Assembly: GCF_018320785.1 (NCBI RefSeq)
Contig: NC_054868.1
Coordinates: 47,561,874 to 47,625,873 of the forward strand
Source of the DNA: Cheilinus undulatus
Lineage: Eukaryota; Chordata; Actinopteri; Labriformes; Labridae
DNA: 64,000 nt
Direction of reading: 5' to 3'
The notes below the pieces were generated by a model. It was not told the DNA's origin. It saw only the letters and a program-made list of their open reading frames with translations, and searched no databases. Made by a program: the position numbers and the translations under genes. Shown here piece after piece: positions 1 through 64,000 of the stretch (positions are counted from its first letter, which is position 1; each line of letters starts with the position of its first letter).

Positions 1-1243
1 TCAACTTTATTATGTTGCAGTGGCATATTTCTGCAGAAGTAGTTGTCCGAAGCAACACTGGTATAGTAGATACTCCCTAGTCTGAGATCCTGCTCCTTTA
101 AACCAAAATTGAACTCGTAACATTAAATCAGAGGGGATTTTTGATTAAAAGCCATTTTAAGGTTACCTATTAGCCTCTAAATAAGGCATGACTGAGCTTC
201 CTCAGGACTGTATTTAATTGCAAAGAATGAATAAAGGAAGACTCCATGTTTATTAGTTTCCATATCAACCCATTATAAAATGCTCTCAACTGTACTATTT
301 TTAACGAGATAACCTTGTTAACCTTGGTAACCTAGAGTCAGTTTGGTCTGCTTTATTCCTTTACACCAGTGTTACTCAACGCTGATCAACAGAAGAGCCA
401 AATCATGGAAAAAATACCTGAACATCGGAACCTGGATTTAAAAATTAAATCCCAATTGTTAACTCCGTCAGATGAGGGTTTTTGTTCAGTTCATTTTTAT
501 TTTGTTTGTTAAAATACCAGCTAATAGAAATGAAATTCTGATATTAAAGATAAAGCTGCACGACAATGAAATTCAAAGATAAATATCTCAGATGAGTCTA
601 AAAAAAGGACATAATGCATTTTACTTTAAAATATCATTACTGAATACCAGTATAAAATAACCAGTATAAAAACTGAAAACTGACATTCATCTTGAAGTGA
701 TATAATGATAATTAAATACATTTTTGTGTGTCTGATGGAGTTGACAAAAAAATCAAGATATGACTGGAAAAAAATTCATATTTTGGAAATGTTGAATTAT
801 AAACCTGTCCTTTAAACAACTGCTAGGTGAGACCTCAGGGCACACAAATATCTATTTCAGCTTATTGTAGTAAAGAAAAGGACCAAGTCAAGTTTGGAAC
901 AGGTTTAGTCCCTTTTCTCAAGAATCAAAGCTTTATCTTGCATGTCCACTTGTGCATATTTGATAGAAATATACAGACATAAAAATAAAGGTTGACGATT
1001 AAATCAGTCTTTTAAAGCTACTGTATATGTTTGGGGAAACAAACTGATTGATGTGACTTACAATGGATATTTTCTGAGGTCAAAATTTCCCTTTTTTAAA
1101 AGTTTTTTCTGGGGAGATTATTTTTCAAAGCAAGACTTAAAAAAGCCACAAGTTATTAAAGAGCAACATGTGGCTCAAGAGCCACTGCTTTACACAATCT
1201 AATGTTTAAGGACAGAGATGAGTCGAACCGTCTTTTCCTTCAG
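1..1243. other. PDE4 intron (partial)
   Basis: AT-rich sequence with no exon that I can recognise; it should be the intron before the first visible PDE4 exon. A short hAT-like end with the phrase gagcaacatgtggctc lies near 1160-1190. Nothing else supportable was seen. Confidence 0.6.
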
Positions 1244-1366
1244 GTGTTGGCCACTGACATGTCCAAACACATGACCCTGCTGGCCGACCTGAAGACGATG
1301 GTAGAGACCAAGAAGGTGACCAGCTCAGGTGTGCTGCTCCTGGACCACTACACAGAGAGGATACAG
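1244..1366 (+). CDS. pde4: PDE4 exon, catalytic domain
   Basis: 41 codons starting [10 protein letters not shown] and ending DHYTERIQ, between a pyrimidine-rich acceptor (ttccttcag) and donor gtaaaa. The sequence is near-identical to the helix following the first metal-binding histidines in vertebrate PDE4. Confidence 0.93.
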
Positions 1367-2573
1367 GTAAAACTGCTCCTCTAGACCCGTACGGCTGCTC
1401 AAACAGAGTGAACCCCACAAATATATCCACTAGACTTGGAAGAAATATATATTGGTGACTTACTGATTAAAATGTGTTTAGGTGCTGAGAAACATGGTGC
1501 ACTGTGCCGACCTGAGTAACCCCACAAAGACGCTGCCATTGTACCGACAGTGGACGGAGAGGATCATGGAGGAGTTCTTTAGACAGGGCGACAAAGAGCG
1601 AGAGAGAGGGATGGAGATCAGCGCCATGTGTGACAAACACACAGCGTCTGTGGAGAAGAGTCAGGTACGCTCAGTTTGTCTTTCCCAGCAATGATTACTG
1701 AACAAAAGAGAAAGCCAGTTGAAGTATTTCCAACAGTGACTCAGTGTTTTATCCTTTTTTTAGGTGGGTTTTATTGACTACATCGTCCACCCGCTGTGGG
1801 AGACGTGGGCCGATCTTGTGCACCCAGACGCCCAGGAGCTCCTGGACACCCTGGAGGAGAACAGGGAGTGGTATCTGAACACCATGCCCCAGTCCCCCTC
1901 TCCTCCCCCAGACAGACACCTGCAGCACGACCGCTTCCAGTTCGAGCTCACCCTGGAGGACCTCGAACACAACAACCACAACCACATACACCTGAGGAGC
2001 AGTGGCGGGAGGAGCGGGAGGAAAGCCATCTGTGATGACGGCGCCGAGGAGCCAGTGAAGGACGACAAAGAGGAGCTGACAGAGGAGGAACAGAACCACG
2101 TAGAGACTGAGAAAGAAGACGAGGAGAACCATAACAGCGAACAGAATGGGGTCGAAGATGAAGAGGAGGAGGAGACGAGTAAAAGAGAGGAAGAGGAGGA
2201 GGAGGAGAAAGGAGAGGAAGTAAATGATGAGACTAAAGAGGAGGAGGAAGAAGGGGAAAAGGGAGAAGATGCTGAAAAGGAGGAGGAAGGAGAAGGTGAA
2301 GAAAAAGAGGAAGGAGAGGAAGAGGAGGTAGACATAGATGAAAACAAGGGGGAAGGAGAGGAACAGGAGACAGCAGAAACAGAGGAAAATGCAGAAGAAG
2401 AGGAAGGTGAGGCAGAGGAGAAAGCAGAGGAAGAGGCAGCAGAAATTGAAGAAGCAGAAGAAACAGAAGAAGCTGGAGAGGAAGAGGAGAAGGAAGAAGT
2501 GGAAGAGGCAGAGGAAGAAGAGGCTCCAGCAGAGGAGGAGGAGGCTGCAGAAGAAGATGAAGGGGAGAGTTAG
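1244..2573 (+). CDS. pde4: cAMP-specific 3',5'-cyclic phosphodiesterase 4, C-terminal three exons
   Basis: This is the 3' part of a PDE4 gene, which hydrolyses cAMP to 5'-AMP in the cytosol and at anchored signalling complexes. Three exons (1244-1366, 1482-1664, 1764-2573), all phase 0 with AG/GT borders, encode the end of the catalytic domain. The metal-site motif [10 protein letters not shown], the invariant purine-binding glutamine (KSQ, last codon of the middle exon), the P-clamp phenylalanine (VGF) and the FQFELTLE tail motif are all visible. Upstream exons lie before the window. [12 protein letters not shown] and [10 protein letters not shown] look closest to PDE4C as I remember it, but QSPSPPP also fits PDE4A, so the subfamily is unresolved. 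The last about 175 residues are nearly all Glu with some Lys, far longer than the mammalian PDE4 acidic tails I know. The gene converges on the minus-strand GGA gene. Confidence 0.93.
1482..1664 (+). CDS. pde4: PDE4 exon with metal-binding Asp and invariant Gln
   Basis: 61 codons, [16 protein letters not shown] through TASVEKSQ. It carries the aspartate of the metal site (HCADL) and ends exactly on the glutamine that orients the cAMP purine. Donor is gtacgc. Confidence 0.94.
1764..2573 (+). CDS. pde4: PDE4 last exon with Glu-rich tail
   Basis: 270 codons including the TAG stop. It opens [18 protein letters not shown], the end of the catalytic fold, continues through the PDE4 C-terminal FQFELTLE motif, and then becomes a low-complexity Glu/Lys tail from about codon 90. 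The tail is written by GAG/GAA-rich purine repeats, a likely source of length change. A large minus-strand open frame here is only the pyrimidine mirror of this repeat. Confidence 0.93.
2040..2571 (+). repeat. Purine-rich GAG/GAA low-complexity repeat in PDE4 coding sequence
   Basis: About 530 bases, overwhelmingly A and G on the plus strand, made of imperfect GAG, GAA, GGA and AAG triplets with scattered GCA. It stays open in the PDE4 frame to the stop codon. Such polypurine tracts tend to vary in length by slippage. Confidence 0.85.
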
Positions 2574-5500
2574 TCGGAAATAAAAACAGGAATTATCAGG
2601 GTCAGCGAGGTAAAGGTCAGGATAAATTAAGAACATAAAAAGAGCCGGAAAAGCTTTGAAAGTTTGCCGAAGGATTGACGTGGAGAGGGATTAAAAGAAC
2701 CAGAGATGTCCTTTTCATAAAATCACAGCTCACAGAGGAACATTGAAGTCAGACAGTCGAACACTGGACTCAAATACAAAAACTCTGCTGAAGCATTTCA
2801 GCGTCTCAGTCAGCTGGTAGTGACAAAAGACAAGAGTCTTCATCACCAAGTATCTGTACATCCATCACTGCCGAACGGGAATAAACTTGTGGGATACTAA
2901 AAAACGGATGGGAAACCTGTTTTATCGACCTTTTGTAGCTCTTAAAATAAAAAAATTCCCCAAATAAGAACATGCAAAGAAGTGCTACCCATCATCTCTG
3001 TGTCACTGTCTGAGTAACACAAACACGCCGACCAACAACTGTTAAAAGAAACTTCCTCTGTTTGTCAGAAAAAAGCAAAAAGTCTGGAAAAGTGTAGTTT
3101 GTTGTCTTATATTTAATACAAAACCATCTGCGGTACATGGTCTAGGAACACTTAAACCTCCTTACATACTAACCTTGAAGCAAAAATGCTGGATTTAAAA
3201 TAAAAGACTAATAAATAACTTCTGGTTGAGGTGGAAACATTTTGCAACTTAAGACGTCATTGATGTCAGTCCATGTTTGAGGTGAAAAACACTAAAACCA
3301 CATCCAGTATTCATTCCATTGAGACAGTTTTCACGCCTCTTCCAGACTGTGAGTTTGATTCCCGGGTGAATCGTGCCAAATCGTCCCATGACCAGCACTG
3401 AGCAATTCAGCCGCACTTAAAACAAGGAGGCTACTCGTTCATGAAGCAATGAACCGTGGGACCAGGGTTAACGGGTGTGATGGTCTTCCACTAATCCCAT
3501 GTTTTTCTTTTTGTTTAATTTTTGTATTAAAAAAGGTATTTGGCACTTTATCTAACACCCCTGTTACATATATGTACATAATAAACATGTATTTTAATCT
3601 GCTGATGTCATATAATAAATATGATCAATGAAGATGATGCTTTTGTTATTAATTAAAGGTCTCCAACATCTTTGTACTAGGAATATGGCATGATTCTCCA
3701 TTATTTTAACATTCACTGTTTATTAAATGAGGCTTTCTCGAGACTTTTATTTAATCTTGAAAATTAGAAGTTTTGCCGCCGCCTGTTTGTAATGCAGAAT
3801 TATTGCCAGATTGTGGCAATGGCACATCTGAAAGCTGTTTGCTAGCCATCAAATAAATAATAAAAAGAGCACAGAGAATACCACAGCTGAAGTAATACAA
3901 TCTATAAAGATGCAAAAATCAATCTCACATCTCCAAAGTAATAATTTTTTTTTTTTACTTAACATTGTAATATGAAATCTTCTTGGGTTTTTGTTGCTGC
4001 AGTGGCTTAATCTGTTAGGCCATTAAAGGTAATTTCCATTATGTGTTAGCATCAAGCTAACAGACTAAGATAAACATCCTGGTCCATCTGTGCTAAAATG
4101 AGTCACTGACTTTAGCACACATTTCACTTAAATTGTTTCCAGTGATTTTCAAATGGTAATTTAACTTGAAATATATTTCTACTAGGGATGCACAAATGCA
4201 TCAGTTTGACATCAGTATCGGGGAATATTGGCCGTGTTTTCACAAATAATAATAATTATTATTAATCAGATTTTTAAAATATGGGGTAAATATATGACTC
4301 AGGGTAATGTTAACTCAATATGTTTGAGTTTTCAGAAAAAAAGCAGTTATGTAGCTATGAAGAAAGTAACAGTTTAGTTCATGATGTAAATACTTGCAAG
4401 CTTTGGCTACAGTTACATGCTTTTGCATTGCAAAACGGAGAAAAATACAGAGGCTTTTCTGGGTCTAAAAATTTTTGAGAGTGCATACATTTGAGTCAAC
4501 ATTGTTTTGTGGCCCATTTTTCTTTACCAAAAACTCGCTCAATTCTGCAAAGAAACAGTACCCATCTGTTGCGCTATATAGCCTAGCTTGCTGGCCAGTA
4601 CAACCAGTAAGTCCTTCTTAAAGGAGCAATGCTCTCTGAAATGCCGCTACTACTACCTTGTACCTCATATGGCCCAACTTCAAAAATACTCAAGTATCCC
4701 TTTAAGATGCCCTAAAACCTAACATGTCTTCAGAGCATCATTCTTTCACCGACACGTTTTAAAAACAGGGTCCCTCATGATTGAACTATGACACTCTGAG
4801 GTGAAAGTTAACATAAAAAACATTTATTATTTTTGGTTTGGCAATTTTGGCAAACAGATCATTTGAGTTTGTTGAATTACAGATCGCTTTTCTATTTATT
4901 TGTGACATTTCCTGAAGCAGTACACCGATAGACTGACAGACAGCGGGTGAGAATATGTTTAAATTGGTGTGAAATCCTTCAAAAATCAAACAAAGCAGCA
5001 GTGCAACAGTGAGAGAATGTAAATCAGATTAATGTGCAGTGAATATGATCGTCTGTAATCAAATGATAAAGCTTTCAGATGTCAGGCAAAAATTGAGAGA
5101 CACTGTTCTGGTCATATGACATCAACTAAGTCAACCTTAGTACCAAATCTACTCCCAAAACGTCACTTTAAAACACACAAGCAGATGAAGAAAGCGTCTC
5201 CACTATTTCATGAAAAAGTTCTAAGTCTTTGAAAAAAGCTGAAAATGTAAAACTAATAAAATATATAAACATAAGAAATCTGAAACACAAATTCATGAAG
5301 AAACTTTTCACACAGTGAACAGGCAATCTGAGTATTCAAAGATAAAGAAGTTTGCAGCAGGTGTGGGCAATAAAGTCAATTTTGAAATGTAATGATGTAT
5401 TTTCAAATAGAAAGTCAAACAATATCATTAATATTGATGTAATTTATACTGATGCTGAGGGAAAAACTATTTACCAGGGTTCATGCTCAGTTAAAATATA

Positions 5501-7062
5501 TCTAACTGTAGGATGCTTTGGGACAACTAGGTAATCTATTTTAAATGTTTAGTCTACATGGGAAATTATTGTTCCATTTATTAAATTTAATTTAGGAAAA
5601 TTAATGTTACTAGAAAAAAAGTGAATTATTTTGATACTTGCTTGTTACCAAAGTGACAAAAATAGAGGTCCACGATGACAAATTTGGGGTAATTTGTTGT
5701 TTTTAATGATCAAAAAACGCAGACAAGTTCTTGTACACTGAATTGCCCAAATACATTGGCAACATTCTTGGAAAAGGGGTTAACTGGCAGCTAGACCTAT
5801 TTTTTTTAAGTGCTGCCTAATTATTTATGCAATCCAGACAATGCTCTCTTTCTCTTTTGGTGAAGAAATATAATTGAATATTAACATATTTCGGTACTTT
5901 TTATGCCACCAACAACTGAAATCAAGGAGATTTTATTATTTTTGAAACAGGGTATTTAAGGGTATTGAAGATTTTGACAAAACATCAATATATCGAAATG
6001 TTGCTGATGTTTTTGTGCAATTTAGACAGTACATAGAGATCTGTCTGCAATTTTTAGAGATTAAACTTAAAAATATTTGGTACTTATCTGGGTTTCTATT
6101 CTAATTTTTACTTGAATCATTTTAAAATTCAGACTTCTGGCATTATGACCATTTGTTTTTTTATGTACAGAAATAAGAATGGAATATTTTGTGTATGGCT
6201 ATTAAACTAAAAAAATATTAACACATGATGATTGGTCCTTATACCCAGCCCTGGTTTGTAGTTCGTTTTAAATTGTTAAAATAGCTTTTACATGTTTGTT
6301 GTTGTTTTTATTCAATGAACCAAAAACTTCCTCAGTAACTGCCTTTGTTTAATCATTCTAGTGGAGATTTTTTTCTTCATTTGCTTGTATTTTAAGTTGC
6401 AGTCATTTAAGCTGTATTGTTTTCATCATTCTGAACAACCTAAAGCAAAAAAGATAAAACCTTGCATTCAAGTGCAGCAAAAAAAAAAAAACATTGAAGG
6501 TTTCTTACATGCACACAAATACTCCTAAAGGAGGCCCGACTCTCAAAATAAATATCTTAAAACATAACGATCTTTAGTCTAAAGGCACTTTGGGAATCCT
6601 CAGTGTCACAAAATAAATACCAATTCTACACACAGGCGCCTTTTCAGCCATGTGTCAGTGTACAGTGTACAAACCGTTTCATCAGTCCGCTTTAACACCG
6701 AGAAGGCAGCGTTCGCAAAAACAGGACAGAAGACACAGCATTTATGACGTTCTGATTTAGAAATCCGGGATGTACCAAAACCCACCTTGAAGGTTTTTTC
6801 ACAGCATGTGTGACACAGAGGGTTTCTTTAAGACGAGCATTTAAAAAAAAATCTTCAATCATAACTGCATCACACTATACTGAAAAGTCTTTCAATGAAA
6901 AACAAATCCTTATCAAAATACAGACTTCATATCTGTGTACCGCGTTGTTTGTTACCTTGTGAGGATCAGTTTTACTGGTTCAGTTTCCTCTTCTCTTAAA
7001 TCATTTTATTCCTCTTTCAAAGAATAAATCCAGAGAAATGTTCATTGTTTTCTAGTCTGTCT
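2574..7062. other. Convergent intergenic region with both 3' UTRs
   Basis: No coding exon was found. The PDE4 3' UTR starts at 2574 and the GGA2 3' UTR runs leftward from 7062. AATAAA signals exist on both strands (plus near 2880, minus near 7005-7010) but none can be chosen as the real site. A hAT-like end (tagggatgcaca) is at about 4185, and a 12-base A-run near 6480 could be a retroposon tail. Confidence 0.5.
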
Positions 7063-7182
7063 TTAAAGTTTGAATTGGCCGGTCAGAGACGTCCACTCAG
7101 GGAAGTTGTCGATCTCTGCGGTCTCGCTGAGCGCCTGGTCTCCTTGTGTCAATGTCAACTTGTAGCGTAAACGCAGCTTTCT
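7063..7182 (-). CDS. gga2: gga2 exon 16 (stop)
   Basis: 39 codons plus TAA; LRLRYKLTLTQGDQALSETA and the C-terminus TGQFKL. The short end after FPEWTSL is typical of GGA proteins. Confidence 0.93.
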   Translation of the reverse strand, partial: RKLRLRYKLTLTQGDQALSETAEIDNFPEWTSLTGQFKL

Positions 7183-10100
7183 CTAAAAGAGAAAACAGGG
7201 ACGGATGTCAGATGCATTTAGATGGATAAAGTGAATTAATACATTATATGTAGACAACTAAATACCAACTTATTTCCAGGTTTTCAAGGACATATGGGCA
7301 AAAAAACATTAAACTGTAGATTCTCAATTTGCTTCAACATCAACATTTTTTTTTACATTTTCACATGGTCCTCACTGCAAAAATACATTAGCAGCATTTT
7401 AGTCTCAAAATGTTGTTTGCTGCATTGTGATGTACTCTTCTCTGTTTGCAATATAAACCCAGCCTTTGCATCTTTAAAATACATTTATACTGCTCTGTCT
7501 TAAATCAGGTGTGTATGAAAACATGACTGAAGGTCTGTGGTGTTGGTAAATCTTTGGTAACTGCATATCTTCACCAAACAGACTTTATCATTATAAATAT
7601 ACAGTCATAAAGTATTCAAGTATTTAAAAAAATGCTTACACTAAAACGACAGCCAAGTAGAGAGTTAGATCAGATCAGTTAGACTTAAATCTGGAGGTTT
7701 TTAAATCAAAACTCCCTGGACTCACCCTTTGAGGATTGGCCAGGAGGAGGACTTGTGAGAGAGCAGGAGGAGGAAGGAGAGGATTGTAAGGAGGAAGGTT
7801 TGTCCCTGAGGCGGGCTGAAGTTTCATGGACATTGTCTGCAGAAGAGACATTACAGTTAGTTTGATACTCAAACTTATTGCTTAAAAAAGTCTTCCTGGA
7901 CCAATAGTTCAAAGCTCAAAACAATCAATTCAAAATGGTCAGAAATGTAGAGAGAATGTTTTATTCTTTGTTATTTCTCTCAGTGATGTAAACACCAGTA
8001 TGCGTGCAGTTAAATAAAGTCAAATTATTGTGTTACTTAGACTAAAACTGGAATTTTCAGGTACATGTAACCATATTAGTCCAATTCTTATTATAATACA
8101 CCTTGATCATGCAGCTGGAGACTGTTTTTCTTATACATACATACACCTTAATCTGATCAGACTGGCCTAGGCATCCTGAGCATGCTCCCTCTTCACCCTA
8201 GGCTTTAAACCCAGAAGTTAAACAGCATAAATGCTTAGCACAACAGAATTCACGCTGTCATCTTCACCATAGAGGTACGGAGTTCATCACATTTATTCCA
8301 AAAGTTAGGTATTGAGTGTATATGAAATATACAAAAGCTATTAAGTGAGTTCATGTTTTCACCATTTAGCAAACACCAGTTAGCTTATAGCCATCTTGTT
8401 TGCACGGTAAACAGAATGAAGGTCCAACGTAAGTTGGAGTTTCTTTGTGTGTCTTAAATTTTTACAGGATTCCCATTGTTTATAAAGTTTAAAAATACTC
8501 TGGGTTAAATCTGTATTCAAACTAAAGCTTACTAACACTTAATTTTAATAAGTAAATAGTTTGATACCTTCTGGACAGCAGCTTGAAACAGGAAGTCTTT
8601 CACAGCGATGGCAGATGTGTTAACGACAGAGATGACAACCACAGCAACATCTGGATGACCTGGGGGAGAGTCTTTAGCAAAATGGAGGGAGACGTGGATC
8701 CCGTTGTGATCGTATAAAGTGATCGGCTCCAGGTGACCTAAAGAGAAACAAGAATATGACAGAAGTTCATACAGGAGATTCAGAGAAACAAACATGGGAT
8801 TGGTTATGACTTATTCAAAAGTAGCACATAAACACTGAAATAGTTCAATTTAATCCATCAGTTTTAGAACTCACTGGACTTGATGGTCTCCACTGGTACA
8901 AAGACTTTTTTAAGGCTGTATGAAGGACACGAGCTCTCCTCTTGTTTCATCAGAGATCCTGAGCCTGGAAACTGTTGATTGTATGGATGTGACCTGATGG
9001 AGGAAAAGGAATGGTTATTTCTGTACTAACAGGAATAAAAAACCTAGTCCAGAGCATTTCATGGACTAACCTGACTAATGAGGAATTTCTAAATGTAGAA
9101 AAAAGTGCAATTCAAATGACTCACTAGCATTTTTTAAATACACATACAAAATATACAGTGTATAATAGTTAATATCTGACTATTTATAGTCCAAAAATAA
9201 AAATCAGACTTAGGGTTCATTCAAGTTAAAGATAACACTACGTCTTGAATAGTAAACCCACTATTAATTATTGTTATCTCAATTCAAAAAACAGGGAAGA
9301 AACGTCTTTGAAGTACGAAAATCCTAACTATCAATAAAACTTTTCCTAGTTTACGTCTCTGTTATTTATTTTCAGGTAACACATCAGCAAGCCAGTAGTT
9401 CCTGAAAGACTATTAAGTAAGTGCATCGTATTGATCACAAAAAAACTTTCAGCTCAGCTGAGGAGCAAAATTGGTTATATAAATGGGCTAAACAGGTTAA
9501 AGTCGATGAAAAATGCTCAAGCTAAAAGGTTATGATGTACCGTCAAGCCCAGCGCATAAGACACTTTTGTAAAATCTATTTAATATAAAAAAGTTGGTTG
9601 CATCCTGTACACAGATACGGCCAGTATATCTTATTTATTTATTTTTTATAGGGGATGGTGCACATTAATGAACATGGACATGGTAATGTGCCTGGTTGCA
9701 GCCATAGGCTGATTTCCATCTGTAGTCCCTGGAAGGTTGATGGTATAGATATAAAAATGTACTTCAAGCATGAACATAATGAAAATAAAAATGTACACAA
9801 AACAAAAACACACAGAGACCAAACACTATAAACAGTACAATATACAAAGACCCACATATAACAATACAGAAGGTGGCTGTTTGACTTTGCTTAAGACTGA
9901 CCAGGGCTGAAGTTATCATTGCAGATAAAGTGCATAAGGTGACACAGTGCTAAAGTGCTGAAATATTGCACATGATTATTAATCTGCTTGAGAAAATTGC
10001 ACATTTGCCCTTGAACTGTTTATTTAAAATGTTGATATGCCTAATAAACACTAAAGTAGATTTAAAAACACAAAAGAGGACAGACACATAATTCTAAAGT

Positions 10101-13100
10101 GGTGTGGAAATGCAGAAATTGGTTCCAGAAAATAGATCAGAATGCAGGAAAAGAAATGTTGGGAACTTAAATATAATGTAGGAGAAATAATTTAAATAAA
10201 TGTTCAAATATTCAATGCATTGGCCAACACGTTGGTTCAAAAGAAAAAGAGAAAAACCAGACTTGTTGACACAGTATTTGAAAAATTATACAGAGAAAAG
10301 GGTAGTTTTTTCTGGTTATTAACTTAGAAATTTGTCTTAAAATTTCAATGAAAAAATTGTGATAACATCCAGATTGTGACCTTGCCTTACAAAAAAACAA
10401 AAAAAACAAAAACAAAAAACAAAACAAACAAACAAACAAACAAAAAAAAAACATGAAATGATTTTTTTTCCATATCGCCTACCCCTAGTTTCTACCTTTT
10501 TTCCCCCTATTGGGAGACACTCAAAACAGACTGTGTCTTTAACACCAGTGTGACTTACAATCTAGATTTTTTAGTAAATTTAGTTTGAATTCATATTTCC
10601 AATAATGAGACAAAAACATCAGATGAGTGCAGAGTGAAAGATGGAAAGATAATTTTCCTTGAATAATACTTGGAGTAAATAAGTAAATAAATACTTTAAA
10701 TCCTTTGCCTCGTTGTTCACTTTTCTTTGATATGTTATTATGGACTTGATATAGCTCTCCCTTATGGCTTTTAGAAATAATGATCATGCTTATGGGTACA
10801 TCTGATCCAAATGTCTATACTCTGTTCTCCATTCTTACCAGATGTTTGTCCCATTTAATGTCGCACTGTCCCCTACACATCCACGAGATCTCAACACCAT
10901 GCCTCCTCCTCCATTCTGCTCCAAACTCTTCATCTGAAAATCTCCATCAAGCTGAAAGTAAAGGATAAACTGAGTTAAAACACTTCAAAATAAAATGTAA
11001 ACATTCAGCTCTACAAAAGCGTCTCACCTCCATCAATTCATCAAAATATGACCTTGAAGTCTCTTCAGTCTTTTTTGTCACCTGATTATCTAACACTGCA
11101 AAAACAGGACAACAATACTGTTAAAGCAAGATAAAAAATGATCACAGTAGAAAAGAATTATGTAAGAGCAGGTAGAAATGCAGGACTACCTGATTTATTA
11201 ATATTCTGGTCATTTGAGCAGGAGGCACTTTCAAACATGGAGAATACAGGTGAAGAGGATTCTAAGGCTGGGGGTGAATCAGCTTTTCTGTGAGTCTGTG
11301 GAGAGTCCAGAGCTGACAGGTCGATGAGGTGGTAGCTTTTTATCTCTCTGGGGCTCTTTGGTGCTGGAGGAACAGGAGGAAAAAGATTAGACACAGGAAG
11401 AACAGAGCGGTCCAAACTAAAGGTCAAGGTGTTTTCCACGGAGAGAAAAATAAGGGCCTACCGTTATTTTTACTCTCTGCTTCTTCCTCACTTCGACTTC
11501 TTTCTTTTCTTCCGTTACACTCTTTCCACTCCACCTGTTCTTTGTAGGCATTCACAACAAGAGTTAGCTCATCGTTAGCCGCCAAGATCTGTGCCAGAGC
11601 AACGTCGTCATCTGTGGTGTCGCTGGCAAGGCGAAACAGGCTGGGCCTGAGCCGATCACAGCGCTCATACTGGGCCTGCAGTAAGAGGAGGAAAGGGTTA
11701 ATTTGTTGAATCTCAGTACAACAGTAGAATACACATCATACAGCACTTAAGTTGTACTCAATTTAGCAGAATGAGCCCAAAAAAAAACTAACTTCAGAGT
11801 GAATTCTCACATTAAAGGGGGCCACACACTACACAATAAACATACCAAATGTTGGCTTGAATCCCCCCCTGCCAACCAAAGTCAGCAAAGGCCATATTAT
11901 CTGATGGTCCTTAAGATTTTCTTGCAAGATTATCCTGTAGTGTTTGGTGTGTTAAGAGAGACTTTTTCAATCTCTGACCTGATAGGAGGCACTTTGCCTT
12001 GAGATCATAAATAATAAACATGCTCAGTATTTACAACCAAAGCTCCTCTTGTGTAGTGAGCACCAAAGACAGCACAGCAGAATTGTTATGTGGAACAGCC
12101 AATCAGGAAGCAAGCTGACTAAAGGAGGAAGTAAAACAAATACACAGCCATGGCAATGTTAAAGTTAAACGGTTGTCAGAAAGAGAGGAGCAACTTGTGG
12201 TTTTGTGATAATACAACATGTGTTAAAAAAAGAGTGCCTTAAAACATACACCAAAATAACTGAAAAACAGGGTGAGAAATTAGCACCTGCCCACATCCAA
12301 ATGCTGGATTTTTTTTTTTGCAGTGTCTGGTTACTTTCCTCTACTTAATGATCACTGGCAGGTTAAAAAAAAAGTAGCCAAACCTTAAAGACTGATTTTG
12401 TTAGAGGAAATGGCATAAATTTAGCCCCTTTTTTCTGCTTGTTTCTACTGACTTGGAGCAAAACTGAGCTACAAGCTCACTGACCAAAAAACCATATCCT
12501 CCTCCCTGTGCCAGAGTTGATGTCAAATGTTAACAGGCAGTTGTGTGCTGGGATGGTTTGATTCAGTATCATAGGAGAGTGGTTCTCCACTGTAACTGCT
12601 GTATCCACTACAGGTGAGTTTAAACCAATGTCTTACTTGTCACAAGTCCAATAAAATGAAACAAAGCCTGAATTTTGGCTTGAGACTGCAGAAAATGCAC
12701 ATAAAATATTAAATTCTAGCGAGTCTTGGACTCATAATGCAGGAAAACTCCTATGAATTTACAGGGCCCCTGTGCGAAGCACAGCAGACGCTTGCATGGT
12801 CAAGTAAAGGACAAATTCGGCAAAAACACATTTTAAAACGAGCAACTGTTTGGATTATTTTTGCAACAACTCCCCCTCATCAAGTAGCCTTTAACTTCAA
12901 TACTACAAACTAGGGTTGTAACGGTACAGAAAAATTTCAGTTCGGCGCTTACCTCAGTTTTGAAGTCACAGTTCGGTACGTTTTCTGTATGGTAATTGAA
13001 GCAAATAAATAAAATGTAATTTTAATTTTTAAATTAAATTGGATTAAAATAAATAGGCTGAATAAATTACATTTATATTATTAATGATGCTGTAACCTCC

Positions 13101-16100
13101 TTCCAAAAGTTCTTCAGTGATTAAAAATATTAATAAATAAATACATTTTTGAGTTAGTAGGTTATTTTCATTGATATATTGACAAATTTATACCCATTCT
13201 TTAACCTCCAAAATTTCCCAGCCAACTTGAACGCATCATCATACTACCATGCGTTAGCTTGTTAAGTATGCTAATTAGCATCTTTCCTGACGATTTCAAC
13301 ATGGACTTCAGCACTGGATTACTTTTTTAATCAATGGGACCTACTACAAAGTTTGGGAGAACTTTTCACAGCCCATCTTGGCAGATAAAGAGGTTAGAGC
13401 CACGTGAAATCTGAGGATATCTATACCTAGGACGCAGCGGCAGAGTCCGTCTCTCCCTCCTTCGAGGCTGACATAGGAAGGTAAAATTAATTTAATTCAC
13501 AGAGCCAGAGCACCACTGTTATAATAAAGACGATCTTAAAGAATACGAAATTTATAACCGGCTGGTAAGACTTTGTTCTTCCTCCTCTTTACAGTGACAT
13601 TCTTGTTTGAGTGGAGCTTTTTCAAATGCTTTGATTGGTCCACTGGACAACATGCTTTGAGTGACAAAGCTGCGGAATAATGTCAGCGCTATTGTTGTTG
13701 TCTTTGTCTACTGTTGTATTTTACTGGGAAACAAAGTGTTCCTAAACAGGACACCTTTATCAGGGAATATTCAGGCTGTTGCCGTCGTTTGCTGTGGTTG
13801 TGTGGTTGTCAGGACAGTATGACAGTGAGTTGTTTTCTGGTTTTCCTTCTGTGTATGAACTTGGCTCCACATGTATTCGTTCAGTACACGTCTGTGCCGT
13901 ACCAAGAGGCCCGTACCGAATCAGTTCGGTACGAATACACGTACCTTTACACCCCTACTACAAACCTTGATTTTCACATTATACCTCACTGAATAATGCT
14001 GTTTGTAAAAACAGATTCATAGATTAGATGGTAAAAAATGTCTGTGTCTGATAGATATCTGAATCCACCAGCCTTAGAGGCAGGTAGATGAAAAAGTTAA
14101 GTCCAAACCTTGCTGACAAATGGGAGATGTGGACCAAATTGCAAGCATAATGGATGAAGCATGTAGCTAACAGCTAGCCATATTAGCTTATTCTCTCTAA
14201 AGTCACATTTGACAGTGCAGGATTTTTTTTCTTGTTCTACACCACAGACCATACGAACAAAACTGTGATTATTTGTCGCCATGTATCAGGTCTCTCACAC
14301 TGAAAAAAAAACGGTCAAGATTTTAAAATCTGTGTTGCAGGATAAAGGGAAATAAAATCTTTGAAATACTGACTTGATGAAGCAGATTTGTAATCAGTGA
14401 AAGACAAACTTTATCATGTCCATCTTTAGAGGAGAAGAAAACAACTTATAAATTGCATGCTTTTTAATGGAATTTAGCTTAGTCCTTTATGAAGTGTCTA
14501 AGATAGTTACGGACACTGATTGTCTTGGACCATGTCTGATCTAAAGCAGATCGTTGGCTCCACTTATGCGAAGATATTTTTGTAGCGAGACAAATAAATC
14601 ATCATAAGAATACTGTCGATGGGAACTGGTTTCACATCAGTATGAAGAAAATTCTGCGTGTTTATTGTTGTCACTGAGAATTTTTTTATCAGTATACCTC
14701 AAATCCTTAGGATACCTAATTGGACAGTGCAGCTCAGACAACAAATTTACAACAAAAAAACCATAGCATGTGACATACTGACTTTCATGACCCTTGTGCA
14801 CATATTATACATCTCTACGTAGAATCTGTAAATAGATATCATACAATGAGTGACATCTCATAATAATTTCCACTTAGCCGGTAGGGGGGGATAGAGGGTC
14901 AATAATGGCACGACTCCTGGCCTCAGAGCCATTAGGGAGTCTGTTAGTGTCTGTGGGTTTTCCTACATACCTTTAAATCATCACTAGGTTGTTTCAAGCT
15001 TCCACTGATTGTGTGCTGGTCCAGCATCTCCCTGAGCTGTTCTGCACTGCTCTGTACCTCCTTCAGCGTGGACTCACGCTTTGACGCCTTTTCTGCCTTC
15101 TCCTGCTCCTAAAATGCACACAAGCAGAGTCTGATTAAGTGCTCCATTCATAATCTATAAAATGCATGGATTAAAAAGAACATACACCGCAGGACCCCTC
15201 ACCTCTTTTATTGTGCTTTTAATGAGTCTGTTGGCAGTTTCCAGGTCTTCAGGACGGGCACTCTTTAGTAATCTGGCTAAAAGCTGGTGATACAGAAACA
15301 TTCTTTAGCAGGATGAAATCTTAGGTTTGATAAGTTGTTGTCTGGCTAAACACAAACACACCGTGGCCTTGTCATCTTGGTCAAAGACAGATTCTGTGGT
15401 TCTCTGTGGTGGAGGTGGCATTATAACTTTGCCCGGCAACTTGGGATCTTTCTTCACAATACCTGGCATGAGAAAATAAAGTTAGAGTTGCCATATATAC
15501 ACAACTTTTAGGTATATTAAGGACATCTGCAGTATCTGATATTTGATAAAACAGCTTTTGAACATAAAAAACCTCAGCAAAGATATTTCTTTCAGTCTAG
15601 TTTTGTTTTTCTGCTTCTGCTTGTGGAACCATAATGATCAGGTCAGTCTGGGTAGACTGCAAAATCTGTATTGTTCTTTGGGACAAATAAAGTTTTCTGA
15701 ATCTAAATGATCAGAAAAAAAGCAGTAAGAGCCAAGATGGCTAGAATAAAGGAATATGCAGAGCACTACAGAAGGGCAAATACCAAGTAAACGATTAGTG
15801 TAGCTATTATCTTTATGTAATCTGGTGACTGGCAAAAGGTATTATCTGCAGTGTTTACACAGTGTTTAATGGCAGTTTGTTTATCCCAACAGCAAACTCT
15901 GCTTTACACTGGTGATCTAACTCTTGCTTTCTAAACTGGTAAGTCTGCTTTTATGCACACTGGAGGTTTTGGGTTACTCAGCCAGCAATTGTTGCATTAG
16001 AAAGCACTTGGCTTTGGAGAGTTTTATTCACAAAGCTGATCCTGCTTGAGGGCATACATGGGTCTGGTAAAGTGCACATAAATCGCCCTCCCTTCTCAGT

Positions 16101-19100
16101 AATGTGAAGTGTTACAGTGAAAACAACTCCTCTGCAAAAAAGGCAAGGATGCATGTGAGTGAAGTCAAATCAGGCATTTTAGAAGGTGTAAACAGAAAGT
16201 CAAAAATGTTTTTGAGATAAAAGGTTATTAAAGATGGCTTTATCCAGAGAGAAGAAGATAATACCATGCATTGGAAAATCCTTAATGTATAACTTAACTC
16301 TAAGCAATATGTTCACACAGAAAGTGGAAGCCACTTTTACTAACTGAAGAAGAAGAAAGGTTTGTTGATTGCATTTCATTGGGTTGTTCAGCATTGAGTT
16401 TTTCATATGCCAAGGAAGCTTGTGGCAGCAACACCTTTTCATTTTATTATTGGAAAATGAAATTATTAGGGCTGTCAGCATAAATTCATTAATTGCAATT
16501 AATTAAGATCCATTAATTGTACACGTTATAGCTTTACTGTCTTTTTCATCATACTTTAGTTAAACCACTGTAACGTCTCCCTGCAGCCACAGTGATAGAA
16601 AATAAGTCCACTACTGCTCCTTAATGTCTCAAACTCACTGACAGCTCAGTGGACAAGTCAAAAGTCATTTGAACCTTGTGCACCACCTTCCCTGTCTTCA
16701 AGACCTTCAAGAAGAAGTTCCTGTTTTGTGGGTAAGTTCACAAAATTATCTTGCATGTCCATGTTCCTGACTTCCTTTAAAAATAAAAGCAGGTCTGTAC
16801 AGTACAAAAATCTAAAATGAAACCAATAAAAATGTAGCAAATCAGTGAGATTAATCCTGATTAACAAAATAAATTCTGAGATTAATTAGGATTAAAAATT
16901 GTAATTGAGAGACAAAAATGAAATGACAGAGTGTTTAAAGTGTATCTCTAATTCCCTTCTCAGCACCTCAGCTGGGCCTCCTGTAGTACATCATCAAAGT
17001 AGCTTTGTGTTACCTAAGCTTCTATAGCACTATTTATTTTATGAGTTTCTCATGTTAGCATAAGAGTTCAGAAAAGTTTACTGTAAGAATTTTGTTTAAA
17101 GTTTATCCTGTGCAAAGGAGTGCCAAAGTGTTGATGTTACATGCATACTGCATCCAGACCTTGTTTCTTGAGCATGCTGTAGGCTTCCTGAATCTTGGGT
17201 TCATCTTTGAGCCAAAGAGTCCAGCCGTAGAGGACCTCAGTCACTCTGTCTTTAATTGTCTGTGGTGTCCATGCTCCAAAGTACTACAGGAAAAAACAAC
17301 AACAACCAGGTCAATCAGAGTAGCTTGTGCTGTTTATCACTAGTTTTCTTTTTTCTCTTTTTAGATAGGTTTGGTTTTGTTTCATTCTTGGATGGTCATA
17401 CCACTGAACTCAACCTACTTCCCACAAATATTCAGGACTGCACCGAAATCTAAATTCAAAAAAGCGAAAAAGCAGGGAAAGCAGGGAAAGCAAAAAAGCA
17501 GGGAAATTTCTGAAAAGCTGCAAGTAATCCCAGAATGCTTTGGGAGTACACTGTAGCACAAACCTGGAATACTACTTTTTAAGAGCTTTTCTTGGTCATA
17601 ATGTGAAATTCAATCATGAAAAAAGAGTAATTTTCTGCTTAGTAGATGCACCTTATCAGTGCATTTTCTATTCATCAGTCCTTGATCCAAAGCAGCAAGT
17701 CAGCCATTGAGTTAGGTGGGGATGGGCAAGGCAGAGAAGTGTGTTTCTACTTGTAATTTTTTGTAATTGTTTGACTAAGAGCCTCCTAGCAGTGGAATTA
17801 ATAAACTGTGTATCTGAATGGAAGTATCCGAGCCCCCTCCCTCTCTCTGAGTAAAACTACCTTTGGTGTTATGACTTTGATGAGCTCATTGAGAAACCGA
17901 AACTTGGCAGCCTCACTGTGGAACCTCTTCCCGCAGTTATTCATGCATGCCTCCAGGACCTGGAAAGCACCAAAAAAATAAGTACTTCAAAAGATTTTCA
18001 AGCAAGGAAAATGAAAGAAAAAGCATTTTATTCTCAGGAAACACAAAAGATAAGATCTGGTGTCTCACAGGAAGTTAGTGGTTACAACTATCTTGAAAAA
18101 TTACATGTTAGGAAGCACATGAATCTCGAGTGTCATATATTTTATAGTGCGGTTCTTTTCATGTATGTTGCTGAAAAACTATGTGGTGTAGAAGCAGATT
18201 CAAATGCAGATTAAGACCCTGTTGTCACTCAGGCCATGTGAGGAGAGTTAGTCACAGATAATATTTACAGCACGGCCTTCCTCTCAGGACTTACAGAGAC
18301 GTATTTTTCAATGAATGCTTTATACTTCTGAAAAACAGTACTACAGATGACCCCATATATATGACTAGTGATGCAGATACCATACTTGCAAGATATTGTT
18401 TCATCTTGAATATAACTAAAGGATGAAAAAAAAAAAACGTTTAAACTGCAGGGTGAAAATTATTACTTTTTGTGTCTTAAAACTTAATAGAGGAATACAT
18501 CCATGCATTTAAAAATGAATATATATAAATATAAATATACCATAAATATTTAGTCTGATTACTTACAGTGAGAGCCTGCAGAGACTCTTTCTCCTGTGGC
18601 GACTGGATTTTGTGGGCAAGAAGACGTAAGGCTACCTGTGGGCTGACAGAAGGAAGTTTAGGTTTAAGTCACTTTTAAATTCTTAAGTTGTAGAGTGAGT
18701 TGTTGTAAAAATAAAAGATAAAAATCACACTGTTTCAGCAAATTACCATGCTTCAGTAAAGCTGATAAGAACAGATTTTAACCTAAAAAAAAGAAAAACT
18801 AAAAAGTTCACCACCCTTTCTTCCCTGAATTTATATTTCAATAAGGTATTTTTAAATTAAATATCTAAAAATATAAGAAGAGTGGAAAGAGAAAAACTGC
18901 TGCACTTCCTCTCCTACTTCCTTTACAACATATTACAAAGATGCTGTGATTGCAACGTGGAAATTAAGCAACTCTTTCTTAAACTTTTGAGTTAAAGTAA
19001 CATCTAGAAGCAACTGGTCTTTTCTACATGGTCCAAAAATATAATGAATATCAAGGTGAAATTTCCAAGAGCGCATAATGTAGTGAAAAATAAACAAACA

Positions 19101-20869
19101 TGTTTGATTTGTGTGCAAAAGCCGTGTTCAGCTTACCCATCAGTCTCTTTGTTGACGAGCTCGTAGAAGCCCTGGATGCAGTCCCATCGGTCCTCCTGAT
19201 TGTGTGGATCTGTGGCCTGACCTGGAACAAACACAGCAGGGAAAGTTTCAATAAACACCCTAAAACTATTTTATAATGTTTCCCATAATGATCAACTGTA
19301 TGCAAAAACATGCAGCATGCAGTTTAATGAAGAAGTGAAACTCAAAAGCAGACTTGCACGAACACCAGACAACACCGCCTGTTTAAAGCACATTTACCTT
19401 ATAATACTGTGTGGGTTGCTTGCTTTGTGAACTGCATTATGGATAATTGTTTTATTGCTGTCAAATATTTACAATGCTTGTCATATTTAAAATAGACACA
19501 ATCTATGTTATCTAATTAAAAAAACAATATTAAAAAGTAGCCTAAAGTAGTATTATTCTTTGACTGTGTTGTGGATTATCGCCATTGGATTGGGAAAGGT
19601 TAATATATATTATGAGGAGTCTTTTGTTGATTTGAAAAATTGACTTTATATTTCTATAAAATGTATAGGTGTTTCAAAGACATTTTATGTGTTTCAAAAG
19701 GAAGAATATTATATGGTTTCAAGCAACACGGAAAAGTGCCATCAAGGGTGTTCTTTCAGTGGTTGACATTGAAAAAGTGGCCCCAAAGGGGAACCGGTCC
19801 AAGAGTGAAGAAAGTGAAATAAAGGACCATAAGCTCCTTGATACAGAGTTTATTTTCACCGATATCTTTACTTGGGTATCAAAGTAAAATAAATAATAAT
19901 AGTTAAATAGTTAACAATTAATTGTCTGCTTTATAGTTACTATAACATATGTTTAATGTAACAATGGGTTTCTCACTATTTCATATAAATTTGTGACAAC
20001 TTTGGGGCGTTTTTGTGCTCCATTGTAAACAGTGGGTGCCCTTTTTATCATCAGCCCTGCCCCTCAGAAATCGTTAGTCGGTCACTGTGCCTGGTTGCCC
20101 TTCAAGTCTGCTTCCTGCGTGTGTAAAACGATGACCTAGCTTGATAAAATCGTTTTCAATTCTTCCAGAAATGTAAACAGTATGAGCAATGTATGAAAAT
20201 TCACCCCATCTGCTACGAAAACTAGCCAAAAAAGGAGAAGCGAGGCTTTCAGCATAGGGGGTTAATAACCGTTAGTCTTAACTGCACTCAAAACACCGTT
20301 CTTTTCACATTTTGGTACATTTTACAACTAAAAACAAGCCCAGTGTTTTAAGATTTAACAACAGTCCGTTTTCTTTCCCACTTTATCTTCATTTATCATC
20401 GTTCTGCAGCTTTCACGCACATGAAATACCTTAAAAAGTCACTCACGTACTGAAGAAATTAACCGTTTTTTATAACAAGGTGCGCGTGCCCACACCCCTG
20501 ACGCAAACACAACATAACTCTCGAGCGCCTGTCAAGCTCGCGGACTAACTTCCTGTTTGAGGTGAAACTTTCTGCATAATGCAAAACTCATATAACTAAA
20601 GTTATTACAGGTTGACGCTTTAAACATTTACTTGCAAACGACTTTATATACTAGTAAAAAAAAGTCTATCCGAAGCTACGAGCCTACAGCTGCCGTTACA
20701 TTAGCAGTCACTTTGTCTAAACAGATATAGGTCAATGCGTGACGCTAGCTAACGTTACCTAAACGTAAACAAACACAAGCGGCCAAAGACAACAAAGAAA
20801 CGTGTCTGTAATTCCGTTCAACTTACTGCACAATGACTCCAAAGTAGCCTGGTTGTCACCGGTCGCCAT
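7063..20869 (-). CDS. gga2: Golgi-localised gamma-ear-containing ARF-binding protein (GGA2-like), complete
   Basis: A monomeric clathrin adaptor that sorts cargo from the trans-Golgi network to endosomes. Sixteen exons join in a continuous frame of 1836 nt (611 residues; human GGA2 is about 613). The VHS domain is at about residues 10-140 (HKIQSPQE, KFRFLNELIKV). The GAT domain is at about 165-290 (ARLLKSARPEDLETANRLIK, RLASDTTDDDVALAQILAAN). The hinge carries a clathrin-box-like LIDLS at 333-337. The gamma-ear domain is at about 469-611 and ends FPEWTSLTGQFKL. The start ATG at 20867-20869 is the first in-frame ATG of exon 1. EARS2 lies 2.4 kb upstream in the same direction, as GGA2 and EARS2 are neighbours on human 16p12, which favours GGA2 over GGA1/GGA3. 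Large introns hold hAT-like and other repeats. Confidence 0.93.
7726..7836 (-). CDS. gga2: gga2 exon 15, gamma-ear
   Basis: 37 codons, TMSMKLQPASGTNLPPYNPL through QVLLLANPQR. It is phase 0 at both ends and matches the KLQPASS...LLLDNP segment of GGA2. Confidence 0.94.
8568..8737 (-). CDS. gga2: gga2 exon 14, gamma-ear
   Basis: 170 nt; ITLYDHNGIHVSLHFAKDSP and DVAVVVISVVNTSAIAVKDF, the central strands of the GAE beta-sandwich. Confidence 0.94.
8875..8993 (-). CDS. gga2: gga2 exon 13, start of gamma-ear
   Basis: 119 nt; ends KKVFVPVETIKS, matching VFVPLESVKPS at the start of the mammalian GAE domain. Donor is gtgagt. Confidence 0.9.
9620..9870. repeat. Dispersed repeat, class uncertain
   Basis: A tract starting with a (TTTA)-like run and the phrase ggggatggtgcacattaatg, then A/C-rich sequence inside gga2 intron 13. 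It reads like a repeat common in fish genomes, but I cannot name the family. The T-rich-then-A/C layout suggests a reversed non-LTR 3' end. Confidence 0.35.
10388..10452 (+). repeat. A-rich (CAAA)n microsatellite
   Basis: Repeated caaa/caaaaa units forming a simple repeat in gga2 intron 12. It makes a spurious Phe/Leu-rich open frame on the minus strand. Confidence 0.85.
10839..10951 (-). CDS. gga2: gga2 exon 12, hinge
   Basis: 113 nt of low-conservation hinge (LDGDFQMKSLEQNGGGG). Supported mainly by its splice sites (tttcag, gtaaga) and by keeping phase between exons 11 and 13. It could be alternatively used. Confidence 0.75.
11028..11095 (-). CDS. gga2: gga2 exon 11, hinge
   Basis: 68 nt; ends RSYFDELMELDGDF across the next junction, an acidic segment like the autoinhibitory acidic-dileucine region of GGA hinges. 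Acceptor is ttttgcag, donor gtgaga. Confidence 0.82.
11190..11363 (-). CDS. gga2: gga2 exon 10, hinge with clathrin box
   Basis: 174 nt; SYHLIDLSALDSPQ carries a clathrin-box-like motif comparable to LIDLE in human GGA2. The rest is Ser/Pro-rich and variable. Confidence 0.88.
11462..11675 (-). CDS. gga2: gga2 exon 9, C-GAT three-helix bundle
   Basis: 214 nt; YERCDRLRPSLFRLASDTTD and ALAQILAANDELTLVVNAYK, the ubiquitin- and Rabaptin-binding part of GAT in this family. It ends in a charged stretch that starts the hinge. Confidence 0.94.
12911..13957. mobile_element. hAT-like non-autonomous transposon with 8-bp target duplication
   Basis: A 1047-bp element in gga2 intron 8. It begins tagggttgtaacggta and ends with the inverted form tacctttacacccct(a). 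It is flanked by a perfect 8-bp direct repeat, ctacaaac, at 12903-12910 and 13958-13965. The 8-bp duplication and the TAGGG terminus are hAT hallmarks. No transposase frame is visible; short open frames inside are not recognisable. An internal inverted piece (gttcggtacg and gtaccgaa) sits near each end. Confidence 0.88.
14971..15108 (-). CDS. gga2: gga2 exon 8, GAT coiled coil
   Basis: 46 codons, EQEKAEKASKRESTLKEVQS through SLKQPSDDLK, forming the long GAT helix. Phase 0 at both ends. Confidence 0.92.
15203..15283 (-). CDS. gga2: gga2 exon 7, ARF-binding part of GAT
   Basis: 27 codons, LLARLLKSARPEDLETANRL and onward. The Asn of ETANRLIK is the residue whose change abolishes ARF binding in GGA1. 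Phase 0 at both ends. Confidence 0.93.
15362..15462 (-). CDS. gga2: gga2 exon 6, VHS-GAT linker
   Basis: 101 nt; IVKKDPKLPGKVIMPPPP through VFDQDDKAT, the proline-rich linker before the GAT domain. Donor is gtgtgt. Confidence 0.92.
16467..16912. mobile_element. Degenerate MITE with AATTAA-rich inverted ends
   Basis: Left end ttagggctgtcag followed by aattgcaattaattaag; right end gattaattaggattaaaaat and ttgagagac. This is the arrangement of a fish MITE family whose ends read AGGGCTGTCA...ATTAATTAA. It lies in gga2 intron 5 with no coding content. Confidence 0.5.
17160..17283 (-). CDS. gga2: gga2 exon 5, end of VHS
   Basis: 124 nt; YFGAWTPQTIKDRVTEVLYG and EAYSMLKKQG. The donor gtctgg is a weak match, but it is the only one that keeps phase with the next exon. 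Confidence 0.9.
17460..17512 (+). repeat. Short tandem repeat of gcagggaaa
   Basis: Three to four imperfect copies of a 9-10 bp unit (aaagcaggga) in gga2 intron 4. Too short to assign to an element. Confidence 0.6.
17861..17959 (-). CDS. gga2: gga2 exon 4, VHS cargo-binding helix
   Basis: 33 codons, VLEACMNNCGKRFHSE through KFRFLNELIKVITPK. It contains the helix that reads acidic-dileucine sorting signals in GGA proteins. Phase 0 at both ends. Confidence 0.94.
18567..18642 (-). CDS. gga2: gga2 exon 3, VHS domain
   Basis: 76 nt; codes RLLAHKIQSPQEKESLQALT, the most conserved VHS stretch of GGA proteins. Donor is gtaagt. Confidence 0.93.
19137..19221 (-). CDS. gga2: gga2 exon 2, VHS domain
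   Basis: 85 nt; codes QATDPHNQEDRWDCIQGFYE and following residues. It aligns by eye with the first VHS helices of GGA2 (KATDPSMSEQDW in human). Donor is gtaagc. Confidence 0.9.
20827..20869 (-). CDS. gga2: gga2 exon 1 (start)
   Basis: 43 nt encoding MATGDNQATLESLC plus one base, then donor gtaagt. The sequence around it is CpG-richer than the rest of the locus, as at a vertebrate promoter. Confidence 0.85.
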
Positions 20870-23223
20870 CACCGCCAGTTTGGTGCTCTTTCAGACACGT
20901 TTAGTCGCTGATCTCTGACTTCGTGTCCGGGGGAAGCGAGGTGTCAAACTGCTGCCTGTCTCTGGCGACATGTGACACACACGCCCAGTCACACTCCTGA
21001 CACACCGAAAAAAGTCTTTTCCACACCCCCGCCCCTCACCCAATACATCAGCTCCACACTACAAAGTAAAAGATTAACAACATCGAGGTTCAAATCCCTC
21101 ATCAAAAAGATCAACGGATTCAAGGGAGTTAAATATTTTAGAGTTTATTCTCCATTTTAATCCTAGTCACATGAAAGGAAAACGCCCTGTTTTGATGGAG
21201 AAATTTAATTTACAGCAGATATTAGTAAAGATTACAAAAAACTTAAGATGAATTTGAGAAATATTTTGTGTTCCACGAGAAAAAAACTTGTCAAGAGTAT
21301 TTCATTCCCATGAAATGATGAAAGATTGTGCCTATCAGGAGTTATATTTTAGTGAAGGTAAATAAATACGTTATAAAACAAAATTATATATTTCACAGAA
21401 ATAAATGTGTTTTTATAGATCTGTAAGATTTTTTTGTTATTTTGCTATTTAAATTTATGGAAGGAAGCTGGATAATTAATGATCAAAGGGGTTGGTTTAA
21501 TAAGTGTCTACTTCCACTGTTTTTCAGAGATGTAAACCAAATTGTTGCGACACTCTTGCATTGCAATGCAGTCTATTTTGTTTAAGATTATTATACTATT
21601 TTGCTCTGTGTCTCATTTTTTAAATAAATCTCTATCTATACTAAGTCGATTCAGCACCAAAAAATTGATTTATTATGATTTTAATCCATTTTTGTTAAGT
21701 GCTGTGTATGACTATGGAATAATGTTAATACAAACTAGACCGACAACACTATCTGATTGGCCTGTCGCACAACTCCCAGCCAATCAACACTGAGGTCTGG
21801 GTAGCACTGACACAGGGAGCACATGGCATCACTTCCTGTTTACTGTAGCTAATCTGTTGCTCTGCTTTTTCTCACATTGACCAGGCTAGTATTAAATTGT
21901 TTATTTTCCTTTTTTTCTAAACTTGCAGTTTTACATTTGCCACATTAAATGTTATTCGTCACATATCCTACTAATAATCGGTTCCATTTCGGCCTTGAAA
22001 AACAGTATTTGTCAACCTTTAAACACATGACAACGGCAGTTCCATGCCTCTGCAAGTTATAGAACTGCCATTTCGATGGCAAAAGCATGGTCGTAGGTCA
22101 AGAGTAAGGCCTAGGTTGGTTTTTGACCTGTCACCTCCAAAATGTATTCAATCCATCCTCAAGTCAGGGTGGATGTTTGTGAGAGTTTAAAGAAAGTCAC
22201 TCAGAGCATTCTTGGAGATCATTCTCAAGGAAAGGGATAAACATAAGGCCCAATGTCCTCGACCTTTGACCTCAAGCCTCTAATCCAGGGATGGACAACT
22301 TGAGCCAAAGCAGGCACATTTGGCCAGCTGAACTAACATAGGGTAAAACTGAACACTCATTTTAAAACCCAAAACCTTATGAAAGGTAGAAATACACAGT
22401 AGACACAGCATAGCTTTCATCAGAATTTATACCACACCATATGCTTGACCTTAACAGAATAAAATCCAACATAAGCTTATTTATCAATGTAATGAACATA
22501 GTATTTGCTTGTTATTTAACTATATTAAATTTGCATTTTGGTTCATTTTTAAATTGCTCTTAGTTTAGGAGTTAAATTGTTGAAGGAAACATTCACAGCC
22601 ATCTGTAGCTTCTAATTACCTGCAAATAAAATATTTATTACATACAAGTGTATGTGTATTTCCTACTCTGTGATAATGGCAGCTTTGTTTTAGATTATTT
22701 ATGGCATTAAACCTGAAAACCTCATTCCTCTAGCCTGGTATGGAACCAAAATGAATGCATTCAAACCTCAAAACAGTATCCATGACAGCTAAAAGCTATC
22801 CAGTGTTGTATTTCAAAGAGCTACAATCAAAATAATACACTTCATGTTTTGTAAATGAATCACAGGTAATTATTTTCCATTTTTGAATAAAATAAAATGT
22901 AGTTTAAGTTTCCTTTCTAGTTTTCAATGCAAATGTTTATAAATCCATGTGTTTAAGCATGCTTAAAGGTGCTTTCAGGAAAAGGCACATCAACATTTGC
23001 ATAAAAACTCCAAGGTACTTACCATCTTTAGCTGGGCCACCTGCTCCTGCCACAGAAATAAATCAAACAAACAGATGTTTTCATATAAAATAAGCTTTAT
23101 AATTCAAGTACTTTTAAGTTATAAGCAGTTCATTTCAAATGTGCCCAAGCATTCATGTCCAACAAACAGGAAATAGATCTCCCTGCAGGCTCCCAGCAGA
23201 CTCTGAAGTCTTTAACTCGACTC
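20870..23223. other. gga2-ears2 intergenic region with the gga2 promoter
   Basis: Upstream of the gga2 ATG, 20870-21000 is relatively CpG-rich and should hold its promoter and 5' UTR. The remainder is AT-rich. The EARS2 3' UTR runs leftward from 23223, and a minus-strand AATAAA (plus tttatt at 22634-22639) is one candidate polyadenylation signal. A repeat-like phrase (ggatggacaacttgagcc) is near 22288. A possible 24-nt minus-strand microexon at 23023-23046 is treated under findings. Confidence 0.5.
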
Positions 23224-33073
<9,850 letters not shown>

Positions 33074-33269
33074 CTTATCAACTTCAAGGTTCGCCTAGCA
33101 AGCTAACGGTCCAGCTTCAGGGAGGTTAACGACGGTCAATGAAACTACATGTCGATAGGAAACAGGGAGGCAATGAGAATAAACAAAAAAACCTTACATT
33201 TGCCCCTCACATGTGTTTCTTTAGTGGCGTTCGTTCGGGTCAAGCATGATTTGACTCCATGGGGTTTGT

Positions 33270-33340
33270 TTCTTCTTCGCCGTAACCGGAAGAGAGCCGG
33301 GTTATGCTCACCGCGCACACTGCCACCTAGCGGCCGGGGG
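33270..33340. promoter_or_regulatory. EARS2 upstream region with ETS and CTCF-like sites
   Basis: About 200 bp upstream of the ears2 ATG, accggaag (an ETS core) lies near 33287. The minus strand of 33320-33333 reads CCGCTAGGTGGCAG, a close match to the CTCF core consensus. Both are common at housekeeping promoters. No divergent gene could be found on the other side. Confidence 0.5.
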
Positions 33341-33352
33341 GGGCAAATATAA

Positions 33353-36300
33353 CAGAAACACCGGATGATAAATTGAACCCTCACAAAAGTATAAGTAACC
33401 CAGTCAACAAAAACATAACAGTAAATCAGTAAATGTTTGAAGAGGAGAAGAATGAAGTCTGCACTTATGTTATCTTTCCCTTTAGTAACTACTTTATTTA
33501 ACCAAGTTGAAGGCTCTTTACTAGAACCTAAAAAGCTAAATTCGTTGAGCATTTTGGCATTAAAAACAACAAATAACAACAACACTGATTCACAATTCAA
33601 GACACAATCACAAGAAATACATTAAAACAAGGCAAAACAAGCATCACTGATTAGAAACAAGTGATGCTAAAGTGTTTTTGAAGACATCCATTTCAAAATA
33701 ATACTTTAAAAAGTGCTACAGTGCTTTTGAAGCCATCCACTCTAAAATAATTCATACCATGAAGGTTAAAGTGCATCATCTTGTGCTAGTTTTGTTAAGA
33801 AGTGCTATAGTTGCAGGTACAAAAGTGTTACTGCAGTGTTTAGTTCTCCCTTTAGGAAGAAAAAGTCACAGCCAGAGTGAATTTGAAGTTTTTATTTCAA
33901 AGGATTAAAACAGTCATGGAGAACAGAGCTGCCCTTTATGTTGCAGCTGTGTACAATATAGATCTGACAGGTTGAATTGTGGGTCATTTATAAACTTTCT
34001 TGCTCACCTCATGACTTGGTTAAGGACTTTTTTTTCTTTTTAACTGACAGGACATATTTACAATATACTGTATTTTACATAATCATCAACCCTAATTCAA
34101 TTCTAGAGAAAACAGATAAACACATCATAGAAATTAACATGTTATCACAATCTCCCCTCTTCTTTATAGGCCAGTACTTACCAAAATATCTATTTTGTAC
34201 AGTTTCTTAAATCTAATTATGTTTTTGCAAATCCTTAGTTATGTATTTACTCTTCATTGTTATTCAAGCAGTGTTACAATTCCAAAAATATTGTCCTAAA
34301 CTGGAGCCTCCATTGTTCTAAAAATATATATGGAATATTCTTGGTTCAATAGTTTTGTAACAGAATGGTGGAAACTTTAGGATTTATGAGTAATATGGGG
34401 GGTAATAGGTTGGACTATATGCAGCAGGTTAAATGTGGCAGAGTTGTGTTGATGAATCTATAACAAATAAAAAAAAGAAGAAATTAACCTCAGGAGACAA
34501 CTGAGTGCCTCGGCAGGTTAGATGAGGTTAGACAGTATGATAAGGTGTGATCAGGTGGATTACTCACACAGAGGCAGGCAAAGACATACCAGAAACTCCC
34601 ACTGTCATACTTGAGTTAAGTTAAACAAACAAACTTTAACAAAACTGACAGTAGGTGGCAGGAGACACCATCTGAAGTAGACTAATGACTTATAGTCTGC
34701 TGATTCTTATAAACTGAAATAACCTTGAGGACAAGGTGAGGTGGCCATCAATGAAAAGCTCATATAATAAGGAACTGAAGAGTAGTAAATTTTACAAAAT
34801 AAAAAATACTACTAAAAATTAAAACAATAATAATAACAAATCACATGTAGCTAATATATTTGTAGAAAGTCAACAATGCAATATACGTAGTACCATATAG
34901 AACCATATAGTAAGCGCTTTTTCTAATATTACAACTGTTTTAGAAAACTTTTTAATTTTTATACAAATGCTGGTCATATGTCTGGACGCTTGCTGGCGTT
35001 AAGACAAAGTTTTACTTTTATTTTTCTGTTTTGGCCTCTACTGTTGTCTAAAGAACTAGTTTAATTAACAGCCAAATACACAGCTAGCTATTTGCTAACT
35101 TTTACTATCTGCTGTTTAGTGACGTCTTTTGTCCTAAGCAGTCTGAATCTGGTAGATTATAACATTTTGTTTATATTTTCAACGGGAGTGTAAGCAACAT
35201 CACAACATAATAACTGCATCTCATGCTATGTTAAGTCAAATATGTCTAGTCTTCTCTCAGCTTAGCTTAGCATAAGTTAGCTACCAGAAGCTTACTGTAG
35301 CTAAGCTTAGCGTCATATGGAACAGCTATTTTGTCCCTGTATGACAAAAATAATGTCCTTCCAGCCAGAGCTAGACAAAACGGAACCAAAATCATGTCAT
35401 TTTAGTCGAATTACGATTTTAGTTACGTCACTCTTCCTTGGCCTATTATCACACAGTCATTTTTTTAGAAACAGGCAGTTGCACAATGTCAGCGTTAACA
35501 TAAAAATGTTATAGAAATAATAATGTCATCTGTGAATTACAAGAAAAAGATTGATAATTTGGCTTTTACATTTCAAAAATACTTATTGTGGGCAATAAGC
35601 ATACTAGGGGGAAGCATAACACATTTTGTATTTGCATTAGATTAAGCTTGTTTTTATGTTGCCATCATATTATCCTGTGTTACAAATTAATGCCAAAATT
35701 ATGTTTTTATGTTCCAGCATTTTTTTGGAAAACTGCGCTGAAGGTGACCTAACACTACATTTTACCCCATAAAATGATATAATGCATATGTGGGTATTAT
35801 CTTTCTATTGATAAAACAGGTTAAAAAAATCAAAAATATAGAGAAAACATGATCATCAAGACAATATATTATAACATAATTTTAAATTTAAAAATTTTTT
35901 TTCTGTAAGATTATCTAAAATCTGATATGTATTGTTATGTTATTACTATCATGATATATTTATATATGTGTTGTAATAACAAAATGATGGAAACTTTTTT
36001 TGATGAACTAATGATAATGTACATTTATTCATAGTGGTTTAATCAGTTTTATAGATTTTGTTTTTCTTATCTTTGTGCACTGTAAACATGGTTAAATGTA
36101 ACACAGCGTTACAACTAACCCCCCTGTGAGAAGGTTTTCTTAAGCCTAACATAAGTTAGTTACATTTTTAAAACCAGTGTTGTGTTTTTGAGTACAAGAT
36201 GTTTAGGTTGGGTTGGATGACTTGTACGTTCAGCTCAGTATTTGAAAAACAAGTTTGCCACAAAAAAATTTACTTTCATGTGGTAAAAATACACTTTCTC

Positions 36301-39237
36301 CACCAAAACAAATCCAAAAATGTTAAAAATTGGCAAGTGATACCCTACTGGTGGTACGACCAAATAAATACCCTGAAATGTCTGTGTTAAATTTTATTCT
36401 GTGTTAGTTTGTTCCCTGCACACTCGTACCACTAGTGTTTATGACTGTAAATAACCCTTTTACTGAGCATTCTGCCTGCCATCTATTCCATCCATCACTT
36501 CCTAACTGATACTTGATGCTCTTAGAGCATCGCGGTCTGTATAGTTTTAAAGCATGAGTCTAGCCTGTTCTTATAAGTATGTAGCCAAAGCTGGAGCCAA
36601 AGGGTTTCCAAAGTTTGTCTCTGCTCCCAGTGGTTTAACCATCTAATCAATGCCCCATGTCATTTTAAATAAAAACAAATGTAAAAGGGAATACAATGGT
36701 AAGTTAAGCTTGTATGACTTTTTTGTTGTTTTAAATGTAAAGGTAAACATAGCAAAGCTAGTAGTCTACAAACTTGAAATATGTTTAGATATTAAGAAGT
36801 ATTATATTAAGTATTTCTCCCAAAATCAAGAACCTTAAAGTTACAAAAGAGATCTTAACCACCACCTGCCTTGGGCTGATATTTTGTCTCACAGACATGT
36901 AAAATAGCACTTCTGCTTTATCAAGTTCTCCACAAACCTTTTCTGTAATGGCAGTTTTATTGGCTAAATGGTGGCTTTGGTCTTGACAACTTCATCCAAA
37001 ATGTCACCCTTTATGATAAATGGATTACTTATATAATTCACTTTCGCAGCTCTTTGTGTGAATGCCAAACCAGTCTAACCAGATCGGTGCATGCTTTGTC
37101 ATGGTGTGTTCCAGTTTATGAGTGTTCATGCACATAAACACAAATACCAAAGCCTCAAATCTCTCCGTTTGTGTCCAGAATCTGGCACTGATATGTTTAC
37201 AGTCCATACTTTACAATAACTTCTTATTGCCCTCCATTAATTAGGCATTTCTGAAAATGTATCCTTTTTCCATCTGTGTCCAAACTGTTCATGCTCAACC
37301 CTTATTTTTGTTGTCTCCAATGACTGGTGTGGGTGTGGTGTCACCTTTGCCTGAGTTTCCCTGTCTAGTTGTTTCACATACATATGTAATCTCTATTAAT
37401 ATATCTTTAATGTAATTTGTTTATCTTCAAATGTATGACTGCTCTCTTGTACGCAGCATTATTTCAGTCCTAATTATTTTGCTGTACACAGAGCTGGCAG
37501 ACCAAGAGCAATGGGGAGGAGTAACCAAGCATGAATCATATGTAACCTTATACTTCTTGTCTCTGTCCCTCTCTTTTCTGGCCTTTTTTTTCACACAGGC
37601 AATCATGCTTAAAAAGCCGAGATATGATCACATAAACACTGACATTTGCATGACAATGAGAGCTTCTAAAGCAGAAGAGCCGGCCATGCCCTGCCTTCTT
37701 ATTTCAGCGCAGAGGAGTCAGCCTTCATCACATTTGTCGTCATCACAAGACAACACACCCTTCTGGAGTTTACTGCTGCACCTGTGTCTCAGGTGTCAAG
37801 GGAGAGAGAGTTAAACACCTACGATAAACAGCACCTAAAGGACTACAGATTGATTAGGTGAGTGATTCGGCTTTGATTTTTGTCATTTCTTTTTTAAACT
37901 TCTGGTCCTTGTGTACCCACACAACCCACAGGATTCTTTCACGTATTCAATCTGTGCTTTTCATTGATATAACTTTAAATATTTACCAACAATTAAGAGA
38001 TAAATAAGGAGCATTACATGTTTATTCATCTAAAAAGTAAGTAAAAAACAATGGTTTATGAATTCAAATAGACCCATAGTCAGCTAAATAAAAACAGTTA
38101 GTACAATCACATAATTTTTGTTGTGTGAGTGCGTACCTCTGACAACAACCTGCCTTTCAGGGATTTGAGCAGTAGGAATTAATGGCGGCTCATTAATCTG
38201 GGTTAGATTCCTGAGGTACTTAAAGAAGACGTGTATTTTTTTGACAGCAGTATTAATATTGTTCTATCAAATGTTCAGAACAACAGTTTTGGTTTAACTA
38301 TTGAAAATTAGCTGCTGTAGTAATGACTGGATTCTTGCTGCTGTTGATGCAGCTTGTTATTACTGTTGGGGTAATATTTTGTGAGGTACTTTGTGACCTT
38401 ACTCTCTGAAAGTTGCTATAACAAATAAGCTGTCTTCTTAGTGAAATTTTTTAAAAGTTAATATTTTTACAGCCCAAAAAATTACAGTTAATCACCACAC
38501 AGAAAAAGATCTATTAAGACAGTGTACAAAGGATATCAAAAGTCAAAGAGATTATTATTGCATGCAGTGTATTATATCGTAAACTGTTTTTCAAAATATA
38601 GTTATTTACATGTCAGTTAATTCAAACCAAGCAATCTGATGGGACAAGAAGCTCCTGTTAGCGCTACGCTGGGCGCCTTATTTAAAGAAATGCACTCAGT
38701 TTGTTTGATATGATTAGAAAATGTCTGGCTGGCTTATTTAATATTTAAAGGGGAAGAAATGGTGAAACGTAAGGAGAAGGAAAAATGACTCATAATGGGA
38801 AAACTATTCTGATAGAGAGAAATGTGAGTGATAGATAATAGCAGCTCAGGATTGGATTACGTCCCTGCTAAACCACCATTCACATATCCAGCCACTGTTG
38901 CCTTGTGTTTGAACTGTGGCTGAATAATTTGGGAAAATAATCGAATCACCATTTTTTCTCTGAATATGTGATTGCACTCTAATCTGTGGTGATTTTTTAA
39001 ATTCCTAATCTTATGAACGTTTCAACAAACACAAGATACAGATCATTATGATATTATAGCTGCCACAATATTAGATATATTACATTTTGGGCAAAGAATT
39101 TAGAAAAATGATGTGGCTGTGATCATTTTGACTCATATTGCAACTTTGATATGAATAAGGGAAGGATCAATTTTAGGTCAGTCTCATTTTGGTTAAGAAA
39201 AACATCTATAAAAACACACAAAAGAAATTACTTTTAT
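33353..39237. other. Gene-free AT-rich region
   Basis: No exon with recognisable protein or consistent phase was found. Short open frames look random. A possible spliced segment with an acceptor (cacacag) at about 37600 and a donor (attag followed by gtgagt) at 37859 could be a 5' UTR exon of the plus-strand gene starting at 49863, but nothing proves it. Repeats of agcttagc occur at 35260-35310. Confidence 0.45.
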
Positions 39238-40203
39238 AAAGGTCACATATTATGAAAAAATACACTTTTTCAAACAAAAATATGTGCGCCTGGCCTGTCC
39301 ACAAATCCCAGTTGACCCTCCCGGCTTGGAAGAAAGTCCCGTCTTCCTCTCAGGAGAACCACATTCATTAAGCCACATGCTGCTCGTCTTTTAACAGGTA
39401 CACGTAAGCATGAACACGTCACCCCGATCCTGGCGTCCCTCCACTGGCTCCCTGTTCATTTTAGAATTCATTTAAAAATTCTATTGTTTGTTTTTAATCT
39501 TTGAATGGATCAGCACCCCAGTACATTTCTGACCTCTTAAATGTCTACACCCCCAATGGTCCTTGAGGTCTGCTGATCAGCTCTACCTAGTCGTCCCAAA
39601 AACCCGGTTAAAAACAGGAGGTGATCAAGCCTTCTGTGGGGTGGCTGCAAAATTGTGGAGCAAATTGCTACTCAAAATCAAAATGTACCCCACCCTACTG
39701 ACTTTTAAACCACGTCTTAAAACTAATTTTCATTCTTTGGCTTTTAATTTAACATGAGAGTTGTGTGATCTCTGTCCTTTAGTGTCTTTTATGGTCCTAA
39801 TCCCTTTTTTTTTCATGTTTTTTATATGTTTTTATTTCATTTGAAAGGTTTTTATAATGTTCTTGCCTGCTTTTATTTCTTTCCTGTTCTGCTGTGTTTG
39901 TGATCTATTTCTGTTTTGACTGTGCAGCACTTTGGTAAACTTGAATATTTTTTAAAATGTGCTATATAACTAAAGTGGATTGGATTGGATTGGAATGGAT
40001 TTCCTGAGAGGGGCAGAGTCAGTCAGCTCATTAACATTTAAAGCTGCAGACACAGAACCAGCTTGTTCTGAGCAGAGCTGAAACTGAGCGTTTTTTTTAG
40101 ACATGCAAAAATCCAATACTGGAGTGTTTTTTCAGCAACAACCTGGGGACCTCTGAGAACAATATAAACTTGTCTTAAAGGGGCAACACATGTGACCTTT
40201 AAA
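39238..40203. mobile_element. AAAGGTCACATAT MITE, copy B, split by a LINE
   Basis: The left end ataaaggtcacatatt and right end cacatgtgacctttaa are inverted versions of each other. Internal blocks match copy A in ears2. The MITE is interrupted after cattaagccaca and resumes at atttcctgagagggg. Confidence 0.72.
39378..39999 (+). mobile_element. L2/Maui-like LINE, 5'-truncated
   Basis: Broken frames resemble the end of a fish L2-type reverse transcriptase (HVTPILASLHWLPVHFRIHF, then ISDLL and LVVPKTRLKTGG), followed by gcagcactttggtaaac, atgtgctatataa and the GATTGG tandem tail that ends this LINE group. Stops and frame changes show it is dead. It lies inside MITE copy B. Confidence 0.85.
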
Positions 40204-41051
40204 CTATTCTGAAAAGATAGACACTTGAATGTTTGCATGATGTGCAGAGCTTGTTGGCTCTGCTGCAAAAAAGTTCATAACTGGTATTTTAGCACACTTT
40301 TCAGGTTAAAGAAATTTTGCACATTTTGCGATTTGAAAATTGCTGGAGGCCATATATGCGGTTTGATAGAAGTTTCGATTAACAGCCCAGCCTTAATATG
40401 AACTGAGTTATTGTGCTCCATGAGTTTAAAAACTATAAAACTGTGAAAACTCATCAGGTTTTTTGAAGTGGAGGGATGCAAGGTTTGTGAATTCACAGGC
40501 GAGAGAACAGCCACAGCACAGCTTTACTCTGGATATTTAGCTGCCTAAACCAGACAAAACACAAAGCTTTAATATTTGGGTTTGTAGTCTACAACTCTAT
40601 TAAAAATATAAAAACAATCTGTATAGGTCCTCAGAGAGGAAAAGTAGTGATGCAGCAGCACCCATAGACTGTCTAATGTATCCTCGTCCTTTAAACTCAT
40701 TTTGAAAAAATGGGGGGGAAACATATCTGATCCTAAGTTTAACCCAGCTTAGTAATGTGCTCTGCGTTGGCTCTCTGCTATGCAGAAGTACTGCCATACT
40801 ATGTTCACTTTTGCCTTTTTCAGCCAAACAAAATGGATTTTGTATGATCCTTGAAGATGGTGCTATCAGTTTAACATTGTATGTGGCTTCTACCTTTGCT
40901 TAGATTTTAAAAAATTTAAGTCACCTCCCTTCAGTGAGGACTCATGGATACTTTTTTTTCCTACAACTATTGTGGAAGTTATTAAACATCATCCGTACTG
41001 TTCTCTGCTTCAATATAAACAACATCACAGTAAGTTTTGGATGTTGTACTG

Positions 41052-41822
41052 CAGAGGTCATCAAGTACATTTACACAAGGGCCAGATTTAGTCTTGGCAG
41101 AAACTCTGGGGGCCGGATTTTCAAATTCTGACAAAAATTATATTTAAAAATTTTGCCACTTCTAAACCAATTTTCACCACTCTTAACCCCCTTTTTTTTT
41201 GCAACTTTCTTGCTAATTATTGCCCCTGTGTGCTACTCATTAGCACCTTTCCACTACTTTGGCTATATGTCTGCCACTTTTTGATACTTCAACCCAATTT
41301 TTGCAACTCTTTAACCCCTTTTTAACCACTATTCCTGCACTTGTTATCCCCTTTGTGCCACTCTTTTATCAAATTTTGGAACTTATCTTGTGTTTTTGCC
41401 AGTTTTTTACCTATTTTCTTGACATGTTTGCACTTCTTGTTAATTTTAACCCGTCTTTGATACCTCTTTTTCCCCACTGCAACCTATTTTGCCACTTATC
41501 ACCCATTTTTTACCACTCTCTCTAACCCCTCTTCACCACTTTATCTGTAAATTTTTGCAACATTTCTGCCAACTTTAACCCCTTTTAAAACCTATTTACT
41601 AATCATGGCTGGCAGGTAAATGTATATAAAGAGCGATCACCCATTAAGTCATTCTAAAACTATTTCAATATCAATTGTTTTGGGGGCAGATTTAACAACT
41701 GCTGACATTTAAGGCCAACTACATCTTCTTTTTCTCCTTTTCTGAATTTTATGATCTTCTAGGGGCCGAACAGGAAGCTTTGGGGGGCCTGATATGGCCC
41801 CCGAGCCGCCAGTTGATTATAG
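41052..41822. mobile_element. MITE with internal TTTGCCAC minisatellite
   Basis: The left part (gaggtcatcaag, agggccag, gggggccgg) and right part (aggggccgaacagg, gggccnn, cgccagttgatt) are loosely inverted. Between them, 41140-41620 consists of degenerate repeats of a T-rich unit such as tttttgccac and ttaacccc. No coding content. Confidence 0.55.
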
Positions 41823-41984
41823 ATGTTGTACTGGATATCATCACTGCTCTGATTAACTTTGCTTTTGCCCTCCAGCTTTGTACCTACGTCCAAATCGCAG
41901 CAGTGTTGATATTCAGCACAGCATCACTTCCTCTCATATGGTGGTGTTTGAGTTTATTATTTTCTTAGGTTCATTTATGCCCTT

Positions 41985-42321
41985 GGCTCCCAACCTGGGG
42001 TCCAGGACCCCCTTAGGGGGGCACCAGAGACCTCAGGGGGTGAGGCTCTGTCTGCCCTGGGGTTGCTGAAATTAGATTTGCACATGTTTACAGGAATTAT
42101 GGTAAAACACTTTACACTAAATAATTTATACAGTGGTTTTTGGGTTCAATAATTTGTGTTTATGGCTACTTTGTTTGGATTTACACACAAAAAACAAAAA
42201 AAAAAATTAAATTGATGTGGATTTTGGCCCCAAAGTAGCTTTTTTTGTGTCAGTCCTGGGGGTGCTCAAGTTTTCTTAGATACAAGTAAGGGGGGCTCAA
42301 AGGAAAACAGGTTGGGAGCTA
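41985..42321. mobile_element. Palindromic MITE, GGCTCCCAACCTG ends
   Basis: Left ggctcccaacctgggg and right acaggttgggagc are inverted repeats about 320 bp apart, followed and preceded by ggaccccc/gggggc stretches. The ends resemble a hAT-type family (usually GTTCCCAACCTGGGG). Confidence 0.6.
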
Positions 42322-44035
42322 ACGATTTATGTGACCACATACATTTAGTATTTAAGCCTGAGGATATCAAAAATATCTTGACGTCTTAATTTGTGGTTTA
42401 TAAGATGTAAAAGAACAGTCTTTTTCCACATAAAGTAAAACTACTGATGTCAAATATCTAACTGTAATTTCATATAAGGTGAAATATTTCCTCTAAAATA
42501 TAGAGAAAAATTAAGATAAAACTGGAATCAAATGGAAACAAAGTACTATACAATAGAAAAAAGTGGATTCACCACACACAAGAGGGCTGAATTTTTAAAA
42601 AATAATCAACCTGAAGATTAAATGAAAAGATGCACATCAGTCCTCTTTTGTTCAGTGAATCCACTTTTTTTCTTTAATGTGTTTTTGCTACCTGAACCAA
42701 GTTATGAGGACTGGCTGTGCTGAAGGGCTTATGTTTATATGGATAGCACAGAACTAAACCTTTATACAAAAGCCTGAAGCAGAAGTTTTTATCCAAACAT
42801 GGAACTTTCTCATACTACTCTCTGGTTGCTCAATCAAGATCTGGGCATGTTCCTGTTATCTCAGGATGACAATAATTCTCACAAGATAAAAACTCCTTGA
42901 TATCACAGTAAACAACTGAAATTACATAATTATTACCAGAAAACCAGTGTAACCTTTCTTAAATTAATTAAAAGAAAAACTAAATGTACTTATTAACAAG
43001 GGAAAAGAATTAAACATGATATATCGATCATGTCCTTTTGGGGATTCTGTATCTTAGTATGGTAACAGGTAATTTCTCTCCTTGCTAGATTACTCTCTGG
43101 TTTATTCCCAATTTTTTATTCTTAAACTGAGTCTTTGAGGTTAAACCAAAATTAGCTTTAGTCCTTCACAGGCAAATCAACACATGGTAACCTGATATAA
43201 CACAGAAATTAAATCCAGTGGTTTAAACAAACGTATGTATGTTTTTCTTGAGCTGTTTTCTCAGAAGTGTTTTAGTTAGTTTAACAAATGACTTCAGCCT
43301 ACACTCCTTACTTCCCTTTCATTCTCTTCATTCTCTTATCAACACAGGTGCGCACCTGCACCTCTCCTCTCTCTTGTCACACCCCACCACATATGTGGCG
43401 CTGTTTTTGTGTTTGTGCTGACAGTATTTATGAGCATTATGACATTACCTCTGCTGGAAATGTTTCACTTGGCATTCTGTTGTTAATTTTGGCAGCTATT
43501 TCTTATTTAGTTGGTCAATGTAAGCCTCTATAGTTTCAGTTCAGTTTTAGCCTGTAGAAAGTCCTGACATTTTAGTCTTCAGTTTTAGTCAGGGCATTTA
43601 TTTTCTGTGAGCAAATTTAATCTGGCACAATGTAAAATTCATAAAAATGTAAAACATTCATATAAATACACTACCTATATTTTAAATGGTTAAAAAACTG
43701 ATGAAAACATTTCTTAAATGCACAGTGGAGGGATATCATTTAGACAGTCAAGCACCAACATTTCAGTCTAGTTTTAGTCTCCATGACAAAAACTAAAAAT
43801 ACTTTTTGTGTAGTTTTAGCTATTCTTAGTCTGGTCTATCTTGTGGAGGTAGATGACTTCCAGTTTTAGTCGTAATTTAAGCCAATAAAATAAACACTGG
43901 ATATAACACCAGGGGATCCACGCTTGTTTATGGTCAACTTCCATTAACAGACAATAATTAATTAATAATAATAATAACAACTAGATCAAAATTGCAATTT
44001 CAGCTGAAACTGCGTGAGGATGCTGAGAGCTGAAT
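42322..44035. other. Gene-free region
   Basis: AT-rich sequence, no supportable exon. Phrases such as tagttttagtc and ttcagttttagtc recur at 43530-43870 and suggest an old, decayed repeat. Confidence 0.4.
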
Positions 44036-44330
44036 TGTGGAAGAACTGCTGAAAATAGCCAAAAGCACAAAAATAGCTGAAAATAGCATTAAATGGCATA
44101 AAAGTAGCTGAAAATGGCATTCAATAGCTCAGAAAAGGATAAAAATAGCTGAAAGTAGCCCCCAAAAAAGCTGAAAATAGCCTAGAAATAGCTGAAAGTA
44201 GCCTTTAAATAGCTGAAAATAGCATTAAAAATAGCTGATTTTAGCCTAAAAGTAGCTGAAAATTGTATTAAATGGCTGAAAAAGCATAGAAATAACTGAA
44301 AATAGCATGAAAATGGCCACATTTCAAAAA
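44036..44330 (+). repeat. Minisatellite of a 20-22 bp GCTGAAAATAGC unit
   Basis: More than ten imperfect copies of a unit like gctgaaaatagcattaaaa in tandem, with variants such as gctgaaagtagcc. The flanks (cagctgaaactgcgtgagga; aatggccacatttc) suggest it belongs inside a longer repeat reaching about 43990-44480. A reversed relative is at 58770-58850. Confidence 0.8.
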
Positions 44331-44778
44331 TTATAAAAGTTAGAAATGAGAAAAATGATAGCAATTGAATGACAAGAAACTTTTTAATTTTTTTCAAGTT
44401 TAAACGGTGTCGATACGACAAAGTATGAAGGAGGAGACAGCTGGCGCGGAGGAAGAATAATAAACAAAATGGCCGATGCGATTATCAACAGTGTGGTTAA
44501 GAAGCTTCAATTTAAATATGAGACATTGAAACTCAACCATTGAATTTATTAGAGGATGTAGATTTCTCTCTCTTTCTTCCCTTTCTTTCTCATACAAGCT
44601 CATGTTGTGGATTGTGTTATTATCACAAAAAAGTCAGCAGTTATTCACTATATGGACAAATACACATATCTGAAGAAATGGCCTTGATGTGTTAATAAAG
44701 TTACCTAGCACCTTTTATCTGTGCTGAAAGAAAAAGAATGTTTGAGAGGAATGGCTAAATGATGTCTTGATAAACAAA

Positions 44779-45782
44779 CACTATATGGACAAAAGCATTT
44801 GGTCACACCTGCTAATTATTGAATTGAACTCAGCCATGAAGCAGAAGACCACATAAACTCACAAAGTGAAACAAACACCTGCTTAGGTGCGTTAAAGTCA
44901 CAAACACTCAGCTGATTCCATAGCTGAAAAGTTCTAATCTTCACTGGCATTATTGTAAGAACAGAAACTGCAGCAGGGGCTTCATGAATGGGTTTTCATG
45001 GCCGAGCAGCTGCATGCAAGCCTCACATCACCAAGTCCAATGCCAAGCGTTGGATGGTGTGGTGAAAAGTGCATATACACTGGACTGTGGAGCAGTGGAA
45101 ACCTGTTCTGTGGAGTGACAAATCATGCCTCTCTGTTTGGCAGACAGATGAGTGAGTCAGGTTTGGTGAATGCCTAGATAACATTACCTGTCTGACTGCA
45201 TTGTGCCAACTGTGAAGTTTGGTGTCAGAGGGATAATGATATGGGGCTGTTTTTCAGTGTTTGGTCCAGGCCCCTTATCTCTAATGAAGGCCAATCTTAA
45301 TGCTTCAGCATGCCAAAACATTTTGGACAGTGCTATGCTTCCAACTTTGTGACAACAGTTTGGTGGAAGGCCCTTTTCTATTCCAACATGACTATACCCC
45401 AGTGCACAAAGCAAGGACTATAAAGACATGGTTTGATGAGTTCAATGTGGAAGGACTTGACTGGCCCGCACAGAACCCTGACCCCTGACCTCAACCCTGT
45501 TGAGCACCTTTGGGATGAACTGGAATGGAGATTTCAAAATAGGCCTTCTTGTCCAGCTTAAGTGCCTGACCTCATGAATGCTCTACAGAATGCATGGGCA
45601 CAAATTCCCGCAAAACACTCAAAAATCTTGTGGAAAGCCTTCCAAGAAGAGTGGAAGCTGTTGTAGCTGCAAAGGTGTGAGTGTGGGGGGGCAACCCCAT
45701 ATTAAAGTGCATATATTTGAATGAAATGCCATTACAATCACTGTTGGATATCATGCAGCTGAATACTTTTGTCCATATAATG
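44779..45782 (+). pseudogene. Tc1-like transposon with dead transposase
   Basis: About 1.0 kb bounded by inverted ends (cactatatggacaaaagc; right end gtccatataatg), with TA at the right junction and AA at the left. The interior retains transposase pieces: [15 protein letters not shown], the catalytic-aspartate region FQHDYTPVHKARTIKTWFDE, then LWDELEWRFQNRPSCPA. Several stops and frameshifts disable it. A second copy of the left end lies at 44646-44670, 133 bp upstream. Confidence 0.85.
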
Positions 45783-45789
45783 TAGTTGA

Positions 45790-46730
45790 GATGTTGTGAA
45801 TATATGTGGGAAGTGCTCATTCATTTTCAGGGAGAACTTATAGATGGAAATAAGCTTTGTGTGTGTTCGGACATGTGACGCTCTTTAACCAGCCTTATTG
45901 TACAAACATTTTCACTCCGCTTCAGCTTTTGAAAGTGTGAGTGAGTCACAAAGAATCTGAAGAGTTTGTCTTTCACCTGTCAGAGATACAAAGTGTATAG
46001 ATGGCCAACAATCCTAAGCAAACACTTTGACAGTGTGCTCTAACACAAAGACACATGTTGCAAAATACAGCTCTGAGCCCAGAGAAACTAATGAGTATGC
46101 TTATATGTGACTGTATTCATTATTAGGCAGTCACAATGTGGTACCAAACTATTTTAATGATTAAAAACAGCTCTAAGACTAACCATTAAACTTATGTATT
46201 TAAAAAAATGTTGATTGTTATGGTGGGCTAATGAGTAGGTAGTTCCTCTGAGTAACAACCCCCCTGAGAATCATTAGCTGACTCTAATATGTTGCTAAGT
46301 TTTCAAGATCCTTGTTTTGACATGCAGTATGTTGCTGCAAATGTTGCTAAAAGTCCACTGTACTCTGTATGCCCCGTACCCAACAATATAGAACTGAAGT
46401 AAGTGACTCAAGAAGGCTTTAGTTTAGTACATTACAACTGCCTTTCACAGCATTAATGTTAAATCATTTTATCTTTTAAGCACAATGCTAGCTAGCTTGC
46501 TAGAGTTCATTATTTTGAGTAATGAACCACTTTAGCACATTAAAATTCAGCTGCGATAAACTGTTTATTACATGTTTTGGATTTAATTTGCATGATTAGA
46601 AATAAAAACATTAGTTGTGGATGCTGGCTGCTTCCTGAACATCCAACAACACAAAACTGGATAAAGTGAATAAAATTTGTCTTATGGAAAGAATCAACTT
46701 TTTAAAAATGATTTACGACTTTTTATGCCT
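45790..46730. other. Gene-free region
   Basis: No exon, RNA gene or defined element was recognised. Confidence 0.4.
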
Positions 46731-46739
46731 CCTTTTATG

Positions 46740-47476
46740 GAGCTATTATTGTTGCAAAACCATTTGCTAATACGTACAAAAATCTGTAAACAAATCTGCA
46801 AATGTGTACACAAATCCACAAATGTGTTAAGATCTGTAAAAAGATCTGAAAATTTGTTAAAAGATCTACAAATGTGTGCACTAATCTGCACATGTGTAGA
46901 CCAATTTGTAATTTAGACTTTGCTATTTTGGTTTAAAAAAAAAAAAACTCACTCTTGTGTGGGCAGCCTGGGTTCGAATCCAGCTTGAGGCTCTTTGCCG
47001 CATGTCTCTCTCCCACTCTTGACCCTGTTTCCGAGTTTATCCACGGTCCTCCTCTATCCAATAAAGGCCCAAAAACAAATCCTTTTTTTTTTAAAAATCA
47101 CTCTTTTTGGAGAACTCATTATTTTCTCCACTTTTTCAATGAAAATATGAATAATAACACAACAATACGATAATCTTTCTCCTTTCATATTGACATTTCA
47201 TAGAGTTTTGATTAGGTCAAACTGCTGCCTTCGGTGTGATGGCTATGCCATGAGGAAGCCAGTCTTGCCTGTGAGCCTGCGCTGAAGGCAACAAACCCAG
47301 TCCTTACGCTTACGATCTGAGTACACATTTGCAGATCGTGCATGGCAGAAGTGTTGCAAAAATCACATCCAGAATTAAAAACTGGTTTCTATATTTGCAA
47401 ATCTTTACACACATTTACAGTTCTGTGCACACATCTTTGTACGTATTTGCAAATTATTTTGCAACAATAATAGCTC
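46740..47476. mobile_element. MITE with long inverted ends and a minisatellite arm
   Basis: The left end gagctattattgttgcaaaa and the right end (its inverse, ending at agctc) match over about 45 bases, continuing through tacgtacaaa. Both inner arms carry degenerate ~20 bp repeats around acaaatctgcaaatgtgta. A SINE has inserted in the middle. Confidence 0.82.
46957..47097 (+). mobile_element. tRNA-derived SINE, 5'-truncated
   Basis: Contains a perfect B-box-like ggttcgaatcc and the SINE body (catgtctctctcccactctt, atccaataaaggccc). It is flanked by the 8-bp direct repeat tcactctt (46949-46956 and 47098-47105), consistent with retroposition into the surrounding MITE. A fuller relative is at 49377. 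Confidence 0.78.
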
Positions 47477-47622
47477 TATACTTCTGAGATAGTCAAAGCC
47501 AAAAGTGCTTAGAGGAGAAAATCAGAGCAGGCTGAGCCAAGGCTCAGAGCAGAATCCAGGCTGCCTGTTTGGAGGACTTAGCCTCTACACAGAGGTTTAC
47601 CAGCATCCCAAGAGCCACTTCT

Positions 47623-47643
47623 TTTTTTTTTTTTTTTTTTTTT
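47623..47643 (+). repeat. Poly-T run
   Basis: About 21 consecutive T. It could be the A-tail of a minus-strand retroposon, but the sequence to its left was not recognised. Confidence 0.6.
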
Positions 47644-47649
47644 GGTTTA

Positions 47650-49370
47650 AGAACGATGGAGCAACACCTGCAGTCTAGTTCAGGCAGGTTTCACACCTGG
47701 CATGCATCACTATCCATCACCTGACTAACTTCCTCCCAATTTGACAATCTATTTTAGTAGCAAGATTAAGCTCTCACTCTGCTCTGGTTTTAGCATCTCT
47801 GACCTGCATCAGTCCTGCACTCTTGCTTTCAACCCCACCACCAGAGTAGAATCCATCTGTAGGCTCTGATGGGGGTCTGAGATGCTCCCTCATCACTCCT
47901 CTACTTCTGGATGTGAAATAAATCTGTGATGAGGTTGGAGCCTAGATGCCATAATGTTCTGCTGCTTTTCTGAGCAACTACAAATGTGAGTTGTCCAACT
48001 AAACTGTAACCATCGAGTCCCAGAGTGATTGGTCAAATAGTGTATATGAGACCACTATGGACGGATTCTGTGGCAGATAAAGAAACCTTTAATGCCGCCT
48101 TATTTAACCCTTAGGAGTCCATTGGCTATTTTACCATTTTGGTTAATTTTCTTTTGACAAAATAAACCACTCAGAAAATGTATACCATGCTCATGTTTGG
48201 TATAATCTTTTTCAGCACTACCTCAAGTTTATAAATGGAAACCATATTTTTTAAGTTTAATTTACTGTATCAGATATAAGGCCTCCAAAAAGCACAACAA
48301 CCAAAAATTGTTTTTTCAAAACTGTTATTTAAAACAATATATTGTCATTTTTAAAAAGAAATTACGATATGCTGAAATTATGAAAAAATACCAGTGCAAG
48401 TCCGTGTACAGCATGGTCCACTGTTCCCTATGTGTAACATTATTATTTATATCACAATAAAATGATCATAATTCCTGTTTTACTTGTCCTATTGACATCA
48501 AACAAAGACTTAAAGAAAGCTTAAAGATCATGCTTTCCACACGACATGATCGCAAGGCTTTGTTTTCATGCTGTCATGTGACAAAAGTAGCGCATGATGA
48601 AATCACACTGGCATGATTGTGGACCCCTAAGGGCTATGATGACCTCATTGATTTATGTTCTTTCACATTCATAAATAAAAATTTGCAGAGAATGCTTGAG
48701 CTTTAAAAATAGGAGTATGTCTAGGCATCTACCCCATCTTAAAATCGACATAAAAAAATTTGTTCACATCATTGTGTTGTGAGCCAAATAAATAAGTGAA
48801 TGTTTTTTTCCCTCCATAACTTGGATTTTGAGATGTTCTGCCTTTTTTAGGAAACATTTGAACAATTTTTTGAGCTTAGGCTAAGCACTCTACTGATAAT
48901 TTGCGTAGATGTGAAGTGCAACCTTCCCCTCCAACTGTATAGAAAATATATACTAGAATATCAAGAACACATCAAGAATATCAAGAAACAAAACTAATGG
49001 AAAATTAGGTTCAGATAGATCTGGGCCACCAGTGCCAGTTATCCGGCCTGTGTGGACCATTGTCATAATTTGACCAAATCAAATTCATCACGACTGTGAT
49101 CTGAAGTTACATCTGTTTTTTTCTGGATGAATTTAACCGTATGGATATCTACTCTCAGACAGGCTAATGTGCTTTGTTTTCTTTGTGTTGGTTGTTTCTC
49201 GTTGGTGTTGAGTTTCAGCATTCTTTCCATTGATGCATCTATTGTTTCATTATCTTTGCACTGCTATGCTAAAGGTCACTGTAAGCCACCGAGCATAAAA
49301 CCTCTGTCAGCCACTCCCTGATACCGATCTGCCAACAGATCCAAAGACATAACTTTAATTTAAAATGTGT
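47650..49370. other. Gene-free region
   Basis: AT-rich; no exon or named element recognised. Open frames are short and low-complexity. Confidence 0.4.
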
Positions 49371-49376
49371 GCGACT

Positions 49377-49561
49377 TGGGGCGCAGATGGCGTAGCGACT
49401 AGGTTGGGCCCCATGTACAAGGGTGGCCCAGGCTCATGTCTGGTCTGCGGCTCCTGTCCCGCACGTCTCTCCCCACTCTCTCATTCCTGTTTTCTACTCT
49501 ATCCACTCTCCTTCTCTCTGAATACAGGCATAAGGAGCCCAAAAATATGTCTTTAAAAAAG
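49377..49561 (+). mobile_element. tRNA-derived SINE
   Basis: Starts ttggggcgcagatggcgtag, a tRNA-like A-box region, then a decayed B-box region and the same body as the 46957 copy (gcacgtctctccccactctc, atccactctcct, aaggagccc), ending in an A-rich tail. Confidence 0.8.
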
Positions 49562-49862
49562 TGTGGAAACCAGCAATAAAAGCCAATAGTTAACATCAGC
49601 TTAACCCAAAAATACATTAAAACAAAAGATGTTTCTTGTGTGGAAAAATACAATTAAGAAGGTTGTGGTTTTAAAGGAGGACAAAAACATCATTCCTCTT
49701 TGTTAGTCATCACACATCATCAATCATCTGCTGCTGTACTCTCTGTTCTCATACCATGATGTTACCTAAAGCAAAACGCTTGTCATTGATGTCTTATTCT
49801 GACTGTGAATCTGCTTGTTGGCGTGTTTATGTGTGACCTGCTCTCTGTGATTTTCCCCCCAG

Positions 49863-49960
49863 TGACTCGCATCTCAAAGCCCACCTGTCTCATGAGACTC
49901 ATCACGTCATGAGATCACGTTACCTATTCCTGCTAGTCTACCTCCTATGGAGCTGCTTTG
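49863..49960 (+). CDS. Candidate signal-peptide exon of an unidentified gene
   Basis: Bounded by acceptor ttttccccccag and donor gtaaga. The ATG at 49909 encodes MRSRYLFLLVYLLWSCF, a textbook signal peptide: a basic start, then a hydrophobic core. The exon ends in phase 1. Its first 46 bases would be 5' UTR, implying an upstream non-coding exon. A six-codon upstream ORF (ATG at 49892) overlaps the start as ATGA. I do not recognise the protein. The case rests on splice sites and on phase agreement with exons at 61597 and 62040. Confidence 0.5.
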
Positions 49961-50748
49961 GTAAGATCAGATTTTGTATCTTCTCTCTATTGTTATTGTG
50001 CAGAGATAAAGTCAAGGGACAAATCCGCCCTTACAAAACAATACTTGAAATTCAATATATATATCTAATTCTCATCAAGATTATCAACAAAGGAATGGTG
50101 CCAAGTAGATAAGAAGCCTTTAGCGGCGTATTTCTCTGTACTATAGAGCTCTTACATTGTCTTGAAGCCTAAAAAAAGATGACAAATTACTAAACTCTTG
50201 CACTGGCAGACTTGTTCCTTAACTACAATAGATGCAGTCTTCCAATTAAACCATCCCACACCTATAATTTGGAGGAAAGTGTCCCTATTAAAGCTCTACT
50301 TGCTCCTGCTTGAATAATTTGATAATTATTATCAAATTATAGTTTGAGTTCCAAAAACAGTAAAAATAAAGAGGACTTTTTGAAGGATAAAATATCCTTA
50401 TAATTGCCCACTTTTGCATAAACATGTTGGCATAATACATTTAAAATCTATTTTTAATAAATCATTTGTTTGCATCTGTTTTTTTTTCAGTGGCCCTAAT
50501 CGTCTTCCGTACATATGTAAAAATCCCTTGTACAATTTAATAAGAACTGGTCCCTTGTATCTGAATTCACTCTTCATGTTTTTATTTTGCATTCTTTAAA
50601 CCTGAATCAGGAGTGTTGTGTTTGATCAACAATAAAGCAAAAATAAATGCACAGCTTACTGCCCAACACAACTTCAATGATAAGTGCTTAAAAAAACGGA
50701 CTCACTTTAAACTTGAATGTTCAGTTGCACATCATTTTCTGATTGTTT

Positions 50749-50780
50749 TTTATTTATTTATTTATTTATTTATTTATTTT
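50749..50780 (+). repeat. (TTTA)n microsatellite
   Basis: About eight TTTA units, followed by caagacaatacagac, suggesting the reversed A-rich tail of a retroposon. Confidence 0.85.
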
Positions 50781-50920
50781 CAAGACAATACAGACAAAGA
50801 CCAAGACATGTAACAGGACAGGACAGGATAGTAAACAAGCAGGCTAGCTTTGAGGTTTTTACAGATTTTAGGAGAGATGAAAAACAAAACAAAAATGGAT
50901 GGACTGTGTATATGAGGATA

Positions 50921-50940
50921 TGTGTGTGTGTGTGTGTGTG
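50921..50940 (+). repeat. (TG)n microsatellite
   Basis: Ten TG dinucleotides continuing into gggtgagtgagtg. Confidence 0.85.
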
Positions 50941-51769
50941 GGTGAGTGAGTGTGTACATGTGCATGCATGCAGATTTTCTTAGTGAGAAGGATATCAAAT
51001 TTATTAGAGTGGTTATTGATGGTCAGGTAAGAGGATGAAGAAATAAACGGAGATTAGGAAAAGAGAAATTGCTGCTATGATGGCTTTCAAGCTAATGGAG
51101 ATCCTTAGTCACCAGGTCAGGGTTAGCTGCACTCCTCCAGTGACATTTTCCAATTGTTAAATGGACATAAAGGGGTAAACATTGAATATTTACGTTTTGT
51201 CCACTTGCACCTCAAGTCTCTACTTTGCTTCTGATGAGTACTAAATTATTCGACTTAAATTTCTTAACAAAGATCAACTTCTAAACAACAAAATAAAACT
51301 CAGCATCTAACCAGAGGACGAAAAATCTTCAATATGCTGCATGAAATGCAAGCAACATTTACACAGCGTGCTTATTTAGCAGCAGAATAAAGCAGAATAA
51401 AAAGTTGTAAGTACTCCTGTTTGTAGCAACTTTCTATTTTCCTTTTTATCATCTAAACTTGCACATTGCACATGCTGGATAGTCCTGTTTACTCACTCTA
51501 CTTTTTATGTTTCTTTCATTTTTTCAGAACCTTTAAACTTTTCTCTATTCTGGATAAAGGCCAAAAAAACATTTTAATGCAAATTCAGGAGGCAACTACT
51601 TGTAATCTTTTAGGAAAAATGTCACCTAACATTGTTGTTTTATCCTCTCAAACCAAGACTTCACAAATCTTTATTACCAAACGTATAACATGTTATATCT
51701 GCGTGCCTTGTTAAGGTCAGTAGCCTATCCCCTTCAACAACCTCATTTGATTGATGGGTGATATGAAAA

Positions 51770-51860
51770 AGTTTGGCCAATCGCAGACGTCATGTTCCAT
51801 GGGGGGAGGGGTTACATTTTATAACCTTCGTGTCACCGTCACTCGGGCCCCGCAAAGGTG
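51770..51860 (+). promoter_or_regulatory. Promoter-like cluster: CCAAT, CRE-like and TATA
   Basis: ccaat (51777-51781), gacgtcat (51786-51793) and a TATA-like tttataa (51818-51824) are spaced as in a core promoter. About 20-30 bases further is GC-rich sequence and a possible donor, gcaaag followed by gtgagc, at 51857/51858. This could be an alternative first exon for the plus-strand gene or a separate non-coding RNA. Inferred from motifs only. Confidence 0.4.
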
Positions 51861-53137
51861 AGCGCAAGTCGGCGCCAGGTGAATTAATATATCCAAAACT
51901 GCATGATGCATTTTTTCAAGGATTTGCAACTGCTTTCGACAGCAAACAACAGAAAACAGTGAGTAAACATCATTTCATTCTTCAAACACGCTGCGTACAA
52001 CAGAAAACACGGACTTAAAGGCTGCAGACATACGGCGCCTGTACTAATTAGCTAACAAGCTAGCTAACTAAAGAAATATGTAAATTCGATTTAGCAGGCT
52101 CGGTAGCCGTTCATTGGCTATCTGGCGACTTAGTTCCCCTTCTCCATAATCTTAAACACGGAACTGTATTCTTTGTAACCGAGGATAAAACTGCTTTAGA
52201 ATAAATATTAAAGTCTGCAGGTGGCGACTCCGCTTCAGAGGCCTCACAACCACGGCCTTATGTGAGGCCTATGTCCAAGGGCAACCATGTTCGACCATTT
52301 CAAACAGTTAAGTATATCAGACTTTTAAACGTGTAACGTAGAAACAGACGCAGAAGATGCAAAGTGGCATTCAAATGCCGTTTATTTGTGAGAGTATATA
52401 GAGACCTATAGTCAGCATCTTTTCAGGCGCCACTTTGGATACCTTTCAATACATTTGAAATCTATATGAGCTTAGAAAACCTCAGAACCGCTCATTTCCT
52501 ATCCAAAACTATTCGTTAATGCCCAACAGCGGCAAACCTCTGCAAGTAATTACAGTATTATAACTCATGAGATTATTTTTTTAGTTTAAATTAAAAAAAA
52601 GTAATTGATTAACAAAGTGCATTCTGACTACATGGTTTACCTTCAACTATTACTTTTGAATATGTACGCAAATAAGTCCCTTTTTGCCTGGCATGCCAGG
52701 CTGCACGACAAGTATGCAGACATCATATGCTGCAGCTGCAGTTCGCCATGTTTTCCACTAGAGGCTGTTGGAGGCTGAGACAGCTCTTCGTCATGAAGTT
52801 TCACCATTGAAAGACATTTTCTCCGCTCAATGAGAATGTAAAAGTGTGTGTAGTGGAAAGATTATTTTGGCTTTTGATATTTTTTTTCGCAAAACATTTC
52901 TTATGACTACTTCTCCAAGCTTTTCTGATCGAAAATGTTAAAACACTGACATTCTTAAATCTTATTGGCTGCTGATGCGTCACATGACCAGGAAGCGCCG
53001 TGTTACCGTAAACCCATCAACTAAAAAGCTGTCTAAACATCGCTTGTGAAAATGTTATCCCATTTCGCGCATCATATTTGTGCATAGGACTTTATTTTAT
53101 TATCATTGGGTGATTTTTGCTGTTTGTAAATCTGACG

Positions 53138-53156
53138 TAACCGTCAGTGTGAAAGA
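53138..53156 (+). promoter_or_regulatory. U2 proximal sequence element (candidate)
   Basis: taaccgtcagtgtgaaaga sits 43-61 bp upstream of the U2 start. It resembles the vertebrate snRNA PSE, which in U2 genes is centred near -55 and is bound by SNAPc. Confidence 0.6.
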
Positions 53157-53198
53157 CAGTGGGGGGAATGTCGTCCTCTGCTCCGACAGAATTGTGTT

Positions 53199-53385
53199 AT
53201 CGCTTCTCGGCCTTTTGGCTAAGATCAAGTGTAGTATCTGTTCTTATCAGTTTAATATCTGATACGTCCCCTACCCGGGGACCATATATTAAATTGATTT
53301 TTGGAATAGGGAGATGGAATAGGGGCTTGCTCCGTCCACTCCACGCATCGACCTGGTATTGCAGTACCTCCAGGAGCGGTGCACC
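53199..53385 (+). ncRNA. rnu2: U2 small nuclear RNA
   Basis: The branch-point-pairing RNA of the major spliceosome. About 187 nt, near-identical to vertebrate U2: 5' end atcgcttctcggcctttt, branch-recognition segment gtgtagtatc, Sm site gatttttgg, and 3' hairpin through tgcagtacctccagg. All functional parts look intact. A PSE-like site lies upstream and a 3'-box-like gtttaatgtaatt follows. The exact 3' end is uncertain by a few bases. Confidence 0.96.
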
Positions 53386-54143
53386 CCCCTCTCCTTGTTT
53401 AATGTAATTCTTATTGAAGTCCAAAGGTACAGAGTTGTCGTACTAATGTTCACAGTGATGTTCTGTGAGTGTAGAAGATCAATGTCGAGTCTTGTTTTAG
53501 AAAAGTTCATGTTATTTATGTTATTCTCTTTTATGTCTTTAGCAAGTTTGTAGTGGAATATACCCTACATTCCTACATGAGGTTTTTCTATTATATACTC
53601 TTTTAACAGGGTTACTTTATTTTTTTCAACCGTGGAAATCTGGCTTCTCAATATTTACAAACTCATTTTATCTCATACAGAGAAATACTGAAAAATGTAT
53701 TAGTTACACTTTTAATACTGCACTTTTGTCACAGCAATCTTGTTGTACAAAGTAAAACACACACATATCTATTATGTGTAAAAATACAAATACACATTAA
53801 AAAAATCCTCCATCCCTAACAATAATCCATGAACAAAGTCAGAACTGACGACCTGAGGACATTCAGGTAAAAGAAAACTAATGTATTTATACTGTATGTA
53901 AATAAGATGAAATTTTTTATTTCAACAGTAAGGGCCTTTATGTTATTTTCAGATACGATTTTTCTGATCCCTCGTTAAAAAGGCACACTTGAGCCTTGCA
54001 CAGTGCACTCTGTTTTATTTGTATCAACTGCAAAAACGTGTAGAATTGTTTTGTATTGTGACATAAAAAAGCAGTGTGGATCTGTTACATAGCAGTATGT
54101 CAGCCCTGTTCTATGAAGTTGCCAGTGTAGTTTACACTTATGG

Positions 54144-54157
54144 CCAGCAGGTGGCAG
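54144..54157 (+). promoter_or_regulatory. CTCF-like motif, U1 cassette 1
   Basis: CCAGCAGGTGGCAG, a strong match to the CTCF core, 472 bp upstream of U1 copy 1. The same 14-mer is in the other two cassettes. Confidence 0.6.
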
Positions 54158-54412
54158 TAGCTGGAATGTAAGATGCTCACTAGCAGGGAACAAAGAAACA
54201 GGAAGTGGCTGCAGTTTGAGAGGGAAAGAGGAGATCTGCTCGTTTTTTTACTCTTTTTATGTGGATTTCAAGGCTGATTTAAATGCTTTTGATGACAGTT
54301 TTATAAAGGCTTTGATTGTTAAGACTTACTGATCAGCTGTCAGTCTTTTGCTTTGCAGAATTACACAAAACTTGTGAGATTTAGGGAGCTTTTGACATGG
54401 TAATTCAGAGAT

Positions 54413-54432
54413 GCATGATGGGAACTGTAGTA
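54413..54432 (+). promoter_or_regulatory. ZNF143/SPH-type DSE, U1 copy 1
   Basis: gcatgatgggaactgtagta is the inverse of the ZNF143 (Staf) SPH motif ACTACANTTCCCATCATGC. It starts 203 bp before U1, the normal place for an snRNA distal sequence element. Confidence 0.75.
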
Positions 54433-54615
54433 CCTTTTTTTAGATGTCATAAGTTGTGTTTTTGTCTGTTTTGGTCCAGAATGGTTGCTTTTCTTTGATA
54501 CGAGGGTGTATTTTTCATGAATACCTCCCTGATGTCAGTGTTTGCATATGTGAAGTCCTCTCAGTCTGATTGGTATCTGTGTGAATGAGGTTCCAGTGTG
54601 TGAGCTGAGCAAGTC

Positions 54616-54779
54616 ATACTTACCTGGCAGGGGAGATACCATGATCAAGAAGGTGGTTCACCCAGGGCGAGGCTCAGCCATTGCACTCCGGTTGTGCTGA
54701 CCCCTGCGAATTCCCCAAATGTGGGAATCTCGACTGCATAATTTCTGGTAGTGGGGGACTGCGTTCGCGCTCTCCCCTG
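54616..54779 (+). ncRNA. rnu1: U1 small nuclear RNA, copy 1
   Basis: The 5' splice-site-recognising spliceosomal RNA. 164 nt with the 5' end atacttacctg that pairs with donors, stem-loop II sequence (ccattgcactccgg), Sm site ataatttctgg and 3' hairpin ending ctctcccctg. Stem-loop I reads gatcaagaagg where human has gatcacgaagg. A 3'-box-like gttgaaaaacaaa follows 10 bases later. Confidence 0.97.
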
Positions 54780-55006
54780 ATTTAAATGTTGAAAAACAAA
54801 CACAAAACTACAAATTAAGCATTAATATTTTCATGGTTGAGCAGAAGGCTTCTGTCTTCTTGAAGTCTGTAAGATTCAGAAGTTACGTGAACCCTATCAT
54901 CACCATATCTATTCTGCTGGCCTTAGAAATATTTTTATATTCATCAGGTTATTCTGGTTTGTCCATGTCCTCAAGTATTATATTCACAATTCCCACACAT
55001 ATGGGA

Positions 55007-55048
55007 CATCGACCTGGTATTGCAGTACCTCCAGGAATGGGGCACCCC
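55007..55048 (+). pseudogene. U2 snRNA 3'-end fragment
   Basis: About 42 bases matching the U2 3' hairpin (catcgacctggtattgcag, cctccaggaat) with no U2 5' part. The downstream 350-400 bp also match the flank of the intact U2 gene, so this is a segmental copy truncated at its left, not a retrocopy. Confidence 0.85.
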
Positions 55049-56078
55049 CCTCTACTTGCTGAATGTAATTTTTACAAAACTGAGTTTTACAACAGTGCTC
55101 ACACAAACACTTTCCCACATGTGGAGGATGAATGTTGAGACTTTGTTTACGAAAGTCACTAAGATTCATGTTTTATGTTATTCTCTTTTATTTCTTTATC
55201 AAATCTGTGAAAAGTGAACCCTGTAGTGGTCATTTCCGTGTATGTCATGCAAAATATACTGGATTTCTACATTAGGTTTCCATTTTATACAGTATTTAAG
55301 CTGGTTTACTGTAATTTTTTCAACCGTGTAAATCTGACTTGTCAATATTTACAACTTCATTTATCTGATACAGTTAGATGCTGAAAGATTTATCAGTTAA
55401 ACTTTTAATATGGCAGTTTTGTCACATTTTCATTGTTCAAAATGAAAGTACACATATCTGTTATGTGCACATACAAATACACAGTAAAAAAAAAAAAACC
55501 TCCATGCTTATCCATGAACAGAGTCAGATCTGACAACCTGAGGACATTCAGTATAAGAAAACTATCACCCAGCCCGACTTAAAAGTGCGTTTTAAGGACT
55601 GAAAACTGTTAACTTGTTCATCCTCAAACCTTTTATTGTGTTTGAAGGACTGAAAATGTAATAAGAAAAGAAATACTTAGCCTAAATAGATTAAAATGAA
55701 AAAACCAATCCTGTCTTTAACCCAATAATCCATACACATAGTCAGAACTGATGACCTGAGGATATTCAGAAAAAGCAGAACACATCAATCTGTACTGAGT
55801 ATTTCTTTTCAAGAGTCAAACTAAGATTTATCTCCCCTCATTAGAGCTACAGACAGCACTCAATCATCCTACTGACACCGTGGTCTCTGTAGGATACTTA
55901 ATACTAAGACAAAATGTTTCAAAACTGTTTTACATCACAGAGACAGTATGTTAACTGTGATCACCACCACTGCTTTCCAGGTGTTTAAATGGTTGAAAGA
56001 TTTTGCCAGTTTCTTAAAGTAATAAAGCTTTATATCAGCCCTGTTTTATGAAGTTGCCAGTGTAGTTTACACTTATGG

Positions 56079-56092
56079 CCAGCAGGTGGCAG
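56079..56092 (+). promoter_or_regulatory. CTCF-like motif, U1 cassette 2
   Basis: Same 14-mer as in cassette 1, at the same distance (472 bp) from U1 copy 2. Confidence 0.6.
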
Positions 56093-56347
56093 TAGCTGGA
56101 ATGTAAGATGCTCACTAGCAGGGAACAAAGAAACAGGAAGTGGCTGCAGTTTGAGAGGGAAAGAGGAGATCTGATCGTTTTTTTATTCTTTTTATGTGGA
56201 TTTTAAGGCTGATTAAAATGCTTTTGATGACAGTTTTATAACGAGTTTGATTGTTAAGACTTACTGATCAGCTGTCAGTCTTTTGCTTTGCAGAATTACA
56301 CAAAACTTGTGAGATTTAGGGAGCTTTTGACATGGTAATTCAGAGAT

Positions 56348-56367
56348 GCATGATGGGAACTGTAGTA
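56348..56367 (+). promoter_or_regulatory. ZNF143/SPH-type DSE, U1 copy 2
   Basis: Same 20 bases as in cassette 1, starting 203 bp upstream of U1. Confidence 0.75.
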
Positions 56368-56550
56368 CCTTTTTTTAGATGTCATAAGTTGTATTTTTGT
56401 CTGTTTTGGTCCAGAATGGTTGCTTTTCTTTGATACGAGGGTGTATTTTTCATGAATACCTCCCTGATGTCAGTGTTTGCATATGTGAAGTCCTCTCAGT
56501 CTGATTGGTATCTGTGTGAATGAGGTTCCAGTGTGTGAGCTGAGCAAGTC

Positions 56551-56714
56551 ATACTTACCTGGCAGGGGAGATACCATGATCAAGAAGGTGGTTCACCCAG
56601 GGCGAGGCTCAGCCATTGCACTCCGGTTGTGCTGACCCCTGCGAATTCCCCAAATGTGGGAATCTCGACTGCATAATTTCTGGTAGTGGGGGACTGCGTT
56701 CGCGCTCTCCCCTG
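56551..56714 (+). ncRNA. rnu1: U1 small nuclear RNA, copy 2
   Basis: Reads the same as copy 1 over all 164 nt. The upstream cassette from about 56036 is nearly identical to that from 54106. The 3'-box-like sequence is gttgaaaaataaaa. Confidence 0.97.
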
Positions 56715-58087
56715 ATTTGAATGTTGAAAAATAAAACTGAACTGACATACTAAGTTCTGGTACTGTTATTGGTGAGCAGTTGAGGCTAAAAAGTTAAATT
56801 GATGTTAATTGTCAGCATATTTATTTATCTGGCCTTTGATATATTCATATATTCATCAGGTTATTTTGGTTTGTCCATGTTCTCAGTTGTTTACAAATCC
56901 CACACAATCTCAGTCTCAAATGTGTTTATTTGTAGGTATTTAATTCTCATTACTGCATGATAAATCTTTCTCTACAAGGACAGTACTGCTCATTTGCATT
57001 TTTTTTAAATCATCATCAAATGCTTCTTTTAGCTATATGAAGGTGATTCATCACTACATCGCTCTTTTAATCACCATTGTTGGGTGGCAGCTAAATTTCG
57101 CATAAACCAAAAAAAGGCTTTGCTAGCTGACCCCTGTAATAACCAAGATATGTGCTGAGAATAGTTAATTTTCAATGAACACATTTAAAATGGATGTAAA
57201 CATTTCCAAAATTCACAGCATAATTTTATGTAAGAAAATTATACACAGCATTCCACATTATTATGCAAATTGGATTTTAGTGTTGTAAATATTCAATTGT
57301 TTGTTTTTCAGTTAAACTCATGGATGGTATTGTCTCTCAGGGCTCTGTGGATCACTGAAATCAATCTCAGACACCTGTGATAATTAGTTTGCCAGGTGAG
57401 CCCAATTAAAGGTAAACTACTGAAGAAGGACGTTCCACATTATTAAGCAGGACACAGGTTTCAGCAATATGGGAAAGAAAAAGGATCTCTGCTGAAAAGT
57501 GTCAAATAGTACAGTGCCTTGGACAAGGTATGAAAACATTAGATATTTCAGGAAAACTTAGGCGTGATCATCGTACTGTGAAGACATTTGTGGCCGATTC
57601 AGAGCACAGACGGTTTGTGCAGATAAAGGCATAATGAGGAAGGTTTCTGACAGAAAAATACATCAGATTAAGAGAGCAGATGCTAAAATGCCATTAAAAA
57701 GCAGCAAACAGGTGTTTGAAGCTGCTGGTACCTCTGGAGTCCCACGAACCACAAGGTGTAGGATCCTCCAGAGGCTCGCAGTCGTGTGTAAACCTACTGT
57801 TCAGCCCCCCCAACCAGTGCTCACAAGCAGAAACGGTTGCAGTGGGCCCAGAAATACATGAAGACTCATTGTCAAACAGTCTTGTTTACTAAGGAGTGCC
57901 GTACAACCCTGGGTGGTCCAGATGAATGGAGTGGATGGATGGACCGAGCTACCTGTTTGAGGGCGCATCTAGAGCTGATGGCGCAGTGTTTTGAGCCCTC
58001 CTCGATCTCTCTACACTTTCTGGTTTTAATGATTTTACCTCCGTTATTCACGACACACTTGTCCCCACACACCTGTGAGGGACCGTG

Positions 58088-58108
58088 CTTATAGATAGAT
58101 AGATAGAT
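58088..58108 (+). repeat. (ATAG)n microsatellite
   Basis: About four GATA/ATAG units between the unidentified frames. Confidence 0.75.
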
Positions 58109-58343
58109 ATATTAACACACAGATTTATTGAATTTAATGTCATTTGAATGAACAATTAACTGATCAGGGAACTAAAAGAAAATATTAGAATTACTTGAAC
58201 TTTTTAAAAACTAAAATTTTTGAAACTAAATTATTTAACCTTTTCTGTAATCAATAAAAAGAAAACACAAGAACTAATTAACTAATTTCAAATAATAACA
58301 ACAAACAATGATTGATAATGAACCTCCTACCCCCTTTTACTCC

Positions 58344-58573
58344 CTATGCACTCCCCCCCCCCTCATCTGGGCCCGCTGGGACTGTTGCCTGCATTACTGT
58401 GTCTCCGTCAATTTTTACATCTAAGAAAAATGGTAGGGCAACCATTTTTTTGAACACATCTTCCCAAATTGCTTTTTGGATTGTCAGCATGTCGCCATTT
58501 TCCGTGAGCAGGGACAAGTGACCTGGCTTGCCCTCCTCCACAGCACCCAGGACACTCAGTCTTTTTTCTGTCA
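58344..58573 (-). other. Unidentified open frame with a splice acceptor
   Basis: Reading leftward from a possible acceptor (tcatttcag), the frame stays open for about 75 codons: ENLTEKRLSVLGAVEEGKPG, IQKAIWEDVFKKMVALPFFL and VKIDGDTVMQATVPAGPDEG. The composition looks like real protein, not random sequence. I do not recognise the family. It could be a transposon gene or captured host exon. Confidence 0.4.
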
Positions 58574-58769
58574 GATTTTCCTGAAATGAGGAAAAATGTG
58601 AATTTAATAATTACTATATTAAAAGCATACTGCTACACCATTGAAAACCATGATTGTTCAGAACCCCCCTCTGATTGCTGTCTGTCTGTCTATATTCAAT
58701 TTTCCAAATAATTTCTTCTTTTTTTCACATTTTTCAAAAAGTTAGCTTCTGCATTCTTCTGCTGTGATG

Positions 58770-58855
58770 TTATTTTCAGCTATTTAAATGCTATTTATTA
58801 GCAATTTTTTCCATTACTGTCAGCTATTTTTATGCTTATCCAGCTACTGTTGTGA
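58770..58855 (-). repeat. Reversed GCTGAAAATAGC minisatellite
   Basis: ttttcagctatttaaatgct and cagctatttttatgctta are the reverse of the tandem unit at 44036-44330; three to four degenerate copies. Confidence 0.6.
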
Positions 58856-59162
58856 TATTTAGAAATAGGTGAGAAGAACAGGAGGGAGCTGGTACAGACA
58901 TGAACCCACTGTGGCTGATTCTGACCGGTTTCCCACCGGTTTGAAAGTTTCCAGCGTTGTATACGGGGGATTTTCCTGCATTACAAGTGTCAGACTTGTC
59001 GTGAGAATTTAATAAATGGTGCACAATTGCTACAATCTCGTGCCAAAATTCAGCGCTCGTGTCACTATTGCAGACGTAAAACATGCGGGACATCGTTTCA
59101 TACACAGCTTTAGAGGATAAATCAGTTGCTTTGGAGAAGTCTCTCTCATGATACTGAGTCAA
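58836..59162 (-). other. Unidentified open frame
   Basis: 108 codons, containing HERDFSKATDLSSKAVYETM and MFYVCNSDTSAEFWHEIVAI. The mixed, balanced composition suggests former coding sequence. It lies upstream of, and on the same strand as, the frame at 58344-58573, so the two may be exons of one gene. No family recognised. Confidence 0.4.
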
Positions 59163-59329
59163 AGCATACCCTCACACACGTGACCACAGCTCTGACACAG
59201 AGAGGAGGGTGCGGGGCTCTCAGCTCAGTGAGCAGTTTGCTCAGCTCTGCTCATGTAGTCAGAGGGAATGAGCAGAAAACCAGGACTTAGAGATTAAATA
59301 CATTAATTTAAACAGGATAAATAACTTTG

Positions 59330-59520
59330 GGCTATTTAGTTTGTTTAATGAAAGGACCATGGAAAACCTGCTCTATAGGAAAGTTATCCATAAATGGCTT
59401 CTGTTGTGATCTGGCGCAATATAGAAAAAAACAATTAAATAAAATGGACTCAACATTCAAGGGGGGTGGGGGGTGCTGTTGGCAGGGGGCCCTCCCAATA
59501 GTATGGTAGGGGAAACACTG
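59330..59520 (-). mobile_element. hAT-like terminus
   Basis: Read on the minus strand it starts CAGTGTTTCCCCTACC, a widespread fish hAT terminal sequence. Then come GC-rich bases and a segment (ttgaatgttgagtccatttt) that I associate with the same family. The partner end was not found with confidence; a partial match (cagtgttttgagccc) is at 57981. Confidence 0.6.
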
Positions 59521-60900
59521 TCTAGAATTTATTTGTATATCAGAGGGGGAAAAGCTCAAACTTTTGTTATTAGTAGGTGCAGATAAAGGTGTATTTCTGG
59601 ATCTGCACCTGGTCCTTCCTGATCTCGCCTGTCAGAGTGAGAAGCTGTACACATATTGGACTTTAGTATGCACAAAAATCTCAATATTGTTCTTGTGTCA
59701 TAAATATTTAAGTCATACACTGAATGCTGACATCACTGTAACAGACTAATGGACAGCTGGAGCAGAGGCAGGGAAAAAACATTTCTCCTTTGCCTCCCGG
59801 TGGGGTGAAAATTTATCATGGAGGGGTTATCAGTAGCAGAGGGGAAATCCTCCCAGCAAATCAGACCCCACAAAGTGCTTTTACATCAGCGTGGCGGGGT
59901 TGGAAGCAGGGCTGGCCTGCTTCAGCCCTACTCATGAACAGGCCATTTCAGCGTGGATAGGCACGGCCAAACTGTTGATGAAAATGCAAATGAGCACAGC
60001 CTGGTTTGGCTCGGCACAGCCAAAAGCCATAGTGGAAAAGCCCAACATGTCCCAACAAGGCTGTGACATCAGCAAGGAGGAGGCGGAGTCAGGTTTTGGG
60101 CCTGAATCATGGGGAGAGAGCTGGTCGACCCCTTAAGGGTCCCTGAATTTGTGAAAATGACCTACAGCATACAGAGTTTCTGACTAACTACTTCCTCCCA
60201 TGGTAGAAAAAGAAGAACCATGCCTTCCAAAGCAAAATTATCTTCATGCGTGACAATGCATCATCTCATGCTGCAAAGAATCCCTCTGTGTCATTGGCTG
60301 CTATGGGCATAAAAGGAGAGAAACTCATGGTGTGGCCCCCATCCTCCCCTGACCTCAACCCTATTGAGAACCTTTGGAGCATCCTCAAGCTAAAGGTCTA
60401 TGAGGGTGGGAGGCAGTTCACATCAAAACTGCAGCTCTGGGAGGATATTCTGACATCTCAGAAAGAAATTCAAGCAGAAGCTCTCGAAAAACTCATAAGT
60501 TCAATGGATGTAAGAATTGTGAAGGTGATATCAAAGGAAGGGGTCCTGTGTCAACATGTAACTTGGCCTGTTAAAATGTTTTTGATTGAAATAGCTTTTG
60601 ATTTCAGTAAATATGACCTCCTAATGCTGCAAATTCAACAAATTACCATTTTCAGTTCTTTACAACCTGTAAAATGTTTTGAAACTATGTTGTGCATAAT
60701 AATTTGGAACACAGCATTTTGAGTTTTTTTTTATTTTTGAAAAATAAAAAAGTTATCATTGGGAGGTTTGCTCAATAAAATCTGAATTATGCTCTAACAG
60801 TTGATGACTTGAAAATTATATTGACTGTCATTTGCATTGACTATTTAGGAAAACCAGAGAAAAATATCATTTGCGTAATAATTTGGATCGCGGTGTATAC

Positions 60901-61596
60901 TTCAAAAAATATTTTTTAGAATTTATAGCCTTTGAAAATGACACTTCAATTCCCTTTTCACATGCATCTGCCTGCAACGTCAAGAAACAAAAACAGCTGT
61001 TTTGAGATTTGCTGAACTGATGTGTAGGAAACATCATCAGACAACTGTTGGCAGTGATGTTCTAAAAAGATGTCTTTGCATTGCAAATCTTTGGTCTGAA
61101 TTGGGCTTTAGATGCAGGATAGTAATAGGTAGTGTCTATGGAAAGGAGCCCGAACAAAAGGCTTATTCTGAGGTAATTTAAAGAAAACAATTTCATACAT
61201 TCAGGTCAGTAAACAATAATTTGAACGTACTTCTAAGAGTTGTTTTCCATTTTTACCAAGTTTGAGCTGCCAAATTTTACTTAATATTACCGATTAACCT
61301 TTATAGCAGTAATAGGTTGTCATGTGCCCTAAACATTACAAAATAATAAAGATGTGGAATAAAAACGCATGAAGGGTAAAATAGTAAAGGGCTAAATTAT
61401 CTCTCATTCTGGAAAATATTTAAAGAATAGATATTCGTTGGAAAGATGCAGTTTTATCACAAACAGCCATCGAGTGGCTTGATGTAAAGTCACTTTACTG
61501 TGACTTTCAGGATACAAATGTCCAACTCTGTCCAGATTTAGTTTGATATTCTGTTGTCAGCTTGAACAATTTTTCTTCTTTTTTCTTTTTTTACAG
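60901..61596. other. Non-coding DNA between Tc1-like element and microexon
   Basis: AT-rich; no RNA gene, exon or named element seen. It would be intronic if the three-exon gene is real. Confidence 0.4.
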
Positions 61597-61618
61597 CAGA
61601 AACATCACTTGCAAAAAG
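61597..61618 (+). CDS. Candidate 22-nt microexon of the same gene
   Basis: Preceded by a very strong pyrimidine tract ending ttacag and followed by gtaaga. In phase from the signal-peptide exon it reads AETSLAK plus two bases. A tandem CAGCAG acceptor would allow loss of one codon. The 11.6-kb intron before it contains two of the three U1 genes and the U2 gene. Confidence 0.42.
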
Positions 61619-62039
61619 GTAAGATCAAGAAGTTTTAATAATCTAGTTGAAAAGCTCTTGTTGTTTTCCATTATTGATGACTTCTACATGTTCTTATTCT
61701 AATGTACTAATCAGTTACTTTGATTATCTACATGAAAAATATGAATCTTAAAAATCCCCTTAAGATTTCTGTGGATATTTTAGCCAAAAATGCTGCCAGA
61801 GAGAAAAGGAAGTTTGTTTATGCATCAAAATATTGCCCGTTTAAATAATGTGCATTGAGTTTGCCAGCATCTTTTTTTTACTAAAACAAGAAAACTACTC
61901 AATGTTAGGTGTTTTTGACCTTCTTCTTCCATGGCATCGATAACATTTCATTTTGACCTGCATTGTATAAAAATATCTGGTATGGCAACACCATAATGCA
62001 GTGCTTCCTCTGACTCTTGATTTGTTGTTTTACTCATAG

Positions 62040-62085
62040 ACTTTGCAGAAAGAAAACCTGCTCTTCAGAACAAACATGTGGTCAG
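62040..62085 (+). CDS. Candidate cysteine-rich exon of the same gene
   Basis: 46 nt between acceptor tactcatag and donor gtgagt. In phase it reads R-LCRKKTCSSEQTCGQ, ending in phase 0. A second acceptor 9 bases in (tttgcag) would drop three codons without shifting frame. The three exons together give 40 codons with no stop. The next exon must lie further right, and none was found in the window. Confidence 0.42.
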
Positions 62086-62267
62086 GTGAGTGAATCTGTC
62101 TGATACTGTACAAACATGGGTGTTTCAAAAACGTGGCGTCCAAGTCCTCTGTCTACTAAGCAAAAGAATCTTTAAAGTTTAGCCATCAGTGTACTCAAGT
62201 GCAGCTTTAAGGCCAAAATACAGTAAGAGGCTAGATGTAACGTTTTTTTAATATCGTGCACAGAGAA

Positions 62268-62420
62268 AAAGGATGAAAGGACAACACAAAACTGGTCTTA
62301 TTTGTGATTCCCATTAAGATTCTGATAATAATCAAATTTTTCTGCAGCTACAGATGCATACACGAGATTACTGATTTGAGTTTTTACAAATGTTTTGATC
62401 GAGGGGTCTCCTCTGTTCTA
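62268..62420 (+). repeat. Direct repeat left of U1 cassette 3
   Basis: aaaggatgaaaggacaacac through gattactgatttga, repeated with about 85-90% similarity by eye at 63768-63935. Confidence 0.78.
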
Positions 62421-62827
62421 AGATTATTGGTGTGAAACAGAAAGACTATTTCCTTTTGTAACTTTTGCAGTAAGGTTGAGTTTCTCTCCTTCTCTTCCTC
62501 TGTTCTTTGGCATTATTAATTCCCTTGGAAATTAGATGCCTAAATACTCCTTGTGTGTTTTTTATTTTACAGGCTATCAGAAAGTCCTACTTAAAATCAT
62601 GTAGTTTTGTTTTTGTATTTTTATCTTAGACATATTGTTGCTATCTGTGTCACTTTGTTTTAAACAGGCTCCATACTAATTTGCCCGCATCATAGGAATA
62701 ACCACATCAGTAGCCGATGAGAGAAATAACTAGTCATCAGAATTAGCTGGGGGCCAATATAGAAGGGACTGCAAGTCGCATTTGTCCCCAGGCCATAGTT
62801 TGGACACCCCTGCCCTGACACTTATGG

Positions 62828-62841
62828 CCAGCAGGTGGCAG
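62828..62841 (+). promoter_or_regulatory. CTCF-like motif, U1 cassette 3
   Basis: Same 14-mer and the same 472-bp distance to U1 as in the other cassettes. Confidence 0.6.
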
Positions 62842-63096
62842 TAGCTGAAATGTAAGATGCTCACTAGCAGGGAACAAAGAAACAGGAAGTGGCTGCAGTT
62901 TGAGAGGGAAAGAGGAGATCTGCTCGTTTTTTTACTCTTTTTATGTGGATTTTAAGGCTGATTAAAATGCTTTTGATGACAGTTTTATAACGAGTTTGAT
63001 TGTTAAGACTTACTGGTCTGCTGTCAGTCTTTTGCTTTGCTGAATTACACAAAACTTGTGAGATTTAGGGAGCTTTTGACATGGTAATTCAGAGAT

Positions 63097-63116
63097 GCAT
63101 GATGGGAATTGTAGTT
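63097..63116 (+). promoter_or_regulatory. ZNF143/SPH-type DSE, U1 copy 3
   Basis: gcatgatgggaattgtagtt: two changes from copies 1 and 2, one of which (aattgtagt) moves it closer to the usual Staf consensus. It starts 203 bp upstream. Confidence 0.75.
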
Positions 63117-63299
63117 CCTTTTTTTAGATGTCATAAGTTGTATTTTTGTCTGTTTTGGTCCAGAATGGTTGCTTTTCTTTGATACGAGGGTGTATTTTTC
63201 ATGAGTACCTCCCTGATGTCAGTGTTTGCATATGTGAAGTCCTCTCAGTCTGATTGGTATCTGTGTGAATGAGGTTCCAGTGTGTGAGCTGAGCAAGTC

Positions 63300-63463
63300 A
63301 TACTTACCTGGCAGGGGAGATACCATGATCAAGAAGGTGGTTCACCCAGGGCGAGGCTCAGCCATTGCACTCCGGTTGTGCTGACCCCTGCGAATTCCCC
63401 AAATGTGGGAATCTCGACTGCATAATTTCTGGTAGTGGGGGACTGCGTTCGCGCTCTCCCCTG
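63300..63463 (+). ncRNA. rnu1: U1 small nuclear RNA, copy 3
   Basis: Same 164-nt sequence as copies 1 and 2, 6.7 kb downstream of copy 2 and beyond a nested transposon. The 3'-box-like sequence is gttgaaagagaaa. Confidence 0.97.
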
Positions 63464-63767
63464 ATTTGAATGTTGAAAGAGAAACCTGACGCTACATGCC
63501 AAGGCCTGGTACTGCTATTGTTGGCACATGTCTTCTCTGTCTGTGAAGGAATAGATGTTAGCACAGTTGCTTTTATCAATTTTGGTCCAATTTGCCAGCA
63601 GTGGAGATACTTAAAAGTTAATGTCATATCTATTGTCACCTCGTTTATTCATCCGGCCTAGAAGTATTTGTATGTTCATCAGGTTATTTTGCTTTGTTCA
63701 TGTTTTCAGTTGTTCACCATTCCCACACAATCCCAATCTCAGATGTGCTTTATTTTCATGAAATTAA

Positions 63768-63935
63768 AAAAGGATGAAAGGACAACACAAAACTGGTCTA
63801 ATTGTGAGTTCATTAGATTTCTGATAATCATCAAATTTTTCTGGAGCTACAGATTCATACACGACATTACTGATTTGATCTTTTCTTCAGAGGAAGTTAC
63901 TCTGTTTTTACAAATGCTTTGATTTAGGGGTGTCC
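63768..63935 (+). repeat. Direct repeat right of U1 cassette 3
   Basis: Second copy of the 62268-62420 sequence, with an extra about 25-base piece (cttttcttcagaggaag). It brackets the third U1 gene at a period of about 1.5 kb. Confidence 0.78.
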
Positions 63936-64000
63936 CCAGCAAAGGATTCAGATTGATCAGATTTGGCCTGCAGTGGACCGATTGATGGTTGTGTCTTTGA

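Follow-up and report, generated by a model that had tools for sequence, protein, structure and literature searches.

The 64-kb stretch of DNA analyzed here (the window) appears to hold most of a linked, functional-looking U2/U1 snRNA gene cluster. One full-length U2 gene, a 3′-end fragment of a second U2, and three U1 genes lie on the + strand (Table 1), an arrangement proposed in a first-pass annotation and borne out by Rfam and by sequence comparison. Only four matches in the window reach the Rfam gathering level, the U2 gene and the three U1 genes, and each U1 is a full-length covariance-model match to RF00003; intact U1 and U2 genes are interspersed along one chromosome stretch. Rfam gives no entry for the U2 fragment, even when matches at E ≤ 1 are admitted. 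In the alignment of U1 to the Rfam model, ACUUACCUG, AUUGCACUCC, and AAUUUCUGG are all present, which we take to be the 5′-splice-site-pairing 5′ end, the U1A loop, and the Sm-type site of U1. Between positions 50000 and 64000, a permissive Rfam search added two sub-gathering matches to the four genes; both were judged to be due to chance.

As had been anticipated, more units lie beyond the window. A fourth U1 gene (U1d, in unit 4) is found just past its end in the same genome, and chromosome C2 carries a paralogous cluster with six U1 genes (C2_1 to C2_6; the window cluster is designated C4). Among the 10 canonical U1 genes compared, four on C4 and six on C2, the RNA is identical in eight and differs by one base in two; the three window copies agree at 164/164 positions, as originally noted.

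Table 1. Coordinates of genes, predicted promoter elements, spacers, and insertion in the window.
Feature	Position	Strand	Evidence
U2 PSE-like element	53139..53161	+	Matches a 23-base pattern (one N) without mismatch; pattern derived from the very sequences scored
U2 snRNA gene, full length	53199..53389	+	RF00004, 194.4 bits (threshold 46), model 1-192
U2 3′ spacer, unit 1	53390..53880	+	Homologous to 55051-55564, partly to C2 cluster
5′ module of U1a	54134..54615	+	97-98% identity among three window copies
CTCF-core-like motif	54144..54157	+	Exact match; present before U1b and U1c too
Invariant block AAAGAAACAGGAAGT	54192..54206	+	Identical in 10/10 canonical U1 5′ modules
ZNF143/Staf-type site, U1a (predicted)	54413..54431	-	0 mismatches to consensus
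U1 PSE-like element	54563..54588	+	No mismatch in any of the 10 canonical U1s; pattern taken from the same 10 sequences
U1 snRNA gene U1a	54616..54779	+	RF00003, 169.4 bits (gathering score 69.5)
U1a 3′ flank, drifted	54780..54999	+	52-86% to U1b/U1c in bins +164 to +380; 64-70% across 168 columns
U2 3′-end fragment (U2 nt 148-191)	55007..55050	+	93% identity, E 8e-14; adjoins U1a 3′ flank
U2 3′ spacer, unit 2	55051..55564	+	Counterpart of unit 1 spacer
5′ module of U1b	56069..56550	+	98% to U1a module
U1 snRNA gene U1b	56551..56714	+	RF00003, 169.4 bits (gathering score 69.5)
Tc1/mariner-like insertion (presumed)	57237..60902	.	42-bp inverted ends, 79%, E 0.003
Spacer common to unit 3 and next unit	62266..62683	+	88-89% in two main pieces
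5′ module of U1c	62818..63299	+	97% to U1a module
U1 snRNA gene U1c	63300..63463	+	RF00003, 169.4 bits (gathering score 69.5)
U1c 3′ flank, drifted	63464..63755	+	Flank comparison with other units

The suggested contrast with the separate tandem arrays of mammals is a fair one. The human RNU2 array is made of nearly uniform tandem units that carry U2 alone, and Liao et al. in 1997 reportedly described rapid intrachromosomal homogenization and rare interchromosomal gene conversion for it; here, in contrast, the genes are mixed, the spacers have diverged, and the homogenized stretches span hundreds of bases. U1–U2 linkage is nevertheless already in print for several fish (a study by Manchado et al. 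from 2006 is said to concern Solea), and the present cluster is a further example. The sections of the European hake (Merluccius merluccius) report consulted describe a 1211-bp amplicon with U2 and U1 at opposite ends, a U2–U1 spacer containing a degenerate U2 and an incomplete U6, a U2–U2 amplicon with a complete U5 along with a tRNA-Asp pseudogene, and U1 and U2 clusters that map to one place (PMC4696792). As in the hake, U2 and U1 are linked here and a defective U2 copy lies among them; unlike in the hake, no U5 reaches the Rfam gathering score in the window or in 12 of 13 stretches from C4, C2, C22, and C10, the remaining stretch being window sequence apart from its final 126 bases. Those sections contain no whole-cluster sequence or tract analysis (PMC4696792). 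ARAGORN found no tRNA in the window. U2–U5 and U1–U2–U5 linkages in other fish, as cited in the consulted part of PMC3464664, likewise mix snRNA genes in one cluster, with a gene content that differs from the one seen here.

The U1 5′ module and its promoter elements

Besides the RNA, the U1 genes share an upstream region of about 480 bases, which seems to have been passed among them by copying. Pairwise comparison of the three window modules over −482..−1 finds 474, 469, and 473 of 482 positions identical, with no indels. The U1 cassettes match at 91–98%, in agreement with the first-pass annotation, whose further statement that the U1 flanks have drifted holds for the spacers and the 3′ side but fails for this module: drift begins ~15–20 bases beyond the 3′ end of the RNA, and U1a–c share only 64–71% of 168 columns in the 3′ flank. 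A genome search with the 5′ module gave 10 listed matches, all of which end one base before a canonical U1.

Several promoter blocks are invariant in all 10 modules, among them AAAGAAACAGGAAGT, which we take to be ETS-like. With the ZNF143/Staf consensus as we assume it, only three sites with ≤3 mismatches occur in the 64 kb, at 54413–54431, at 56348–56366 (U1b), and at 63097–63115 (U1c); across the canonical U1 genes the site is exact in nine and carries one mismatch in the tenth. The PSE-like elements of U1 and U2 presumably fill the PSE role, and the U2 pattern, although derived from the sequences it was scored on, also has 0 mismatches in three U2-promoter copies on C2. The window contains 12 exact octamers, none of them inside a U1 5′ module. 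Each U1 would be predicted from its sequence to form a self-contained transcription unit, in which a ZNF143/Staf-type site at ~−200 and a PSE-like element at ~−50 precede the 164-nt RNA and a short stretch 3′ of it.

We considered whether CTCF might mark a boundary here but did not retain the idea. The CTCF-core-like motif, identified with a consensus that we assume, has no counterpart with ≤1 mismatch before U1d or C2_4–6, and the sharp left edge of the U1c module falls at an apparent transposon end.

Diverged spacers and a homogenized module

The region 53346–53880 matches 55007–55564 at 70% identity (E 2e-74), which upholds the earlier observation that the flanks of U2 and of its fragment correspond. 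Because promoters and spacers have been duplicated along with the genes, tandem duplication is favored over retroposition, as had been argued; the C2 cluster matches C4 in the same order, in pieces (U2 5′ flank, spacer, U1). Growth from U2–U1 units is visible for units 1 and 2 but cannot be extended to units 3 and 4: no U2 trace was detected upstream of U1c (sequence comparison E ≤ 0.01; Rfam E ≤ 1) or of U1d (blastn E ≤ 0.001). The cluster probably started as tandem U2–spacer–U1 units, an order repeated on C2, with the second U2 then reduced to its 3′ end and U2 no longer detectable in units 3 and 4. The unit 3 spacer at 62266..62683 has its partner starting at 63767 and continuing beyond the window end. 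The U1b–U1c gap alone is occupied, and widened, by the insertion, which contains an ORF (60207–60722) matching Pfam DDE_3 at 45.1 bits and which we class as Tc1/mariner-like. Identical RNA genes can mislead assemblers into placing one gene several times, yet each copy here has its own flanks, as diverged on the 3′ side as noted above, and the Tc1-like element is present in one gap only; such an artifact is extremely improbable.

A same-column comparison of unit 1, unit 2, and C2 separates the history of the module from that of the spacer. In 277 columns of the U2 3′ spacer, units 1 and 2 share 220 (79.4%), unit 1 and C2 share 209 (75.5%), and unit 2 and C2 share 196 (70.8%). In 476 columns of the U1 5′ module, units 1 and 2 share 469 (98.5%), whereas each shares 384 (80.7%) with C2_1. 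The identity order therefore flips between module and spacer, and the difference between the two regions is marked within the C4 cluster (Fisher 1.4e-19) and slight against C2 (0.097). Since the module is close to the spacer in its distance from C2 but 98.5% identical within C4, it is, on these comparisons, homogenized within the C4 cluster rather than under unusual constraint, and gene conversion would account for this most simply.

Selection alone would make the entire 5′ module a constrained promoter that stays alike without exchange. The blocks invariant in 10/10 copies and the ZNF143-type site, with ≤1 mismatch in 10/10, agree with such constraint, but it leaves unexplained why C4 and C2_1 modules are little more similar than their spacers. 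Modules across copies share as little as 68–69% over their length (C2_1 versus C2_4, C2_5, and C2_6: 317/463, 316/463, and 315/462), indicating that the module tolerates change, and we regard selection as a sole cause as very unlikely. The RNA, identical in eight of 10 copies although some modules share only 68–69%, is on this evidence held by selection.

Alternatively, whole units could have been duplicated lately by unequal crossing-over, the spacers being simply fast-evolving. Three C2 stretches are 98–99% identical over 1.3–3 kb, from which it follows that whole-unit duplication occurs on C2, and the spacers of C4 units 3 and 4 are 88–89% alike. For units 1 and 2, by contrast, the U2 3′ spacer is nearly as diverged as it is from C2 (71–76%) beside a module at 98.5%, so that a spacer changing >10× faster than the module would be required, and recent crossing-over is an unlikely explanation. 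The proposed growth by unequal exchange of units is an incomplete account: whole units are duplicated on C2, but homogenization worked on tracts some hundreds of bases long.

Gene conversion in short tracts, combined with selection on the RNA, is the account of this linked cluster that we consider probable. Purifying selection would keep the U1 RNA nearly invariant, as suggested by its identity across modules differing by ~20–32%, and short-tract conversion would homogenize the 5′ module. The first-pass annotation had invoked selection or conversion on the RNA; selection is retained, while exchange appears to have homogenized the RNA together with its upstream module, not the RNA alone. Two forces usually lumped as concerted evolution could in this way be told apart, selection acting on the RNA and short exchanges on the upstream module. 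At the C4 modules, as at C2_3, the copies resemble each other more closely than the sequence around them would allow, and the flanks to either side look unconverted. The variable sites of the C4 tract show weak clustering (runs P 0.038 for 16 sites, 0.16 with neighbors collapsed), and the longest identical stretches give P 0.011–0.080 with the RNA gene and 0.29–0.83 without it.

Probable exchange tracts on C2 and their possible direction

When 1625 ORFs (≥30 aa) taken from the window and a further 20 kb were compared with 50 kb of C2, no C4–C2 protein-coding synteny was found; matches at E ≤ 1e-4 comprised cluster DNA with its upstream block and Tc1-like fragments. One 17-residue match was seen besides these.

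The gene C2_3 shows what reads as a second homogenized tract, extending from about −200 to within the U1 gene. C2_3 matches C2_1 at 211/218 positions in −219..−1, but at 172/244 farther upstream and 37/60 past the RNA; against C2_4 it matches at 149/217 in −219..−1 and at 60/60 past the RNA. The switch point falls between −18 and +166. Its distal part is no nearer C2_4 (176/248) than C2_1 (172/244), C2_2 (181/247), or C4_1 (185/249), leaving the upstream flank about equally distant from all four. In the distal tree C2_3 joins C2_4–6 (98/97) and a C2_1–3 clade is rejected at 0.025; in the proximal tree, a grouping of C2_3 with C2_4–6 is not rejected (0.131).

A third tract, judged from the promoter and 3′ flank of U2 on C2, where the RNA gene itself is unreadable, is possible but weak. 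The first and second copies share 90/100 in the last 100 bp of the promoter, 100/190 at −300..−100, and 136/277 in the 3′ flank. Over the last 100 bp, C4 and C2 share 81/100, not significantly fewer than the C2 pair (Fisher 0.107), and a conserved core promoter could therefore explain this case.

In the C4 copies and in one C2 gene, the tract would extend upstream and stop in or just past the RNA, so that spacers and 3′ flanks go on diverging. One tentative reading, doubtful in part because the third tract is weak, is that snRNA homogenization is polar, with exchange starting in the open promoter and running into the RNA; the two would then be copied jointly as a single module, to the exclusion of spacers and 3′ side. 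Without PRDM9-directed recombination, promoter-like features attract recombination, according to the part of PMC5519329 consulted. Were the polar reading true, snRNA promoters might be self-homogenizing where PRDM9 does not direct recombination, a putative link; should the upstream bias recur in other genomes, snRNA clusters would offer a simple natural system for asking at which points non-allelic gene conversion begins and ends.

Gene content of the cluster

The U1/U2 cluster described in the first-pass annotation is real, and that description is mostly right. One U2 gene, a U2 3'-end fragment and three U1 genes are present, and the only RNA genes reaching the Rfam gathering level in the 64 kb are four full-length genes, all on the same strand (Table). 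As had been proposed, likeness extends outside the mature RNAs: the units are linked by direct repeats (53346-53880 versus 55007-55564, 70%), and the U1 cassettes are themselves direct repeats, 91-98% alike. Only a few bases separate the U2 fragment from the end of the recognisable 3' flank of U1a. Duplication of the copies through assembly error is unlikely, because the copies differ in their spacers and insertions, including the Tc1-like element. ORFs in a probable second transposase fragment match stretches of contig C2 adjoining those matched by an ORF at 60207-60722.

Features of the window, with assignments by likeness marked as presumed
Feature	Position	Strand	Remark
Presumed PDE4-like exon	1764-2573	+	Candidate last exon, long glutamate-rich tail
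Presumed EARS2 ORFs	27262-33094	-	Resemble exons of a mitochondrial glutamyl-tRNA synthetase
Probable second Tc1-like transposase fragment	45182-45513		45482-45513 94% like 60346-60377
U2	53199-53389	+	Rfam, gathering level
U1a (unit 1)	54616-54779	+	Rfam, gathering level
U2 3'-end fragment	55007-55050		U2 nt 148-191, 93% identity
U1b (unit 2)	56551-56714	+	Rfam, gathering level
Tc1-like element	57237-60902		42-bp inverted ends; widens U1b-U1c gap
Presumed end of hAT element	62700-62812		Ends in GGACACCCCTG; immediately 5' of U1c module
U1c (unit 3)	63300-63463	+	Rfam, gathering level

The window corresponds to C4:47561874-47625873. The genome (1.17-Gb assembly, 46 contigs) holds at least 24 U1 matches, at least 19 of them above the cut-off; repeat counts are lower bounds. 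Among the matches listed, ten score 169.4-169.8 bits: the three in the window, six on C2 at 48.340-48.362 Mb (C2_1 to C2_6), and a fourth unit on C4, U1d, at C4:47626931, shortly beyond the window. Eight of these ten canonical RNAs are identical, and C2_5 and C2_6 are one base off. C2 matches window positions 50572-56734 piecewise and in the same order (U2 5' flank, U2 3' spacer, U1), and carries three U2-promoter copies, read in their promoters and unreadable downstream.

Selection on the RNA and probable exchange in the upstream module

The three U1 RNAs in the window are identical (164/164), as had been claimed. The accompanying statement that their flanks have drifted needs correction: it is accurate from about 15-20 bases past the RNA 3' end but not for the 482 bp directly upstream, where the three pairs share 474, 469 and 473 of 482 positions without indels. 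Upstream, identity drops beyond about -520 (U1a/U1b) or -483 (U1c), and the hAT-like end may explain the sharp left edge of the U1c module. Used as a genome query, this 5' module listed ten matches, each of them running up to the base that directly precedes a canonical U1.

The earlier reading, selection or gene conversion on the RNA, needs splitting. U1a and C2_4 share an unchanged RNA while their modules are identical at only 322/468 positions, which argues that selection holds the U1 RNA. The module appears to follow another course. Over the same columns, units 1 and 2 share 98.5% of module positions, against 80.7% in the comparison with C2_1. In the U2 3' spacer the two units share 79.4%, and the values to C2 are 75.5% and 70.8%; module and spacer thus differ strongly within the cluster (Fisher 1.4e-19) and little against C2 (0.097). 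Constraint on the promoter alone predicts conservation in both comparisons, but the module is alike solely within the cluster. Local conversion of the U1 5' module is the simplest reading. The case is based on the spacer and C2 comparisons rather than on patterns inside the module: in the C4 tract, clustering of variable sites by type is marginal (runs P 0.038, 16 sites; 0.16 with neighbours collapsed) and the longest identical stretches give P 0.011-0.080 with the RNA gene and 0.29-0.83 without it.

Two blocks, AAAGAAACAGGAAGT and TGCATGATGGGAA, do not vary across the ten modules, and neither do three pieces of a PSE-like element. A ZNF143/Staf-type site is perfect in nine of ten, with one mismatch in C2_3. 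In three C4 modules and in C2_1 the left end carries a CTCF-core-like motif; C2_2 and C2_3 have it with one mismatch, and it is missing upstream of U1d and C2_4-6. These factor names are our assignments by motif likeness.

Further tracts and a possible polarity

A second clear tract is C2_3, which matches C2_1 at 211/218 positions from -219 to -1, at 172/244 further upstream and at 37/60 after the RNA, but C2_4 at 60/60 in the 3' flank and only 149/217 from -219 to -1. Judged by markers, the changeover falls between -18 and +166, within the U1 gene or at its edges. Further upstream C2_3 is about equidistant from C2_1 (172/244), C2_2 (181/247), C2_4 (176/248) and the first C4 copy (185/249). 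The distal tree groups it with C2_4-6 (98/97), a C2_1-3 clade being rejected at 0.025; the proximal tree groups it with C2_1/2 (83/84), and a C2_3 plus C2_4-6 constraint is not rejected (0.131).

A third tract is possible at U2 on C2, a weaker case. Over the last 100 bp, promoter copies 1 and 2 agree at 90/100 positions, against 100/190 between -300 and -100 and 136/277 in the 3' flank. C4 matches these copies at 81/100 and 80/100 in the last 100 bp; 90 versus 81 is not a significant difference (0.107), and a conserved core promoter could be the source of much of the likeness. In all three tracts the upstream side is common to the copies and the 3' flank is not. With two clear tracts and one possible, polarity of exchange is put forward solely as a hypothesis, one testable idea arising from the cluster. 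The titles listed by a literature search, with subscription papers mostly outside it, included none on upstream-biased exchange at snRNA genes, and no claim is made that the subject is missing from print.

Relatives and neighbours

Linked U1-U2 clusters are of a kind already known, to which this one adds another member. Linked U1-U2 genes have been described in hake, where an amplicon runs from U2 to U1 and its spacer contains a degenerate U2 (PMC4696792). PMC3464664 refers to linkage of U2 with U5 in several fish and of U1, U2 and U5 in Soleidae. According to PMC3544641, concerted evolution of U2 is a common assumption, but few studies have addressed it.

Divergent U1 copies lie on C22 at 3.39-3.42 Mb (L034:4733-4899, L035:1520-1686, L036:5436-5587 and L036:6608-6789) and on C10 (L037:4264-4430). 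The best scores 145 bits; compared with the window's U1 it has 16 changed model positions, yet pairing is kept in 5/5 changed pairs. By sequence, this type is a candidate for comparison with zebrafish maternal U1 (PMC11075544). On C22 the copies lie within repeats up to 99% alike, alongside incomplete U2s, and a scan of these 45 kb, of which 5,275 bases are unreadable, for five canonical promoter patterns detected none of them.

Elsewhere in the window, the presumed PDE4-like exon scores below the Pfam PDEase_I cut-off (19.4 versus 24.8 bits), and one EARS2-like exon searched in the genome gave a single match, its own locus.
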